A stretch of DNA of 64,000 nt, from positions 1,178,001 to 1,242,000 of the forward strand of contig DASYBM010000004.1 of the NCBI GenBank assembly GCA_036500765.1, read 5' to 3'. Source of the stretch: Candidatus Sulfotelmatobacter sp. GTDB lineage: Bacteria; Acidobacteriota; Terriglobia; Terriglobales; Acidobacteriaceae. Positions 1 to 64,000 of the stretch are shown one piece after another. The notes beneath the pieces were generated by a model. It had not been told where the DNA came from and made no database searches. It worked only from the letters and a program-made list of their open reading frames with translations. The number at the start of each line of letters is the position of its first letter. Positions within the stretch are counted from its first letter, which is position 1. The position numbers and the translations under genes are program-made.

Positions 1-648
1 GGATCTAATCCCGTTGGCCGCCTGAATATTGATCCGTTCGCCTTCTCGAAGAGCTTTGTGGTCGTGCAAGATATGTTCCTCACCGAAACCGCAGTCATGG
101 CGGACGTGGTGCTGCCCGCCGCCAATGCGTACGAAAAATCCGGCACCATGACCAACACTTCCGGCGATGTGCAACTCGTGAAAAAGGCCGGCGAAATCTC
201 CGGCACCAAGTCCGATTTTGAAATGACCGTCCGCATCGCCGATGCGATGGGCTTCGACATTCGCAAGTTGGTTCCCTTCGGCGGCAGCGTGCGCGCTGAC
301 ATGGGACAGTCCCGCGGAGCGCAGTCCGGCGAGGCCGACCGGCACGCCGTGTGGCTTGAGATGCAGGGACTGGAGCCGAAGTTGAGCCCGCTCGACCCCA
401 TGGCGATTTTCGACGAGATTCAGCGCCTAGTTCCCGGCTATGACATCTCGCGTGTGAATCTGCTGGCTGGCAACGTCGAGCACACTTCGTTTAGCAAGAG
501 CGGTCCGGGCGTGGCACATCACCCGGAGTCGATTTCTCCCGCCAACGACGGATTGTTTACGTCGGGTACGCTGGGACGCTACTCACGAACGTTGAAGTCC
601 GTGATGGAGAGTCACGATGTGAAGCCCGCGGAAGTCGCTGCGGATTAG
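1..648 (+). CDS. nuoG: NADH-quinone oxidoreductase subunit G, C-terminal part (5' truncated by window)
   Basis: The reading frame is open from base 1 and ends in TAG at 646-648, giving about 215 C-terminal residues. The segment [20 protein letters not shown] followed by [15 protein letters not shown] is the classic C-terminal part of molybdopterin-oxidoreductase-like NuoG, the large peripheral-arm subunit of proton-pumping complex I. The N-terminal Fe-S cluster region lies outside the window. The downstream genes are nuoH, J, K, L, M and N on the same strand, which fixes the identification. The Met/Val codons near 58-75 are internal and not starts. Confidence 0.93.
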
Positions 649-724
649 TATCGCCAGTACAAGTTGTCTTTGCCCAAGTTGTCCAACTGACAGTAAGAGC
701 TACGAGTAAGAGAGGAAGCAAGGC

Positions 725-1762
725 TTGACGTTACCCATCTGGCTCTACATACTTGCGTCGGTGATCAAGTCCGGGTTGGTGCTGTTCGTGCTGCTCACCG
801 CCGTGGCCTACACCGTGTGGCTGGAGCGCAAGGTGGTGGGCCACATGCAGAATCGCTGGGGCCCCACGCGGGTCGGCCCATTCGGCCTGCTGCAACCCGC
901 CGCCGACGGAATCAAGTTTTTGTTTAAAGAAGACCTGACGCCGCCTCACGTCTACAAGCCGTTGTTCCTGGCGGCGCCGCTGATCGCCGTCATCTTTGCG
1001 CTGACATCCATCGCGGTCATTCCGTTTGGCAATTCGGTCACCATCGGCGGCTACAGCATTCCGTTGCAAATCACCGATGTGAACACGGGCCTGCTCCTGA
1101 TTCTCGGCGTCACCTCGATCGGCGTGTACGGTGTCGCGCTCGCCGGATGGTCGTCGAATAATAAGTATTCTCTGCTTGGCGGCCTGCGCGCGAGCGCGCA
1201 GATGGTGAGCTACGAGATTTCTCTCGGCCTGTCCTTGGTGGGCGTGCTGATCATGTCGGGCAGCCTGAGCCTGCGCGTAATTGTGCAATCGCAGCAGGGA
1301 CACTTCTGGGGATTCATTCCGCGCTGGAATATTTTCACTGGCCAGTTCATCGGCTTCTTCTGTTATCTTATGGCCGCCTACGCGGAAACGAACCGCATCC
1401 CATTCGATCTCCCTGAGGCCGAGACCGAACTGGTCGCGGGCTATCACACGGAATACAGCGCGATGAAATTTGCCATGTTCTTCATGGCCGAGTACGCCAA
1501 CATGATCACGGTGGGCTCGCTGGCTACGCTGTTATTTTTCGGAGGATGGAACGGCCCGCTTTTCGGCCCCAGGATTCTTCAGACCGTCCTGCCAGTATTC
1601 TGGTTTGCGGCGAAGGTTTTCGCATTTCTCTTTTTATATATCTGGGTGCGGGGCACGTTGCCGCGCTTCCGTTATGACCAGTTGATGGCGTTTGGCTGGA
1701 AGTTTCTGCTTCCGCTGTCGCTGGCAAATCTGATCGCAACTGCGATTGCAGTAGCGTGGTAA
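725..1762 (+). CDS. nuoH: NADH-quinone oxidoreductase subunit H
   Basis: 345 aa, the usual NuoH length. It is a polytopic inner-membrane protein of the complex I proton module at the quinone site. The family signature NRIPFDLPEAETELVAGYH, which precedes EYS, is intact, as is the N-terminal ERKVVGHMQNRWGPTRVGP loop. The start is TTG at 725 with a purine-rich AGAGGAAG about 6-13 nt upstream. It lies 76 nt after nuoG. The next gene is nuoJ; nuoI, which normally follows nuoH, is missing from this position. Confidence 0.96.
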   Translation: MTLPIWLYILASVIKSGLVLFVLLTAVAYTVWLERKVVGHMQNRWGPTRVGPFGLLQPAADGIKFLFKEDLTPPHVYKPLFLAAPLIAVIFALTSIAVIPFGNSVTIGGYSIPLQITDVNTGLLLILGVTSIGVYGVALAGWSSNNKYSLLGGLRASAQMVSYEISLGLSLVGVLIMSGSLSLRVIVQSQQGHFWGFIPRWNIFTGQFIGFFCYLMAAYAETNRIPFDLPEAETELVAGYHTEYSAMKFAMFFMAEYANMITVGSLATLLFFGGWNGPLFGPRILQTVLPVFWFAAKVFAFLFLYIWVRGTLPRFRYDQLMAFGWKFLLPLSLANLIATAIAVAW

Positions 1763-1765
1763 AGA

Positions 1766-1871
1766 AGTTCTCAGTTCTCGGTCCTCGGTTCTCAGTCAGC
1801 GCGCACAAGCCGCAAACTGAGTGGCCGCTCCGGCGGGCTTTACTGAGAACTGAGAACTGGGAACTGAGACC
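1766..1871. repeat. Imperfect inverted repeat between nuoH and nuoJ
   Basis: Two arms of about 30 nt, 1767-1797 and 1842-1871, are built from CTCAGTTCT-type words and are imperfect reverse complements, with roughly five or six mismatches by eye. They enclose about 45 nt. The same style of CTGAGA/GCTGA-rich inverted repeat recurs at 9630-9757. It occupies the place where nuoI would be expected. Its role is unknown; a processing or attenuation hairpin inside the operon, or a dispersed repeat, are both possible. Confidence 0.6.
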
Positions 1872-1877
1872 TGATTC

Positions 1878-2402
1878 ATGAGCATTCACCTAATCCTGTT
1901 CCTGGCTTTCGGGGCCGTTTGCGTGGCGGGGGCAATTAACCTGTTGGCGCAGACACATCCGATTAATAGCGCGTTGTCGCTGATTGCTGTGATGGCCGCA
2001 CTGGCGGGCGAATATCTCCTATTAGGTGCGGAGTTCGTCGCAGCGGTGCAGGTGATCGTTTACGCCGGCGCCATCATGGTGCTCTTCGTTTTCACTATCA
2101 TGCTCTTGAATGCCGGGGTCGAAGAGCGTACCCAGGGCAGCCGTGTCGCCATTTTATTTGGCGTCCCGGGAATGCTGCTGGGCAGTGTTCTGCTGGCCTG
2201 GGTCTTTCTGCGGCATTCCGGCACCGAAGCCGTGGCAGCGGGCGCTCTGCCGGGCGATCCCAACACCATCGGCGGATTGCTGTTTCACGATTTCCTGCTT
2301 CCCTTTGAAATTACTTCCGTCCTGATTCTGATCGCCATCATGGGCGCTGTTGTGCTGGCCAGCAAACCGGCGACTTCGGCGGTGGGCAAGGTGGAGGACT
2401 GA
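1878..2402 (+). CDS. nuoJ: NADH-quinone oxidoreductase subunit J
   Basis: 174 aa, five predicted membrane segments, a subunit of the complex I membrane arm. [20 protein letters not shown] is the conserved TM3 region of NuoJ. The start is ATG at 1878. The stop TGA (2400-2402) overlaps the nuoK ATG by one base, so the two are translationally coupled. The C-terminus [12 protein letters not shown] is hydrophilic. Confidence 0.95.
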
Positions 2403-2704
2403 TGGTGCCTCTTTCTTATTACCTCGTGCTGAGCGGAATTCTGTTCGCCTGCGGCGTGACCGGATTCCTCATCAAGCGCAACATCATCACCATCTTCATG
2501 TCGATTGAACTGATGCTGAACGGCGTGAATCTTTCGTTCGTCGCGTTCGCGGCGCATTGGCATTCACTGGCGGGGCAGGTTTTCGTCTTCTTCGTGATGG
2601 TCGTGGCCGCGGCGGAAGCGGCGGTCGGCCTGGCGATTATCATCGCCGTTTATCGCACGCGCGAAACTTTGAATGTGGATCAGGTGAACCTGCTCAAGCT
2701 ATGA
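2402..2704 (+). CDS. nuoK: NADH-quinone oxidoreductase subunit K
   Basis: 100 aa with three membrane helices, the standard NuoK size. The motif [13 protein letters not shown] contains the conserved proton-channel Glu of TM2. [16 protein letters not shown] contains the second conserved Glu in TM3. The protein is a small antiporter-like (MrpC-like) subunit. The start overlaps the nuoJ stop by one base and nuoL begins 10 nt downstream. Confidence 0.96.
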
Positions 2705-2714
2705 CCTTAAAAAT

Positions 2715-4664
2715 ATGACTTCGTCTCTCAATCTGTGGCTGATCCCCGTGCTCCCGCTGGCGGGCGCCGCGATCAACGGCTTTCTCGGAAAGAAGTCGTC
2801 GCGCACCGCGGTGAGCGTGATTGCGCTATTTTTTTCTGGCGCTGCCTTCGCCTGGGCGCTGTCGGTTGCGCTGCGCGTTTCGGCCGAGTCTCTTCCGTAT
2901 CAGGAATTCTTCGCGCACTGGATCCGCTCCGGCAGTTTTATGGTTGATTTCGCCTTCTACCTCGATCAGCTTTCGCTGATCATGCTGCTGGTCGTCACTG
3001 GCGTCGGATTTCTTATCCATATTTATTCCGTCGGCTACATGTGGGACGACCCTGGCTACTACCGCTTCTTCACTTATCTCAACCTATTCATGTTCTTCAT
3101 GTTGACGCTGGTGCTGGCCAACAACTATCTGATGATGTTCATTGGATGGGAAGGCGTGGGCCTCGCGTCATATCTACTGATCGGATTCTGGTTCACCAAA
3201 GATTCCGCGGCATCGGCCGGCAAAAAGGCTTTCATCGTCAACCGCATTGGCGACTTCGGATTTCTTATCGGCATTTTTCTAATCATCCAGCATTTCGGCT
3301 CGCTGACCTTCACCGAAGTATTCGCCAAAGTTCAGCCGTTGGCACCGGAGACTGCCGGCGCTGGTTTTCTCACCGCGATGGGAATTTTGCTGATGGTCGG
3401 CGCTTGCGGAAAGTCCGCGCAGATCCCCCTCTACGTATGGCTTCCCGATGCCATGGAGGGGCCCACACCAGTTTCTGCGCTGATTCATGCTGCGACCATG
3501 GTGACAGCGGGAGTCTATATGGTCTCGCGCTCGCACATGATTTTCGAGCGCGCGCCAATGGCTCTGATGGTAGTCGCGATCATTGGAACGCTAACAGCAT
3601 TTTTCGCCGCAACCATCGGCATTGCGCAAACCGACATCAAGAAAGTTCTCGCTTACTCCACCGTCTCGCAGCTGGGCTACATGTTCATGGCGTGCGGCGT
3701 GGGCGCATTTTCCGCCGGAATTTTTCACCTCATGACGCACGCCTTCTTCAAGGGCCTGCTATTCCTGGGCGCCGGTTCGGTGATCCACGCCGTGGCCGGC
3801 GAGCAGGACATGCGCAAGATGGGCGGCCTGCGCTCCTACATTCCGTGGACCTTCATGACCATGGGCATCGCGACGCTGGCCATCGCAGGAATTCCGCCAT
3901 TTGCGGGCTTCTGGAGCAAAGACGAAATCCTCTGGAAGGCGTATCAGTCCAATCCGATTTACTGGGTGATTGGTGTCATCACCGCATTCATGACATCGTT
4001 CTACATGTTCCGTCTCTTGTTCATGACTTTTTGGGGCGATTATCAGGGCGCGCACGTGGATGAACATGGACACGCCTTCCACGCGCAGGGCGATCACGGC
4101 CATGGCGAGCCGCATGAAAGCCCCTGGGTAATGCTCGGGCCGCTGATGATTCTCGCGATCCTATCGACAGTCGGAGGTCTGGTCGGAATTCGCAATGGTT
4201 TCGAGCATTTCCTCGATCCGGTATTTGGCCATGAATTTCCCCGCGCCATGACCGAAGGCTCGGGGAGGACCGAACTCTTGTTGATGGCTTTTTCCGTGCT
4301 TTTCGCGTTGGCGGGCGCGATTCTGGCTTACGTGCTTTACGTGAGCAAACCGTATCTTCCGCAGAAGATCGCCGACGGGCTCAATGGCTTTTACGCCGCG
4401 GTCCTGAATAAATATTACGTTGACGAACTTTACGCCAAGCTCTTCGTTAAGCCGTTGATCGACGGATCGACCGCCATTCTGTGGCAGGGCGTCGACCGCA
4501 AAGTGATCGACGACTCGGTCAACAATGCGGCCGAGGGTGCGCGGCACGTCTCCGATGAAGTTCGCCACATGCAGTCGGGCAATTTGCGCTCCTATGCGGG
4601 CTGGGTTGCCGCCGGCGCCGCCGTAATGATTGCCTTCATGATCTGGATGGGGGTAGGACAATGA
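2715..4664 (+). CDS. nuoL: NADH-quinone oxidoreductase subunit L
   Basis: 649 aa, the largest antiporter-like subunit at the distal end of the complex I membrane arm. GWEGVGLASYLLIGFW carries the key Glu of TM5, GPTPVSALIHAATMV follows the TM7 Lys region, and KKVLAYSTVSQLGYM is the conserved central helix. The long C-terminal lateral-helix region follows a His-rich loop at about residues 445-465. The start is ATG at 2715. nuoM begins 26 nt after the stop. Confidence 0.97.
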   Translation: MTSSLNLWLIPVLPLAGAAINGFLGKKSSRTAVSVIALFFSGAAFAWALSVALRVSAESLPYQEFFAHWIRSGSFMVDFAFYLDQLSLIMLLVVTGVGFLIHIYSVGYMWDDPGYYRFFTYLNLFMFFMLTLVLANNYLMMFIGWEGVGLASYLLIGFWFTKDSAASAGKKAFIVNRIGDFGFLIGIFLIIQHFGSLTFTEVFAKVQPLAPETAGAGFLTAMGILLMVGACGKSAQIPLYVWLPDAMEGPTPVSALIHAATMVTAGVYMVSRSHMIFERAPMALMVVAIIGTLTAFFAATIGIAQTDIKKVLAYSTVSQLGYMFMACGVGAFSAGIFHLMTHAFFKGLLFLGAGSVIHAVAGEQDMRKMGGLRSYIPWTFMTMGIATLAIAGIPPFAGFWSKDEILWKAYQSNPIYWVIGVITAFMTSFYMFRLLFMTFWGDYQGAHVDEHGHAFHAQGDHGHGEPHESPWVMLGPLMILAILSTVGGLVGIRNGFEHFLDPVFGHEFPRAMTEGSGRTELLLMAFSVLFALAGAILAYVLYVSKPYLPQKIADGLNGFYAAVLNKYYVDELYAKLFVKPLIDGSTAILWQGVDRKVIDDSVNNAAEGARHVSDEVRHMQSGNLRSYAGWVAAGAAVMIAFMIWMGVGQ

Positions 4665-4689
4665 TCGGTCGGACGATGAAGGTGGGCAG

Positions 4690-6207
4690 ATGAACGGCCC
4701 CAGCCTCGATTCGATAATTCTCACGCTGGTGACTTTCGCGCCGCTCGCAGGCGCGGTGCTGCTCGTGCTGCTGCCGCGTCGTGACCGCGATATTCGAATA
4801 TTCTCGCTCGTCGTCTCTTTACTAACTTTCGTGCTTTCGCTTCACCTTCCGGTCTATCTGCATCGCTCCCAGGCGGGGTTTCAGTACGAGATCGATCGTC
4901 CCTGGATTTCCACTCCCAACATTCACTACCACATGGGCATCGACGGTATCTCCGTGTGGCTCGTTGTGCTCACCACGTTCCTCACTCCACTGTGCGTGCT
5001 GATCTCCTGGAAATCTGTGCACGACCGGGTAAAGGAATTCTTCATTCTTCTGCTGATCATGGAAACGGCGCTGATCGGTGTTTTTACCTCGCTCGATCTT
5101 TTCCTCTTTTATTTCTTCTGGGAAGCCACGCTGATTCCGATGGCCCTGCTGATCGGCGTGTTCGGCCACGAGCGCAAGGTCTATGCAGCCGTGAAATTCT
5201 TCATGTACACGATGATCGCGTCTGTTTTCATGCTGGCAGCGATTCTGTGGCTGTACGCTCATACCGGCAGCTTCGACTTCGTCACGATCCGCGATCAGAT
5301 TGCGCGCGGCGCAGTACCGAATTTCCCGGCCGCGGCACAGTGGTTGTTCCTTGGTTTTTTCCTGGCATTCGCGGTGAAGGTTCCGCTCTTCCCATTCCAC
5401 ACCTGGCTGCCGGATGCGCACGTCGAAGCCCCGACCGCGGGATCGGTGCTGTTGGCCGGCGTTCTGCTCAAGATGGGCACCTACGGCATGCTGCGCTTCA
5501 ACCTCGGCCTGTTTCCCGAGCAAGCCCGCCACAACGCTTCATGGATCATGATCCTTGCCCTTATCGGGATCATTTATGGCGCACTGGTAGCGATGGTGCA
5601 GCCCAACATGAAGAAGCTGATCGCGTACTCTTCCGTCAGCCATCTGGGCTTCGTGGTGCTCGGCATCTTCAGCTTCACGCAAACTGGACTGAATGGCGCC
5701 ATGTTCGTCATGCTGGCTCACGGAGTTTCGACCGGCGGGCTTTTCATGCTGGCCGGCATTCTCCACGAACGGCGCCACACTTATGAAATTTCGGAATTCG
5801 GCGGCCTCGCTTCCATCACGCCGATTTACGCAGCCTCGTATCTGTTCATCGTTCTGGCTTCGGTCGGACTTCCATTGCTCAACGGCTTTATCGGCGAATT
5901 CCTGGTGCTGAGCGGGGCATTTCAGGACAAAGCTATCTACGGAATTCTCGGCGCAACCGGCATCGTCTGGAGCGCGGCCTATCTGCTGTGGATGTACCAG
6001 CGCGTGTTCTATGGCAAGGTGACGAATCCCATCAATAATTCCATGGGCGACATGATCGGCTTCGAGAAGGCGGCCGTATGGCCTTGCGCAGCAGCCGCGC
6101 TGGCGATGGGCGTGGCTCCGATTTTGTGGCTGGGCGCCATCGATCCTGCCGTGCAGGCCGCGCTCACTCCGTTCACGCAGGTAGTCAGCAAGGTGGTGGG
6201 CCAATGA
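4690..6207 (+). CDS. nuoM: NADH-quinone oxidoreductase subunit M
   Basis: 505 aa, antiporter-like proton-pumping subunit. FYFFWEATLIPMALLIGVFG holds the catalytic Glu of the family. HTWLPDAHVEAPTAGSVLLA and KKLIAYSSVSHLGFV are canonical NuoM/Mrp motifs. The start is ATG at 4690 with GGTGGG just upstream. The stop overlaps the nuoN ATG in an ATGA, implying coupled translation. Confidence 0.97.
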   Translation: MNGPSLDSIILTLVTFAPLAGAVLLVLLPRRDRDIRIFSLVVSLLTFVLSLHLPVYLHRSQAGFQYEIDRPWISTPNIHYHMGIDGISVWLVVLTTFLTPLCVLISWKSVHDRVKEFFILLLIMETALIGVFTSLDLFLFYFFWEATLIPMALLIGVFGHERKVYAAVKFFMYTMIASVFMLAAILWLYAHTGSFDFVTIRDQIARGAVPNFPAAAQWLFLGFFLAFAVKVPLFPFHTWLPDAHVEAPTAGSVLLAGVLLKMGTYGMLRFNLGLFPEQARHNASWIMILALIGIIYGALVAMVQPNMKKLIAYSSVSHLGFVVLGIFSFTQTGLNGAMFVMLAHGVSTGGLFMLAGILHERRHTYEISEFGGLASITPIYAASYLFIVLASVGLPLLNGFIGEFLVLSGAFQDKAIYGILGATGIVWSAAYLLWMYQRVFYGKVTNPINNSMGDMIGFEKAAVWPCAAAALAMGVAPILWLGAIDPAVQAALTPFTQVVSKVVGQ

Positions 6208-7778
6208 CGGCACTCGCCTTACTCCAAACGACATTGCCAATCCCTCCGTCGGTTCCGCAGACGATTCCGCAAGGCGTCGATTATATCCGCGTTCTGCCCG
6301 AACTGATTCTCTCCGCCTTCGGCATCTTGGTCATGCTTCTCGATCCTCTGGTTGACGAAGAAAAGAGCCAGAAGTTGCTGGGTTTTCTGGGGCTCGGCGG
6401 CGCGGTCGCCGCGCTTCTCGCGACGTACTATATGGCGCATTTTCCCGGCCTCGCATTTTCCAACATGGTGAAGGTCGATTCCTTCAGCGTATTCTTCCAT
6501 TTTCTGATCATTGCGATCGCTGCCGTCGTGATCCTCAGTTCGTTCGAGTACATGGCGGTGCAAAAGATTCGCGCGGGCGAGTATTACGCACTCGTTCTTT
6601 TCGGCACGGTCGGCATGGCTCTGATGTCCTCGGCCATTGAACTGGTTTTAATTTTTATCGGTCTGGAAATCTCTTCAATTTCCACTTACATCCTCGCAGG
6701 ATTCCGTCGCAGCGAGGCCTCGAGCGCGGAATCGTCGCTCAAGTATTTTCTTCTCGGCTCTTTCGCGACCGCTTTTTTCCTTTATGGCGTGGCGCTCATG
6801 TTCGGCGCCACGGGATCCACGAACATTGCCCTCATCAGCCAGAAGCTGCAAGCCGGTCCTGTCGAAGTGCTCGTCTATGTGGCTATGGCACTAATGTTCG
6901 TCGGCCTTGGATTCAAAGTGGCTGCTGCGCCATTCCATATCTGGACGCCCGACGTTTACGAAGGTGCGCCCGCTCCCGTCGTCGGCTTCATGTCGACCGC
7001 ACCCAAAGCGGCAGCTTTCGCCGTTCTGCTGCGCGTTGTATTCACCATCAATGCCCCTGGCCGCTATTGGCCCATCTGGGTGGCGGCGGCTTTCTCCATG
7101 ACGCTGGGCAATATAGGCGCGCTCGTGCAGACGAATATTAAGCGTCTGCTGGCTTACTCTTCAATTGCCCATGCCGGATATGTTCTGGTGGCGTTCGCGA
7201 TGACCGCCTCGGACAACTCCGCTGCCGGAATTTCCGCGGCCATGTTTTACACCGCTTCCTACGCCGCCATGAACGTGGGCGCGTTCGCGGTGGTCAGCCA
7301 CTTCGCCAACGCCGGCGAGCGCTACGTGACCCTCGAAGACTATGAAGGTTTGGGCCGTACCTCTCCACTGCTGGCAGTTACACTCACAATTTTTCTGCTC
7401 TCGCTGATCGGCATCCCGATGACGGGAGGCTTTTTCGCCAAGTTCTACGTTTTCAGCGCGGCGGTGAAATCGAACTTGATTTGGCTCACCCTCATCGGCG
7501 TGGTAAACAGCGCCATCGGCGCTTACTACTATCTCCGCGTTGTGGTCGCGATGTACATGCGGGAATCACGTAAGCCCGTCCTAGTCGGTCCGGTTCCTTT
7601 TGGACTCGGCCTCGCGCTCGCGATCACCATTCTGGCCACGCTTTATCTTGGCATCCTGCCCAATCAGGTCCTGCAATACGCGCAACAGTCCGCGCAGGAG
7701 TTGCGTCCTCCGCAATTGCCCGCTGACTCCGCACAGGCCAGGCAAAACCCGCCCCCAGCGCGCGTTTCAGGGCGCTGA
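6204..7778 (+). CDS. nuoN: NADH-quinone oxidoreductase subunit N
   Basis: 524 aa from the ATG at 6204, which overlaps the nuoM stop (ATGA). The frame is open further upstream to 6078, but that part runs inside nuoM and is not used. GLEISSISTYILAGFRR carries the conserved Glu. HIWTPDVYEGAPAPVVGFM and KRLLAYSSIAHAGYVLVAF are NuoN signatures. The protein is the antiporter-like subunit next to NuoK in the membrane arm. It ends the operon. An A/T-rich 8-bp hairpin (7777-7795) overlaps its stop but lacks a classic U tract. Confidence 0.97.
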   Translation: MTALALLQTTLPIPPSVPQTIPQGVDYIRVLPELILSAFGILVMLLDPLVDEEKSQKLLGFLGLGGAVAALLATYYMAHFPGLAFSNMVKVDSFSVFFHFLIIAIAAVVILSSFEYMAVQKIRAGEYYALVLFGTVGMALMSSAIELVLIFIGLEISSISTYILAGFRRSEASSAESSLKYFLLGSFATAFFLYGVALMFGATGSTNIALISQKLQAGPVEVLVYVAMALMFVGLGFKVAAAPFHIWTPDVYEGAPAPVVGFMSTAPKAAAFAVLLRVVFTINAPGRYWPIWVAAAFSMTLGNIGALVQTNIKRLLAYSSIAHAGYVLVAFAMTASDNSAAGISAAMFYTASYAAMNVGAFAVVSHFANAGERYVTLEDYEGLGRTSPLLAVTLTIFLLSLIGIPMTGGFFAKFYVFSAAVKSNLIWLTLIGVVNSAIGAYYYLRVVVAMYMRESRKPVLVGPVPFGLGLALAITILATLYLGILPNQVLQYAQQSAQELRPPQLPADSAQARQNPPPARVSGR

Positions 7779-7807
7779 TTTTTCCGCGAAAAATCGTGCG
7801 TCCCGGA

Positions 7808-7837
7808 TTGACAAGAGGCTGCACCCGCATGCATCAT
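7808..7837 (+). promoter_or_regulatory. Weak candidate sigma-70-type promoter for the pilin gene
   Basis: A perfect TTGACA at 7808-7813 is followed after 18 nt by CATCAT (4/6 to TATAAT). It lies between the nuoN stop and the Flp pilin start. This is a motif match only; the -10 is poor. Confidence 0.3.
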
Positions 7838-7903
7838 GTGTGCACACGTTTCAGCTCATGTCCTTCCCTCTCGAGGAACAGACAGCGGCCTGGAGGAAAT
7901 CAA

Positions 7904-8068
7904 ATGTCTAAATTGATGCATCAGCTTTGGTCGGAAGATGCGGGACAAGACATCGCCGAGTACGCAGTAATGTTGGCGGTCATCCTAGTTCTGGTGGTGG
8001 GAACGGTCCGCTTGATCGGATCGAACGCCAATAATGCATTCTCAAGCGTTGCCAGCTCTCTCCAATAA
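7904..8068 (+). CDS. Flp/Fap-type (class IVb) pilin
   Basis: 54 aa from ATG 7904, preceded by GGAGGAAATCAA, a strong ribosome site. The frame is open upstream to 7796, but no other start has such a site. The segment DAGQDIAEYAVMLAVILVLV is typical of Flp pilins: a short charged leader, conserved Glu and Tyr near the start of the hydrophobic helix, then one long helix. Flp pilins are cleaved by a TadV-type peptidase and assembled by the Tad system. No tad genes are in the window, so this is an orphan copy or part of a dispersed system. Confidence 0.85.
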   Translation: MSKLMHQLWSEDAGQDIAEYAVMLAVILVLVVGTVRLIGSNANNAFSSVASSLQ

Positions 8069-8115
8069 CTGGCGCCATTCTGTTCCATCGAATTTGTGCT
8101 AGACCGAGATTCTCT

Positions 8116-8211
8116 ATGACACGATTTACTCCCGGCGCCGCGTATACCGCTTACTTCCGGTTTACGGAAGCAGCGGCTGCGGAGCAGCTTGGAGTGAGGA
8201 TAAGCCACTAA
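8116..8211 (+). CDS. Putative Phe/Tyr-rich leader peptide of an attenuator
   Basis: A 31-codon ORF (ATG 8116, TAA 8209-8211) lies just upstream of the DAHP synthase gene. The first sixteen residues are MTRFTPGAAYTAYFRF, with five aromatic residues (F4, Y10, Y13, F14, F16). The second half is Ala-rich with no aromatics. A weak GAG lies 7 nt before the ATG. The ORF overlaps one strand of an antiterminator stem and is followed by a terminator hairpin. Its size and layout match classical amino-acid attenuator leaders such as that of pheA. No homologue is claimed. Confidence 0.6.
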   Translation: MTRFTPGAAYTAYFRFTEAAAAEQLGVRISH

Positions 8212-8270
8212 CGGCTACCTGAACGACAAGCTTCCACCGCAGCCGCGATCGAGAGATCGCGGCTTTTGTT
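8173..8270 (+). promoter_or_regulatory. Putative transcription attenuator (antiterminator and terminator) of the DAHP synthase gene
   Basis: The antiterminator is a perfect 10-bp match between 8173-8182 (GCGGCTGCGG) and 8237-8246. It is extended by 6 bp between 8186-8191 and 8227-8232, with a small hairpin 8203-8206/8213-8216 inside. The terminator is a perfect 9-bp stem 8242-8250/8255-8263 with loop GAGA, followed by TTTTGTTTT (8264-8272). The two structures share 8242-8246, so they are mutually exclusive. Ribosome stalling on the aromatic codons (8125-8163) would leave 8173-8191 free and favour read-through. This is inferred from base pairing seen by eye. Confidence 0.65.
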
Positions 8271-8303
8271 TTACGCCAACGAGTCCACCAAGGAGAGCCA
8301 GCC

Positions 8304-9338
8304 ATGATCGTCAACATGTCAGAGAAAGCCACCGAGCAGGAAATCAATCATGTCATTGAACGAATCCGCGAAGCTGGCTACCAGCCCCACGTCACACGCG
8401 GCACCGAGCGCACCATTGTCGCCGCCGTCGGTAGCGGACGCAGGCACGAGATCGAAGCGCTGCAAGTTGCTCCCGGCGTGGACAACGTGGTCGCGATCGC
8501 TCAACCCTTCAAACTGGTCAGCCGCCAGGTCAGGCCCGAACGCACCGTCGTAAACATCAATGGCGTTGCCATCGGTGGTCCTGAAGTCGTCGTCATCGCC
8601 GGCCCGTGTTCGGTTGAATCGCGCGCGCAGTTGTTCGACACGGCCCACGCCGTAAAACGAGCCGGAGCCGCGATGCTGCGTGGCGGTGCGTACAAACCAC
8701 GCACTTCACCGTACGATTTTCAGGGCCTCGGCCTCGAGGCGCTGAAAATTCTGCGTGCCGCTCGCGAAGAAACCGGACTGCCCGTGGTCACCGAAGTGAT
8801 GAGCACCGAAGATATCGACATAATTTGCGAACATGTGGACATGCTGCAAGTGGGTGCGCGCAACATGCAGAATTTCGCTCTGCTGCGCCGTCTCGCCACG
8901 GTCAGCAAGCCGATCCTGCTGAAGCGTGGGCCGTCTGCCACGGTGAAAGAATGGCTGCTTGCCGCCGAGTACCTGCTCTCGGGCGGCAATCAGCAAGTTG
9001 TCTTGTGCGAGCGCGGAATTAAGACCTTTGAAACTGAGATGCGCAATACCATCGACCTCGCGGCGGTCGCGTTGGCCCGCGATCTTTCGCACCTGCCCGT
9101 AATTGCGGATCCTTCGCACGGCACCGGCAAGCAAAGTTTGATCGCAGCTGTATCCCGTGCGGCGGTTGCTGTCGGCGCGGATGGATTGATCATTGAAGTT
9201 CATCCCTGCCCGGAGCGCGCTCTCTCCGATGGTCCGCAGTCGCTCGACTTCGCCGGTTTCGGCAAGGTTATGCGCTCCCTGGCGGAGCCGCTGCGGCAGA
9301 CTGCCAGCCTGCCCGCTGCCCTGCCGGCAGCGTTGTAG
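8304..9338 (+). CDS. aroF: 3-deoxy-7-phosphoheptulonate (DAHP) synthase, type I-beta
   Basis: 344 aa. It condenses phosphoenolpyruvate with erythrose 4-phosphate, the first step of the shikimate pathway to Phe, Tyr and Trp. The N-terminal 75 residues form a ferredoxin/ACT-like domain, as in Thermotoga-type enzymes where it mediates feedback inhibition. The TIM barrel follows with [48 protein letters not shown] and DPSHGTGK, covering PEP, metal and phosphate binding. The start is ATG 8304 after AGGAGAGCC. The upstream leader suggests expression control in addition to allosteric control. The gene symbol denotes the family; aroG is also used. Confidence 0.93.
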
Positions 9339-9610
9339 TGGCAGTCACGGACCGCGCTGGAATCTGGATGGAACAGGAGCTTCTGTACGTGAAAAAGAAT
9401 GTCTGGAGAGCTGTCGTCGAAGTGGCATTCATCGTTTTCCTGTTTTATTCCAATCTCCTGATGGGAGAGTTCGAACGGTCTGGGATGGGACAGAAAAAAG
9501 GTTGGGCTTGGGCACTCCGCGATGTGCTGACTCTGTCCAACTTCGAAATCGCCGCGATAGCGGCGCTACTCGGCTATTTCGCTTTCGAATTTCTTCGCAA
9601 GAAACTCTAG
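9338..9610 (+). CDS. Small hypothetical membrane protein
   Basis: 90 aa if it starts at GTG 9338, whose first base is the last base of the aroF stop (TAGTG), suggesting coupling. ATG 9368 gives an 80-aa alternative. There are two likely membrane helices, about residues 25-42 (VVEVAFIVFLFYSNLL) and 70-87 (FEIAAIAALLGYFAFEFL), with a positively charged C-terminus (RKKL). I do not recognise the family. It may simply be co-transcribed with the DAHP synthase. Confidence 0.55.
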   Translation: MAVTDRAGIWMEQELLYVKKNVWRAVVEVAFIVFLFYSNLLMGEFERSGMGQKKGWAWALRDVLTLSNFEIAAIAALLGYFAFEFLRKKL

Positions 9611-9629
9611 CAATCCCGAGAAGAGAAAT

Positions 9630-9757
9630 CAGTCAGCTGTCCGCTGTCGGCCAAATCAACCCCATAAAACCCCTCTGACTTTTTGCGCTCGTTCCGAGGC
9701 TGATAATCTGAAAGTCCAGCTGAAAGCTGACGGCTGAGAGCTGACAGCTGTTTCCAG
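9630..9757. repeat. Dispersed inverted repeat upstream of the DeoR gene
   Basis: An arm at about 9630-9652 (CAGTCAGCTGTCCGCTGTCGG) is an imperfect reverse complement of the arm at about 9717-9751, which is made of repeated AGCTGA/GGCTGA words. The composition and layout are related to the inverted repeat at 1766-1871. The intervening sequence has no gene. Confidence 0.5.
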
Positions 9758-9784
9758 TGGACAAACGAAACGAAACGCTATAAA
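9758..9784 (+). promoter_or_regulatory. Candidate DeoR operator within a promoter
   Basis: TGGACA (9758-9763) and TATAAA (9779-9784) could form a promoter with a short 15-nt spacer. The spacer consists of three direct AAACG units (9763-9777). TTTCG-type direct repeats are common recognition sites of DeoR-family regulators, and the next gene encodes one, so autoregulation is plausible. Motif evidence only. Confidence 0.4.
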
Positions 9785-9844
9785 AAGAAAGCCAGCCTCG
9801 CGGCGTCGTCCGATGCGGTATGATTCGCCGCAAGCTATATTCCC

Positions 9845-10606
9845 GTGCTAAACGAAGAACGTCGCCGCGCCATTCTCGATCAACTCACCCATCAGGGCCG
9901 GGTTCTCGTCACCGAACTTGCCCGCCAATTCGAAACCTCGCAGGTTACGATTCGGAAGGATCTCGAAATCCTGCACGCTCACGGCCTGGTGCACCGCACT
10001 CATGGTGGCGCACTCCCTTCCCGCGACGGAGCGCTCGAAGACCCCACGCTGCGCGAAAAAGAAAAGCTGCACCACCAGGAAAAAATGCGTATCGCGGACA
10101 GCGCCGCTGAAAAAGTAAAAGAAGGTCAGGTGCTGATTCTCGACTCCGGCACCACGACCACCGCGATCGCCCGCGCCCTGCGCAATTTCAAGAACCTCAC
10201 CATCATTACGAATGCCGTCAACATCGCCGCGGAACTCGCTGGCACAGCAGTCGAAGTGATTCTGACCGGCGGCACGCTGCGCAAGAATTCTTTTTCGCTC
10301 GTCGGCCCCATCGCCGAGGAAACCCTGCGCCGCCTCAGCGCCGATCTTTTATTTCTGGGCGTAGATGGCTTCGACGTCCACTACGGATTAAGCACGCCCA
10401 ACCTTCTGGAAGCGAAAGTGAATCGCGTGATGGTCGAAGTCGCCAGGAAAACCGTGGCCGTCTGCGATGCCAGCAAATTTGGCCGCCGCAGCCTGAGCCT
10501 GATCGCTCCGCCTTCGGCGCTGCACGAAGTGATCACCGACCGCGGCGCTCCCAGGTCCGCCGTCCGCGCCCTGAAACAAGCCGGAATCGAAGTCACGCTG
10601 GTGTGA
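9845..10606 (+). CDS. DeoR-family sugar-metabolism transcriptional regulator
   Basis: 253 aa from GTG 9845. The N-terminal winged helix (residues 1-60) has RRRAILDQLTHQGRVLVTEL and the signature SQVTIRKDLEILHAHGLVHR. The C-terminal DeoRC sensor domain (about 75-240) has the phosphosugar-isomerase-like fold, with ILDSGTTTTAIA, LTGGTLR and DLLFLGVDG. Members are repressors that respond to sugar phosphates. A PfkB kinase follows 158 nt downstream on the same strand, so the regulator probably controls that kinase and perhaps the sugar genes on the opposite strand. Confidence 0.93.
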   Translation: MLNEERRRAILDQLTHQGRVLVTELARQFETSQVTIRKDLEILHAHGLVHRTHGGALPSRDGALEDPTLREKEKLHHQEKMRIADSAAEKVKEGQVLILDSGTTTTAIARALRNFKNLTIITNAVNIAAELAGTAVEVILTGGTLRKNSFSLVGPIAEETLRRLSADLLFLGVDGFDVHYGLSTPNLLEAKVNRVMVEVARKTVAVCDASKFGRRSLSLIAPPSALHEVITDRGAPRSAVRALKQAGIEVTLV

Positions 10607-10645
10607 GAAAGCTCATTCGTCAGTTTGGGTTAAATTACAAATAGT

Positions 10646-10712
10646 TTTTCATCCTGAGCGAGCGCGTCGGTGAGCGAAGCGAACCGACGAGCGCAGTCGA
10701 AGGACCCCTGCA
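10646..10712. repeat. Short dispersed repeat with 7-bp inverted core
   Basis: The segment contains CGTCGGT (10665-10671) and its reverse complement ACCGACG (10683-10689), followed by GCAGTCGAAGGACCCCTG. A related string (GACCGAAGCGAGCGAACGCG...GCAGTGGAGGGACC) occurs at about 21603-21645. This suggests a small repeat family in intergenic spaces of this genome. It separates the DeoR gene from the kinase gene. Confidence 0.4.
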
Positions 10713-10764
10713 ACTCCGCCGTTCCGTTGCTGTTGCAAGGCATTCTTACACGCACCAAGTACCC

Positions 10765-11712
10765 ATGCCTCGTTTCGACGTCACCATCGCCGGCGAACTC
10801 AACCTCGACCTGATTCTCTACGGCCTTCCCGAGCAACTCCCGCCCGAGCGCGAACTGCTCGCTAGCCACATGATGCTCACCCTCGGCTCCTCCTCGGCGA
10901 TCGTCGCGCATAACCTGGCCGCACTCGGCAGCCGCGTCGGATTTCAATCCTTAATCGGCGACGATCCCCTCGGACAAATCGCTCTCGATCGCCTGCAACA
11001 AAGCGGCGTCGACGTATCGCAAGTCCGCCGCGTCCCCGGCTCAACCACCACGGGACTAACCGTGATCCTCCATCACGAGCAGTGGCGCAACATTCTCACT
11101 TACGCGGGAACGATCGCGGAAACGTCCTGGCAGCATCTCGACCTCGACTACCTCGCCGACTCGCGCCACTTCCATCTATCGTCGTACTATTTGCAGCGCG
11201 CCCTACGCCCGCACGTCACCGAACTATTTCAACATCTGAAATCGAAAGGCCTAATGATTTCTCTCGACACCAACGATGATCCCGAAGATAAATGGGAAGC
11301 CAAAGGGGAAGGCGGCCTGCAAGAAGTCCTGCGCCACGTCGACGTCTTCCTTCCCAACGAACGCGAAGCCTGCAAAGCGGCCGGAACCGAAGACTTGGAA
11401 GTTGCGATCAAGAAACTTTCGAAGCTGGTGCCGCTGGTAGTAGTAAAGCTAGGTCCGAAGGGAGCCCTGGCTCAGCGCGGCGCAGAACGCATCACCGTCC
11501 CGTCGGAGCCAGTCGTGCCGGTAGACACCGTCGGTGCCGGCGACAGCTTCGATGCCGGCTTCCTGCATGAATATGTCCGTGGCGCAGACCTGCCTACATG
11601 CCTGAAAAGTGGAAATCTAGCCGGAGCCTTCTCGACCACCCGCCCCGGCGGCACCGAAGCCTTCCGCGACGCAGAACACCGCAAGAAATTCCTCGCCGAG
11701 CGCGGCGCATAG
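10765..11712 (+). CDS. PfkB-family carbohydrate kinase
   Basis: 315 aa, ribokinase fold. The N-terminal glycine-rich substrate region is TLGSSSAIVAHNLAALGSRV. The C-terminal catalytic motif is DTVGAGDSFDAGFLHEY, where the Asp after GAG is the base that activates the sugar hydroxyl. The anion hole and ATP site follow (GNLAGAFSTTRPGGTEAF). The likely reaction is ATP-dependent phosphorylation of a monosaccharide; the exact sugar cannot be read from sequence. It lies downstream of the DeoR regulator and close to a GH36-like glycosidase, so it probably works in hexose or ribose catabolism. Confidence 0.9.
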   Translation: MPRFDVTIAGELNLDLILYGLPEQLPPERELLASHMMLTLGSSSAIVAHNLAALGSRVGFQSLIGDDPLGQIALDRLQQSGVDVSQVRRVPGSTTTGLTVILHHEQWRNILTYAGTIAETSWQHLDLDYLADSRHFHLSSYYLQRALRPHVTELFQHLKSKGLMISLDTNDDPEDKWEAKGEGGLQEVLRHVDVFLPNEREACKAAGTEDLEVAIKKLSKLVPLVVVKLGPKGALAQRGAERITVPSEPVVPVDTVGAGDSFDAGFLHEYVRGADLPTCLKSGNLAGAFSTTRPGGTEAFRDAEHRKKFLAERGA

Positions 11713-11772
11713 TTGCGCCGACTCAAATGGGCGTAATGGCGAGATTTCGCACAGCCAAAGGCAACAGCGAAA

Positions 11773-12591
11773 TTATTGGGGATCGGGCAAGGCCCCAGCC
11801 GCAACCAAAAGGTCAATTACATTTTCAACCTGTTTTTCATGTTCCGGACCACGGCTCTGCCTCGACGAAGACCTGTCCGCGGCTAGTTCGAGCCGAGCCA
11901 GATGCAGCGCAGACATGTTCTTATCGTTTTTCGCATTTACGTTGGCTCCTGCTTCAATCAATGCCTTCACCGCATCTGGATCGGCACGCTGTGTAGAGTA
12001 ATAGAGGGCCGTTTCTCCCGTGATGTTCTTGTCGTTGACGGAGGCCCCAGCAGCAATGAGCATTCTGACTTTAGCAAAGCTCCTAGCGTACATGAGAGCG
12101 GTCATGCCAAATCGATTTCCTATGTTCACGTTTGCTTTGTGGTCTATCAGAAGTTTGACTAGCTTTTCATCTCCAAAGCATGCCGCCGCCATCAAAGGGG
12201 TTTGCCAGTTCTTGTTCAGTGCGTCCGCGCTCGCACCGTGATTGAGCAAAAGAGTAGTGATCTCGACGCTGGGATCAAACCCCGTAACCGGCATCAGAGT
12301 TTGGTCCCCCATGTGCATCGCCGCAACAAGGGCCGGGATTCCCTCCTGAGTCTTTGCATTGGGGTTTGCTCCAAGTTGTAGAAGGCGCTCGACCATCGCA
12401 GCGTCCTTACGCTCAGCGACGATGGCCGCAAACGAAAAATCGTCAGGTTTGTTTTGATCGTCAATCGACGCGGACGAAATGACACGAATCCCGTCTTTCG
12501 TTGAGATGGCATGCAATACAACTTCTCGATTCTTTTCCCGATCGAACCACTTCAGGGTTAGTGATTCCGAGTTTGGAGTGATCCGAATCAA
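11773..12591 (-). CDS. Ankyrin-repeat protein (main body; 5' end frameshifted)
   Basis: 272 codons from a TTG at 12591. About six ankyrin repeats run from residue 50 to the C-terminus, for example MVERLLQLGANPNAKTQEG, LVKLLIDHKANVNIGNRFG and AVKALIEAGANVNAKNDKN. Ankyrin repeats mediate protein-protein binding. The reading frame immediately upstream, shifted by one base, encodes a signal peptide and about 40 further residues, so the native gene most likely began at 12724 and was secreted. The region appears less GC-rich than its neighbours. Orientation is convergent with the PfkB kinase. Confidence 0.7.
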   Translation of the reverse strand: MIRITPNSESLTLKWFDREKNREVVLHAISTKDGIRVISSASIDDQNKPDDFSFAAIVAERKDAAMVERLLQLGANPNAKTQEGIPALVAAMHMGDQTLMPVTGFDPSVEITTLLLNHGASADALNKNWQTPLMAAACFGDEKLVKLLIDHKANVNIGNRFGMTALMYARSFAKVRMLIAAGASVNDKNITGETALYYSTQRADPDAVKALIEAGANVNAKNDKNMSALHLARLELAADRSSSRQSRGPEHEKQVENVIDLLVAAGALPDPQ

Positions 12592-12724
12592 CCGTCAGGC
12601 TGGCGGTGTCGCCATTTATCTTTAGTTGGCCTCGGAGGAAGACTGAATCAGTAGTCTGACTATGCGCGAAGGAAGCAATGAGAAGGGCTGCTACTGCTCG
12701 GAATCGCGGAAATAAACGGTGCAT
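12592..12724 (-). pseudogene. Frameshifted N-terminus of the ankyrin-repeat gene
   Basis: ATG 12724 opens a frame coding a signal peptide (MHRLFPRFRAVAALLIASFA, then HSQTTDS) and RGQLKINGDTASLT. Removing one G of the GG at 12592-12593 would join this in frame with the ankyrin body (TLIRITPNSESLTLKW). The layout therefore indicates a one-base insertion, either a real mutation or an assembly error. Confidence 0.55.
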
Positions 12725-12822
12725 TGCGGTAATGAACAGGCTGCGATGGAACCCGGCAATCGTAGCAGTATCGGGCGAATGTCGTAAACACCATTTACAC
12801 TCAAAACCTCTAGCTCGATCCG

Positions 12823-15072
12823 CTACTTCCCACTCACCTCGAGCAGCAAATGCTCCTTGAACTCCGTCTTCAACTTTGCCACGCCTCCCGCGTCGGCCTG
12901 CACCGCACCCAGGTCTTTTCCATCCGCATAATCTACGACGTGATACGAACCCGCCTTCAACCCGCGCAGTTCCACCTCGCCATTGAACGCCGCGCCCTCG
13001 CCCGTGAAGAACGCGTAATACATCTTGCCGTCTTTCTCAATCGCATATCCCTCAGGCACGTCATACCCGTAGACATACAGATCGCGGAACTCGCCCTTCG
13101 AGAGCATCTTCTCGTTGTAGAGGCCAATCCATTTTTTCCAGCGCTCCTCTTTCTCGGCTGTCAGCGCGACCGGCTTGAACTTCGCGCCCGGATCGGGCCA
13201 CACAAATTTCGTACCGGGCACGCCGCCCGTTCCCAGCGTCGACGCGAAGTCTTCTCCGTGTTCACTCCAATTCCCTCCGCCCGTGGGAGTCATGGACGAA
13301 AGCTCCACATGATCGCCATACACCGCCGACTCCGGCCCCAGCAGCGCCTTATACATCTTGATGCGCCGCCGTACCTGCGCCGCGCCCACCGGATCGGCCG
13401 TCACCGCCTGATCGATAAACGGCAGCCAGGCCAGCGACGGCGGCGTCCCGCACGGACACGCCTGGGTCACGCTCTCCGGCTTGATCGCCCGCGTCGTCTC
13501 AAAAATCGTCTTGTACACTTCGCCCATCGCGTTCACCGACTCCTGCGGCGACTTGTGATGATGCGCCGGGTTATAGCACGCCGGCACGCTGTAAATGTTG
13601 TCGAGCTTCGATCCGTCAAATCCCCAGTCGCGAATAAATTTCTCCGTGAGCTGCTTATAGTAAGCCTGCACCTCCGGCAGCGACGGATCGAGCGCCGCGA
13701 GATCGCGTGTGATCCGCGCATGCTTTCCATTCTTATCGAGAATCAACCACTCCGGATGTTCCTTGACCACCTGCGACATAGCATACTTGTGCGATTCATA
13801 TTTCCCCTGGCCATCCTCTACCGCAATCGGCAGCCACCACAACTGCGCGAGTATGCCTTGTTTATGAAAATCATCGACCATCTTCTTGATCGAATCTCCG
13901 GGAAACGTATCGGCCCGCGGATTCCAGTCGCCATACGTATCGAACCAACGATCGTCGAGGGTCGCCCACTTGATGCCGAGTTCCTTCAACTTCGGCACCG
14001 TGCCCAGCATCTGCGCCGGCGTCACGTTGAACTCGTAGCCCCATCCGCACCAGCTCACGTTATAAGCTTCGCTCGACGGCTTGGGAATTTCCCATCCTTC
14101 TTTTTGCAGCACGCTCGACCAAATTCGCAGCGGCTCGTAGTAGTCTCCCGCATATACAGAAACGAAACTGCGCGGTGACGAATAACTCTCTCCCGGCTTC
14201 AGCGTCGCATTCACCGGAATCTCAACACTCGCCGAAATGCGACCGTCCTTCTCAGCTTTCACCGGCATCGACAATGTCCACGGCAGCGTCTCAACGTGCC
14301 CAATCGCCTCACCCACTTGCGCCGTCCAGAACGCGACCACCGGAATCCCGCCCCCGTAGCCGCCTTTCACCATCTCACCCATCGCATTCGGCTGCGACGA
14401 AGTCCGCGTCAGCTTCACAACGTCATCTTTGCCCCACTCGTAACTCGATCCCTGAAACGACCACATGTCGTAGGGCTCCGCTTTGGAATCGACCTGCCTG
14501 GCATTTAGGCGATGCTGCTGCATCCATACCTGTTCGATCGGTATATCGGTTGTTCCTACATTCTTGTACGTACTGCTCACCAGGGCGATATTCGGAAAGT
14601 CGTCATATGCTTCCACGACGAGCATGCGATCGATGGCTACTCCGGATGGCGCGAGAGGGTGCGCCGGAATTTCCACACGCTTTCCACGTCCCAGCTTGCC
14701 GTTGCTTTCGAGAACCTTCGCCGCAGAAAAGTCCGGAACGAAATCCAGTTCCTTGCCCGCGAGGATGATCGAGTCGCTGCCCCCCGTCGATCCCACATTC
14801 GGCTCGTCGAGCGTCAGGTGTTTACCATCTTTCAAAAGACTGGCCTGCAAGAAACCGGAAGGCAAAATCTGAAACTCGGCCGCGCTCGTGGTTATCACGA
14901 CTGGCCCTCCATCGCGCACTTCGACATTAATGTAGGAAGGGCGCGACGGCGGCGCTTTCGGCTGCACCGACACCTTCGTGCAGCTGAGCATGAGCCCGGC
15001 AAACCCGGCCAGCATCAGTACAAGAATGGAAGAATACGATTGAGGAAAGCTGCCCCGCCCGTTGCGCTTCAT
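12823..15072 (-). CDS. Alpha-galactosidase-like glycoside hydrolase (GH36/GH-D clan), lipoprotein
   Basis: 749 aa. The N-terminus has a lipoprotein signal ending in GLMLSC, so the enzyme is probably anchored to a membrane facing the periplasm or cell surface. An N-terminal beta-sandwich (about 45-330) precedes a TIM barrel (about 340-650) with WATLDDRWFD, GILAQLWWLPI, DWGFDGSKLDN and ITRDLAALD. D491 in KLDN is the likely nucleophile, matching the KxD pattern of GH27/36. D560 in TADPVGAAQ is a candidate acid/base. The last 90 residues form a beta domain. AAGGGAACC precedes the ATG. It follows a PfkB kinase and a TonB receptor on the same strand, consistent with uptake and hydrolysis of galactosides. 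Exact substrate is unknown. Confidence 0.85.
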   Translation of the reverse strand: MKRNGRGSFPQSYSSILVLMLAGFAGLMLSCTKVSVQPKAPPSRPSYINVEVRDGGPVVITTSAAEFQILPSGFLQASLLKDGKHLTLDEPNVGSTGGSDSIILAGKELDFVPDFSAAKVLESNGKLGRGKRVEIPAHPLAPSGVAIDRMLVVEAYDDFPNIALVSSTYKNVGTTDIPIEQVWMQQHRLNARQVDSKAEPYDMWSFQGSSYEWGKDDVVKLTRTSSQPNAMGEMVKGGYGGGIPVVAFWTAQVGEAIGHVETLPWTLSMPVKAEKDGRISASVEIPVNATLKPGESYSSPRSFVSVYAGDYYEPLRIWSSVLQKEGWEIPKPSSEAYNVSWCGWGYEFNVTPAQMLGTVPKLKELGIKWATLDDRWFDTYGDWNPRADTFPGDSIKKMVDDFHKQGILAQLWWLPIAVEDGQGKYESHKYAMSQVVKEHPEWLILDKNGKHARITRDLAALDPSLPEVQAYYKQLTEKFIRDWGFDGSKLDNIYSVPACYNPAHHHKSPQESVNAMGEVYKTIFETTRAIKPESVTQACPCGTPPSLAWLPFIDQAVTADPVGAAQVRRRIKMYKALLGPESAVYGDHVELSSMTPTGGGNWSEHGEDFASTLGTGGVPGTKFVWPDPGAKFKPVALTAEKEERWKKWIGLYNEKMLSKGEFRDLYVYGYDVPEGYAIEKDGKMYYAFFTGEGAAFNGEVELRGLKAGSYHVVDYADGKDLGAVQADAGGVAKLKTEFKEHLLLEVSGK

Positions 15073-15214
15073 GGTTCCCTTTCAGGCCGACGTGGAACGA
15101 AAGCAAACACAATCTTTCGTAACTATATCAGCAACCGCTGAACTCTGGTCTTTTTGCTCGAGGAGGGGCAATGGCGAGGCTCCCGTGTCTCGGGCGGTGG
15201 GGAGCAAATGAGCG

Positions 15215-16114
15215 CTACCGAATCTCGGCCAGCGAGTGTTCGAGCGCTCCGCGCTTGGGCGTAGGCATTGCGCCCACTTCACTCGCTACCCAGGCTCCCA
15301 CGAGATTCGCCACTTCGTTCATCAAGTCCAGCGACGCACCATGCAAATACTCGTGTACTAAGCCCGCCGTGAACGCGTCTCCCGATCCCACGGTATCCGC
15401 CACGCGCACGCGGAACCCCGCATGCTCGGCCCAATCCCCGCCGCGCACCAGCAAACTGCCGCGCGAGCCCCGGGTGATGCAGACCATTTTCAGATCATAC
15501 TCGCCGATCAACCACTGCGCCGATGTCAACGCCTCTTTGTGCGGAACTTTTTCCAGGCTCATGATCTTCGGCAGTTCCTCGTCATTCAGCTTCACGATGT
15601 CTGCCAGCCGCATCGATTCCGCCAGAACTTCCTGCGAGTGATAACACTGGCGCAGGTTGACGTCGAAAACTTTCACCGCACCGGGCGAGGTGGCGCCGAG
15701 AAAATGCCTAATCGTTGCCCGGCTCTCTTCCGACCGTTGCGCCAGCGATCCAAAACAAATTGCGTCTGCGCTTTCGGCCAGAAGTCGCCAATCCGGCGTC
15801 CAGTCTAAAAAATCCCAGGCCACCGGATCCGCAATCTCAAAGCGCGCGACTCCCTTGGCGTCAAGTTCCACTTTCACGGTGCCGGTGGGATGTAAAGGGT
15901 CGGTCTGCACGTGATCGATGTCGAGTCCCAGTTCCTCCAGTCGCCGTAGCGCTTCGAGTCCGCGCGAATCCTCGCCCACGCGGCTCGCCACAATCCCCTG
16001 ATCGCCCATCAGCGTCGTGATGTAGGCAAAGTTCGCCGGCGCTCCGCCCAGACAAGTCCGCTCCGGCAACAGATCCCAGAGAACTTCGCCGAGGCCTACG
16101 ACTTTCTTCTTCAT
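15215..16114 (-). CDS. PfkB-family carbohydrate kinase (fructokinase-like)
   Basis: 299 aa. It begins KVVGLGEVLWDLLPERTCLG, a fructokinase-like opening, with a substrate Gly loop GGAPANFAY. The catalytic DTVGSGDAFTAGLVHEYLHG is intact. The predicted reaction is ATP-dependent phosphorylation of a sugar, possibly fructose or another ketohexose. The start ATG has AGGTGA upstream. It lies between the TonB receptor (upstream, separated by a terminator-like hairpin) and the GH36 enzyme (143 nt downstream), so it likely acts on sugar released by that enzyme. Confidence 0.9.
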   Translation of the reverse strand: MKKKVVGLGEVLWDLLPERTCLGGAPANFAYITTLMGDQGIVASRVGEDSRGLEALRRLEELGLDIDHVQTDPLHPTGTVKVELDAKGVARFEIADPVAWDFLDWTPDWRLLAESADAICFGSLAQRSEESRATIRHFLGATSPGAVKVFDVNLRQCYHSQEVLAESMRLADIVKLNDEELPKIMSLEKVPHKEALTSAQWLIGEYDLKMVCITRGSRGSLLVRGGDWAEHAGFRVRVADTVGSGDAFTAGLVHEYLHGASLDLMNEVANLVGAWVASEVGAMPTPKRGALEHSLAEIR

Positions 16115-16165
16115 GACGAATCACCTGAAGGCTTCGTGGCGAAAACGTTTACGTCGCGTGCCTGT

Positions 16166-16195
16166 AAAAAGAGGGATCCCCGAAGGAATCCCTCT
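16166..16195 (-). terminator. Rho-independent terminator after the TonB receptor gene
   Basis: On the minus strand a hairpin with arms AGAGGGAT and ATCCCTCT, extended by CC/GG pairs, is followed directly by TTTTT. It lies 21 nt beyond the receptor stop codon. Read-through into the PfkB/GH36 pair would set relative expression. Confidence 0.8.
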
Positions 16196-16215
16196 GTGAG
16201 TACTCCATGATCTTC

Positions 16216-19200
16216 CTAGAACGAGAACTTGAGCGCAAACTCGATCTGACGCATACCGGTAGTCGAACCCGGCGAAGCGTCGGCTTCGATGTCGGTAATC
16301 TGGCCATTGCCGGAGCAATCGATGCACTGCCCCGTACCGCCCTGGTTGCCGCTGAAGCCCAGAACCGGATGGTTGAACAAGTTGAAGACATCCATGCGGA
16401 ACTGTGCCTTCACACGTTCGGTAATGGAGAAGTTCTTGAACGCTGCGGAATCCGCAAAGAACGCCCTAGGTCCGCGTAAGCTAAACAGCCCCGCATTTCC
16501 CAATGCTCCGCAAGCTGGCATTGCCCATCCCTGCCCGGAGGGCCGGGTGAGAGTGCAGGTATCCACGTTAGGCCCTAAGGTTGTTGGGTCCGGATACGAC
16601 AGCGTCGGGATCGGCGTGAAGAAGGTAACGAACGGATGCTGCCCAGCCGGGTGCTGGAACGAGCCCGCGCCCAAATGGAACGAACCGTTCTTTACCGGCT
16701 CGCAAGTTCCGACGTCGTTGACTTGGTTGCAATTTGAAAAGCTCGGCGTCCAGGGTAGCCCGCCGCTCCAGTTCGTCGTCCCCGAGATCTGCCATCCTCC
16801 GATGAACAGATCGGCTAGTCGACCGGAGTCTCCCATGAACGACTTGCCTTTCCCGAATGGCAATTCGTATACCAGGCTCGTCACCCACACATGATTACGC
16901 ACCTCATCATCAGGACCGTAAGCATAGGCGTGATTGTCGGCGTAGTAGCCGTTGTTATAGGCCATGGCGTGGGCAAACGTGTAGTGCGACAGCAATTGCA
17001 GCCCTTGCGAAAGCCGGCGGTCCACTTTGATTTGTAACGCGTTGTAGATGCTGTCTGCATTGTTTCCCAGGTAGTTGCCTTGATCCGTCGAACAGCACTG
17101 CAAGGTACCGGGCACGATGCTGGGAACTCCGGCGATGGCTACGTTCGTCGGGTCCGGATAGCCCGTGTATGTAAATGCGTTGTACAACGGTCGCCGCTGC
17201 ACTTGCGGCACATTCGCCGAGAACGATGGCGTGGTACACCCCGTGTTGACGATCCCATTGCAGACCACTGGATCAAACGCGACCTTGGCCGTGCCTGGTC
17301 CGATTGCCACCGGGTTGACGTTGTAGGTCGGCCCGTCGCCCATGAACGTGTTAGTTCCCTTGTTGCCGACATACGCCACTTCGATTGACGTGGACCTGTC
17401 CAACTGACGTTGCAGTGTAACGTTCCAGGCATCGAGAGTTGGCAGACGCTGGTACGTCGGACGAATGTGAGGCTGCGTGCAACTCTGCCCCGAGGGCCCT
17501 CCGCCAGACGATGCGGGAAGAGTCGAGGACTGGTAACACTGCGGCCCGGCCACGGGGAACAATCCGTTTGACGGAATCGCTGGGAACGTGAAAATCGGAG
17601 GGCCCTGGTCTAACGTGAACGGCGACTCGCGGAAGGCCGTCGCCGGTTGCACCAACTGGCTGGCCAGCACCGGCAGATTTTGCGTAACTGCGTGTCCGAA
17701 ATTCGAGCCGAACACCCCCATGTCGTAGCTACGACCGTATCCCATGCGGACCACGGTTTTCTGGTTCACCTGATAGGCAAATCCAAGCCGCGGTGCGAAG
17801 TAACTCCACTTGTTGTCGATGTTCCCATTGAGTCCGATTCCAGCTTCGCCCGCGACCCGGTCCACGCCTTGGACGATATTGGCGAACCCGCCATTATCCT
17901 TGCCGTTCACGTACTCCGGAAAATAAACCTCCCAACGTAGGCCGTAGTTCACGGTAAGCTTAGGAGTTACGCGCCAGGTGTCCTGGCCGTAATAGAACAT
18001 CCGATGCTGCCTTTCGGCCGCGTTGACACTCGTGCTCACGTAGCGGCTTAACTGGGTCACGTCACCCAGCAGGAAGGTTGCCAAATCCAACCCGCCGCTG
18101 CCGGAGTTCGCCGTATCGCCGCTGCTGAATTGATACACGCCCGTCCGATTGGAATCGCTGGGTACGCGCAGGTTGGTGGCAAACCGGACATCGGCGCCGA
18201 ACTTAAACTGGTGATTGCCCATGATCTTGGTAATGTTGCCGACGAACTGGTACTGCCGCTCGCGTTCGATCAAAGGGCAGTTACAGCGCGCCACGCCCAG
18301 CCCATCGCCGAAATTCGACAAATTGGTCGAAGTGTTGTTTCCACTCCCATTGACCATGTCGAATTCACCTAGACCGGAAGTAAAGTTGTCACCCATGTTC
18401 GCGTTCGGGATGCCGAAATTCGTCATCGCCGCCGTCCCCGCATCGGGCTTATTAGTCAGGGGGTTGTATTGGAAATATCCAAAGCGGAAGTCACCCAAGA
18501 GGGTCGAGCTGAAGGTCTTGGTGACGCCGGTCGCCAAGCTGTAATTGTGGACGATGGAACTACCCGCTAATCCGCCGGGCCCGAACCCGATGCCGCCCAC
18601 CGCGCCCAAGCTCGGAGCCCCCGACAAACTGAAATGATTGAAGCTGAAGCGCCCGAATACGCTCACGCTCTGGCTCGCGGCATAGTCAATGCGAGTATCA
18701 AAGCTGTTCTGGTTATACGGTCCGGCGCCCGCTCCCACAAAGTTATTCTCACACCCGGATGAATTCGCAGCGCCGATTTGGCAAGTCCCTGAAGACGTTG
18801 GATTCGGAAAGGCTGCCAACATGTTCGTTGCAGCAGTCGACAACATGCCGATCGGAATCAGGAACTGGTTGGAAACTCCAGCCGTTGTGCCGCTGCAGCC
18901 TCCTTGAGCAACAATACCCAACGACCCGCAAAATACATTGCTTCTCGCACCCGCGGAGTCCCCAGTCGGAACGAAGATAAATGGCGCCCCATTGTTCGTC
19001 ATAATCTGGCCATAGTCGACCAGATTGCAAAACCCCGGCGTTGAACTCGAGCCATTGGTCGCCGGATTACACGACTGCTCCGCGGTCAGTGTCGGAATCG
19101 TCTCTTGATTGCTGATCCCGTTCTTCTGCCTCGTCGCCTGGAAGTCTCCGAAGAAAAATAGTTTGTTCTTGATGATCGGTCCGCCGATCGTGGCTCCAAA

Positions 19201-20079
19201 TTGCTGCCACCTTGAAGACGGAATCAATCTGCCTGTCACCGCATCGGGCTGATATTGCGTGAAAGGATCGCGGGCCGCTAGCGCATCCGTACGCCGGAAC
19301 CAGAATCCGCTGCCGTGAAAATCATTGCTTCCCGACTTCGTCTGCACCGTTACCACACCCGCCACGGCCTTGCCGAACTCGGCGTCGTAGTTGCCCAGCG
19401 TAACCTTGGCCTCTTGCACCGCATCCAGGTTCGGGTTAACTACAATAATCCCAAGGATCGGGTCTTGGTTATCGGTTCCGTCCAACTCAAAGGCCGTTCC
19501 GCTGAAGTGCTGCCCGTTCACAAAAATTTGTTGCCCGCCCTGCGGATTCTCGGTCGCCGCGTGGCTCCATCCCACCAACTTCTGGGTGCCGGGGGACAAC
19601 AATTCAAAAGAAGTAAAGTTTCGGTTCAGAATGGGAGCGTCTTCCACCATCTTTGCGCTGAACTCGATCGAAACATCGGCGCGGTCCGTCTTCAATTGCG
19701 GCGCTTCGGCGGTCACTTCCACCTGCTCGCTCGCCGATCCAACCTGGAACTGGCCGTCGATGTGCGCCGCTGTATCGGCCGACACCTGAATGTCCTTATA
19801 CTCAAGAGTCTTAAACCCGGTGCCCGCGATCCGGATCATGTAAACGTCCGGGATTAAGTGCGTGGCTGAGTAGTTGCCGCTCTCGTTGGTCGTGACGTCG
19901 GTGGACACGTTCTTAGTCTGGCTGGTAACGGTAACTTTGGCGCCATTCACCGCCGCCCCGGACGGGTCTGTCACTGTACCGAGAATGCTGCCGTACACTG
20001 CTTGACCCAAAGCGCTCGACACCCACAGACTGCACACCAGACCGAGCAAAGCCACCCAGATCGCCACTGATCTTTTCAT
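16216..20079 (-). CDS. TonB-dependent outer-membrane receptor with carboxypeptidase-regulatory N-domain
   Basis: 1287 aa from the ATG at 20079, which has a near-perfect GGGAGGAAG site; the frame is open further to 20172 but without such a site. The signal peptide is residues 1-25. A CarboxypepD_reg-like domain follows (about 28-110, GTVTDPSGAAVNGAKVTVT). Next is a plug with VEVTAEAPQLKTDRA and a long beta-barrel ending in the typical aromatic C-terminus (EFALKFSF). This Acidobacteriota receptor family is thought to import oligosaccharides or other large ligands. There is no SusD partner in the window. The sugar kinase and GH36 genes downstream suggest a carbohydrate ligand. Confidence 0.92.
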   Translation of the reverse strand: MKRSVAIWVALLGLVCSLWVSSALGQAVYGSILGTVTDPSGAAVNGAKVTVTSQTKNVSTDVTTNESGNYSATHLIPDVYMIRIAGTGFKTLEYKDIQVSADTAAHIDGQFQVGSASEQVEVTAEAPQLKTDRADVSIEFSAKMVEDAPILNRNFTSFELLSPGTQKLVGWSHAATENPQGGQQIFVNGQHFSGTAFELDGTDNQDPILGIIVVNPNLDAVQEAKVTLGNYDAEFGKAVAGVVTVQTKSGSNDFHGSGFWFRRTDALAARDPFTQYQPDAVTGRLIPSSRWQQFGATIGGPIIKNKLFFFGDFQATRQKNGISNQETIPTLTAEQSCNPATNGSSSTPGFCNLVDYGQIMTNNGAPFIFVPTGDSAGARSNVFCGSLGIVAQGGCSGTTAGVSNQFLIPIGMLSTAATNMLAAFPNPTSSGTCQIGAANSSGCENNFVGAGAGPYNQNSFDTRIDYAASQSVSVFGRFSFNHFSLSGAPSLGAVGGIGFGPGGLAGSSIVHNYSLATGVTKTFSSTLLGDFRFGYFQYNPLTNKPDAGTAAMTNFGIPNANMGDNFTSGLGEFDMVNGSGNNTSTNLSNFGDGLGVARCNCPLIERERQYQFVGNITKIMGNHQFKFGADVRFATNLRVPSDSNRTGVYQFSSGDTANSGSGGLDLATFLLGDVTQLSRYVSTSVNAAERQHRMFYYGQDTWRVTPKLTVNYGLRWEVYFPEYVNGKDNGGFANIVQGVDRVAGEAGIGLNGNIDNKWSYFAPRLGFAYQVNQKTVVRMGYGRSYDMGVFGSNFGHAVTQNLPVLASQLVQPATAFRESPFTLDQGPPIFTFPAIPSNGLFPVAGPQCYQSSTLPASSGGGPSGQSCTQPHIRPTYQRLPTLDAWNVTLQRQLDRSTSIEVAYVGNKGTNTFMGDGPTYNVNPVAIGPGTAKVAFDPVVCNGIVNTGCTTPSFSANVPQVQRRPLYNAFTYTGYPDPTNVAIAGVPSIVPGTLQCCSTDQGNYLGNNADSIYNALQIKVDRRLSQGLQLLSHYTFAHAMAYNNGYYADNHAYAYGPDDEVRNHVWVTSLVYELPFGKGKSFMGDSGRLADLFIGGWQISGTTNWSGGLPWTPSFSNCNQVNDVGTCEPVKNGSFHLGAGSFQHPAGQHPFVTFFTPIPTLSYPDPTTLGPNVDTCTLTRPSGQGWAMPACGALGNAGLFSLRGPRAFFADSAAFKNFSITERVKAQFRMDVFNLFNHPVLGFSGNQGGTGQCIDCSGNGQITDIEADASPGSTTGMRQIEFALKFSF

Positions 20080-20265
20080 GAACTTCCTCCCTAGAACTTT
20101 TGGAAAGCGAATGTGCCCCAGAAATGCAGGTGTGTCCTTGATGACAGGTCGTGCAGTCCTAATACAAAACAATTATCTGGATTAAGTTTCACTACGTTTG
20201 ATACCGTTACTGGTGTAAACTCCTGACGCTGCACAAAGATAGGTTGTCCTGTTACGTTCTGTAAT
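20080..20265. promoter_or_regulatory. Divergent intergenic control region of receptor and regulator
   Basis: 186 nt separate two divergent start codons and are A/T-richer than the flanking genes. This is the natural operator region for the membrane-anchored regulator. A small inverted word TGTC...GACA is at 20131-20144. No confident promoter hexamers were assigned. Confidence 0.45.
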
Positions 20266-21531
20266 ATGGCTGTCACGCACACGGTCGCCCTCGGTCGGGA
20301 GCAATGCTTCCAGCAAATAGATAAACTTATTAAAAGTCATAGCCTCCACAGTTCCGAATCGCTGTGCAAGCTGCTTCGCTACCTCGCCGAACATTCGCTC
20401 GATCACCCCGGAATCGCCCTCAAGGAGTACCAGATTGCCACCGAGGTCCTGGGACGCCCTGCGGGTTTCGATCCTCAAAGCGATTCCACAGTGCGCGTGC
20501 AGGCGGGCCGCCTGCGGGTAAAGCTCGCCGAGTATTACGCTAATGAGGGTTCCGATGATCCCATTCTGGTTGAAGTGCCCAAGGGCTCTTACGCTCTAAC
20601 GTTCCATCTCCGCCCGCCTAAGCCGGGCGCGCCATTGCCGGCGACGCTGATTCTAGAACCCGCGATCAAGAGAGAGGTCATTGTTGCCTCCCCCCGGGGA
20701 TGGGCGATCGCCGTTGTAGTCCTCTCCGTTCTGCTGGCGGCAACTTTTTCTACTACCGCCTATCTGCTTTCTCAGCGGATGCGCACGCCAGCCGCAGTCA
20801 GCCAGACCGTTCCTGCCGCCTATCAGATTTTCTGGAATCGTTTCCTGACCGGCCCCCAGCAACCCTGGGTGATCTTCAGCAACGGAAGTTTTGTCGGACG
20901 TCCGGAGACCGGGATGCGCTACTTCAACCCATCCTCTGACGCCCGTTCATTTATTTTGGACCACTACACGGGCGTGGGGGAGGTTCTGGCCATTCACCAG
21001 CTTGATCGCGTATTCGATCTGCTCAATCGGCCCATCCGAGTTAAGCGCGGAGCCTTGTTCTCGCTCGACGACGCCAAGAATAATGACCTGATCTTCGTCG
21101 GCTCGCCTTCGGAAAATCTAACGCTGCTCGATATTCCCGGCACCCAGGAATTCGTCTTCAGCCGTCTCGATTCCGGCCCCCGCAAAGGCGACCTCGCCGT
21201 TCACAACATGCACGCACGGCCCGGTGAACCGCAAATATTTCTAGGAACTCCCGCCAACCAGCCGACTACGGAAGACTACGCGGTCGTGGCCCTACTCCCG
21301 GGACTGGATCCGTCGCGGTCCATCCTTATCCTGGCCGGCGATACAACGTTTGGCACTCAGGCGGCCGTGGAGTATGTTTGCCGCGAAGATTCAGTCCGGG
21401 AGTTGCTGAATCGTCTGAACGTCTCGAAGCCCGCCGAACTCAAGCCGTTCGAAGCCCTTCTCCACGTAAAAATCGTCCACGGAGTTCCCGTGACGACAGA
21501 CCTCGTCTCGGTCCGCGACCGCAGCCATTGA
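20266..21531 (+). CDS. Membrane-anchored winged-helix regulator (ToxR/CadC-like layout)
   Basis: 421 aa. Residues 1-125 resemble a winged-helix DNA-binding domain found in many Acidobacteriota proteins, with SLCKLLRYLAEHSLD, LKEYQIATEVLGR, STVRVQAGRLRVKLAEYY and VEVPKGSYALTF. A Pro-rich linker leads to one membrane helix (about 147-170, GWAIAVVVLSVLLAATFS). The remaining 250 residues should be periplasmic and contain no domain I can name. The orientation is divergent from the TonB receptor, so it is probably its regulator, with an outside sensor wired directly to a DNA-binding head. Function is inferred from architecture and context. Confidence 0.7.
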   Translation: MAVTHTVALGREQCFQQIDKLIKSHSLHSSESLCKLLRYLAEHSLDHPGIALKEYQIATEVLGRPAGFDPQSDSTVRVQAGRLRVKLAEYYANEGSDDPILVEVPKGSYALTFHLRPPKPGAPLPATLILEPAIKREVIVASPRGWAIAVVVLSVLLAATFSTTAYLLSQRMRTPAAVSQTVPAAYQIFWNRFLTGPQQPWVIFSNGSFVGRPETGMRYFNPSSDARSFILDHYTGVGEVLAIHQLDRVFDLLNRPIRVKRGALFSLDDAKNNDLIFVGSPSENLTLLDIPGTQEFVFSRLDSGPRKGDLAVHNMHARPGEPQIFLGTPANQPTTEDYAVVALLPGLDPSRSILILAGDTTFGTQAAVEYVCREDSVRELLNRLNVSKPAELKPFEALLHVKIVHGVPVTTDLVSVRDRSH

Positions 21532-21670
21532 TCTGTAAAATTACTGAAGAATTGCCGGGTGGAAAACTTAACCTGGAAAATTTCGCAAATTTCTGTTATC
21601 CCGACCGAAGCGAGCGAACGCGAGCGCAGTGGAGGGACCTGCTGTTCCTCGACCCTCCCTCCGAATTCTC

Positions 21671-23464
21671 CTACGGCGCCGTCAACCGCGGATCCAGCTC
21701 CGCCGCCCTCTGAAATTCTTTCCTGGCCTCGCCCATCAGTCCCTTCTGACGCAGCGCCAGCCCAAGTTGATAATGTGCGGCCGCATAGTTCGGCTCCGAA
21801 GTAATCGCCGAACGAAACTGCGCAATCGCGCCGTCCACATCCCCCGCACCCAGCAATCTCTTCCCGGAGTTCGTCGAAAACGTTGCCGCCTGAAGGTTGT
21901 TCGTCGAGGCCGCGATCCTCGCTCCCTCTTTCGCTTCCGTCGCCGCACCGTCCGCATCGCCTAACTGCCGCAACACCGCCGCGAGCGTCGTATGCGCTCC
22001 GGCAAAATCCGGCTGCAACCGGATCGCCTCCCGCAACGCCGCCGCGGCCTCCGGAAATTTCCCTTGCTGCTTCAGAATCGTGCCCTGCGTGTAGTGCGCT
22101 TCCGCATAACCGGGCTTGGACTGAATTGCCTTTTTCAGCTCCTCTGTAGCCTTGTCGAACTCTCCCCGTTGCCAGAACAAAACTCCCAAGGTGTAATGCG
22201 CATCCGCCAAGTCGGGCTGTAACGAGATCGCGTTCTGAAATTCAACGACCGCTTTGTCCAACTGATCTTTCAACTTGTATGCAAGACCCAAGTTGTAGTG
22301 CAGGGATGCATTCTCGGGTGCGAGTTTCAGAGCCGCGTCCAGCTCGGTGATTGCCGCGTCGAAGTCTGCACGCTGTAGATAGGCGATCGCCAAATTTCCA
22401 CGAAACGTCCCGTCCTCGGGACGCAATTGCGCCGCCATCTTGAACTTTGGGATCGATCCCGCCGCGTCCCCTTTTTGCACCAGTGCCAGCCCCAGATCGT
22501 TGTAAGCTTCCGCATCTTGCGGCTTCAATTTGACCGCCTCGCCAAACGCCGCCACTGCTCCATCGCTGTCGCCCGCATGCTGGCAGGCCAGCCCTAACTC
22601 AATCTGCAATTCGAACCGCTCCGGCCGCAACGTCGCGGCCTTGCGCAATTCTGCAAGCGCCTCAACGGTTTTCGATTGCGCCGCGAAAGTCTTCGCCAGA
22701 TAGTAATGCGCCGTGGCATCCTGCGGCGACAACTCCACCGCCTTGCCTAATTCTCGGGCGGCGTCGTCGAGTTTCTGTTCCTGCAAATGCACCGCCCCCA
22801 GATGAAAGAGTGAGGGCTCAAAGCTCGGCTGCAACCGCAGCGCCTCTTTATATGAGGCCTCGGCGTCGGCAAACTGATTCCGCTGTGCCAGGATCGTTCC
22901 CAGTTCATCCCGCAGATCGGCCCGCTCCGGAGACAGTTCAACCGCGCGCCGCATCTCCGACACCGCTTCATCCCCCGGCTGCTGGCTTACAATCTTAGCC
23001 AGCATGCGATGCGCTTCCGCATTCTCGGGCGCAATCTTGATGGCCGTGCGCCCCTCCGTCTCTGCCTCTGCCGATTTTCCCGCCCGCGAGAGCACTCCCG
23101 CCAAGGTCAGTCGCGTTTCAACGGATTGGGGCCTGCCCTTAATCGCGGCTCGCAGATGCGCTACTGCTCCATCGCCTTCTCCCTGCTGCGCCAGAATCCA
23201 TCCCAGCGCCGCCTGCGCATCCGCATCATTTGGAGCCAACCGCACCGCTTTTTCAAATTCCACCCGCGCCCGCGCAATATCCCCGCCTTTGAGCGCCTCT
23301 TGTCCCCGCTGCACGGCCAACTGTTCGGCAGATTTTGCAGTGGGCGATTTAGTAGAAGGAGGGTTCGCCGCGGTCTGCGCCGATGCGTCGCCTAGCGGGA
23401 GCGCCTCTGGGCCGAGGAATAGCGCGATGAGAAGTAAACCGATCGTGGAAGGAGCCCGCTGCAC
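21671..23464 (-). CDS. Secreted TPR-repeat protein
   Basis: 597 aa from GTG 23464, chosen because a signal peptide (PSTIGLLLIALFLG...ASAQ) follows at once; the open frame continues to 23575. At least fourteen tetratricopeptide repeats of 34 residues fill residues 50-590, with recurring A-x-Y/H-x-x-L-G and L-x-P words such as AEAYNDLGLALVQKGD and ADAHYTLGVLFWQRGE. TPR arrays are protein-binding scaffolds. There is no catalytic domain. It is convergent with the regulator gene. Confidence 0.85.
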   Translation of the reverse strand: MQRAPSTIGLLLIALFLGPEALPLGDASAQTAANPPSTKSPTAKSAEQLAVQRGQEALKGGDIARARVEFEKAVRLAPNDADAQAALGWILAQQGEGDGAVAHLRAAIKGRPQSVETRLTLAGVLSRAGKSAEAETEGRTAIKIAPENAEAHRMLAKIVSQQPGDEAVSEMRRAVELSPERADLRDELGTILAQRNQFADAEASYKEALRLQPSFEPSLFHLGAVHLQEQKLDDAARELGKAVELSPQDATAHYYLAKTFAAQSKTVEALAELRKAATLRPERFELQIELGLACQHAGDSDGAVAAFGEAVKLKPQDAEAYNDLGLALVQKGDAAGSIPKFKMAAQLRPEDGTFRGNLAIAYLQRADFDAAITELDAALKLAPENASLHYNLGLAYKLKDQLDKAVVEFQNAISLQPDLADAHYTLGVLFWQRGEFDKATEELKKAIQSKPGYAEAHYTQGTILKQQGKFPEAAAALREAIRLQPDFAGAHTTLAAVLRQLGDADGAATEAKEGARIAASTNNLQAATFSTNSGKRLLGAGDVDGAIAQFRSAITSEPNYAAAHYQLGLALRQKGLMGEARKEFQRAAELDPRLTAP

Positions 23465-23593
23465 AGTGAATGAATACAGAGTGAAGAATACTGAAAGATT
23501 CCGGCTCTTTCCCGGATTATATCCAATACAGGTTGGCGCGGCCGATAGGCGCGATTGGGACACGCTCGTGCCCATTACTTGCTCTCGCCCGTC

Positions 23594-24244
23594 TTAAGTA
23601 ATTCCCATGCGCCACAACAAATAGCTCGTCGCCTCGCGCAGGACGGCGAGTTGGCGCTGCCATAAGCTGTGGGGGCGCGAGTCGGGACGCGGGGCAACGT
23701 AAACGGGGGCGATGCCTTCGTGCTCGAGAAGTTTGCGGATACGGAAGACATGGTAAGCGTCACTCACGGCAATGCAATTGTGCAGGCCATTGGCGCGCAT
23801 AATAACGGCCACGCGCACGGCGGATTCCGCGGTATCGCGGCCCTGGGTTTCGGCAATCAGACTGCGCTCAGGGACGCCGTGGCGCATCAGGTAATCGCGG
23901 CCCACGCCGCCTTCGCTGAACGTGGGATCGGACGCCGCTCCCCCGGTCGTGATCACGACCGGCGCGACTCCGCGATGAAAAACTTCCAGAGCATGGTCGA
24001 GCCGTGCGCGCAGCACGGGCGATGGACGGCCCGAGTACTCGGCCGCGCCGAAAACTACAATTGCATCCGCAGAATGAATTTCTTCGAGAGAAGCCGTGCG
24101 TACGACCTGCACGGAGGTGACAGCCACGAAAGAAAGCACGGTTAATACGAACACGATCGACAGGCGAAACCACCAGCGGCCGAGGGGATGCTGGTTGGCG
24201 GGTTCGTCCGTCATTCGTAGGGTTTCATCCTTGGGACGGCCCAT
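23594..24244 (-). CDS. YdcF/SanA/ElyC-like DUF218 membrane protein
   Basis: 216 aa. One N-terminal membrane helix (about 23-45, WFRLSIVFVLTVLSFVAVT) is followed by a DUF218 domain: DAIVVFGAAEYSGRPSPVLRARLDHALEVF, VVITTGGAA, RDTAESAVRVA and SDAYHVFRI. The conserved pattern is that of ElyC/SanA proteins, linked to envelope integrity. The biochemical reaction is not established. ATG 24214 is an alternative start; neither has a clear ribosome site. Confidence 0.82.
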   Translation of the reverse strand: MGRPKDETLRMTDEPANQHPLGRWWFRLSIVFVLTVLSFVAVTSVQVVRTASLEEIHSADAIVVFGAAEYSGRPSPVLRARLDHALEVFHRGVAPVVITTGGAASDPTFSEGGVGRDYLMRHGVPERSLIAETQGRDTAESAVRVAVIMRANGLHNCIAVSDAYHVFRIRKLLEHEGIAPVYVAPRPDSRPHSLWQRQLAVLREATSYLLWRMGIT

Positions 24245-24250
24245 CTAGAA

Positions 24251-24278
24251 TTAGTCGTCGGTCGTTAGTCGTCGGTCG
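24251..24278. repeat. 14-nt direct tandem repeat (two copies)
   Basis: TTAGTCGTCGGTCG occurs twice head-to-tail at 24251-24264 and 24265-24278, in the 48-nt gap between tsaC and the DUF218 gene. Confidence 0.85.
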
Positions 24279-24292
24279 TTTGTACTTGGCCT

Positions 24293-24937
24293 TCAACCCG
24301 CAAAGAACTTTGAGATTTCGTCGCTGGGGATGGCGCCCTCGCGAATGATGCGCCAGCGCGCTTCTTCATCACTCAGATCGACGATGGTCGATGCAATATC
24401 ACGCGGTGAAGAGCCGCCGTCGACAATGATATTGATGCGGCCCTCGAGTTGTTCGCGGACCTGCTCGGCGCTGGTGCACTCCGACGCTCCGCTCAGGTTG
24501 GCCGAAGTCGCGGTGATCGGAATGGCCGCAGCCGTCACCACGGCCAGCGGAATCTTCGCATTGGGCACGCGCAGAGCGACATTGCCAGTGTTGGCGGTGA
24601 CTTTCAGCGGCAGGCGCGATCCAGCCTTCACGATGATGGTCAGCGGACCCGGCCAGAACTTGCGGGCCAACGCGTAGAACTCTTCGGGCAGCGGCTTGGC
24701 CAGTTCTTCGGCCTGATCGGTACTCTCGATGAGCAGCGACAGAGGTTTATGGCGCGAGCGCGTTTTGATATCGTACACCCTATCGACTGCGCGCAGGTTG
24801 AAGGGATCGGCGGCCAGTCCATAGAACGTATCGGTGGGCATGCCCAGTACTTCGCCGGAGCGAATCTGATCGGCGGCGTATTTCACCAGAGAGGATTCAG
24901 GGGTATCGCTACTAATCTTCAGAATTTCGGCGCGCAC
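24293..24937 (-). CDS. tsaC: L-threonylcarbamoyladenylate synthase (Sua5/YrdC/TsaC family)
   Basis: 214 aa, start GTG 24937 with AAGGGA 7 nt upstream. It makes threonylcarbamoyl-AMP from Thr, bicarbonate and ATP, the first step of the t6A37 tRNA modification. Family motifs are GEVLGMPTDTFYGLAADP near the N-terminus, KTRSRHKPLSLLI, WPGPLTIIVK, VALRVPN and ITATSANLSG. The length fits the short TsaC/YrdC form, without the extra Sua5 C-terminal domain. It is monocistronic or paired with the DUF218 gene downstream. Confidence 0.93.
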   Translation of the reverse strand: MRAEILKISSDTPESSLVKYAADQIRSGEVLGMPTDTFYGLAADPFNLRAVDRVYDIKTRSRHKPLSLLIESTDQAEELAKPLPEEFYALARKFWPGPLTIIVKAGSRLPLKVTANTGNVALRVPNAKIPLAVVTAAAIPITATSANLSGASECTSAEQVREQLEGRINIIVDGGSSPRDIASTIVDLSDEEARWRIIREGAIPSDEISKFFAG

Positions 24938-25024
24938 GGCTTTCCCTTCTCGATTGGCTGTAGGCTATTAATCAGGTGCGATCTCGTTTGATCGCGAAAC
25001 CTATCATAATACGGCAAAACGCCG

Positions 25025-25064
25025 CAAGATGAGGAGCGGCGTATCAAGATGAGGAGCGGCGTAT
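25025..25064. repeat. 20-nt direct tandem repeat (two copies)
   Basis: The 20-mer CAAGATGAGGAGCGGCGTAT is present at 25025-25044 and again at 25045-25064, in the divergent gap between tsaC and the SpoU methylase gene. Confidence 0.9.
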
Positions 25065-25083
25065 GATGACTCCGGCAGTGCGG

Positions 25084-25210
25084 TTCGTATCAGGGCTTCG
25101 GTTCAGCGATGCCGCAAGCATGCCGTCGCGGATTCGGCTTTAGCCGCCGAGGTCCGCGGGCGGCTGGAGGCGACTGCGTTAACGGTCTGCTGCGGAGCAA
25201 CTGATACGAA
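25084..25210. repeat. REP/MITE-like element bounded by GTATCAG inverted ends
   Basis: Perfect 10-bp ends TTCGTATCAG (25084-25093) and CTGATACGAA (25201-25210) enclose 107 nt of GC-rich, structure-prone sequence. The left part (GTATCAGGGC...TTCAGCGATGC) is also found, inverted, in the element at 37563-37615. It ends 14 nt before the methylase start codon. Confidence 0.7.
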
Positions 25211-25224
25211 TCTTTTCTCTCACA

Positions 25225-26076
25225 ATGAAATTGCCTCGCCCTTCAGAATCTGCGTCTCGCGCCGATCGCCTTCGCCGGGTCGAGGGGCGGCACAACGCGC
25301 TGGTGAAAGACCTGCGGCAGGCGTTCGCTCGGGCGGAACGCACTGACGATGGCAATTGCGCCATCGAAGGGCTGCGCATTGTAGAAGAGGCAACACGCAG
25401 CGGTCTCCGCTTTCGTGCGCTGTTCTTCAAAGAGTCGGCGCAGAATCTGGCGGAGCGACTGTTGCCGCAGATTGGGTCCAACGTCGACACGCTGTTGCTG
25501 CCGGACAAGCTCTTTGACGACGCGGTCCCGAGCGAGACTCCGCAGGGCGTGGCGGCGCTGGTCCGGCTGAAAGAATTCTCGTTGGACGATGCGTTGGAGC
25601 GCTTGCAGGTGGGGCCGCTGATCGTGCTCGCGGGCTTGCAGGATCCGGGGAATCTGGGAACTATTCTGCGCTCGGCCGAGGCTTTCGGCAGCGCGGGGGC
25701 GGTGCTAGGCGAGGGCACGGTGAGTCCGTTGAATTCGAAAGTGATTCGCGCGTCGGCGGGATCGATTTTCCGTTTGCCGGTCGTTATTGCGAAAGCCGCG
25801 GGCGGGATGGAAGCCATTTCGGCGAAGCTGAGGGCACAGGGCTTGCGGCTCATCGCGACGTCGTCCCATAAGGGCACACCGCTCGATCAGGCAAACCTCA
25901 CGCTGCCATCGGCGGTTTTCGTGGGGAGTGAGGGCTCGGGACTGCCGCGCACCGTGCTCGCGCAGGCCGATGAACTGGTCGCGATCCCTCACCAGCCGCA
26001 GGTGGAATCGTTGAACGCGGGCGTCGCGGGAAGTATCGTGCTGTACGAGGCGGCGCGGCAGCGGCGCGGGCAGTGA
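25225..26076 (+). CDS. SpoU/TrmH-family RNA 2'-O-methyltransferase
   Basis: 283 aa. The N-terminal substrate-binding domain (about 15-110) and the SPOUT domain (about 130-275) are both present. Motif 1 is LQDPGNLGTILRSAEAFG, motif 2 is FVGSEGSGLP and motif 3 is ESLNAGVAGSIVLYEAARQR, together forming the deep-trefoil SAM site. It methylates a ribose 2'-OH of rRNA or tRNA; the target (23S or tRNA) cannot be told from sequence. The start ATG 25225 lies directly after a REP-like element. Confidence 0.92.
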   Translation: MKLPRPSESASRADRLRRVEGRHNALVKDLRQAFARAERTDDGNCAIEGLRIVEEATRSGLRFRALFFKESAQNLAERLLPQIGSNVDTLLLPDKLFDDAVPSETPQGVAALVRLKEFSLDDALERLQVGPLIVLAGLQDPGNLGTILRSAEAFGSAGAVLGEGTVSPLNSKVIRASAGSIFRLPVVIAKAAGGMEAISAKLRAQGLRLIATSSHKGTPLDQANLTLPSAVFVGSEGSGLPRTVLAQADELVAIPHQPQVESLNAGVAGSIVLYEAARQRRGQ

Positions 26077-26130
26077 GGTCAGGAGTCGACTTAGAAGGGA
26101 CGCGGCGATGGTGCGTTCTAGTCGCAACGC

Positions 26131-26796
26131 TTATGCTCCGAGCTCGTGAGCTAACACATAGGGATTCAGGGGCTGACCCGAGCGCAGTCTGTCCTGGAGT
26201 TGGGAGTCATTGGGAATCGCAACCCGCTCTTCGAGAAACAAAATGCCAGAGCTATTGCCGGTCAGCAATTCCGCGCACACGAGCGCAAGAAATCCATACA
26301 TCTTCTCTCGCGTCTCGCCTTCTGGCACACCTTCGGGACACTTGTACTCAATGCTGGAGTAGCCGGAATGGACGGCCCAGTTAGGCAACTCCAGATTCCC
26401 AAGTTCTTTCGCCTCAAGCCTTCGGTCGAAGTGACGCATCGTAACATAAAACGTTCCAACCTTCAGGACCGCGCCCTCTCCATCGAAAATTGATGAGGCG
26501 AAGAACTTCTGGCTGTCATAGGTCCGCCTCCAGCCACGTTGCATTGCGGAATTCAACGTTTCGGTAGAAAACCTGTTGAGCCGCTTTTGGAGCAGCAGAA
26601 TGCTAACCCCGATCGGTTCCGGTTTGGCTCTCTTGAAAAGGCGCTCTAGCACGCCCGTATGATACCGAAGAGCAGTGCCTGACGTAACGTCGGCATAACA
26701 CTTAACAACCCGGTGATGGCGATACAGCTCTAATCCAAGAACTCCGCATCCCAGAAAAGGTACAATTATGTCACCTATGCGGACCGTGCTCGACAT
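26131..26796 (-). CDS. Hypothetical protein, start overlapping the divergent permease gene
   Basis: About 221 aa from ATG 26796. The frame is open to 27003, but the upstream part is the shadow of the permease gene. The sequence looks like a true protein (mixed composition, no low complexity, GC lower than around it), with segments such as LERLFKRAKPEPIGVSILLL and MYGFLALVCAELLTGNSSGI. I recognise no domain. It may be a single-gene insertion between the methylase and the permeases. If the start is right, its first 29 nt overlap the permease 5' end head-to-head. Confidence 0.5.
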   Translation of the reverse strand: MSSTVRIGDIIVPFLGCGVLGLELYRHHRVVKCYADVTSGTALRYHTGVLERLFKRAKPEPIGVSILLLQKRLNRFSTETLNSAMQRGWRRTYDSQKFFASSIFDGEGAVLKVGTFYVTMRHFDRRLEAKELGNLELPNWAVHSGYSSIEYKCPEGVPEGETREKMYGFLALVCAELLTGNSSGILFLEERVAIPNDSQLQDRLRSGQPLNPYVLAHELGA

Positions 26797-28024
26797 CTTC
26801 GCGCAGATTTTCCGCAATCTTTGGGCGCATAAGCTGCGCTCGTTTCTTACCATGTTTGGGATCGCGTGGGGCGTGGGATCGCTGCTGCTGCTGGTCGGCG
26901 TGGGCGAAGGATTTCGTTCGGGGAATAAGCGCGAGTTGGCCGAGTTCGGCAAAGACATCATGTTTATCTTTCCCGGGCGCGCGCCGGCGGTGAAGGGCAG
27001 CATGAATTCTTCGCGGCCTTATCTGCTCACGTACCAGGATTATGTGGACATCCGCACGCAGGCGCCACATGTGCGCAATGCCTGCCCTTTGATTTCACGC
27101 GAAGATTTGAAGCAGGTCAGCGAGTTCGCCAGCGCGGGCATCGAGATTCTCGGCGTCGAGCCGCAGCTCAATGAGATCAGTTATCTTCCGATCCTGGATG
27201 GGCGCTGGCTGAATGAACTGGATGGAACGCAGCGCCGGCATGTAATCGTGCTCGGGAACCAGTTGATGAAGACTTTGTTTCCGGGCCGCCCGGCGCTGGG
27301 CGCGTTCGTCCTGATCAATGGGTTGCGTTTTGAAGTCGTGGGTACCATGCCGCACCTGGGGCGCGGCGACAACACCTGGCTCAATACGCGGGGATACATT
27401 CCGTTCCCGGTGATGGCCACGGAGTTTCCCATCAAGGGTGAGAACCACCAGAATTCGATTTCCTGGGTGGAATATCAGCCAACCACAACCGCCGAACACA
27501 CGCTGGCGGAGGCGGACGTACATAAGATCGTCGCTCGCAATCATGGCTTCGATGTGAGCGATGAAAACGCCTTCGAGGGCTGGGACACGATTAAAGAATC
27601 GCAAATGGTGGGAACGATCTTCGACGTGATGAGCGAGTTTCTCGGAGCGGTGGGCATGGTGACGCTGGCGCTGGGGGCGATTGGAGTGATCAACATTATG
27701 CTGGTCGCGGTCAGCGAGCGAACGCGGGAAATCGGATTGCGCAAGGCATTAGGCGCGACCAACCGCAGTATCCTGTCGCAATTTTTTCTGGAAGGCTTGC
27801 TGCTCACGCTGGGCAGCGGCATGATTGGGATGGCGTTTGCGGCGGGCTTGATGGCGATGATGGGGACGGTGCAGGGGCCGGGCGGATTCGATCCGCCAAA
27901 GCTGGTGCCGATGTCGGCCATGCTGGCGATCGGCAGCCTGACTTTGGCCGGAGTTGTGGCAGGGCTGTATCCTGCGCGCAAGGCGGCGATGCTGCCGCCG
28001 GTGGAAGCCCTTAGGCAGGAGTAG
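26768..28024 (+). CDS. ABC transporter permease, MacB/FtsX type
   Basis: 418 aa. TM1 (about 25-45, after NLWAHKLRSFLTMFGIAWGV) is followed by a large periplasmic MacB-PCD domain (50-280) and a C-terminal FtsX domain with three helices (about 290-410). That domain contains INIMLVAVSERTREIGLRKA, where the EIGxRKA coupling helix meets the ATPase. It is a half of a type VII (mechanotransmission) ABC system for efflux or lipoprotein/antibiotic export. No ATPase or membrane-fusion gene lies next to it. A second start (Met, 26777) is possible. Confidence 0.9.
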   Translation: MSPMRTVLDIFAQIFRNLWAHKLRSFLTMFGIAWGVGSLLLLVGVGEGFRSGNKRELAEFGKDIMFIFPGRAPAVKGSMNSSRPYLLTYQDYVDIRTQAPHVRNACPLISREDLKQVSEFASAGIEILGVEPQLNEISYLPILDGRWLNELDGTQRRHVIVLGNQLMKTLFPGRPALGAFVLINGLRFEVVGTMPHLGRGDNTWLNTRGYIPFPVMATEFPIKGENHQNSISWVEYQPTTTAEHTLAEADVHKIVARNHGFDVSDENAFEGWDTIKESQMVGTIFDVMSEFLGAVGMVTLALGAIGVINIMLVAVSERTREIGLRKALGATNRSILSQFFLEGLLLTLGSGMIGMAFAAGLMAMMGTVQGPGGFDPPKLVPMSAMLAIGSLTLAGVVAGLYPARKAAMLPPVEALRQE

Positions 28025-28093
28025 GAAACTGGCGTCTGGCGTCAGACCTCGGACCTCGAACTTTTGGGTAAAGCGTTTTTGGATCGAGTCAGT

Positions 28094-29335
28094 ATGTTTC
28101 GTGATCTGCTTCAGGAAGCTTACGGCGCTATGCAGCACAACCGGCGCCGGACTGCGCTTACCATGCTGGGCATGGCCTGGGGCATCGCTACGGTCGTTAT
28201 GCTGCTGGCTTATGGCGACGGCTTTGGCAAGGCCTGCACCAACATCTTTGCCAATTTTGGCACGAAGATGGTCATCGTAATACCGAACCGCACGTCGATG
28301 CAGGCGGGTGGGCAGAAAGCGGGTTCGCTCGTTCGATTTACCGAGGATGACATCGACACGCTCACTACGAATCTTCCGCAGATCACGCACATCACCCCGG
28401 AAGTGATCAAGCAAGCCAGCGTGCAGTACGACACACGGGTTTTCACGTTTCCGGTGAGCGGAAATAATCCGGATGTGCTCGCCATCCGCTCGCTGAAGAT
28501 GGGGCATGGGCGCTTCTACAACATGGAAGATCAGGTGCAGCGTGCGCGCGTCGCCGTGATTGGTTCGGAAGCGAAGGAGAAACTATTTTCCGGACGCAAT
28601 GCGATTGGAGAACACATCCGGCTGGACGGCCTCAGCTTTGAAGTGATCGGCATTCTGGCCGGCAAGATGCAAGAGGGGAACGACGACATCAACCGCGTGA
28701 TCTATGTTCCCTTCACGACCATGAGCGATTTGAAGTCGACGCATTATCTCGACACGATTTGGTTTACCTATCAGACGCCGGAGTACGAAACGCTGGAGCA
28801 GACGGTGCGTGGCATTCTAGCGACCGAGCACAAATTCAATCAGAGCGATCGCCAGGCCGTATTCGTTTTTAACATAATGATGCAGGTGCACCAGTTCGAG
28901 ATTATTACGATGGGATTGAAGATTCTGATGGGCTTTATCGGCACCTTGACGCTGGGCATTGGCGGCGTCGGGCTGATGAACATCATGCTGGTATCGGTGA
29001 CGCAGCGCACGCGTGAGATTGGCGTGCAAAAAGCGCTGGGCGCGCCGCGGCGGTATATTCTGGCGCAGTTTCTGGCCGAAGCTCTGACGATTACATTTAT
29101 CGGCGGCGTACTGGGAGTGCTGCTGGCTTACGCTGTTGCTCTTTCAGTCGGACGACTCACGCTGTACAGCGCGTTCGCCAAGAACGCGGAAGCCGGCGAT
29201 ATCCGGCTGATCATCGCGCCGGGAACACTGATCGCCTCAACGCTGATTCTAGGCGCGGTGGGACTGATCAGCGGGATGATTCCGGCGTTTCGCGCGTCGC
29301 GGCTCGATCCGATTGAGGCGTTGCGCCACGAATAA
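28094..29335 (+). CDS. ABC transporter permease, MacB/FtsX type (second copy)
   Basis: 413 aa from ATG 28094; an in-frame TTG at 28064 exists but is less likely. Same architecture as the gene upstream: TM1 with RRRTALTMLGMAWGIATVV, a periplasmic domain, then FtsX helices with LMNIMLVSVTQRTREIGVQK and a C-terminal IPAFRASRLDPIEALRHE. The two permeases are 69 nt apart and probably form a heterodimer. The gap (28025-28093) holds a short CTGGCGT repeat. Confidence 0.9.
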   Translation: MFRDLLQEAYGAMQHNRRRTALTMLGMAWGIATVVMLLAYGDGFGKACTNIFANFGTKMVIVIPNRTSMQAGGQKAGSLVRFTEDDIDTLTTNLPQITHITPEVIKQASVQYDTRVFTFPVSGNNPDVLAIRSLKMGHGRFYNMEDQVQRARVAVIGSEAKEKLFSGRNAIGEHIRLDGLSFEVIGILAGKMQEGNDDINRVIYVPFTTMSDLKSTHYLDTIWFTYQTPEYETLEQTVRGILATEHKFNQSDRQAVFVFNIMMQVHQFEIITMGLKILMGFIGTLTLGIGGVGLMNIMLVSVTQRTREIGVQKALGAPRRYILAQFLAEALTITFIGGVLGVLLAYAVALSVGRLTLYSAFAKNAEAGDIRLIIAPGTLIASTLILGAVGLISGMIPAFRASRLDPIEALRHE

Positions 29336-29357
29336 GGCGCCGGGAACGCCCCGATGT

Positions 29358-30440
29358 TTACGGAACTCCAACCCAGCCATGGTTTGCGCCCGCGGAATCG
29401 GTGTAGTAGCCAACGACATCGCCTAAACGGTTGATACCGGTCGGCTGGTTGGCCGTGTTCGAAAACGGCAGCGACAGAACGTTGATGGTGCCATCGGTCT
29501 CGCGCTCGAACGAAAAATTGCCGCCCGCATCCGAGAAGCCGTAGCCGACGACGACTCCACTGTCGTTGATGGCGGTGCCGTCGGTTCCCGGCGATCCCGC
29601 CACTGCGAAGACTTCGTCCGCGCGATGTGCATTTGCAATGAACCCGTAGGTGTCGCCCATGCCGTCGTCGCCCCAGCCGGTGATCTCGCCACTCGTATTG
29701 ATCGCGGCCGCGTTCGAGTGGGTTCCGCCGTAGACCGGCTCGAAGGTGGTGAAGTGTCCGTTCGCGCTGCGGATGTATACATGGGAGTAATAGCTGCTGT
29801 CGACGTACGTGCCGGTTACAGCGCCCGCGTCGTTAATGGCAAATACGAGCGTGGAGCCGGGCACCGACCCAGGCACATCAAAAACGGTGAATCCGCGCGA
29901 CGCACTCCACAAGAAACCGTGGTAGCCGGTACCATCGTGCTCATATCCGGAAACCAGGCCGTTGCTGTTAACGCCCGAGGGGGAAGTGGTGTCGGCGCCG
30001 GTATATGAGAATTCGGTATAAGTTCCTGCGGCATCGCGAAAGAATCCGCACGTACAGGTGGCGCCGAAATAGTATCCGACTGATTCATTGGAGGCGTTGA
30101 TGGCGCTCACCCAGGTTTGGGCGGCGCCCGGTGCATCCACCGCGATGAACGATCCGCTCTGCTGGCGCAGAAAACCGTGGGAAGCGCCAGTGCTGTAAAC
30201 GACCGTGCCGCCGATCCAACCGTGCCCATTAATTGCATTTGGGTACGTGCCCTGATTTATTCCGGTGCCGGCGTTCGGTGCGTCGAACGAAATATATTGG
30301 CCGGTGACTTGCCCGCTGGCGGCGACCACCAACATCAGAGCGAGAATCACTCCGCAAACGCAGGTTGCGAGTAATCGAACTTTTGGAGTTCGCCGTCTTT
30401 GCGTGGGCACGACTGAGTTTTCGAAATTCTGGGTTCCCAT
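29358..30440 (-). CDS. Secreted HAF-repeat (extracellular repeat) protein
   Basis: 360 aa from ATG 30440, which has AAAAGGAGG directly upstream; the open frame reaches 30461. A signal sequence (residues about 20-45, LLATCVCGVILALMLVV) is followed by about seven repeats of roughly 40 residues with the pattern A-I-N-x-x-G-x-V-x-G-x-Y...G-F, for example TAINDSGVVVGYGFSDAGG. Such repeats form beta-propeller-like secreted proteins of unknown role. It is convergent with the second permease and related to the protein at 48978-50018. Confidence 0.83.
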   Translation of the reverse strand: MGTQNFENSVVPTQRRRTPKVRLLATCVCGVILALMLVVAASGQVTGQYISFDAPNAGTGINQGTYPNAINGHGWIGGTVVYSTGASHGFLRQQSGSFIAVDAPGAAQTWVSAINASNESVGYYFGATCTCGFFRDAAGTYTEFSYTGADTTSPSGVNSNGLVSGYEHDGTGYHGFLWSASRGFTVFDVPGSVPGSTLVFAINDAGAVTGTYVDSSYYSHVYIRSANGHFTTFEPVYGGTHSNAAAINTSGEITGWGDDGMGDTYGFIANAHRADEVFAVAGSPGTDGTAINDSGVVVGYGFSDAGGNFSFERETDGTINVLSLPFSNTANQPTGINRLGDVVGYYTDSAGANHGWVGVP

Positions 30441-30643
30441 GAATCCTCCTTTTGAAGACACCTTTCAGGCGAAATGGCGGTCAACGCGAAAACGCTATGG
30501 CTGATTTGCCCGCGGGGGAACGGGGAGGAAGTCAGCAGCGAAGATTGAGAGCCGGAACTCTAGCACTTATCCCGAATCTTAGGAATAATGAAAGAATTTG
30601 CATACAGCGGCGGCGAAGAGAATGTTGCAGGAGCGCGTGAATG

Positions 30644-31507
30644 TCATGCTAATCCGCCGCCGTCGACGACTAGCGCTGCGCCGGTGATCCAACTCGACAT
30701 CGGACTCGCCAGAAAAAGGACGGCATTGGCGATGTCGCCGGGAGTGCCGATGCGGGCCAGGGGACGATTCGCGGCTTCGCGCATAAACGTCCCCATGTCT
30801 TCGCCAAGCTGGGCGCATTCGCTGCGCAGCATGGGAGTCTCCACGTCGCCGGGACACACGCAGTTCACGCGAATATTGTGCTGGCCGTGATCGATGGCCA
30901 TGGCGCGGGTCAGGTTCACGGCACCTCCTTTGGCGGCGCAGTAGGACGCGGCGCGCGGGCCGCCTTTCAGCGATCATCCGGAACCGATGTTGATGATGCT
31001 GCCACCGCGGTCGCGAATCATATGGGGCACGACTTCGCGCGACAGAATATAAATTCCCTTCAGCGTTACATCGAGGGCGAAGTCCCACTCCTCTTCGGTA
31101 AGTTCCACAATGTCTTTGCGAATGGCGACGCCGGCGCAGTTGCAGAGAATGTCGATCTTTCCCGTCTTCTTTACAACGGTAGCGACGGCGCGACGGCATT
31201 CGGCGGCGCTGCGCACGTCGCAGTTCAGAAAACGCGCTTCGCCTTTTTGGGCTTCGATATCGGCGAGGCTGCCGCGGCCTTTCAAGTCGTCAATGTCGAG
31301 CAGGGCGACGAAGGCTCCCATCCCGGCCAGACGGATAGCGATGCCGCGGCCGATGCCGGAGGCGGCGCCAGTGACGATCGCTACCTTGCCTTCGAGGGAG
31401 AGCAGTTGAGCGGCGCGGGCTTCCACGCTTTTCGCCGGAGGTTTCTCTGAATCCTTCTCCTGACGAGTCTGCTTCGGACGAATCGTGTTCGCGCGCGCTT
31501 TCCTCAC
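30644..31507 (-). pseudogene. SDR-family oxidoreductase interrupted by an in-frame TGA
   Basis: 288 codons from GTG 31507, whose GTGA overlaps the stop of the aminotransferase gene. NAD(P)-binding TGAASGIGRGI, NCAGVA and the catalytic YCAAK (Tyr-Lys) are intact. A TGA at 30974-30976 falls between SIINIGSG and SLKGGPRAASYCAAK, two residues after the probable catalytic Ser. Upstream and downstream parts are in the same frame. The position is commonly Trp in related proteins as I recall them, so a TGG-to-TGA change is the simplest reading. The alternatives are assembly error or, less likely, recoding. The C-terminal fragment (30644-30919) would not be made from a normal start. Confidence 0.75.
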
Positions 31508-32838
31508 GATGCTCCATCCACGGAATCGAGCGCCTTGGCCGCGGCCTCCAGCGTGAACTCGACATCCTGCTCGGTGTGCGCCAGCGTGACGATCGAATGC
31601 AGCGACGCCGACGGTGATGCATAAACTCCGCACGGAAATAGCGAGAGCACAAACTTCTGAAAGGCCGCCCGGTCAACGTGCTGGCAGAAGTCGCGATAGT
31701 CGCGGATCGCGGGCTGATCGGTGAACATGATCTGAAACATTGGGCCGACATTCTGCACGGCCACGGCGCGGCCTCGCGTGCGGAACAATTCGCGATAGCC
31801 AGAGCACAGCTTCTCGGCAATCTTCCATGTGTGGCGAAAGGCGGCGTTGTCATCGCGCGTGAGCACGCGCAGGTTGGCGCGCGCGGCATACATTCCGATG
31901 CGCGAGCCGTTGTGCGTGCCATAGTGCAGCACGCCGCCCCACTGGAGCGCGTCCATCACTTCGGCGCGGCCGGCCAGGGCGGCCACCGGCAAGCCGCAGC
32001 CCAGGGCTTTGCCGAAGGTCACCAGGTCGGGAGTCAATCTGTAATATTCCTGGCAGCCGCCGGGGGCGATGCGGAATCCGGTGACGGTTTCGTCGAGGAT
32101 GAATAAAATTCCGTTCGCCTTGGCCAACTTTTGCAGGCTCGGCAAGTATCCTTCCGCCGGCGGGATCACGCCCATGTTGGCCATCACGCCTTCGGTGACG
32201 ATCGCCGCAATCTGGCCGGGATGATTTTCAATCACGCGTTCAAGCGCAGCCAGATCATTCCAAGGCGCGACAACCGTGTCTTCGAGCGCGTGGCGATTCA
32301 GACCCGAGCTGTCCGGAATCTTGATCGGGTCGCTGCGCAATCCCAGAGCTGTCGGGGGCAAAGCATTGGAGCTGACCAGCAGATCGTCGTGCCAGCCGTG
32401 ATAGTGACCCTCGAACTTCAAGAGTTTTGGTCGCCCGGTGACGCCTCGCGCCAGGCGAATCGCGGCCATCATGGCTTCGGTTCCGGTATTGGCGAAACGC
32501 ACCCGTTCGGCGTTGCGCACCATGCCTTGCAGCATGTCGGCCACTTCGAGTTCGATGGCAGTTGCGGTTGCGAAGTGCGCGCCGCTGGTTGCGGCTTCGG
32601 TGATAGCCTCCACCACTTCGGGATGCGCGTGCCCGAGGGGCAGTGCGCCGAAGGCCATCATCCAGTCGACGTATTCGTTGCCGTCAACGTCGAAGATTCG
32701 CGACCCGCGGCCGCGCTGCATAAAGATGGGATACTTGCCGAAATTGGCCGGGCCGCGCGACGACGAACTACTGGCTTCGATCAGCACGCCGACCGTGCGA
32801 TCGTAAAGCTGCCGAGATTTTTCCGTGCTGAACGTCAT
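31504..32838 (-). CDS. Class-III aminotransferase, glutamate-1-semialdehyde aminomutase-like
   Basis: 444 aa, PLP-dependent. Motifs are GSRIFDVDGNEYVDWMMAFG at the N-terminus, VRFANTGTEAMMAAIRLAR for phosphate binding, FILDETVTGFR for the PLP-ring Asp, and LVTFGKALGCGLPVAA with the Schiff-base Lys. It is closest in style to HemL, but its coupling to an SDR by a GTGA overlap suggests a side pathway and not heme synthesis. Start ATG 32838 follows GGAGG. Substrate is not deducible. Confidence 0.85.
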   Translation of the reverse strand: MTFSTEKSRQLYDRTVGVLIEASSSSSRGPANFGKYPIFMQRGRGSRIFDVDGNEYVDWMMAFGALPLGHAHPEVVEAITEAATSGAHFATATAIELEVADMLQGMVRNAERVRFANTGTEAMMAAIRLARGVTGRPKLLKFEGHYHGWHDDLLVSSNALPPTALGLRSDPIKIPDSSGLNRHALEDTVVAPWNDLAALERVIENHPGQIAAIVTEGVMANMGVIPPAEGYLPSLQKLAKANGILFILDETVTGFRIAPGGCQEYYRLTPDLVTFGKALGCGLPVAALAGRAEVMDALQWGGVLHYGTHNGSRIGMYAARANLRVLTRDDNAAFRHTWKIAEKLCSGYRELFRTRGRAVAVQNVGPMFQIMFTDQPAIRDYRDFCQHVDRAAFQKFVLSLFPCGVYASPSASLHSIVTLAHTEQDVEFTLEAAAKALDSVDGAS

Positions 32839-33187
32839 CGAACCTCCGCACCGTCGCGCTGGCGTCTCCGCCGGCTATCCCGAGAACTTGCCTGAGCTTG
32901 CCGAAGAGGCTCCTTCGCTCTCGCATCCTGGAAGCAAACAGCGCTAGCTATCCTACCTCAGCGAAGCGGTGTCGAGCGCCGACCGTAAGCGTTCTCGGAG
33001 ACTCGGTGCCTGAAGGTAACTATTACTCTCGCCTCGAAATTCAGCGCAATTTTCTCCACGCTTAAACGTTCTTCTTCTGATGCCCAGCGCCACTCAAACA
33101 TCCCCCCGCGTAAGAGGCGCATCCCCCATCTATTGGAGTAAAGCTTGAACATCAGCAGTAGTGTTCTGGAACAGTGAGGCTGGAACT
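32839..33187. other. Intergenic region without recognised feature
   Basis: 349 nt between two divergent genes. It should contain promoters for both. I saw no clear hexamers, hairpin with U tract, tRNA or riboswitch core. GTGAGG at about 33173-33178 may serve as ribosome site for the gene at 33188. Confidence 0.5.
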
Positions 33188-35224
33188 ATGACGAATTCGA
33201 AGCTCGCCGATTTTCCGCAACTCAGACGATTCACTCTGAGACAGCTTTCTTCCTGCATCGTTGTCGTAGTCGCTTCCCTCTGTTGGGGGGCTATATCGCA
33301 AGCGCAAGAAAAATCCTCCGAGTCGTTGCACAACGCGGGATGGGTCGTGATTCCCGTCGATGAGTATCGAGTGTTGCGAGCGAAAGCCTACCCGGTCGAG
33401 CACGATCCTGAACCGCCGCCACTTGACGCCACGTTGACCCGCGTGGACTACGAGCTGCACATTGTCGGCGATCTGGCTGCCGGGCGAGCCAGCCTTACCG
33501 TCGACGTTTTGAGAGATGGATGGGTGCGCGTGCCTGTGCCCACGGGCTTGCTGGTGCGCGAGGCGAGGCTCGACGGTAAGCCGGTATCGCTGGTGGCGGG
33601 TGCGCCTGGCAAGGGAGGAACTCATCTTTGCGCGTTGCTTTCGCACGCCGGACGTTTCCAGTTGCTGCTCGATGTGGATGTGCCGGTCACCTCTTCTGCG
33701 GGGGACGAAAGCTTGTCGCTGCCATCTTCTGAGTCGGGCGTGACGCGCGCTGCGGTGCTGCTGCCGCGGCAAGGAGTCGACTTGCGAATCGGCGGCGGAC
33801 TGCTTTCGGAAAAATCAGAAACCGCCAGCGAGACCAAGTGGCTCGCCTACGCACGCGGCAATGAAGCGCTGACTTTCACCTGGCGCAAGAAAACGGAAGA
33901 TCACCACGTCGAGATGCCGTTGCGGCTGCGGGGATCGCTCACTCAACTGACCAGCCTGGCGGAGGATTCCACCTCGATTTATGCCGAGGCGAAGTTTGAC
34001 ATCGTGCAGGGTGCGGCCCGCGAGGTGCACATTCAACTGCCGGAACAAATCACCATCAATCAGGTGGCGGGCGCCGTGGTGGCCGATTGGGAGATGAAGA
34101 ACGGCGAACTAGCCGTGACTTTTCTGGAGCCGGTCGAACACAGCGCGCGCTTCGTGATCAGCGGTGAAAGCCGGCTGCCCCGCGATGGCATCATCGACAT
34201 TCCTTTGCTGCGCCTGCTGAATACAGAGCGTGACGAAGGCGGCGTAGCCGTCGAGGTGCTGGGTGCGGGAGAAATTAAAGGCCAGAAATCGGAAGGGCTG
34301 GAGGAGGCCGATGCCACTGACTTGGGCGATACGGTGGCGAGCCGGCAGTCGCCGGCGCTGGTCGCATTTCGCGCGCGGCCAGGCGTGGCGGGTAAGACAC
34401 GATCGTTGAGCGTGAACATCGCGCGCTATGACCAGCAGGCAGTCTTGATGGCGAACATTGAAGAGGCACGCTATCAAGTTCTGATGAGTACCGATGGCAA
34501 GGAACTAGTGCAGGCGCGCTACGCGGTGCGCAACAATCAGAGAAACTTCGTGAAGGTTACGCTGCCCGCGGGCGCAACGGTGTGGAGCGTTGCGCTGGGT
34601 GGGAAGCCGGTTCGTCCCGGGCAATCGCCCGACGGCAGCCTGCTGTTGCCTCTGGAAAAATCGCGCGGCGAAGAAGCGCCCGCATTCGCGGTGGAGATTC
34701 TGTATCTGACCAAGGCCGCGAAGTGGGACGAGAAGGGCCGGGAGAGAGTCACGCTACCCGCGCTGGATCTTCCCATTTCGCGCACGGGGCTACTGCTCTA
34801 CTATCCACCGCTGTTTCACGTTACGGCGGAGCCGGGAACGTTTCGCACGCAGGAGTATGTGAATCCGATGTCGGCTGCGCTCATGCCACCGAACCCTGCT
34901 ATCGGAGGAGGGGTAAGCGTGAATAGCCCGCCGGCTGCGATGCCAAAGGAACTCGATCGTCTGGAAATTCTTGGCAGAGTGCAAAGCGCAGACTCAAACG
35001 GCAATTTCCATGGGCTCGGCGACCACAAAGATGCGACCCAGGCTCTGCTCGATTCATTTCGCGCGAAGTCGAACGCGGGAAAAGTGACTGGCATTCTGCC
35101 GATCAATGTTTCATTCCCTGCATTCGGGCCGTCGATCTTCCTGGTTTCCGAACTCACCAGCGAGAATCAGTTCCCCGCAGCAGAATTCAATTTTCAGCGC
35201 GACAAAAAGGGAGGTGTGCGATGA
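33188..35224 (+). CDS. Secreted beta-rich hypothetical protein (paralogue A)
   Basis: 678 aa from ATG 33188; a GTG at 33161 would add nine residues. The signal peptide ends near SQAQ, about residue 40. The body starts with a short helix (IPVDEYRVLRAKAYP) and several beta-sandwich-like modules (LTRVDYELHIVGDLAAGRAS, FVKVTLPAGATVWSVALGGK). It has no catalytic motif. The protein is homologous end-to-end with the next gene: both have a DEY opening, a KVxLPAGAxxxS module and a C-terminal GILP/GVLP...F module. Its TGA overlaps the next ATG (ATGA), so the pair is coupled. Family function unknown; envelope location inferred. Confidence 0.75.
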   Translation: MTNSKLADFPQLRRFTLRQLSSCIVVVVASLCWGAISQAQEKSSESLHNAGWVVIPVDEYRVLRAKAYPVEHDPEPPPLDATLTRVDYELHIVGDLAAGRASLTVDVLRDGWVRVPVPTGLLVREARLDGKPVSLVAGAPGKGGTHLCALLSHAGRFQLLLDVDVPVTSSAGDESLSLPSSESGVTRAAVLLPRQGVDLRIGGGLLSEKSETASETKWLAYARGNEALTFTWRKKTEDHHVEMPLRLRGSLTQLTSLAEDSTSIYAEAKFDIVQGAAREVHIQLPEQITINQVAGAVVADWEMKNGELAVTFLEPVEHSARFVISGESRLPRDGIIDIPLLRLLNTERDEGGVAVEVLGAGEIKGQKSEGLEEADATDLGDTVASRQSPALVAFRARPGVAGKTRSLSVNIARYDQQAVLMANIEEARYQVLMSTDGKELVQARYAVRNNQRNFVKVTLPAGATVWSVALGGKPVRPGQSPDGSLLLPLEKSRGEEAPAFAVEILYLTKAAKWDEKGRERVTLPALDLPISRTGLLLYYPPLFHVTAEPGTFRTQEYVNPMSAALMPPNPAIGGGVSVNSPPAAMPKELDRLEILGRVQSADSNGNFHGLGDHKDATQALLDSFRAKSNAGKVTGILPINVSFPAFGPSIFLVSELTSENQFPAAEFNFQRDKKGGVR

Positions 35225-37512
35225 ATTGCAAAACCGTAACAAATAATGCGAGGAAGATCGGGCTGTTCTGCGTAATGTGTTTCTGCTGTTTGTGCGCGGC
35301 CTATGCGATGGACGACAAAACCACGCTGCCCTTGCCCGATCCTGGCAATGTCACGCTGACGCTGGACGAGTACAACCGGCTGGTGGAACTGGCGGCCAAG
35401 CCGCCTAAGAAATCGGATGCCGCTCCGCTTCCCTTCTCTATGAAACACGCTGACGTGAAATTGCACGTCGAGAACGACGGTGTTCGGGGCACAGTGGAAC
35501 TCGAAGGCGAAGTGTTTCACAAGGGCGTGAGCAAAGTTCCGCTGACGACCGGCATGACGATTTTCGATGCGCATCAGAACGGCCAGGGAGTTCCATTGCA
35601 GCAGGACAATGGCACGCACGCGGCGCTGCTGAATGGGCCGGGAGAGTTTTCGATCGCGCTCGAGGCCGGGCTGCCGTTGCGAATCGAGGCGGGTCGCGCT
35701 TCATTCAGTCTGCCGGTGCCCATGGCGGGTAGCGTGCAACTGGCGCTCGTAATTCCGGGCGATCACACGTTCGCGAACATCAACCCCGGTATCATCACGA
35801 GCCGGAAATCGGAAAATGGTCATACCGCGATTGAGGCCACACTGGTCCCGGGACAGCCCGCTAACGTCTGGTGGGCCACGCGGGAAACGGTCGTGCAAGC
35901 CGCGCCCCGCGAAGTGCGCTTTCTCGCCGACGCAAAAACTCTGATCTCGGTGAGCGAGGCCGAAATGCGGGTCGCCGTGCTGGCTGACATCACTATAGTG
36001 CAGGGCGAGCCTTCGCAATTCCAGGTGGAGTTGCCAGCCGGATTCGAGGTGACCGGCGTGACCGGCGCGACGCTCGAATCCAGTGAAACCAATTCGGACG
36101 TCTTGACTCTGAGAGTAAATGCTCCCAGCCAACGCAATCACCAGTTTCTGATTTCGATGGAGCGGGCGATCAATGGCGCCAAGGCGGATGCTCCTTTTAT
36201 TGCCTTCGTAAAAGCGCAGCGTGAAACCGGCGAAGTGCTGATCGAAGGCGCAGGCACGATCGAACTCACCGCGACCGAAGGGGGAGGGCTCAAGCGCATG
36301 GATGTGAAAGAAGCGAATCCTTACTTGCGGTCGCTGGCGCATTTTCCGGCGCAGGCGGCATTCCGCTATCACAAGCAAGCCAACGAGACTCCGACGCTGG
36401 CTCTGCAGTGGGTGCGGTTTCCGGATGGCGGCGTGCTCGCGGCCGTGGCCGAGAGCGCTGAGGTCACAACGCTCGTTACCTCGGAGGGCAAGTCGCTCAC
36501 CGAAGTGAAACTGACACTCAAGAATCAGGCGCAGCCATTTTTGAAAGTCGCGTTGCCCGCGGGCGCGAGCATTCTTTCCGCGGACGTTGGAGGCGAGAGG
36601 GTCAAGCCGGTGCAGGGGCCGGATGGCAGCCGCGTGCCGCTCTTGCGAGCGGGATTTCGTCCCACCGATTCTTATACCGTTTCGTTCGTGTTCATGCACT
36701 CTGGCGCGCCCTTCGCCAAAAAAGGCGGAGCCGACCTCAGCTTGCCAAGCATGGATATTCCGATCAGCTTGCTGACCTGGGAGGTCTTTCTGCCCGAGCA
36801 ATACAAAGTAAAAGACTTTGGCGGAGATGTAATCGCATCGAATCTGGTACCGCAACCGTTCCGTGAAGAAACTGCGGTTCTTCGCCAGACTGGTGCGGGC
36901 GAAGCGAGCTACGCCAACCAGAGAGCGCAAGCCTCGCCCGGGCAAATGGGAGGCCATGTGGTGGATTCGACGGGCGCGGTTGTTCCCAATGCACGCGTCA
37001 CCATTACTCGCGTAGGCACGGGAGGCACTGTTACAGCATTCACCGATCCCCAGGGGCGATGGGTGATCAATGACCTGCCCTCAGGAACGTACACAGCCAA
37101 AGCGGGCATGCCGGGATTCCGCACGAGCCAGTTTAATTTGAATTACGATGCCGGCCTCCCCTCGGACTATAACTTTCCGCTAAGCGTGGCTAACACGGCG
37201 GAAACGGTTGAAGTTTTGGGCGAAGCGGCTCAGTTGCAAACCAAGGCCACGGCGATCGGTGGCGCGATCACAGAACAAGAGATTTCCAACGTCGGCTTGA
37301 GGGGGCACAACTTTACCCAATTAATAGCGCCTGCTCCGGGGGCTTCTAACCAAACCGGAGCCTCGGCCAACGTCATAAACTTGCAGCGTCGGGTTGCGGG
37401 AGTGCTGCCGGTAGCGATCGATGTGCCACGGGCGGGCACCTCGTTCAGCTTTGTCCGTCCGCTGGTTCTGGACGAGGAGACGAAGGTGACTTTCAGCTAT
37501 AAGAGCAGGTGA
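35221..37512 (+). CDS. Secreted beta-rich hypothetical protein with inserted carboxypeptidase-regulatory/plug-like segment (paralogue B)
   Basis: 763 aa. The signal peptide ends near residue 35. The core (about 40-565) parallels paralogue A, including FLKVALPAGASILSADVGGE and the DLSLPSMDIPIS region. Residues about 573-718 are extra: a CarboxypepD_reg domain (GGHVVDSTGAVVPNARVTIT) followed by VEVLGEAAQLQTKATAIGG and NVGLRGHNFTQLI. These are words normally found at the start of the plug of Acidobacteriota TonB receptors. The last 45 residues (VAGVLPVAIDVPRAG...) again match the C-terminus of paralogue A. It looks like a domain insertion. Confidence 0.78.
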   Translation: MNCKTVTNNARKIGLFCVMCFCCLCAAYAMDDKTTLPLPDPGNVTLTLDEYNRLVELAAKPPKKSDAAPLPFSMKHADVKLHVENDGVRGTVELEGEVFHKGVSKVPLTTGMTIFDAHQNGQGVPLQQDNGTHAALLNGPGEFSIALEAGLPLRIEAGRASFSLPVPMAGSVQLALVIPGDHTFANINPGIITSRKSENGHTAIEATLVPGQPANVWWATRETVVQAAPREVRFLADAKTLISVSEAEMRVAVLADITIVQGEPSQFQVELPAGFEVTGVTGATLESSETNSDVLTLRVNAPSQRNHQFLISMERAINGAKADAPFIAFVKAQRETGEVLIEGAGTIELTATEGGGLKRMDVKEANPYLRSLAHFPAQAAFRYHKQANETPTLALQWVRFPDGGVLAAVAESAEVTTLVTSEGKSLTEVKLTLKNQAQPFLKVALPAGASILSADVGGERVKPVQGPDGSRVPLLRAGFRPTDSYTVSFVFMHSGAPFAKKGGADLSLPSMDIPISLLTWEVFLPEQYKVKDFGGDVIASNLVPQPFREETAVLRQTGAGEASYANQRAQASPGQMGGHVVDSTGAVVPNARVTITRVGTGGTVTAFTDPQGRWVINDLPSGTYTAKAGMPGFRTSQFNLNYDAGLPSDYNFPLSVANTAETVEVLGEAAQLQTKATAIGGAITEQEISNVGLRGHNFTQLIAPAPGASNQTGASANVINLQRRVAGVLPVAIDVPRAGTSFSFVRPLVLDEETKVTFSYKSR

Positions 37513-37560
37513 ACTAAACGAAGTTGTTTTCCGCGAGGAGCCTCGAGTCATGACGAAGGT

Positions 37561-37617
37561 CCGTATCAGGGCACGCCTTCAGGCGTGCCGCATCGCTGAA
37601 GCGGTGCCCTGATACAA
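37561..37617. repeat. REP-like element with GTATCAGGGCAC inverted ends
   Basis: A perfect 12-bp pair GTATCAGGGCAC (37563-37574) and GTGCCCTGATAC (37604-37615) encloses a second perfect hairpin, GGCACGCC (37570-37577) with GGCGTGCC (37582-37589). Its reverse complement shares GTATCAGGGC...TTCAGCGATGC with the element at 25084-25210, so this is a dispersed family. It could act as a bidirectional transcript end. Confidence 0.75.
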
Positions 37618-37719
37618 ATCTCTTTAAAGAATCCTGTTTCAAAGTCGCACTCGGCGAAAAACGCTGCATTTACGCGGTTTTCGCCGATGGCATAGAATGG
37701 CTGTTCGCGAGCGCAAGTC

Positions 37720-39114
37720 ATGAGCAATCCTGAGGCGTGGAAAAAGTGGGAAGGGCGCGTCGATACGAAATTTCCGCTGCGGCAATGGCTCGGCGGGTCC
37801 GATCATAGCGCCGTCTTTCTTACCGAGAGGCCGGGGCAGTCGCAGAAGGTCGTCATCAAACTGATCTCGGCGGGCCCGGACGCCGACGCTCAACTTGCAC
37901 GCTGGCGGTCGGCGGCCCAGCTTACTCATCCCCACCTGATGCGAATTTACGAAGCCGGACGTTGCCGACTCGACGGCACGCCGTTGCTTTATCTGGTGAT
38001 GGAATATGCGGAGGAGGATCTTTCGCAGATTCTTCCGCAGCGTCCACTGGCGACGGCCGAAGTCACCGATATGCTGCCGGCGCTGCTCGATTGCCTTTCC
38101 TATCTGCACGGCAAGGGATACGTGCACGGGCGTATCAAGCCGTCGAATGTCCACGCGATCGACGAGCAGTTGAAACTATCAGCCGATCAGATCGTCTCGT
38201 TTGCGGAACCGAATCCAGCCACCCGGCGGCGTGATGTTTATGACGCGCCTGAGACCGCGGCGGGAATCATCTCAACTGCGGGCGACATTTGGTCCGTCGG
38301 AGTCACGCTGGTTGCCGCGCTTACTCAGAATGTGTCTTTTGATCGCCCGTCTTCTGAGAGCAAGCCTTCACCCGTCGATCCCGATCCGCCGGAAACCGTG
38401 CCGCCGCCGTTTCGCGGCATTGCGCGCGAATGCCTGCATCTCGATCCTAAGCGGCGCTGTTCGCTCGCCGAGATTCAGGCGCGGCTCCAGCCTGCGGCCC
38501 GCTCGGTACCGGCGGAAACGGAAGTGACAGTAGCCGCTCCGCAGACAACGAATCGCGCTCCGGTAATTGCAGCAGTCGTGGCGGCCGCGCTCGTGATTGG
38601 ATTGATCGTATTTATCGCTCGCGGCCGGAGCGGGCAAGAACCGGCCCCTACCCTGACCGAACCGACGGGGGCCTCACAACCTCAGGCCCAATCCCCGGGA
38701 GCAGCGACGGCTCAGCCTCCGGCCGCGGTGGCTCAACCCGCTCCTGGGCCTGCCAACCCACCGACAACTGCGGCGCACAATCCGGTCGCGCCGACTAAAA
38801 GCGCCGTGACCTCCAAAGGCGATGTTGTGCGAAAAGTCCTGCCCGAACCGTCAAGAAGCGCGCGCAATACAATCACCGGCACGGTCAAAGTCGGCGTGCG
38901 CGTGGAAGTGGATGCGTCGGGCAAGGTGACGACGGCAAAACTCACTTCCCCGGGCCCCAGCAGATATTTCGCTGGACTGGCACTGAAGGCGGCGGAGAAG
39001 TGGGAATTCTCTCCACCGGAAGCTGACGGGAAACCAGCGCCGAGCGCGTGGGCGATTCAGTTTCGCTACACGCGAAGTTCGACGCAAGCCGTGCCGGAAC
39101 GCATGGTGCGGTAA
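37720..39114 (+). CDS. Probable pseudokinase fused by a membrane segment to a TonB-C-like domain
   Basis: 464 aa. Residues about 15-265 follow a Ser/Thr kinase fold: KVVIKLISAG has the ATP Lys and LYLVMEYAEEDL is the hinge. The catalytic loop reads YVHGRIKPSNV, where the usual H-R-D is H-G-R, so the catalytic Asp is absent. No DFG is seen (LSADQIVSF stands there). One membrane helix lies at about 280-300 (PVIAAVVAAALVIGLIVFIA), then a Pro/Ala linker to about 365. A C-terminal domain follows with VRVEVDASGKVTTAKLTSPG and AALKAAEKWEFSPP-like words typical of TonB C-terminal/energy-transducer domains. Probably a signalling scaffold. Confidence 0.75.
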   Translation: MSNPEAWKKWEGRVDTKFPLRQWLGGSDHSAVFLTERPGQSQKVVIKLISAGPDADAQLARWRSAAQLTHPHLMRIYEAGRCRLDGTPLLYLVMEYAEEDLSQILPQRPLATAEVTDMLPALLDCLSYLHGKGYVHGRIKPSNVHAIDEQLKLSADQIVSFAEPNPATRRRDVYDAPETAAGIISTAGDIWSVGVTLVAALTQNVSFDRPSSESKPSPVDPDPPETVPPPFRGIARECLHLDPKRRCSLAEIQARLQPAARSVPAETEVTVAAPQTTNRAPVIAAVVAAALVIGLIVFIARGRSGQEPAPTLTEPTGASQPQAQSPGAATAQPPAAVAQPAPGPANPPTTAAHNPVAPTKSAVTSKGDVVRKVLPEPSRSARNTITGTVKVGVRVEVDASGKVTTAKLTSPGPSRYFAGLALKAAEKWEFSPPEADGKPAPSAWAIQFRYTRSSTQAVPERMVR

Positions 39115-39119
39115 GTTTG

Positions 39120-39266
39120 TAGCGCCGGCGTCCCGCCGGCTGTCCGGCGGGCGTCCCCGCCAGCCGGGCTCGGAGCAAGTAGATCCTCAAAACATTTAAG
39201 CGTCGCCAGCGCAACAGCTGTGCGGGCGAGGACGCCCGCCGGACAGCCGGCGGGACGGCGGCGCTA
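39120..39266. repeat. 37-bp inverted repeat between convergent genes
   Basis: The arm at 39120-39156 begins TAGCGCCGGCGTCCCGCCGG and the arm at 39230-39266 is its reverse complement, with a single mismatch by eye. The 73-nt spacer has no gene. The right arm contains the stop codon of the methylase gene. It may be a MITE-like repeat or a shared transcription end for the two convergent genes. Confidence 0.8.
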
Positions 39267-40094
39267 CTTTCTTGTTTCGTCTCCTTGCCGCAACTTCCAC
39301 ACGATCTGCCGCACCATGCCGAGAAGAAGTTTCGCGTCGTATTCTTCCAATTTAAAACGTAAGACCAGGCCGCGCGCTTTTTTCTCGAACATGGCGTCGG
39401 TTCCCGGTTTCACGTAGCCGCTAATGCGCAACGATTCGAGCAGGCATTCCACAATCAGCTCGGTTGCACCCGCGGTTGCCGGTTTCGCTGCCTCGGTCAA
39501 CGCCGCCGTCGGCGGCGCGCTGCGCGCCAATTCATACAAACAGACTGCGACTGCCTGCCCCAGGTTCATGGAAATATTCTTCCGCCGGGTCGGAATGTTC
39601 AGCAGCCAGTGACAGTGGCTGAAGTCTTTGTTGGTGAGGCCGATCTTCTCCGACCCAAACAGCAGCGCCACCGGCTCGGTCTCGAGTTGCTGGCGAATAG
39701 CGGCGCCCGCAGCATCATTGAGACGGCGCACCGGTTGCTGCAACACCCGCTGCCGCACTGCCGTGGTCCCGATGACCAGAGAGCAATCGGCAACAGCCTC
39801 GGCTACGGTCTTACATTCTTCCGCACTGTGCAGCAGATCTGAAGCGCCGACGGCGGAGCGCGCCTCGCGAAATCCCTCGGCAAAGGGATTCACCAGACGC
39901 AACCGGTGTGCGCCGAAGTTGCTCATGGCGCGCGCAGCGGCGCCGATATTCAAAGGATTGCGCGGCCGTACCAGCACGACCACCAGACGATCCAAGGCCG
40001 AATCGGTTTCTGAAGGAGGCAAGCGGTCAATTTTACGACAGGTAGCGGGGCGGGAGGAAGGCAGGGCCGATTTCCGGTCCCGCAAATCACCCAC
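39264..40094 (-). CDS. TrmJ/TrmH-like RNA 2'-O-methyltransferase
   Basis: About 276 aa with GTG 40094 as start. The start is uncertain: TTG 40085 and TTG 40022 are alternatives, and the frame is open to 40160. The SPOUT domain (core about 35-185) has VVLVRPRNPLNIGAAARAMS, LLFGSEKIGLTN and NIPTRRKNISMNLGQAVAVC, the three SAM-binding motifs of the TrmH/TrmJ group. The C-terminal extension (RISGYVKPGTDAMFEKK) resembles the TrmJ tail. The likely reaction is 2'-O-methylation of tRNA position 32 or of rRNA. It lies downstream of the PEP-CTERM gene on the same strand. Confidence 0.82.
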   Translation of the reverse strand: MGDLRDRKSALPSSRPATCRKIDRLPPSETDSALDRLVVVLVRPRNPLNIGAAARAMSNFGAHRLRLVNPFAEGFREARSAVGASDLLHSAEECKTVAEAVADCSLVIGTTAVRQRVLQQPVRRLNDAAGAAIRQQLETEPVALLFGSEKIGLTNKDFSHCHWLLNIPTRRKNISMNLGQAVAVCLYELARSAPPTAALTEAAKPATAGATELIVECLLESLRISGYVKPGTDAMFEKKARGLVLRFKLEEYDAKLLLGMVRQIVWKLRQGDETRK

Positions 40095-40122
40095 GAAATC
40101 CCAACTGGTTTTTCCGAGCTTC

Positions 40123-40755
40123 CTATGCGTGTACGCCCAGCAGCTTTCGGCGCACAGCACCAGCCATTACGAATGCCCCAGTGCCGAACAAGACGAGAGT
40201 TGAGGATTCTGGGACACCGGTCCCTACCGTGGTGTCACCACCGGCGATGGTGGTCGAGCCGTTGAAGAAACCCTTGCCGGTATTGATCGTGAGTTGCACA
40301 CTCACGCCGTTCACATTTGCGCCACCCATCGTCCCGCTTACGACCCCTGTAAGCGTGTAGTTATGGGTGCCATTGGCGAGCGTGGTGAGCGTCCAGGTCA
40401 CGGAACCGGAAAAGGTTCCCGAAAAGAGCACGCCGTCTGGAAGTCCGCCCGTACCGTTGCCGTCAATCGTGAAGGTTCCTCCACTCGCGAAGGTTCCTCC
40501 CATTTGCAGCGATCCACTGGTCAAAGCGCCAGTAGTGAAACCTACAGTGCCGAGATCGCCGGTAACAAGCCCTCCGCCGCCGTATCCTAGGACCGCAGCC
40601 AAAGTCGAACCCGTGAGAGATAATCCCGCGCTGGTTCCTGAGAGCGTACCCCCGCTGTTGCTAAAGTCTGTGTCACTAGAGGCAAAACTAATACCAGGAA
40701 ACGCCAGACACGACAGAAGAAACGCAGGAAGGAGAAACTTGCCGAAGAGGCGCAT
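40123..40755 (-). CDS. Exported PEP-CTERM sorting-domain protein
   Basis: 210 aa from ATG 40755, preceded by AAGGAG; the frame is open to 40824. The signal peptide is about residues 1-25 (LLPAFLLSCLAFPGISFAS). The middle is Gly/Ser/Thr-rich and beta-like. The C-terminus has VPESSTLVLFGTGAFVMAGAVRRKL: a PEP-like VPES, a hydrophobic helix and a basic end. This marks proteins for an exosortase and links them to exopolysaccharide export. No exosortase is in this window. Function of the mature part unknown. Confidence 0.8.
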   Translation of the reverse strand: MRLFGKFLLPAFLLSCLAFPGISFASSDTDFSNSGGTLSGTSAGLSLTGSTLAAVLGYGGGGLVTGDLGTVGFTTGALTSGSLQMGGTFASGGTFTIDGNGTGGLPDGVLFSGTFSGSVTWTLTTLANGTHNYTLTGVVSGTMGGANVNGVSVQLTINTGKGFFNGSTTIAGGDTTVGTGVPESSTLVLFGTGAFVMAGAVRRKLLGVHA

Positions 40756-41164
40756 TGCGAACTCCTTGCACCAAAAGGATCGAGTGTCGAAACTATAGCA
40801 ACAACGTTTCAAAGCGTAGGGCAAACAACCGATCTCGGTCCATACAGGGATTTCCGTAGGACAGACGCGAAAAAACTATTAGAACGATTCAGGGGTGAAC
40901 TCATCCAATCGGTACAACCTCTGAGACGCCACGTTTCGGTAGATCTAACGCCCGAGAACACAACCTATGGCAGTCCGATGCTATGCAATAGAGCTTCCGA
41001 AACGTCTTTTGACACCGCTGTGAACTTGTAAAAAAAATGTCAAAAAGGCCGTAACCAGGCCGACTTTGCCGTCGAACCGTTGTAAGCTTCAGAGGTCGAG
41101 CCGCTTCCGGATATGCGACTGATTGGCCGGACGTTCTCGGCCCGATCACAGGACAATTACTTTT
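40756..41164. other. Intergenic region, AT-richer, presumed divergent promoters
   Basis: 409 nt between the PEP-CTERM gene and the two-component operon. It contains A-rich tracts (for example TAAAAAAAATGTCAAAAA at 41030-41047) and a short GGCC...GGCC near 41050-41064. I saw no tRNA, terminator or riboswitch core. The promoter of the operon starting at 41165 should lie here. Confidence 0.45.
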
Positions 41165-41908
41165 ATGGGGAATCTTGCAACGCCGCTCAGTACCGCGAGA
41201 GTCGTCAATCCATCGGCCTCATCGCGCCCTGCGGGCCGCATCCTTGTCGTCGAGGACGATCCGGCGGTCCAGAAAGCTCTACGCCGCCTCTTCGAGACCG
41301 AGGGCTATACAGTCGAAACCCAATCCGATGGCCGGTCCGCGCTCGACAGTTTTCAGTCTTCGGCTCCGGCGGCGATAGTTCTTGATCTGCGGCTGCCGAA
41401 AGTCTCTGGCGGTGACGTTTGTAAAGAGATCAAAGCGCTGGCCCCGACCCTGCCGATTGTCGTGCTCAGCGCTGCAAGCGACGTCTCCGACAAAGTCCTG
41501 CTGCTCGAATTAGGCGCTGACGATTACGTTACCAAGCCGTTCAGTCCCCGGGAACTGCTGGCGCGAGTCCGGGCGGCGTTACGCCACACCACACGCACTC
41601 CCGAAGCTCAGGTGGTAAGTTTCGACGGCATATCGGCCGACTTCAAGAAAATGGAAGTCAAGCGCGATGGGCAGGTGGTGGTATTAACCGCGCAGGAATT
41701 CAAGACCTTTCAGTTTCTGGTGCATAACGCCGATCGCGTCATCAGCCGCGATGAACTGCTGAACGAAGTCTGGGGGTACCAGAATTACCCGTCCACGCGC
41801 ACGGTTGACAACCACATTCTGAAGTTGCGCCAGAAACTGGAGAAAGACCCGTCGAGCCCGGTGCACTTTCGTACGGTACACGGTATGGGATATAAATTCG
41901 TACGCTAA
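41165..41908 (+). CDS. OmpR/PhoB-family response regulator
   Basis: 247 aa from ATG 41165 (GGGGAATC follows); the frame is open to 41123. The receiver domain (about 24-140) has the acidic pair ED at 30-31, phospho-acceptor D74 in VLDLRLP and the KP of YVTKPFSPREL. The C-terminal winged helix (about 155-245) has LTAQEFKTFQFLVHNADRVI and STRTVDNHILKLRQKLE, ending VHGMGYKFVR. It is the first gene of a four-gene run with its kinase, an outer-membrane barrel and a cupredoxin-like protein. Confidence 0.94.
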   Translation: MGNLATPLSTARVVNPSASSRPAGRILVVEDDPAVQKALRRLFETEGYTVETQSDGRSALDSFQSSAPAAIVLDLRLPKVSGGDVCKEIKALAPTLPIVVLSAASDVSDKVLLLELGADDYVTKPFSPRELLARVRAALRHTTRTPEAQVVSFDGISADFKKMEVKRDGQVVVLTAQEFKTFQFLVHNADRVISRDELLNEVWGYQNYPSTRTVDNHILKLRQKLEKDPSSPVHFRTVHGMGYKFVR

Positions 41909-41913
41909 TCGCT

Positions 41914-43830
41914 TTGAACCGCCCTCCCGAATCCGTGTCCCCTTCCGATTCAGCGACCCCGGCCGAATTGCCGCCCGAATCGGGCGTGCTCCTGCCCCGC
42001 CTGCGACTGCGTACTCGATTTCTGCTTTCCATGCTGTTGATCACCGCGGCGCTCACCACCACGAGCCTTCTGCTGGTGCAGCGCAGCATTCGCAACAATG
42101 CGCGGGAAAGTATCGCAGTCAATTTGCGTAATTCAGTCGCCGCCTTTCAGGATTTTCGCCACGAGCGCGAAACCATGCTGACCAGTGACGTGGCCCTACT
42201 GGCCGACCTTCCCATCACCCGCGCGATTATGACCGGTCCCGATCCAGTGACGATTCAGGACGCCTCGCAGCACATCTCGCAAATTGCCGCCAGCGATCTT
42301 TTTGTCATGGTCGATCGCAGTGGTCAAGTGGTGGCGCTGCATACCAAGACCCCCGGATTCACCAGAGAGGCGGCAGAAAAATATTTTCAGGAATCCGTCG
42401 AGGACGATCGCGGCGAAACCAGCCACTGGTGGCTGGGGGATCATCGCCTCTACCAGACGTTCGTCGAGCCCATTTACCGGGGATCCAGGACAGATGGAAC
42501 TCTGCTCGGATTTCTCGTCATCGGATACGAGATCAATGACCGCCTGGCAGCTGAAGTCAGCAAAGTAGCGGGCAGCCAGGTCGCGTTCTCCTGCGGAAAT
42601 GAAATCATAGCCACCACCCTGCCTCCCGAGCAGGCCCATCGCGACGGCATGCGGGATCTGATCGCCGGCTCGGCTCACGAAGATCCACGGGATATTGATA
42701 TTGGAAGTGAAAGATTTCTGGCGACATCGCTGGTGTTGTCCGGCTCACAAGCGACGCCAGTGCGATTGAGCGTTCTCGGCTCTTACGATCAGGCGACGAA
42801 GTTTGTCGATCAGCTCAATCGTTATCTGTTGCTGCTCGGACTGGCCGCGATTCTCATCGGCAGCGGATTGGTATTCGTCATTTCGCACACGTTTACCCGC
42901 CCGCTGGGAAATCTTGTGGGCGGCGTCCGCGCGCTCGAAGGCGGAGACTTTCATCACCCTCTCGATTCCCGAGGCGGAGACGAAGTCGCCGAACTCACGC
43001 GCGCCTTCGACCGTATGCGCACCAGCCTGCTCAAGAGCCAGCGCGATCTCCTGGAATCGGAACAATTGGCCACCATCGGTCGCATGGCCAGTTCGATTTC
43101 GCACGACCTGCGCCATTCTCTCGCCGCCATCGTGGCCAACTCCGAATTCCTATGCGACAGTCACCTGACGCCGGTGCAGCGCGAGGAGTTGTACCAGGAA
43201 GTTCGCAGCGGCGTGAACCTGATGACGGACCTGATCGATTCCTTGCTGGAATTCGCGCGCACTCGCGAATCCATGACTCCTGCGTATGCCAATGTTTCGG
43301 AGACGATTCAGCGCGCGGTGCTGGCGGTGCGGCTACATCCCCGACACCACAATCGCTCCATCGACGTGTCGTGCGGCGCGCAGGTTTCCGGATGGTTCGA
43401 TCAGCGCAAGCTGGAACGGGCGCTGTATAACTTATTGCTGAACGCTTGTGAAGCGGCTCCGCCGGCCGGGGGAACGGTGGAAGTCACGGCTGGGGAAATT
43501 GCCGGGGCAATCGCGATTTCGGTGGCCGATAATGGTCCCGGCATCGCCGAATCGATTCGTGAGCGTTTGTTTCATCCCTTTGTGAGCTACGGCAAGGAAA
43601 ACGGCACTGGATTAGGATTGGCGGTAGTACAGAAAATAGTTCAAGATCACGGCGGCGAGATTGTGGTGGAACGAACGCTGCAAGGCCGCACGGTATTTCG
43701 AATCGTGCTGCCCGGGCGCCTGCAAGATGCCTTCCGCAGCGCCAACAAATCCGCTGTGGGGGCGCCTGCACTGGTGCCCGCCGGGCGGGAGAATGTCAAA
43801 CAGAATTCGATTTCTCATCCCGGCCCGTAA
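41914..43830 (+). CDS. Membrane sensor histidine kinase
   Basis: 638 aa from TTG 41914, five bases after the regulator stop. TM1 is at about 33-57 and a periplasmic sensor of dCache/CHASE style runs from about 60 to 300 (VDRSGQVVALHTKTPGF, GSRTDGTLLGFLVIGYEI). TM2 is at about 305-325, then HAMP (about 326-380) and HisKA with the phosphorylated His in SSISHDLRHSLAAIVANSEF (about 397). The ATPase has NLLLNACEAAPP (N box), VADNGPGIAE (G1) and GTGLGLAVVQKIVQDHGG (G2). It pairs with the OmpR regulator upstream. Confidence 0.93.
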   Translation: MNRPPESVSPSDSATPAELPPESGVLLPRLRLRTRFLLSMLLITAALTTTSLLLVQRSIRNNARESIAVNLRNSVAAFQDFRHERETMLTSDVALLADLPITRAIMTGPDPVTIQDASQHISQIAASDLFVMVDRSGQVVALHTKTPGFTREAAEKYFQESVEDDRGETSHWWLGDHRLYQTFVEPIYRGSRTDGTLLGFLVIGYEINDRLAAEVSKVAGSQVAFSCGNEIIATTLPPEQAHRDGMRDLIAGSAHEDPRDIDIGSERFLATSLVLSGSQATPVRLSVLGSYDQATKFVDQLNRYLLLLGLAAILIGSGLVFVISHTFTRPLGNLVGGVRALEGGDFHHPLDSRGGDEVAELTRAFDRMRTSLLKSQRDLLESEQLATIGRMASSISHDLRHSLAAIVANSEFLCDSHLTPVQREELYQEVRSGVNLMTDLIDSLLEFARTRESMTPAYANVSETIQRAVLAVRLHPRHHNRSIDVSCGAQVSGWFDQRKLERALYNLLLNACEAAPPAGGTVEVTAGEIAGAIAISVADNGPGIAESIRERLFHPFVSYGKENGTGLGLAVVQKIVQDHGGEIVVERTLQGRTVFRIVLPGRLQDAFRSANKSAVGAPALVPAGRENVKQNSISHPGP

Positions 43831-43898
43831 GGCACGATTCCCTCATTCGCCGCGTGCCTGACCCAGGATGGCGATGGTGACGGTGTAGGAGGACCCCT

Positions 43899-45545
43899 GT
43901 GAAGAGCTTCGACTTTGAGATTAAGAGTTGTGCGGTTAGCGGAGCCGCATTGGCGGTCGCCGCATTGCTTCTATTCAGCGCTGCTGCAATCGCGCAGGCG
44001 CCGGCCGGTATTGCGAGCGATGTTGCGACCGATGCTGCGTCACCAAAGCCCGGCGAGGCCGACAGCGCCCTTCGTGAACTGCAAGACCAGGTTCGTCAAC
44101 TGCGCGGTCTGGTGGAAGAAATGCGCGCCGAAAACGCCGAGTCCCGGGCCGAGATGCACCAGTTGCGCAGCGATCTGCAATCGACGCGCGCGCTGCTGGA
44201 GCATTCCGCGATGCCCGCGGGCGGCGCGAGTGAGAATGCCGCGGTCTCGTCCCCAGACGGAACGCCAGCCGCCGCAGTCCCAGCCAGCGCAGCCGTCGCA
44301 CAATCTGCGGCCCCGCTCGAAGCGCGGGTTCAAAAACTGGAAGACTCTAGTTCTCTGCTCGGCGCCAAAATCGATGAGCAATATCAGACCAAAGTAGAAA
44401 GCGCCTCGAAATATCGCGCCCGCTTGCATGGCATCGTTCTGATGAACGCCTTCCGCAACGTTGGCGGCTCCGACAATCTGGACTTTCCCAGCTATTCCGA
44501 ATCAGTTCCGGCGGGCTTACCGCAAGCAACTCTGGGCGCGACCTTGCGCCAATCGGAAGTCGGCTTCGAGCTTTTCGGTCCTAACATCGCCGGAGCCAGA
44601 ACCTCAGCCGATGTCCAATTCGATTTCGCCGGAGGGTTTCCCGCCACCGGCAATGGCGTCAACTTCGGAATCGTCCGGATGCAGACTGCCAGCATGCGGC
44701 TCGACTGGGAAAACACTTCTGTGGTTGCGGGACAGGATGCGTTGTTCATCTCGCCGCTCTCGCCTACGTCGTTCGCATCACTGGCGACGCCTGCGTTCGC
44801 TTTTGCGGGAAACCTGTGGGGCTGGACGCCGCAACTGCGGGTCGAACATCGCTTCTCGCTCTCCGATCAGCAGACCCTTACCATGCAAGCGGGAGTTCTG
44901 GACAATCTTGACTGGGAGCCGCCCTACAATTCCTTTTATCGCACGCCGCAGGCCGGCGAAATGTCAGGCCAGCCCGCCTATGCCTTGCGCTCGGCATGGT
45001 CGCGTCCGGTTAATGGACATCCCTTAGCCTTCGGTGTGGCGGGCTACTATGGCCGCCAGAACTGGGCTTGGGGACGTTACGTCGATGCCTATTCCGCAAT
45101 GGCCGACTGGCAGATTCCAATTCTGCCACGCCTGGGTTTGTCGGGCGAGTTTTATCGCGGCCGCGGCATTGGCGGACTCGGCGGCGCGATTGGGGCCTCG
45201 ATCGTATGGGGTGGCAATCCAGCTTTGCCTTATAGTCCGATTCGCGGTCTTGACACCGCCGGTGGATGGAGCCAATTGAAGTTCCAGTTGACTCCGAAGC
45301 TGGAGTTCAATGGCGTCATCGCCGAAGACGATGCCTTTGCCGGCGACGTCCGCGGCTTCGCTACCGATCGGAATAATTTTGGGGAAATTCTAGGACGGAA
45401 TCGCGGCGCTCTGGGAAATGTCGTCTTTCGTCCGCGATCCGATCTGATACTTTCCGCCGAGTTCCGGCGCTTGCACACTTTTCCGATCTACGACGTCCCC
45501 AGCGCGACCAATCAATTGAATCTATCCGTAGGGATTTTGTTTTGA
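43899..45545 (+). CDS. Outer-membrane beta-barrel (porin-like) protein with coiled-coil N-terminus
   Basis: 548 aa, start GTG 43899 preceded by AGGAGGACCCCT. The signal peptide ends near residue 32 (AIAQA). A coiled coil at about 55-105 (LRELQDQVRQLRGLVEEMRA) is followed by an Ala/Pro linker and then a barrel-like region with alternating patterns and aromatic girdles. The C-terminus is LNLSVGILF, ending in Phe as outer-membrane proteins do. Its TGA overlaps the TTG of the next gene. Likely a channel controlled by the two-component system; substrate unknown. Confidence 0.75.
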   Translation: MKSFDFEIKSCAVSGAALAVAALLLFSAAAIAQAPAGIASDVATDAASPKPGEADSALRELQDQVRQLRGLVEEMRAENAESRAEMHQLRSDLQSTRALLEHSAMPAGGASENAAVSSPDGTPAAAVPASAAVAQSAAPLEARVQKLEDSSSLLGAKIDEQYQTKVESASKYRARLHGIVLMNAFRNVGGSDNLDFPSYSESVPAGLPQATLGATLRQSEVGFELFGPNIAGARTSADVQFDFAGGFPATGNGVNFGIVRMQTASMRLDWENTSVVAGQDALFISPLSPTSFASLATPAFAFAGNLWGWTPQLRVEHRFSLSDQQTLTMQAGVLDNLDWEPPYNSFYRTPQAGEMSGQPAYALRSAWSRPVNGHPLAFGVAGYYGRQNWAWGRYVDAYSAMADWQIPILPRLGLSGEFYRGRGIGGLGGAIGASIVWGGNPALPYSPIRGLDTAGGWSQLKFQLTPKLEFNGVIAEDDAFAGDVRGFATDRNNFGEILGRNRGALGNVVFRPRSDLILSAEFRRLHTFPIYDVPSATNQLNLSVGILF

Positions 45546-46279
45546 ACATTTGCTCAAATCATCGTACCGCATTGTTTATCGCAAAATTGTTGATCGCGCT
45601 TCTAATGACAACAATCTGCGCATCCGGTCAGCAACAACCGTTGAAGGCGCACGTAGTATTAACCAGGAACGGCCGCCATGTGCCCAACGCCTCGAAAGCA
45701 GTAGTCTGGCTCACTCCGGTGGGTGAGACAGTCGAACCGCCGCAGCAGGACCCGGCGCACATTCCGCAATTGGTGCAGAAGAATAAGAGCTTTCAGCCCT
45801 CCCTGCTGGTGATCCCGGCGGGAGGCAAAGTGGAATTTCCCAATCACGATCCGTTCTTTCACAATGTGTTTTCCCTGTTCGAGGGCAAGCGCTTCGATCT
45901 TGGACTCTATGAGAGCGGCACGACGCGCTTTGTGCAGTTCGACAAGCCCGGCGTGTCGTTCATCTTCTGCAACATTCATGCCGAGATGAGCGCGGTGGTC
46001 ATTGCCCTGGCCACGCCCTACTATGCGATCTCCGATGTGCATGGAGACCTCAGCATTCCCAATGTCCCGCCGGGCCGCTATGAACTTCAGGTGTTTCATT
46101 CTTCGGTCGCGCCCGAGGTTCTGCACACAATGACCCGGGAGATTACGGTAGCGCCAGGTGACATCTCGCTCGGCAGTTTCACTTTGGCCGAGACCGACGG
46201 TATGCTCGCCCACAAAAACAAATACGGGCGTGATTACGACCGTCCGGACCCGAACAGTCCCGCGTACGCGAGACCCTGA
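45542..46279 (+). CDS. Secreted cupredoxin-like protein ('methylamine utilization protein' style)
   Basis: 245 aa from TTG 45542, overlapping the previous stop (TTGA). The signal peptide is about 1-29. The body (80-150) has the blue-copper pattern: FPNHDPFFHNVFS with a candidate His ligand, and FIFCNIHAEM giving Cys, His and Met ligands. A carboxypeptidase-regulatory-like beta domain follows (about 155-215, GDLSIPNVPPGRYELQVFHS). It probably carries copper or electrons in the periplasm. It is the last gene of the regulator-kinase-barrel run. Confidence 0.78.
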   Translation: MNICSNHRTALFIAKLLIALLMTTICASGQQQPLKAHVVLTRNGRHVPNASKAVVWLTPVGETVEPPQQDPAHIPQLVQKNKSFQPSLLVIPAGGKVEFPNHDPFFHNVFSLFEGKRFDLGLYESGTTRFVQFDKPGVSFIFCNIHAEMSAVVIALATPYYAISDVHGDLSIPNVPPGRYELQVFHSSVAPEVLHTMTREITVAPGDISLGSFTLAETDGMLAHKNKYGRDYDRPDPNSPAYARP

Positions 46280-46462
46280 GGTCACGCTTATGTAGGAAAA
46301 GTCCCGCATTCTCGGCAACCCAGCCCTCGAGTCTCGATATGCAAATAGCCCGTCAATGACTGCAATAATGGCGATTTATCGACACTTAACCACTGGGAAC
46401 GCAGACTGTCATATACACCGATTCTCCGAAAGCATTCAGCTTCCTAGCAAAATTGAGGCAAC

Positions 46463-46882
46463 ATGAACGATCCACTAAAGAAGGGGCAATATTCCGAAGC
46501 GCAAGATCAAGACATGCGTGCGGCACTAGATCAGCATTGGGCGGCGTCCGATACTGACGATTTTGAAGCGGAGCACCGAATCTACCACGAGGACGCTGTG
46601 CTGGAATACCCGCAGTCAGGCGAGCGAATCCGCGGTCGTCGCAATATACAGATCCAGCGCGCTACTCAACCGAGTAAAAAGCGCTTTGCTGTCCGGCGAA
46701 TCATTGGCGGCGGTGATCTTTGGATCACCGAATTCATCCTGACCTATGACGGCAAGCCCTCCTACACGGTAAGCATCATGGAGTTCAAGGACGACAAGGT
46801 TGCGCGGGAAACACAATACTTTGCTGATCCCTTCGAGGCCCCCGCATGGCGCGCTCAATGGGTCGAACGGATGGATAGGTAA
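46463..46882 (+). CDS. SnoaL/NTF2-like fold protein
   Basis: 139 aa, start ATG 46463 with GAGGCAAC upstream. The pattern LDQHWAASDTDDFEAEHRIY HEDAVLEYPQSGERIRGR is the usual NTF2-like opening (helix, then cone-shaped beta sheet). The rest fits a single domain (IMEFKDDKVARETQYFADPF). Such proteins are small hydrolases, isomerases or ligand binders; the role cannot be assigned. It stands alone between the cupredoxin gene and a strong palindrome. Confidence 0.75.
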   Translation: MNDPLKKGQYSEAQDQDMRAALDQHWAASDTDDFEAEHRIYHEDAVLEYPQSGERIRGRRNIQIQRATQPSKKRFAVRRIIGGGDLWITEFILTYDGKPSYTVSIMEFKDDKVARETQYFADPFEAPAWRAQWVERMDR

Positions 46883-46922
46883 TCTCGAAGCGGGGGAATT
46901 TCGCTAACTACTCCCAACCAAC

Positions 46923-46961
46923 GGTAGTGGTGCAGTTTGAATTTCAAACTGCACCACTACC
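46923..46961. repeat. Perfect 19-bp palindromic hairpin
   Basis: GGTAGTGGTGCAGTTTGAA (46923-46941) and its exact reverse complement (46943-46961) are separated by one base. It lies 40 nt after the SnoaL-like gene. There is no U tract, so it is not a standard terminator. It is probably a dispersed repeat that can end or stabilise transcripts. Confidence 0.85.
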
Positions 46962-47080
46962 CAACCAACTGGCGTATTGACAGGCGATTCAGCCCGGCGG
47001 ATAATTCCAGCGCTCTGCTACCAAAGTCTCCCCCCGAGCAATTCCCAGGGTAGGCCATCCCGACTGTACAGGAGAACATC

Positions 47081-48853
47081 GTGAAAACAGCGTTAGCTGC
47101 TGCCAGGTCCCTCGTCGTGGTCTTCTCGGCCCTCGTTCTGCTCTCTAACCTCAGCCTGACGGCGCAGGCTCAAAGCGCTACGCAAAACACCGTGCCGCGG
47201 CTGGTCAGGTTCTCGGGAACCGCCAGCGATCTCAATGGAAACCCGATGACCGGAGCGGTGGGGATTACCTTCTTGCTGTACGCCGAGCAGACGGGCGGGG
47301 CTCCGCTGTGGCTCGAAACTCAGAATGTGCAGGCCGACGCCAACGGTCACTACTCCGTGCTTCTCGGTTCCGCCAAACCCGACGGCCTGCCCGCGGAACT
47401 TTTCACCTCTGAGCAGGCGCGATGGGTCGGAGTGCAAATTTCAGGGCAGAACGAGCGAACACGCTTTCTGTTGGTGAGCGCGCCGTACGCGTTGAAAGCT
47501 GGTGACGCGGAGACCATCGGCGGCCTGCCACCGTCCGCCTTCATGCTGGCGCCGTCGACCAGTGGCGCTACCTCGGTGAGCAGTTCGATCACTGGAACCA
47601 ACGCTGCGCGTCCGGGCAGCACTTCCGGCGTGCTGACGAATCTTCCAGCGCTCGGCGGCAGTGGGACCACGAACTTTGTGCCTCTCTGGACCAGCAGCTC
47701 AACTCTCGGGAACTCGGTCCTGTTTCAATCTGTCGGCAAGTTCGTGGGGGTCAACACTACCAGCCCGCAGGCCCAGTTAGACTCCGTGTCCACATCCAAG
47801 TGGGCCGTTCGCGGCCTCGCGCAAGGGTCGACCAAAGGAGTGGTGGGAGTGTTAGGACTCGCCCAGTCCCCGAGTGCCGCGAACATCGGGGTGCAGGGCG
47901 TGACGAACAGCGCGACGGGCGTAGGCGGCGATTTTGAGAACATGAGCCCGACCGGCGGGGACATCCTGCATGCTGAGGCATCCGGCGGAACGCGCGTTCT
48001 CACCCTCAACACCGGTTCAGGAACCACTGGAACGCCGGTCCTCACCGTTACGGCCGGTGAACTTTACCCGAATTACGTGCCGAGCACAAGCGATGCCGTG
48101 GTAGGTACCGGCGGAAATCTCGGCCCCACGAGCGGTGCCGGAGGAGTTTTCACAGGGGGACAAAACCTTAACTTCATCTCGCCGGGATTTGGCGTCGTCG
48201 CCAACGGCGGCGATAACGATGACTCGCTCACGGTATCCGGCGACGGCATCCTGGCGGCTCCGGGTAATGACTGCTGCGGCGGCGGGACCGGTCTCGCCGG
48301 CAATTTCCTGGGTGACATACAGACGGAAGGAACCAACAACAGCAGCTCCAGCGCCTTCAAGATCGACCACCCGCTGGACCCTGCCAGCAAGTACCTCTAC
48401 CACTCCTCCGTCGAGTCCCCTGACATGAAGAACATCTATGACGGGGTCGTCCGGCTGAATGACAGGGGAGAAGCCACGGTCGCCCTGCCGGAGTATTTCG
48501 GCACGCTCAACGGCGACTTCCGCTACCAGTTGACCTCCATCGGCGCTCCCGGGCCCAATCTCTACGTCGCCGAAGAACTCGTCAACAACCAGTTCAAGAT
48601 CGCCGGTGGAGCGCCCGGCGCAAAGGTATCCTGGCAAGTCACAGGCATCCGCCAGGATGCCTGGGCCAACGCCCACCGCATCCAGCCCGAGGTCGCCAAG
48701 CCGCCAATCGAACGCGGCTACTATCTGCATCCCGAACTATTCGGCGCGTCTGAGGAGCGCTCTGTGAACTGGGCCCGTCACCCCAGAGAAATGCAGCGCC
48801 GCAAGGAAATGCGCCATCACGCCGGGATCGCGCCTACAAAACAGGTCCGGTAG
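47081..48853 (+). CDS. Large secreted hypothetical protein
   Basis: 590 aa, start GTG 47081 with AGGAGAACATC upstream. The signal peptide ends near SLTAQAQ (residue about 30). An N-terminal domain at about 40-150 (VRFSGTASDLNGNPMTGAVG, GHYSVLLGSAKPDGLP, YALKAGDAETIGGLPPSAFM) is shared by many Acidobacteriota surface proteins. A Ser/Thr/Gly-rich, repeat-like middle with VVGTGGNLGPTSGAGGVFTG follows. The C-terminal segment (SSAFKIDHPLDPASKYLYHS) is reminiscent of phage-tail-like surface proteins just before a chaperone domain, but no chaperone peptidase is visible. Function unknown. Confidence 0.7.
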   Translation: MKTALAAARSLVVVFSALVLLSNLSLTAQAQSATQNTVPRLVRFSGTASDLNGNPMTGAVGITFLLYAEQTGGAPLWLETQNVQADANGHYSVLLGSAKPDGLPAELFTSEQARWVGVQISGQNERTRFLLVSAPYALKAGDAETIGGLPPSAFMLAPSTSGATSVSSSITGTNAARPGSTSGVLTNLPALGGSGTTNFVPLWTSSSTLGNSVLFQSVGKFVGVNTTSPQAQLDSVSTSKWAVRGLAQGSTKGVVGVLGLAQSPSAANIGVQGVTNSATGVGGDFENMSPTGGDILHAEASGGTRVLTLNTGSGTTGTPVLTVTAGELYPNYVPSTSDAVVGTGGNLGPTSGAGGVFTGGQNLNFISPGFGVVANGGDNDDSLTVSGDGILAAPGNDCCGGGTGLAGNFLGDIQTEGTNNSSSSAFKIDHPLDPASKYLYHSSVESPDMKNIYDGVVRLNDRGEATVALPEYFGTLNGDFRYQLTSIGAPGPNLYVAEELVNNQFKIAGGAPGAKVSWQVTGIRQDAWANAHRIQPEVAKPPIERGYYLHPELFGASEERSVNWARHPREMQRRKEMRHHAGIAPTKQVR

Positions 48854-48977
48854 CCGAGGCAGCTTCGCACTCGCGTAGAGAAGTGCCGCTACAGGAAAGG
48901 GACTCACCACCGTCGCTTTATGGGTGTAACGGCGATCTATCGCGCAGCATCGGCAACGAGCTTAAGACTGCTTGGAA

Positions 48978-50018
48978 CTATGGGCTGAGCAGGAAGCCGT
49001 GGGCGGTAGTGTAGACACTGGCTTGATAGTAGCCCGTAATCGCTCCCTCTAAGTTGATGCTGAAAGGGAAAACGAAGTTCACGGCGGGCGAACCGAAGTC
49101 TGCAAAGCTGCCGTCGGGACGTCGGACGAAACCGTGACCGACCCCACGCAGGTCAACGTAGAAGCCCGTGATGTATCCCGCATCGTTGATGCTGCCTGGA
49201 ACAACACCGTCATTGTTCTTTACCGGCTCGAATTTGGTGATCGTGCCGTCAGCGGCGCGCAGGAATCCGGTGGGCTCGTTGAAGGGACCGTACTGCCCGG
49301 TGATCTCGCCTGAGGAGTTGATGCTGGCGGGTTGAGTGTCCTGACCAGCCTCCACGTCGAATGTGGTCAGAGTGCCGCCCGGGGAACGCACAAAGCCGTG
49401 ATCCAACTGATCGGAGCCGAGGTAAAAACCTGTGATCTCCCCTGCTGAGTTGATGCTGACGGGGCGGGTGGAAGTCGAACCCACAGGATCGAAACTGGTT
49501 ATGGTCCCATCGGGAGCGCGCAGGAAACCGTGAGACACGTGATTCACATCGCTGTAATAACCTGTAACCGCATCGCCCGAATTTACGCTTTGGGGCGTGG
49601 TCGAGATCGAACCGGGCGGATCGAACGCAATGAAGCGCCCGTTGGGAGCACGCAGGAAGCCATGAAAGATGTGTCCGGCAAAAAAGTATCCTGCAATCGA
49701 TCCTCCGGAGTTGATGCTCCAGGCATAGGTGGCCGTCGAGCGCGGCGCGTCGATGACCGTGAAGCTGCCATCAGATGACCGCAAAAAGCCGTGAATCGCG
49801 CTTCCATCAGAGTAGTATCCCGCCACGGAGCGGCCAGCGTTGATGCTAAGAGGAACAGTCTGGCGAGAACCCGGAGGATCGAAGCTGGTGAGTGTCCCCT
49901 CCTGAGCGAGCGCGCAGAGACTTAGCAGCAGCATGCTTAAGGCTGAACACAGGCTGAGGACTGGGTTCCGATTAACTATCCGAGATGCACGGGCCAGCGC
50001 ATATCGAGTCGCGATCAT
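48978..50018 (-). CDS. Secreted HAF-repeat (extracellular repeat) protein, second copy
   Basis: 346 aa from ATG 50018, which has AAGGAG 7-8 nt upstream; the frame is open to 50042. The signal peptide is about residues 1-40. Seven or so repeats of about 40 residues follow, each with SINxxGxxxGxY and HGFLRxPDG, for example SINSAGEITGFYLGSDQ and HGFVRSPGGTLTTFD. It is homologous in repeat type to 29358-30440. Secreted, role unknown, possibly a surface beta-propeller. Confidence 0.83.
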   Translation of the reverse strand: MIATRYALARASRIVNRNPVLSLCSALSMLLLSLCALAQEGTLTSFDPPGSRQTVPLSINAGRSVAGYYSDGSAIHGFLRSSDGSFTVIDAPRSTATYAWSINSGGSIAGYFFAGHIFHGFLRAPNGRFIAFDPPGSISTTPQSVNSGDAVTGYYSDVNHVSHGFLRAPDGTITSFDPVGSTSTRPVSINSAGEITGFYLGSDQLDHGFVRSPGGTLTTFDVEAGQDTQPASINSSGEITGQYGPFNEPTGFLRAADGTITKFEPVKNNDGVVPGSINDAGYITGFYVDLRGVGHGFVRRPDGSFADFGSPAVNFVFPFSINLEGAITGYYQASVYTTAHGFLLSP

Positions 50019-50403
50019 CGTGAGACTCCTTGATGGAATCACAGAATTTTCGGGGTATACGATGCGCTTTTCTCGCGAAAGGTAGGGCTCGACTATCGTC
50101 TAACGGGACCTTGGCGTTCAAAACCTCCTGTCCTGGGTCACTCAGCGTTATCGCGATTCTGCGGGCAATTCCGCAGAGGTGATGGCGTTAGCGTTTAGCC
50201 TTGGCAGCACTAGAAGTCTGGTGGCACACGGAAGGTTCCGTAGCTGTCGAAAACAGGCGTTTTAACTCGTTAAACAGCCGAAGAAAAAAGGGCGTGCCCT
50301 GGAGCACGCCCTTCTCGCCTCTGTTCTTCACTTCATTTACAGCAACCCGTTTTACCTCGTTTAGCTCGAGCCGGAAAGGCTTTGCTTCCAACGTCTCGCT
50401 CCG
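50019..50403. other. Intergenic region with one clear terminator
   Basis: 385 nt between the HAF gene (- strand, start side) and the FecR gene (- strand, stop side). It should contain the HAF promoter and holds the terminator listed at 50282-50313. No other feature was recognised. Confidence 0.6.
50282..50313 (-). terminator. Rho-independent terminator after the FecR/DUF6600 gene
   Basis: A perfect 10-bp stem AAGGGCGTGC (50288-50297) / GCACGCCCTT (50304-50313) with a 6-nt loop. On the minus strand it is followed by TTTTTTCTT (from 50289 downwards). It lies about 90 nt beyond the stop of the 50404-52974 gene. Confidence 0.85.
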
Positions 50404-52974
50404 TTAATGATGCCCGCCGCCGTGGCCGCCACCACCAGAATGTCCGCCTCCGCCGCTCGAGTGTCCACCGCCGCCCGACGAGTGGCCGCCGCTCGGGGCA
50501 CTCGAATGACCGCCACCAAAGCTGGGAGCACTATGGCTGGGAGCACCGTGCGGTCCACCATAGCCTGGCCCACCATAGCTTGGAGCACCGTGATAGCCAC
50601 CGTACCCGCCGTAGCCTCCACGGCCATATCCGCCATACGACGGCGCGCGCACGATCGGCTGATGCATATCTAACTGCGGACGCGATCCAGAAGGTCCGCG
50701 GCCATAGCCGCCCGAATACGAACCACCGCGCGACTCCGCCGCTCCTGGCCTGGACGCGCCAGGCATCGAGCGCTGCGTCATCGTGCTGGGAGCAGTGCGG
50801 TTCCAGTAGCTGCCGCTGCTGCCACGGGCCGCTGATTCGCCGGCTGCCCCGCGCGAAGCTTCGCTGGATCGTTCATTGTTGGAACGTGCAATGTTCGACT
50901 GCTGGGTAAACGGCCGGAAGCCGTCGCGGCTGGCGGCAGAAGACTGCGCCGTTCCATGCTCTGATTCCACGCTTCTGGAACCCGTATTGGACTCCCCATT
51001 TGTCCGTCCCGAGCTGCCCATCGCCGGGGAACGATTGCTCGGCGGTGTAAAGGTGCGGCTGCCGTTCTGCCCTTCGACATTCCGCGATCCAGAGTTGCCG
51101 ATCCCGCGATTGGAATCCCGATTAGCGGTTGTGGCTGCACTGGACCGCTGCATGTTGCTACCGGCAGTAGCCCCGCGGACCCCAGCTGATTCGCGTGCCC
51201 CCTGCCCACTGAAGCTGCGACCTCCCGCCGGAATTGCGCCGACATGGTTCGCCGCCATCGTCTGCCGCAGACTTGCCGTCTGTTGCTGGAACGACGCTGG
51301 ACGCGCCACATTGTTATGCGAGCCAAAGAAACGTTGTGAACTGTTACGCACCGTTGACGGAGCTGCCGCGCGTCCACTGGCCGAAAGGCTCGCCCGTGAC
51401 GGAACCACCGGCAGATTGCCCGCCATCATATGCGCCCCGCTGATCTGCGAACGCGTCGCCGCCATAGCCGTCACACGCCCGGCGCCGAAGTGCCCGGCGT
51501 TGACCGTCGAGAGCGCGCGGCCAATGTGGTTGTCGCGAATATTCGCGATGTTGGAGAAGCGGTTCCCCGCGTGCAGCGGCGCAAAGCCACCGAAGCGGTT
51601 AAAGCCGCCGTGGAAACCGACGTAGCCGAAGCGTCCCCGGTATCCACCCCACCATGGATGAAACCAATCACAGGGTCCGATCGGGAGCCAGCCGAAGCCT
51701 CCCCATCCGCCCCAGCCAAATCCGAAGCCGAAGCCGGCGCCCCATCCCCAGAACGAGACATAGGCAGGGGCCCAGAACGGGTTATAGCCGGCATAAACTG
51801 GCCCCGGCCACCAAGCCCAGGCTCCGCCATAGGGGAACCAGCGGCCGTAGTGATAAGGCGCCCATCCCCAAGGCTCGTAGCCAACCCACGTCCAGCCATA
51901 ATAAGGCTCGTAGGTCCAGTTGCCATTGCGATACGGAACCCAGCCATCCGGTTCGTTCGGAACCCAAACGTCACCGTAGTCGGGAACGTTTCTCCAGCTG
52001 CCATAGGCATCGAGATCCTGCGAACCCGTGTAGTAGCGATTGGTGTGGCGCCAGGAGTTGGCGTTGCGGATCATGTGATCGCGGTCGCTGTTCCAGCGGT
52101 CCCAGTCGTCGCGATCGGGAGCCTGTGAAATCTTGTACTGTGCGGAGTCGGCATCGCCCCGAATCGTCGCCATATCTCCCGCGCGAACTTCCGTGCTGCC
52201 CTGCGGCGTGGCGATCTGCGCTTCGCCCTGACGCACGATCACAATCGTATCGCCATCGGGCCGTACTTCAATCCGGAAGACGCCATCGTGATGCGCGGGA
52301 TGGATCGCCACGTTCGGCGTATCAATCTCAGGCTCGGCTTCACTGTCTTTCGAAACCGAATAGTTGGCAATGCCCTGGCCCAACTGAATCTGAATGTTTT
52401 TTCTGGTCAGGTTTGCGATGTTGGCCTTGGAGTTCGCACCCAGGCGAAGAATGTTGGCGAAGTCGAGCTGCAACTCGGTGCGGGCGTTGTCGCCAACTGA
52501 AACTTTGTCGCCGGTCATGACCGGCTGATTTAAGACCGCTGCCGACCAGTCGCCGGAATCGCCACGTTGCGTAGAAACGTCGCCATGAATCAAACTAACG
52601 CGAGCCACGCCTTGATCGGTCTTTGCGGGCGCTTCGCCGGAGGGTCCACCGGGCTGCGCCTCGGTAGGCTGCGCATCACTCGGCTGCATGTCGCTGGGCG
52701 GCGCCTGCGGGCCTGGTTGGTTATCATCTGGATTGGCCTGATCTTGATTCGCTTGATCTTGATTGGCCTGATAAGGGCCATTCTGATCTGGACCGGCCTG
52801 ACCTGCACTGGGTTTGTCTTGACCCATCTGCGGCTGCCCGATTTCCATGGGCGCGCTCGGCTGATCCGATGGCTTTGGTCCTTCTTCGGTGGTCTGCGCG
52901 AGCGTGCTAATTGAAAACGCACCCGATAACGCGAGCATTATGATTGCTAAACCTGCCATGAATCTGTTCTTCAT
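50404..52974 (-). CDS. Exported FecR-domain/DUF6600 protein with Gly-His-rich tail
   Basis: 856 aa, ATG 52974 after AGGGGTGG. The signal peptide is about 1-27, then a Pro/Gln/Asp-rich spacer with repeated DQANQ words (about 55-85). A FecR domain follows (about 120-260, VSLIHGDVSTQRGDSGDW and LDFANILRLGANSKANIANL). A DUF6600-like Trp/Tyr-rich block (about 300-450) contains DGWVPYRNGNWTYEPYYGWT and WGWAPYHYGRW. The last 90 residues are almost only Gly, Tyr, Ser, Pro and His (YGGYGRGGYGGYGGYHG, then GGGHSSGG repeats). Location is likely periplasm or cell surface. Function unknown; a paralogue lies at 58391-60400. Confidence 0.8.
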   Translation of the reverse strand: MKNRFMAGLAIIMLALSGAFSISTLAQTTEEGPKPSDQPSAPMEIGQPQMGQDKPSAGQAGPDQNGPYQANQDQANQDQANPDDNQPGPQAPPSDMQPSDAQPTEAQPGGPSGEAPAKTDQGVARVSLIHGDVSTQRGDSGDWSAAVLNQPVMTGDKVSVGDNARTELQLDFANILRLGANSKANIANLTRKNIQIQLGQGIANYSVSKDSEAEPEIDTPNVAIHPAHHDGVFRIEVRPDGDTIVIVRQGEAQIATPQGSTEVRAGDMATIRGDADSAQYKISQAPDRDDWDRWNSDRDHMIRNANSWRHTNRYYTGSQDLDAYGSWRNVPDYGDVWVPNEPDGWVPYRNGNWTYEPYYGWTWVGYEPWGWAPYHYGRWFPYGGAWAWWPGPVYAGYNPFWAPAYVSFWGWGAGFGFGFGWGGWGGFGWLPIGPCDWFHPWWGGYRGRFGYVGFHGGFNRFGGFAPLHAGNRFSNIANIRDNHIGRALSTVNAGHFGAGRVTAMAATRSQISGAHMMAGNLPVVPSRASLSASGRAAAPSTVRNSSQRFFGSHNNVARPASFQQQTASLRQTMAANHVGAIPAGGRSFSGQGARESAGVRGATAGSNMQRSSAATTANRDSNRGIGNSGSRNVEGQNGSRTFTPPSNRSPAMGSSGRTNGESNTGSRSVESEHGTAQSSAASRDGFRPFTQQSNIARSNNERSSEASRGAAGESAARGSSGSYWNRTAPSTMTQRSMPGASRPGAAESRGGSYSGGYGRGPSGSRPQLDMHQPIVRAPSYGGYGRGGYGGYGGYHGAPSYGGPGYGGPHGAPSHSAPSFGGGHSSAPSGGHSSGGGGHSSGGGGHSGGGGHGGGHH

Positions 52975-53048
52975 AACCCACCCCTCTTCGACTGGGCCAA
53001 ACCATCAGAAACCGCACGCCGAGGAAGATAGATACACCGAAGAAGATG

Positions 53049-53065
53049 GGCACGTGCCATGCCAA
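53049..53065 (-). promoter_or_regulatory. Sigma-54-like motif overlapping a perfect 10-bp palindrome
   Basis: On the minus strand, TTGGCATGGCACGTGCC has GG and GC dinucleotides 10 nt apart, as in -24/-12 promoters (TGGCA-G....-TGC matches 9 of 12 consensus bases). It lies about 75 nt upstream of the FecR/DUF6600 start at 52974. It also contains the exact palindrome GGCACGTGCC, so it could instead be an operator. Confidence 0.35.
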
Positions 53066-53365
53066 AACGGAAATAATGGTGTATGTTACAACTCATTTGT
53101 TTTCAGCAAGGAACGTGGTAAAGCAACCTTCGAAGAAAGTCGGATTCGGAAAAGTTGGCCGACCTCAGCCAAGGGTGGTGGTTTTTGGCCAGTTGAGGTG
53201 GAACGATCCGTGTGCCAAGATTTCTGTCACGACCGTTACTGAGCGGCTAAAAGGAACAGCCGAATTTTCGTGCAAGAAACTGGCAACCCTGATTCCGAAA
53301 GATGTATCACATTTCGTCCCAATCATCGCAATGCCGTCTTAGAGGTGGACGATGTGTCCATTTCT

Positions 53366-53393
53366 GTTTAGTAAACCTGGTTTTAATAAAACC
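53366..53393. promoter_or_regulatory. Pair of adjacent A/T-rich palindromes, candidate operator
   Basis: GTTTA-G-TAAAC (53366-53376) and GGTTTTA-A-TAAAACC (53379-53393) lie two bases apart, 107 nt before the DUF899 gene. Odd-centred perfect palindromes of this size are typical of dimeric repressor sites. Promoter hexamers were not resolved. Confidence 0.4.
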
Positions 53394-53499
53394 TGGGACT
53401 GATCGTTGTCTACACGATCTCGCCGTGCCGGCTCGCGGCGCGCGCGCGGTCAAAATGTCTCGCACGATGCACTAACTCCAAATACGAATCAAAGGAGCG

Positions 53500-54327
53500 A
53501 TGAAAATGTCGCAACGCACAGTCGATAATCCGAATGTGACACACAAGAATGGAACACGTGAAGACTCGACGATGAAGACACCTTCGATCGTGTCCGGGCA
53601 GGAGTGGGAGGCTGCACGGCAACAGCTCCTTGTGAAGGAGAAGGCCTTTACCCGGTCCCGTGATGCGCTGGCCGCCGAGCGTCGACGCATGCCGTGGATG
53701 GCGGTGGAGAGAAAGTACGAGTTCGACGGGCCCAACGGTAAGGTTAGCCTGCTCGATCTGTTCGAGGGGCGCAGGCAGTTGATCGTCTATCGCGCCTTCT
53801 TCGAGCCCGGGGTTTTTGGTTGGCCCGAGCACGCCTGCCGCGGCTGCTCCCTAGGCGCCGATCAGGTCGCCCACCTGGCGCATCTGAACGCTCGCGATAC
53901 CACTCTCGCCTGGGCCTCCCGCGCGCCACAGGCGGACATCGCCCGCCTGAAAGCGCGGATGGGCTGGGAGATGCCCTGGTACACCATGACGGATAATTTC
54001 GACAAGGACTTCGGCGTCGATGAATGGCATGGCCACAATGTGTTCTTCCGCGACGGCGAGCGGGTGTTCCGCACATACTTCGTCAACAGCCGCGGGGACG
54101 AAGCGATGGGCACCACCTGGAGTTACCTGGACATTACGCCGCTCGGTCGCCAGGAGACCTGGGAGGATTCTCCAGAGGGCTATCCCCAGACCCCGCCCTA
54201 CAAGTGGTGGAACTGGCACGACAACTACGATGCCGAGCCCACGCCCAACCCGAAGTGGGTCGATATACTAACCGACCCTCAAGCAGCGGCCACCCGAAGG
54301 CGCGACGAAGAGGCGAAAGCGAGCTAA
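53500..54327 (+). CDS. DUF899 family (thioredoxin-like fold) protein
   Basis: 275 aa from ATG 53500 (AAAGGAGCG upstream); MKTPSI at 53572 is an alternative start. The DUF899 body runs from SGQEWEAARQQLLVKEKAFT to the C-terminus, with AAERRRMPWMAVERKYEFDG, YRAFFEPGVFGWPEHACRGC and the strand DITPLGRQETWEDSPEGYPQ, then YKWWNWHDNY. The fold is related to thioredoxin/AhpC. The Cys pair in ACRGCS is a candidate redox site. It is often described as a dithiol-disulfide isomerase-like protein, but activity is unproven. Confidence 0.85.
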   Translation: MKMSQRTVDNPNVTHKNGTREDSTMKTPSIVSGQEWEAARQQLLVKEKAFTRSRDALAAERRRMPWMAVERKYEFDGPNGKVSLLDLFEGRRQLIVYRAFFEPGVFGWPEHACRGCSLGADQVAHLAHLNARDTTLAWASRAPQADIARLKARMGWEMPWYTMTDNFDKDFGVDEWHGHNVFFRDGERVFRTYFVNSRGDEAMGTTWSYLDITPLGRQETWEDSPEGYPQTPPYKWWNWHDNYDAEPTPNPKWVDILTDPQAAATRRRDEEAKAS

Positions 54328-54526
54328 AGCAAGGGCGCTTCCTTTGGTTGCCTGGGAGCAGGCGGCTCTTTTGACCCGCGTCACGTGGGAGTTGCGCGAT
54401 TGCGTCCGCAGGTGCGCGGAGCATGAGGGAAAGGGGGGACGTGTCGCGTTTATTCCCTCCCCGATATGGAACAGCCGCCAAAATCCAGCCGAAGGTTGTT
54501 GTATGTTGTCGCGGAACAACACGGCG

Positions 54527-55384
54527 CTATTTCTCCAGCGATTTGATGAACTCTTCCAGCACCTTATTGAACTTCTCCGGATCATCCACAAACAATGCGT
54601 GCCCGTCGCCGTCGAATCGTTCCAGCCGGACCTTGTCGCCGAGATGCATTTTCAGGTAGTCGGCCGTGGGCTGCGACTCGGGCTGGTAGGCGAACAGCAC
54701 AGGGCGATTCATCTTGGCCAGGCCCGCGGAGAAGTCGGTGACGGTAATCATGTTGTAGATGAGCGTGACCGCGGTGTCGGCGGGAGTATGCATGGACGCG
54801 TCGACCACGCGTTGCAAATAGTCCTCAGGCTGCGGTTTCTTGTACATGCTGTGCACGAAACCAGTGGCTTGCTTCTGGCGATCCTGCTGGAGTTGGTTCA
54901 TCCAGCCGGAGATGCCGGTGAACATCTCCATCGATGGCTTATCGCTAAGATAGCCGTCGACCAGGACAATGCCGGCGACGTTTTCGGTGCCGAATTCTTC
55001 CGCGTATTTCACCAGCTCCCCGCAAGCCATCGACCAGCCGACCAGCACCGGCTGTTTCAGCGCGAGATGATCGACGAGTTCCTTATAGTCGCGGGCGCGG
55101 GTTTCGGGAAGATGGCCGAATGTTGGCTGATCGCTTTCGCCCTGCGAACGCGGGTCTACAGCGACCACGTGATAACTTTTCGAAAACTCATCGATCTGCT
55201 TTTGCCAGATCCACGCGGGCATCGTCCACCCTGGAATGAAGACAATAGCGCGGCCGCTGCCCGCTTCGAGGTAATGGATGCTGACGCCATCCGAGGTTTT
55301 GAAAGAGGCGCTCTTCGGCGCCTGCGCGAAAAGCGCCGGCATTGACACGATACAAATCACGAACACAGCGAGTCTGGTTCTCAT
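54527..55384 (-). CDS. Secreted alpha/beta hydrolase
   Basis: 285 aa, ATG 55384 with GAGGAG upstream. The signal peptide ends near FAQA (residue 20). Fold markers are VFIPGWTMPAWIWQKQ (oxyanion hole), VAVDPRSQGESDQP, the nucleophile elbow VGWSMACGE with its Ser, and GDGHALFVDDPEKFN with the catalytic His. The acid residue is probably the Asp before the last strands. Substrate unknown; the nearest style is non-heme peroxidase or esterase-like hydrolases. It sits 11 nt downstream of the NtrC regulator gene and may be co-transcribed with it. Confidence 0.88.
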   Translation of the reverse strand: MRTRLAVFVICIVSMPALFAQAPKSASFKTSDGVSIHYLEAGSGRAIVFIPGWTMPAWIWQKQIDEFSKSYHVVAVDPRSQGESDQPTFGHLPETRARDYKELVDHLALKQPVLVGWSMACGELVKYAEEFGTENVAGIVLVDGYLSDKPSMEMFTGISGWMNQLQQDRQKQATGFVHSMYKKPQPEDYLQRVVDASMHTPADTAVTLIYNMITVTDFSAGLAKMNRPVLFAYQPESQPTADYLKMHLGDKVRLERFDGDGHALFVDDPEKFNKVLEEFIKSLEK

Positions 55385-55395
55385 CTGTCGCTCCT

Positions 55396-56766
55396 CTACG
55401 CTTCTTTCTCGCCTTCATCGGCGATCCCAATCTTAGACAGGCGATATCGCAGCGCATTGCGCGACAGGCCGAGCAGGCGTGCGGCCTGGCTTTTATTGCC
55501 GTTGGCGCGGCGCAGAGCTTCCTGCACCATTTCATCTTCCCATTGCTCAAGGGTCATGCCGTCGGGAAGGAATCCACCTCGACCGCTCGCCGCTTTGGCG
55601 GGGCGCGCGTCGATGTGAATATCCGATGCGCCGAGCACGTTGCCCTTGGCGAGCGCGCAGGCGCGCTCGACAATGTTTTGCAACTCGCGCACATTTCCCG
55701 GCCAATGATAATTCACCAGAATCTGCATCGCCTCCGGGGTAATGCCTTCGATTGGCTTGCCGGACTCTCCGGTGAATCGGGAAATAAAAAGATTCGCCAG
55801 ATCCGGGATATCTTCCTTGCGTTCCCGCAGCGGCGCGATGTCGATGGGAACAACATTCAGGCGGTAGTAAAGATCTTCGCGAAACGTGCCTTGCTCAAGC
55901 GCCTCGCGCAAATCTTTATTGGTCGCTGCGATAAGACGCACATCGACCTTCACGGTCCGCGTGCCGCCCAGGCGCTCGAACTCGCGCTCCTGCAAGACGC
56001 GCAACAGTTTCACCTGAGTCACAGCAGGCACGTCGCCGATTTCGTCCAGAAATAGCGTGCCTTTATCGGCTAGTTCGAACTTGCCCGGCTTGCTGGCGAC
56101 GGCTCCGGTGAACGCTCCCTTTTCGTAGCCGAACAATTCGCTTTCGAGCAGATTCTCTGGGATCGCGGTGCTATTGATCTTTAGAAACGGACCGGAAGCA
56201 CGGCGCGATTTCTCGTGAATGGCCCGCGCGATCAAATCTTTTCCCACCCCGCTTTCGCCGCCGAGCAGCACCGTCGCATTTGTCGGCGCAACGCGCTCGA
56301 CCGTGGCCAGCACCTCCTGCATTTTCGCACTGCGCGCGACCACGTTCGGATGCGCGTAACGCTTGCCCAACGCCTCGCGCAGCGTCCGGTTTTCTTCGCG
56401 CAAATTGCGGACGTCGAGTTCCTTATGGATCACCATCCGCATCTCGGTCAGCGAAAATGGCTTCAGAACGTAGTCGCTGGCGCCGGCCTTCATGGCCTCA
56501 ACGGCGGTCTCAACGCTGCCGAATGCAGTCATGACCACGACGGGCAGCGCGGCATTCTGGTGCTTGATCGTCTGCAGGAACTCGAGGCCGTTCATGCCGG
56601 GAAGTTTCAGGTCGGTCAAAACGAGATCGACCGAATTTTCCCGGAGCAGTTTGAGGCCGGTTTCGGCGTCGCCAGCCGAGAGTGTAGTGAAGCCGTCGTC
56701 GCCCAGATTCAACTCGAGCAGGCGGCGCATCTTCGCCTCGTCTTCAACGATCAGAATGGCCGGCAT
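55396..56766 (-). CDS. NtrC-family sigma-54-dependent response regulator
   Basis: 456 aa. The receiver (1-120) has phospho-acceptor D52 in VLTDLKLPG and KP in YVLKPFSLTE. The AAA+ domain (about 140-370) has Walker A GESGVGKDLIARAIHE, the sigma-54 contact loop GAFTGA, Walker B GTLFLDEIGD and sensor RLIAATNKDLREA. The Fis-type DNA-binding end (about 405-450) is ALRRANGNKSQAARLLGLSR. It should activate sigma-54 promoters. The partner kinase gene precedes it (start side) with a 40-nt gap. Confidence 0.95.
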   Translation of the reverse strand: MPAILIVEDEAKMRRLLELNLGDDGFTTLSAGDAETGLKLLRENSVDLVLTDLKLPGMNGLEFLQTIKHQNAALPVVVMTAFGSVETAVEAMKAGASDYVLKPFSLTEMRMVIHKELDVRNLREENRTLREALGKRYAHPNVVARSAKMQEVLATVERVAPTNATVLLGGESGVGKDLIARAIHEKSRRASGPFLKINSTAIPENLLESELFGYEKGAFTGAVASKPGKFELADKGTLFLDEIGDVPAVTQVKLLRVLQEREFERLGGTRTVKVDVRLIAATNKDLREALEQGTFREDLYYRLNVVPIDIAPLRERKEDIPDLANLFISRFTGESGKPIEGITPEAMQILVNYHWPGNVRELQNIVERACALAKGNVLGASDIHIDARPAKAASGRGGFLPDGMTLEQWEDEMVQEALRRANGNKSQAARLLGLSRNALRYRLSKIGIADEGEKEA

Positions 56767-56806
56767 CAGCGCCTCGTCCTCGATTCAGTCTTCGATTCAG
56801 CCAGCT

Positions 56807-58186
56807 TCATGAGATCACCAGGTGAGCCGATTCGCCCACCCCAGCAGTCTCGGCGGCAACGGGAAAAAATATCACAAAGCGGGCGCCAGGACCGCTCGCA
56901 TCCAAGGGCGGTTTGCTCGAGTTTGACCTGCTCGAGCTTGACGCGCCGTCACCGCCAGGCTCCGTTGCACTTTCCACCCGGATGCTGCCCCCATGTCCAT
57001 CGATAATCTTCGAGACGATCGAGAGCCCCAGACCGACCCCGGTTTTCTTGGTCGTCACGAACGGGTTGAAAATCTGCTCTCGCAATTCGACGGGAATGCC
57101 CGGACCGGTATCTGCAATGCGAATTTCGACCCCCTCGATATTACCGCCGTCGCGATTCGTCCAAGCTTTTCGCACGTCGACGCGCAGCACGCCTCCGCTG
57201 GCGCTCATGGCATCGTAAGCATTCTGCACGATATTCACGAAAGCCTGCTCGCACAAACTCTCATCCAGCGGCACCAGGGGCAGGTTGTCGGCATAATTTT
57301 TTTCCACGCGAACCGGCGATCCTTTCCAGAACTGTGCCACATCGTTCAGCGCGCGATCGAGCACTGCGGTAATATCGCGAGGCGTGAGATCGGCGTGCAG
57401 CGGACGCGCGAAATCAAGAAAGCGGGTGACCAGCGCACTCAGCCGATTCGTTTCCGTCGAAATGTAACCGGCAAGTTCCGTGGCCAGAGGATTCGACTCG
57501 CCGAGCTTCTGCGTCAGCATCTCCGCCGAGCCTTTGATCACACCGAGCGGATTGCGGATCTCGTGCGCAAGCCCCGCAGAAAGTGCGCCCAGCGCCGCCA
57601 AACGCTCGGAACGCCGCGCTTCGGCCTGCGCTTGTTCGAGGCGGCGATTGGTTTCGGCCAGAGTCTCAGCCAACTCCTGGTAGCGCAAAGTCTGACGGCG
57701 ATTTTCAACCACGAAGCGATTCACCAGCATCGCCGGAAGAAAGAAAAACAGAATACGAATCGCCAGCAGGCCCAAAGATTCCTCTGTAATCTCGTATTCC
57801 CGCACCGCAGGATCGAGATACAGATAAGAGCAATACGCGGCCGAGGCCAGCGCGGTCCAGAAAAGTGTGAGCCAGGGTCCGAAATACTCAGCCGCCGTCA
57901 CTACCGGCAGGAAGTAGATTGGCCAGTAGCTGCTGTTGATGGTGATCTCGCCGGTGTGGTCGATGAGCAGCGTCGCCAGCGCTATTTTCGCCAGAACGAG
58001 ATAAACCGGACCACGCCGGGGCACACGCGCAATCAGCCAGCCCTCGCCCAATTGGAGCAAGCCGAAGCACAGCAGGATTTCCTGTTTGTGGATCTCCTGG
58101 ACTGGAGGCAGCAGCGCCAATCCCCCAAGGAAAATCAGCCACAGGACATCCATCCAGTTCATCGAGGGCCATTTGGCTTCGGTCAT
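56807..58186 (-). CDS. Membrane sensor histidine kinase (NtrB-like partner)
   Basis: 459 aa. The N-terminal 185 residues contain about five to six hydrophobic segments (MDVLWLIFLGGLALLPP, ILLCFGLLQLGEGWLIA, YFLPVVTAAEYFGPWLTLFW), so the input is a multi-span membrane domain without a large periplasmic part. A coiled coil follows (LAETNRRLEQAQAEARRSER), then HisKA with H in SAGLAHEIRNPLGVIKGSAE. The ATPase has NIVQNAYDAM, IADTGPGIPVE and GVGLGLSIVSKIIDGHGGSI. The start codon lies inside a 14-nt tandem repeat. The regulator gene follows. Confidence 0.93.
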   Translation of the reverse strand: MTEAKWPSMNWMDVLWLIFLGGLALLPPVQEIHKQEILLCFGLLQLGEGWLIARVPRRGPVYLVLAKIALATLLIDHTGEITINSSYWPIYFLPVVTAAEYFGPWLTLFWTALASAAYCSYLYLDPAVREYEITEESLGLLAIRILFFFLPAMLVNRFVVENRRQTLRYQELAETLAETNRRLEQAQAEARRSERLAALGALSAGLAHEIRNPLGVIKGSAEMLTQKLGESNPLATELAGYISTETNRLSALVTRFLDFARPLHADLTPRDITAVLDRALNDVAQFWKGSPVRVEKNYADNLPLVPLDESLCEQAFVNIVQNAYDAMSASGGVLRVDVRKAWTNRDGGNIEGVEIRIADTGPGIPVELREQIFNPFVTTKKTGVGLGLSIVSKIIDGHGGSIRVESATEPGGDGASSSSRSNSSKPPLDASGPGARFVIFFPVAAETAGVGESAHLVIS

Positions 58187-58230
58187 TTCGCTTCGGTCAT
58201 TTCGCTTCGTGCTCTTCGCTTCGTGCTTTT
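58175..58230. repeat. Four 14-nt tandem repeat units spanning a kinase start codon
   Basis: Units at 58175-58188, 58189-58202, 58203-58216 and 58217-58230 are near-identical (CGCTTCGGTCATTT-type, then CGCTTCGTGCTCTT and CGCTTCGTGCTTTT). On the coding strand the second unit supplies a five-codon upstream ORF (MTEAK, stop) whose TGA overlaps the kinase ATG (58186). Confidence 0.85.
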
Positions 58231-58277
58231 TGCTGATTGCCCTTTAGATTTTCTGCCGCGGCGGACGGCGATGTGGC

Positions 58278-58317
58278 AAAAAAGACTACGCCGGAAGAGG
58301 TTTCTCCTCTCCCGGCG
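58278..58317 (-). terminator. Probable Rho-independent terminator after the second FecR gene
   Basis: The stem CGCCGG (58289-58294) / CCGGCG (58312-58317) is extended by AGAGG/CCTCT with one mismatch and a TTTCT loop. On the minus strand a TTTTTT run follows six bases after the stem (58283-58278). It lies about 75 nt beyond the stop of the 58391-60400 gene. Confidence 0.7.
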
Positions 58318-58390
58318 TTGCCGTTACCTAAGCTGGGGATCGCAAGCGCATCTCATGCGAACCTATCACACCGCGAGCCCGCCGTCAGCG

Positions 58391-60400
58391 TCAATGGCCT
58401 TTCTTCGCCGGCTTCGGCGCCTCGGAAGCCTTGGGCGCAGGCGTAGGCCTGGGCGCGGGCGCTGGACGCGCTTCGTGCCATTGATTGAACTTCTGCTCCT
58501 GCTGCTGTTCCTGTTGCGGATTGCGCTCCTGCACGGGCGGAGCAGGCCGCACCAGGGGATGCGTCGATTGCACCGGCGGCTGTGTTTGCTGCGACTGCGG
58601 CGGATGGAAACCGCTCGCCGGCTGCGTAGCGCGATTCTCCCGTGGCTGCGGATTTCTCTCTTCGGGCTGCGAACTCCCCTGCATCTCGTAGGTCCGCGGC
58701 TGCGTCTGCGGCATTTGCCGTACCTGCGAATTGCCGTTGGAGCTGCTCTGCGGAGTAAACGGCCGGAAGCCCTGCTGGTTCCCCGAACTCGACGGCTGTG
58801 CGCTTCCGTTCTGATATCCGACTTGATTCGCGACAGCGGGTTGCGCCGCGCCTATCGGACGAACCAAGACCCGCTGATTCTCGTGCTCATTCAAATGTCC
58901 GCCCGCTTGAGCCTGACGTTGCTCGATCGGCCATGGAGGCGGAGGCGGTGTACGGACCGCCACCACCGCTCGAGTCACTACCGCCGCCGGAGGACGCACC
59001 GAAACGGGGTGTCCCGCGCCAGTCACGCTGCTGCGGATCGGCTCGGCAGCCACAACGTGCGTTACCGGCGCAACGGCCAGTTCATGCGCGTCTACTCGCA
59101 TCACATTCCCCGCCACGGGTCGCGCGTTTACGAACGTGTCATGCGAAACCACGGTCACGCCGTTGTTCACATGTTGGTTCACGTACGTGACGTTATTGAT
59201 TGTCGTGCTGTGCTTGACGATCACCGTGTTGTAAATCTTCGTGACCTCGGTGATATTCACCGACGTGTTGGTCAAGTTCACGTTATTCACATAAGCGCGG
59301 CTGACGCGGTAGCCCGGAAGATAGACTTCTCCCGGCGCTAGCGGGAACCATCCCACGCCGACGCCGGCGGAGAAGCGGAAACTCGCGCCGCCGCCCACAA
59401 ACCCAACCAGGGCCGGCGCCCAAACTGGCCGCACCACAACCGGTCCCGGAACCCAGAACCATCCGTTATTGACGAAAGCCCAGCGTCCATAGTGGAACGG
59501 CGCGAATCCCCAGCGCTCATCTTCCACCCACGTCCAGCCCCACGGCCCAACGTAAGCCCAATGGCCGAAGCGATACGGGGCCCATCCCGCAGCCATAACG
59601 CGGGGCCGCCAGCAGGGGCCGTAGCCGGCGACATAACTCCAGTCGCCGTTGTCATCGAGATCTTCGTAGCCGGTCATTTCGCGGGAAACATAATTCGCCG
59701 AGTCAGCGCCGTCTTCGTGACCGTCGCGATCGAATGCCCACGCATCGAAATCGTCGCTGCGAGGAATCTGGCTGAGATCGTAGTCGACGTGATCCTGATT
59801 GCCGGTGAAAGTCGCGGACTGTCCAGCGATCACCGTGTAGGTATAACCGCCACCCGTGACCCGGCCCCGGCCATGCCAGACGTCGGCAACTGTCTGAGTG
59901 CCGTCTTCACTCACATCCACGCGATACTCGCCGGGCTGCAAAAGGCTGAACGCGAGATTCGGCGTATCGACCTCGTAGGCGTCGTCGTCATCGACGTGGC
60001 GCACGCGCAGAATAATCGACCCCTGCGCCAGACGGATCTGGGTGGCGTGGTCGTCGAGTGCGAGAAAAGTGATTCCGGTCTTCGCGCTCATGCGAATCGC
60101 GGCCGATCCCACGTGCACTTCAGCGCGCGACTCCTCATCGGTCCAGAGGTCGTCGCCCGTTACCATCGGACGATTCGCGACGGCGGTGACCCAATCGTCT
60201 TCGCCGGCGGGTCGGAAAGAGACGGAACCCTGCATGAAGTTCAGCCGAGCGACACGCCCGGGAGGATCCTGATCCGGACTTTGATCCTGATCCTGAGTTT
60301 GATCGTCTGCATCTTGAGCTTTGACTAGAGTCGAAACATGCAAAAGAAATCCAAAGCTCCCCAGCAGAAGTATCCCGAACCACAACTTGCGTGATTTCAT
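58391..60400 (-). CDS. Exported FecR-domain/DUF6600 protein, Pro/Gln-rich tail (paralogue)
   Basis: 669 aa from ATG 60400; the frame is open to 60451. The signal peptide is about 1-27. A FecR-like domain (about 45-190) has ARLNFMQGSVSFRPAGEDDW and VHVGSAAIRMSAKTGITFLA. The DUF6600-like aromatic block (about 255-350) has GWAPYRFGHWAYVGPWGWTW and FAPFHYGRWAFVNNGWFWVPG. A beta-type region with repeated NNV/NVT words follows (NVNLTNTSVNITEVTKIYNT). The last 150 residues are Gln/Pro-rich and end KPAKKGH. Same layout as 50404-52974. Exported; function unknown, perhaps envelope or biofilm matrix. Confidence 0.8.
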   Translation of the reverse strand: MKSRKLWFGILLLGSFGFLLHVSTLVKAQDADDQTQDQDQSPDQDPPGRVARLNFMQGSVSFRPAGEDDWVTAVANRPMVTGDDLWTDEESRAEVHVGSAAIRMSAKTGITFLALDDHATQIRLAQGSIILRVRHVDDDDAYEVDTPNLAFSLLQPGEYRVDVSEDGTQTVADVWHGRGRVTGGGYTYTVIAGQSATFTGNQDHVDYDLSQIPRSDDFDAWAFDRDGHEDGADSANYVSREMTGYEDLDDNGDWSYVAGYGPCWRPRVMAAGWAPYRFGHWAYVGPWGWTWVEDERWGFAPFHYGRWAFVNNGWFWVPGPVVVRPVWAPALVGFVGGGASFRFSAGVGVGWFPLAPGEVYLPGYRVSRAYVNNVNLTNTSVNITEVTKIYNTVIVKHSTTINNVTYVNQHVNNGVTVVSHDTFVNARPVAGNVMRVDAHELAVAPVTHVVAAEPIRSSVTGAGHPVSVRPPAAVVTRAVVAVRTPPPPPWPIEQRQAQAGGHLNEHENQRVLVRPIGAAQPAVANQVGYQNGSAQPSSSGNQQGFRPFTPQSSSNGNSQVRQMPQTQPRTYEMQGSSQPEERNPQPRENRATQPASGFHPPQSQQTQPPVQSTHPLVRPAPPVQERNPQQEQQQEQKFNQWHEARPAPAPRPTPAPKASEAPKPAKKGH

Positions 60401-60425
60401 TTTTTCGCCCCGGGCAACTCGAATT

Positions 60426-60457
60426 GATATGTCACTCAATTGGTATGTCACTCAATT
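60426..60457. repeat. 16-nt direct repeat just upstream of the second FecR gene
   Basis: GATATGTCACTCAATT (60426-60441) and GGTATGTCACTCAATT (60442-60457) are adjacent, with a degraded third unit beyond. They begin 26 nt upstream of the start codon, in promoter or leader position, and could be tandem regulator sites. Confidence 0.65.
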
Positions 60458-60623
60458 CGTATATCGTCATCTTAACGACAAGTGATTAAACTCAATAGAG
60501 ACTGTTTAGTTTCCTGGCGGAGGGAACTCGTTAGGAATGGAGGAGTTGGAAAAACGGAAGTCGTAGAAACGTTGCTTGCTACGTCTCTGTGGGCATCATT
60601 TCGTAATGCCGCGAGCCGCGAGC

Positions 60624-60648
60624 AGAGACATAGCCGAGCTATGTCTCT
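60624..60648. repeat. 11-bp perfect hairpin downstream of the peroxiredoxin gene
   Basis: AGAGACATAGC (60624-60634) and GCTATGTCTCT (60638-60648) with loop CGA, 16 nt beyond the peroxiredoxin stop. There is no U tract. It may be a dispersed repeat or a transcript-end stabiliser. Confidence 0.75.
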
Positions 60649-60663
60649 ACGGCGGCGATGTCG

Positions 60664-61239
60664 CTAGTTTTTCATCTTCGGCCGCTGGCAGGCATCGACG
60701 ATCTTCGTAGGATCGATGGCGTCCTTGTCCACCTGCTCTTCCACAATCCTTCCATCTTTGCCGATCAGGAAGTTCACGCGGCGCGGGGCCTGATATTCGT
60801 CTTTGTAGATGCCGTACTCGCGGGTCACTTTTCCGCCCCAGTCGCTCAGCAGGGGGAACGTCACTCCAATGGAATCGGCGAAGGCTTTGTTCGAGAACCA
60901 GCTATCCATGCTCACACCCAGGACCTGGGTGTCGGCCGCTTCCAGCGTTTTCAGATTCTGCTGGAAAGCTTTCATTTGTGCGGTTCAACCTCCGGTGAAG
61001 GCGAACACGAAGAACGCGACTACGACATTTTTCTTGCCGCGGTAATCGCTCAACTTCACGTCTTTCCGGTCGGTGCCATCGAAATATTTCAGCGTGAAAT
61101 CCGGCGCCATGTCGCCGACTTTGGGCATGCTGGAAACCTCCTTGTGCGTCTGCGCGAACGTTGGGGCTGCGGCGGCTATTACCAGAAACAAGCCTATTGC
61201 CAGAACCCCCATGCGTCTGTTGTGCATTGAACTTGCCAT
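60664..61239 (-). CDS. Secreted peroxiredoxin (AhpC/TSA), predicted selenoprotein with UGA at the peroxidatic position
   Basis: 192 codons from ATG 61239 (AGAGGATTCA upstream). The signal peptide is about 1-30. The body has [20 protein letters not shown] and [13 protein letters not shown](UGA)-TAQMKAF. Peroxiredoxins carry T-x-x-C-T/P here, so the in-frame TGA (60985-60987, codon 85) stands exactly at the peroxidatic Cys. The frame continues unchanged for 106 codons of peroxiredoxin sequence ([37 protein letters not shown]) to TAG. A SECIS-like hairpin follows the UGA. Standard gene callers would give two fragments, 60985-61239 and 60664-60975. A pseudogene is the alternative. One Cys near the C-terminus (DACQRP) could resolve. 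Confidence 0.8.
60938..60969 (-). promoter_or_regulatory. Candidate bacterial SECIS element
   Basis: On the minus strand, 15 nt after the UGA, GCUUUCCAGC (60969-60960) pairs with GCUGGAAGC (60946-60938): 7 continuous bp, one bulged U, then 2 bp. The 13-nt loop begins AG, so a G lies in its first two positions. The loop begins 25 nt after UGA, inside the 16-37 nt range known for bacterial SECIS. All features are seen directly; SelB binding is inferred. Confidence 0.65.
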
Positions 61240-61434
61240 TGAATCCTCTCGCTAGGCCGAATATGCAGGGTAATGCCCAGCATACATTGTGCTGGCCTGC
61301 TTGGTAAACCGGGAAGTACCTAAATGTTACGATCTGGCGCATTGCCCAAACCACCGGCAAGACAGTACAGTTCTGTTCAGGGCGGTGGCGGCAAAATCAG
61401 AACCGCACCGTACGCCCGGTCCTTGAAAGACGGA

Positions 61435-63261
61435 ATGAGTATTTCCACTCTGAACGACATCTTCTTTGCCGCGGTCGGGCGCAATCTCGACCGCATGATG
61501 CTGTATCGCGACGCAGGAAAGTGGATTGCGATTTCCTCCCGCGAATTCAGCCGCAATGTGGCCGGAACCGCGCGCACGCTGCACTCCTGGGGCATTCAGG
61601 CACAAGATCGCGTCGCCATTCTCAGCGAGAATCGGCCGGAGTGGTCCACGGCCGACATGGCGTGCCTGCTGCTCGGCGCCGTAACCGTACCGCTCTACAC
61701 CACCCTCACCGCCGAGCAGACGGCCTTCATGCTGAACGATTCTGGCTGCCGCGCGATTTTTCTGTCGTCAGTGCAGCAACTGCAAAAGATCTTGTCGATT
61801 CTGCCGCTAACGCAAATCGAAAAAATAGTAGTCATGGATGCTGTTGACTTCGCCGGCGATCTCGCCCCCTTCGCCGGCAAGTGCGTCACCATGGGCCACA
61901 TGATGCTACAAGGGCCGGAGCACCTCGACTCCGCCATGGAGACCAAAGCGCGGTCGATCGCCCCCGATGACTTGGCCACGATTGTTTACACCTCGGGAAC
62001 CACGGGAGCATCGAAGGGCGCGATGCTGACGCACGGCAACATCTCGTCCAATATTCAATGCTCGCTGCTGGGCTTCGACATGCGGCCGGGGCTCGTGAGC
62101 ATCTCGTTTCTGCCGCTCTGCCACATCACCGCGCGCCACCTGGATTTCGCGCTCATCTCGCACGGGGTCACGCTGGCCTATTGCCCATTTCTGGACCAAC
62201 TCGCGACGAGCCTGCTTGAGGTGCAGCCGACGATTTTTGTGGCCGTGCCGCGAGTGTATGAAAAGATTTATGCGCAGGCGGAGTTGAAAGCCAAAGGCCT
62301 GCCCAAGCGAGCGATCTACGACTGGGCGCTCGGCGTCGGAAAAGACCACAAGCCCGAAATTCTCGAGGGACGCACTCCCGCCTCGCGCAGTTGGAAACTG
62401 GCCAACCGGATTGTGTTTTCTAAAATTCGCGAAGGCATGGGCGGGCGCGTCGAGACTTTTATTTCCGGCGGCGCGCCGCTGGGCCGCGAACTCGCTGAGT
62501 GGTATGCGAACGTCGGCATTCGCATTCACGAAGGCTACGGCCTTACCGAGACTTCACCCGTCATCGCGCTGAACACGCCAACCCATCACCGCCTCGGCAC
62601 CGTGGGAAAAACCATGCCGAATCTCGAAGTGCGTATCGCCGAGGACGGCGAAATCCTGGTGCGTGGCCCGTCGATTTTCAAAGGCTATTGGAATCGTCCG
62701 GAAGAATCGAAAGCCGCTTTCGTTGATGGCCAGGTAAACGATGGGCAAGTAAATGATGGCTGGTTCAAGACCGGCGACATCGGCAACATCGATGCCGATG
62801 GATATCTTTCTGTGACCGATCGCAAGAAAGACCTGATCAAAACCTCCGGCGGAAAATTTATCGCGCCGCAGCCAATCGAGAATTCCCTGAAGCTGAATCC
62901 TCTGGTGGGGGTGGCGGCGATTCTCGGCGACCGGCGAAAATTTCCCGCGGTGATGGTGTCTCCTAACTTCGCCGCGCTGGAAGAGTGGGCGCGGGAAAAT
63001 AATATTTCGTTCACGTCACGCCCCGACCTGATTGCCAAGCCGCAGGTGCAGGCGCTCTACGAAGGCATCGTCGAGAGCATTAACGGGAATCTGGCGCGCT
63101 TCGAAAAGCTGAAGCGCGTACTGTTGGTGGCGGACGAATTCACCGTTGACAACGGCGTGCTGACACCCACCATGAAACTAAAACGACGGGTAATCGAAGA
63201 GCGCTACAAGCGGCAGATCGACGAGATGTATACGGAGGCGGAGGCCAGTGCCGTCCGCTAG
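61435..63261 (+). CDS. Long-chain acyl-CoA synthetase (AMP-binding, FadD15-like)
   Basis: 608 aa from ATG 61435, with AAAGACGGA upstream; the frame is open to 61324. It activates fatty acids to acyl-AMP and then acyl-CoA. Motifs are VYTSGTTGASKGAMLTH (P-loop), GYGLTETSPV, GWFKTGDIGNIDADGYL and DRKKDLIKTSGGKFIAPQPI, with a C-terminal mobile domain. Near residue 430 a short duplication gives VDGQVNDGQVNDGW (62725-62761), slightly longer than usual. It is divergent from the peroxiredoxin gene. Confidence 0.92.
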   Translation: MSISTLNDIFFAAVGRNLDRMMLYRDAGKWIAISSREFSRNVAGTARTLHSWGIQAQDRVAILSENRPEWSTADMACLLLGAVTVPLYTTLTAEQTAFMLNDSGCRAIFLSSVQQLQKILSILPLTQIEKIVVMDAVDFAGDLAPFAGKCVTMGHMMLQGPEHLDSAMETKARSIAPDDLATIVYTSGTTGASKGAMLTHGNISSNIQCSLLGFDMRPGLVSISFLPLCHITARHLDFALISHGVTLAYCPFLDQLATSLLEVQPTIFVAVPRVYEKIYAQAELKAKGLPKRAIYDWALGVGKDHKPEILEGRTPASRSWKLANRIVFSKIREGMGGRVETFISGGAPLGRELAEWYANVGIRIHEGYGLTETSPVIALNTPTHHRLGTVGKTMPNLEVRIAEDGEILVRGPSIFKGYWNRPEESKAAFVDGQVNDGQVNDGWFKTGDIGNIDADGYLSVTDRKKDLIKTSGGKFIAPQPIENSLKLNPLVGVAAILGDRRKFPAVMVSPNFAALEEWARENNISFTSRPDLIAKPQVQALYEGIVESINGNLARFEKLKRVLLVADEFTVDNGVLTPTMKLKRRVIEERYKRQIDEMYTEAEASAVR

Positions 63262-63340
63262 TCTCTGGAAACAACGCGTATGCATATCTTTCGAAGTCGC
63301 GCGCGAAGACGCTCCCCTATAGCCGAGAGGCTGCCGGCGC

Positions 63341-63353
63341 TACAATATACACA
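63341..63353 (+). promoter_or_regulatory. Possible -10 box directly before thiG (leaderless start?)
   Basis: TACAAT (63341-63346) lies seven bases before the A of the thiG ATG (63353). No purine-rich ribosome site is present. No good -35 hexamer at the expected distance (TATAGC at 63318). A leaderless mRNA is possible; evidence is weak. Confidence 0.3.
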
Positions 63354-64000
63354 TGTCGGACTCACTGATAATTGCCGGACGCGCTTTCCGCTCCCGTCTC
63401 ATCGTAGGCACGGGAAAGTACAAATCGTTTCAGGAAACGGCGCGAGCGCTCGACGCCAGCGGCGCGGAGATGGTGACCGTCGCGGTGCGCCGCGTGAATC
63501 TGGACCGTAACAAGGAATCGCTGCTCGACTACATCGACGCCAAGAAATATTTTCTGCTGCCGAACACCGCCGGATGCTACACGGCCGACGAGGCGATTCG
63601 TGCGGCTCGCCTCGGTCGCGAAGTTGGACTGTCGGATTGGGTGAAGCTGGAAGTCATTGGCGATCAGTCGACGCTCTATCCCGACGTACAGGCCACTCTC
63701 GAAGCTACGCGCGTGCTGGTAAAAGAAGGGTTCACGGTACTCCCTTACACTTCCGACGATATCGTTTTCGCCAAACGTCTGATCGACGCCGGGGCTGCGA
63801 CCATCATGCCGCTGGGCGCGCCCATCGGCAGCGGCATGGGCATTCAGAACCAGGCCCACATCCGCATCTTGCGGGAGATGATCACAGGCGTCCCGCTGAT
63901 TGTCGATGCTGGAGTCGGGACGGCATCAGATGCGGCGATCGCGATGGAACTTGGCGCTGACGCCGTGCTGATGAACACCGGCATAGCGAATGCTCAGGAT
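63353..64000 (+). CDS. thiG: Thiazole synthase (3' truncated by window)
   Basis: 216 codons from ATG 63353, open to the window end. It forms the thiazole phosphate ring of thiamine from deoxyxylulose phosphate, dehydroglycine and the ThiS thiocarboxylate. Motifs are [58 protein letters not shown] with the Schiff-base Lys, and [23 protein letters not shown]. This is the TIM barrel of ThiG. No TPP riboswitch core was found in the 91 nt upstream. Confidence 0.95.

Follow-up and report, generated by a model that had tools for sequence, protein, structure and literature searches.

A 64,000-nucleotide stretch of Candidatus Sulfotelmatobacter sp. DNA (hereafter the window) very probably carries a working gene for an exported peroxiredoxin with selenocysteine (Sec) at its catalytic position, and the observation from which this reading started holds. 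On the minus strand, the reading frame starts with an ATG at 61239, closes with a TAG stop ending at 60664, and is interrupted only once, by a UGA at 60987–60985. Translated with TGA as U, it gives 191 residues with U at position 85 and 106 residues thereafter. An ordinary listing of open reading frames cuts this gene into two pieces of 84 and 103 residues. The product matches the AhpC-TSA domain of Pfam (PF00578; E 9e-35, 119.7 bits for a cut-off of 26) over residues 41-166, and its UGA, found within the motif AFTGGUT, falls at the peroxidatic Cys position of peroxiredoxins. The two central statements of the preliminary description, namely an in-frame UGA at the peroxidatic Cys in a FTGG-U-T motif and 106 codons of peroxiredoxin sequence past it, are thus borne out. 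The TxxU motif is present (T82-G-G-U85), the sequence from the Sec onwards reads UTAQMKAF, and the next Cys is encountered only at residue 184. The positions of the features discussed here are collected in the table.

Table. Features of the peroxiredoxin locus, numbered from the first letter of the window.
Feature	Position	Strand	Remarks
Peroxiredoxin (AhpC/TSA) selenoprotein gene	60664..61239	minus (61239→60664)	191 codons, UGA read as Sec
In-frame UGA, predicted selenocysteine 85	60985..60987	minus	peroxidatic position (TGGU)
Cys184, only Cys downstream of U85	60688..60690	minus	conserved close to the C-terminal end; possible resolving Cys
Signal-peptide-like N-terminus, residues 1-29	61153..61239	minus	likely cut before Q30; from the sequence
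SECIS-like hairpin	60938..60969	minus	5' arm 60969-60960, loop 60959-60947, 3' arm 60946-60938
AMP-binding/long-chain acyl-CoA synthetase-like gene	61324..63261	plus	divergent neighbour; named from sequence

The UGA is highly conserved among relatives of the gene. Scanning the named genomes yielded 22 loci, of which 21 come from close relatives and one from a distant relative in the Gemmatimonadota (L037). The named relatives are metagenome assemblies; the 21 close ones are labelled Acidobacteria or groups within, 11 of them as Candidatus Sulfotelmatobacter, with Terriglobales as NCBI lineage. TGA is found at the catalytic codon of all 20 readable orthologues, the sequence of the twenty-first (L035) starting past this codon, and the Gemmatimonadota relative carries Cys there. 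This agreement is in line with the earlier argument that a chance nonsense mutation would hardly hit exactly the catalytic codon. In a survey of the class, 344 of 399 genomes contain a match with E no higher than 1e-25. The best 150 matches comprise 139 with one TGA, one with a TGA and a TAG, and ten without TGA, in all of which the catalytic codon is TGC or TGT; class matches weaker than these best 150 may well be Cys proteins. The 41 class matches at E 2.8e-59 or better, from 41 genomes, all show TGA. At the level of the phylum, 396 genomes were surveyed and 58 have a match at E<=1e-38, with one TGA in each of the 59 matches listed. Fifty-three of these 59, from 52 genomes, bear the label 'same phylum'; 20 were fetched and the gene was located in 18, using a pattern that left both the catalytic codon and position -7 unconstrained (L138 and L144 gave no match). 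The catalytic codon is TGA in 18/18. The preliminary description had called for homologues to be aligned at this codon, and those fetched carry either UGA or Cys.

More detailed comparisons were made with a set of 81 genes. It was drawn from the window and 85 loci (L016-L067 and L090-L122) with a pattern in which the catalytic codon had to be a stop or Cys and position -7 one of V, P, I, A, L and F. A gene was obtained from 84 of the 86 sources, and the resulting 85 genes reduce to 81 distinct ones, 70 Sec and 11 Cys genes, with the residue aligned at one position. L035 and L036 were left out of the folding, tree and export tests, the latter because its sequence ends soon after the codon, which is TGA.

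The Sec pathway that the preliminary description had implied is indeed found when the genome is searched: SelA, a SelB C-terminal domain within a 667-residue frame, SelD (L012, C11:42967-43893), and a tRNA-Sec with anticodon UCA detected by ARAGORN. The selD gene has an in-frame UGA of its own (AAGUASK), and selenium supply would then itself depend on Sec decoding. The tRNA-Sec gene directly follows a gene for a Cys peroxiredoxin with the motif KDFTPVCT (L084: 8465-9292, about 9398). Two further genes of this genome are worth mentioning. L069 (C2:306125-306514) encodes a second Sec peroxiredoxin, Bcp/PrxQ-like by its TPGUT motif and with no evident export signal. L076 (C4:275175-275615) is a third PF00578 gene with an in-frame UGA, in the motif GHWUPYC, which resembles the UxxC group of Prx-like proteins. 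Elsewhere, one class genome presents Sec-peroxiredoxin genes in tandem (L102, at 154 and 769), the first with FTPTU and a start near or outside the edge of the piece, and downstream of the Gemmatimonadota Cys relative, from about position 3640 of L037, another peroxiredoxin gene seems to begin.

Presence of the gene goes together with presence of selA, which was found in 291 of the same 399 class genomes (E 1e-40). In the window's family, the gene (E<=1e-58) occurs in 26 of 38 selA-positive genomes and in none of 71 selA-negative ones. These 109 genomes are the ones that could be placed from two listings, and the Fisher p of 3e-16 is to be read with the genomes not being independent; those without a peroxiredoxin match are listed in part, and the unlisted ones can only enlarge the cell with neither gene. 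The 12 selA-positive genomes of the family in which the gene is missing include one of the same genus, G054, without a close match. Outside the family, all 15 genomes with a match at E<=1e-58 have selA. Among the listed class matches, selA is present in 129 of the 133 genomes with a TGA match; at E<=1e-40 none was seen in the remaining four, G306, G336, G375 and G393, whose completeness is 65, 59, 91 and 94%, respectively. Gaps in draft genomes may be the cause. All ten genomes with a Cys match among those listed also have selA, so the presence of selA does not predict which residue is used, and the Cys forms are not merely the result of loss of the machinery.

The RNA that follows the UGA folds as had been described: a hairpin 15 nt downstream, with a 9-bp stem, one bulged U (60965), an energy of -12.0 kcal/mol, and a loop that begins with AG 25 nt from the UGA and counts 13 nt in the minimum-energy fold. 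The bacterial SECIS model, as described in PMC13188914, has an apical loop of 3-9 nt located 16-37 nt after the UGA, a G in the first two loop positions, a stem of 4-16 bp and a minimum free energy <= -7.5 kcal/mol (PMC13188914). The claim that the hairpin fits bacterial SECIS rules therefore stands for spacing, position of the G, stem and energy, but not for the size of the loop. The energy line does not discriminate, being passed by 70/70 Sec and 11/11 Cys genes. Taken alone, the window hairpin is not significant against dinucleotide shuffles (z -0.72; 43 of 200 fold at least as well), and its z against synonymous shuffles is -1.10. The proposal that this structure goes beyond chance thus fails for the window considered by itself, and holds for the family as a whole. 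When each gene was compared with 300 synonymous versions of its own coding sequence, the 70 distinct Sec genes had a mean z of -1.97, 62 of them below −1, versus a mean of -0.45, with three below −1, for the 11 Cys genes. A control region of these 70 Sec genes, 40 codons farther downstream, gave a mean of -0.19 (16/70 below −1). The Sec and Cys values differ with a Mann-Whitney p of 5.5e-5, only a guide as rows from related genes are not independent, and the 24 more distant Sec genes taken separately differ from the Cys genes with p 0.004. Family-wide, the structure past the UGA in Sec genes exceeds that of synonymous recodings. The Cys homologue L037 also folds well in this stretch (z -2.14).

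Near and more distant Sec genes were separated for these comparisons, 46 and 24 in the folding test, 53 (51 distinct) and 17 in the pairing test. An inner stem of four pairs is kept in all 51 distinct near sequences, where few changes are available to test pairing. The pair next to it is C-G or G-C in 41 of these 51, and the register of the outer stem differs by one base between near sequences. A G occupies one of the first two loop positions in 46/51 near sequences and, at the same place, in 1/17 distant ones. The register of the window stem is absent from the 17 more distant Sec genes, in all of which pair 24-44 fails; four of the five core pairs can be formed at this register in 4 of these 17 genes versus 7 of the 11 Cys genes. 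Any SECIS element in the distant Sec genes must therefore use other pairings.

Regarding localization, the precursor of the window protein would be cut after TFA at residue 29. The starts of the relatives align better with another in-frame ATG, located at residue 5. A signal-peptide-like start was recognized in 75 of the 81 family members, by a heuristic that asks only for a charged start and a hydrophobic stretch; the six failing it comprise four with no ATG in range and two with no charge before the hydrophobic stretch. Twin-arginine export is not claimed, as a loose Tat pattern fits only 2/81 starts. An exported Sec enzyme had been presented as notable for this lineage: by the heuristic, the signal-like start is common to the family, and other genomes carry the exported form as well. 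The genetic context is conserved among the named-genome loci. The window gene is flanked by the divergent synthetase-like gene, with a homologue in 18 of the 22 loci, and by a FecR-like gene, also named from its sequence, with a homologue in 11. With such neighbours, a selenium or redox operon was rejected, and no redox partner was seen adjacent to the gene in the window. A link to a defence system was likewise rejected, no PADLOC family matching at E<=0.01.

In the tree of the 81 proteins, Sec and Cys forms interleave. Well-supported branches impose all four of the changes required between the two residues, one of which rests on the long-branch pair L037/L121. Exactly one downstream Cys, near the C-terminus, is found in 69 of the 70 Sec forms and 10 of the 11 Cys forms, and one downstream Cys is also present in the 18 further genes from elsewhere in the phylum. 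In the window's group it lies in the motif IVDACxRPK. This pattern makes the C-terminal Cys a good candidate for the resolving residue. A second trait concerns position -7, counted back from the catalytic residue. The literature motif for Sec-peroxiredoxins is PxxxTxxU (PMC13188914), and the window protein departs from the full motif with V in place of the Pro. At this position the 70 Sec forms have Ile (35), Val (29), Pro (5) or Phe (1), the 11 Cys forms Pro (9) or Val (2), and the 18 further phylum Sec genes Val (15) or Pro (3). Since the C-terminal Cys and position -7 largely follow the tree, a coupling of Sec to the loss of the active-site Pro is only suggestive. It could mean that an exported Sec-peroxiredoxin line spanning the Acidobacteriota gave up this Pro, which other peroxiredoxins use, that Sec provides the reactivity otherwise conferred on Cys by the Pro pocket, and that the product protects the envelope of these soil bacteria as a Sec-Cys peroxidase in the periplasm. 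We offer this wider scenario tentatively, as one possibility with less than even chances.

The exported Sec protein could also work without a resolving partner within its own chain, as a one-Cys peroxidase using an external thiol or in thiol-disulfide exchange, Cys184 being then structural or regulatory. Its top structural match, AhpE of Mycobacterium tuberculosis, is titled a '1-Cys peroxiredoxin' in PDB entry 1xxu, and the model leaves room for such a function in its uncertain parts: residues 41–70 of the AlphaFold model have a pLDDT above 90, the active-site block has a mean of 67, the C-terminus 62 and 51, and both ends are poor. The retention of the C-terminal Cys in nearly every Sec and Cys form, as well as in the 18 further genes, speaks against it. 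So does the motif, TxxU as in Sec-peroxiredoxins and not the UxxC that PMC13188914 gives for Prx-like oxidoreductases. We consider this function possible but on balance rather improbable, and keep the Sec-Cys peroxidase as our working model.

Termination at the UGA might itself be functional, the main product being a short exported peptide of 84 residues and Sec read-through being minor or regulated by selenium. Sec recoding was indeed partial, 30-40%, in the reporter system of PMC4513850. The codons past the UGA nevertheless stay open and their residues are strongly conserved in the relatives, and the Cys relatives carry the whole frame, which makes a functional peptide of this kind very unlikely. 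Even less credible is a pseudogene, the UGA having arisen in a normal Cys peroxiredoxin by nonsense mutation or through a sequencing error: the weak signal of the window hairpin taken alone and the metagenomic origin of the named relatives would allow it, but the same UGA stands in every readable named orthologue and in the 18 genes drawn from elsewhere in the phylum, the downstream frame is open and conserved, and the genome has the Sec machinery. Genome-wide reassignment of UGA to a standard residue such as Trp, for which we found no support besides the in-frame UGA itself, is just as hard to maintain, as UGA terminates 9 of 31 long non-overlapping open reading frames of the window (from a mechanical list that may include spurious ones), the residue alternates with Cys in the genes examined, and tRNA-Sec and the SelB domain are present. 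Both were rejected.

For the exported Sec peroxiredoxin, the following sequence of events can be proposed. From the conservation and the machinery present in the genome, SelB and tRNA-Sec would decode the UGA at codon 85, aided by the RNA structure downstream. The precursor would then be exported by means of its N-terminal signal. In the periplasm, by analogy with the family, the Sec selenolate in its TxxU pocket would reduce H2O2 or organic hydroperoxides. The single conserved C-terminal Cys would resolve the selenenic acid so formed, giving a selenenylsulfide that some periplasmic dithiol protein would presumably reduce in turn. Sec insertion, export, peroxidase activity and the Sec-Cys cycle are all inferred. 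If this is correct, many members of a soil phylum depend on selenocysteine for an antioxidant of the envelope, and such genes get cut at the UGA under standard translation. The natural Sec and Cys forms, with four inferred switches and, partly linked to them, a change at the Pro position, would provide a ready test of the benefit of Sec.

Sec-peroxiredoxin is an accepted selenoprotein family (PMC13188914), counted in 78 organisms in 2016 (PMC5029168), and a Sec peroxiredoxin (PF00578/COG1225, TxxU) was reported from Eubacterium acidaminophilum in a 2001 paper. For the Acidobacteria, a count of 2006 gave four selenoproteins in three families (PMC1794560), and three known selenoprotein genes are given for Occallatibacter riparius of the Acidobacteriota (PMC12013277). 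A relative of the window gene may already be annotated among the latter. We found no earlier report of an exported Acidobacteriota Sec-peroxiredoxin among titles and beginnings of abstracts in the open literature.

Compared with other peroxiredoxins of known structure, the closest relative in the PDB by Foldseek is the AhpE mentioned above (4x0x, 1xxu; E 2.5e-11, 33% identity, TM 0.59 by query and 0.72 by target, rmsd 7.2), which is also among the best matches by sequence. AhpE has Cys instead of Sec and is titled a 1-Cys enzyme, whereas a second, C-terminal Cys is conserved in the window's protein family. By sequence profile, the best PDB matches are of the PrxQ/Bcp type (2ywn, E 5e-30, and the Bcp-like 3hjp, E 3e-25). 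The resolving Cys of Bcp lies about five residues after the catalytic Cys. The window protein has no Cys at this distance, its only downstream Cys being near the C-terminus. With the selenoproteins among the Prx-like thiol:disulfide oxidoreductases it shares PF00578 and Sec, but the motif is UxxC in these and UTAQ in the window. The known Sec peroxiredoxins with TxxU have in common with it the AhpC/TSA domain, the peroxidatic Sec, the TxxU motif itself and the existence of Cys homologues. The window protein differs from them by its signal-peptide-like start, by V at the Pro position and by its single C-terminal Cys, and it scores 85.9 bits, below the 270-bit cut-off, against the NCBIfam PrxU equivalog NF040737. 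It is thus a variant of the known Sec-peroxiredoxin family, with a distribution wider than the single sequence showed.
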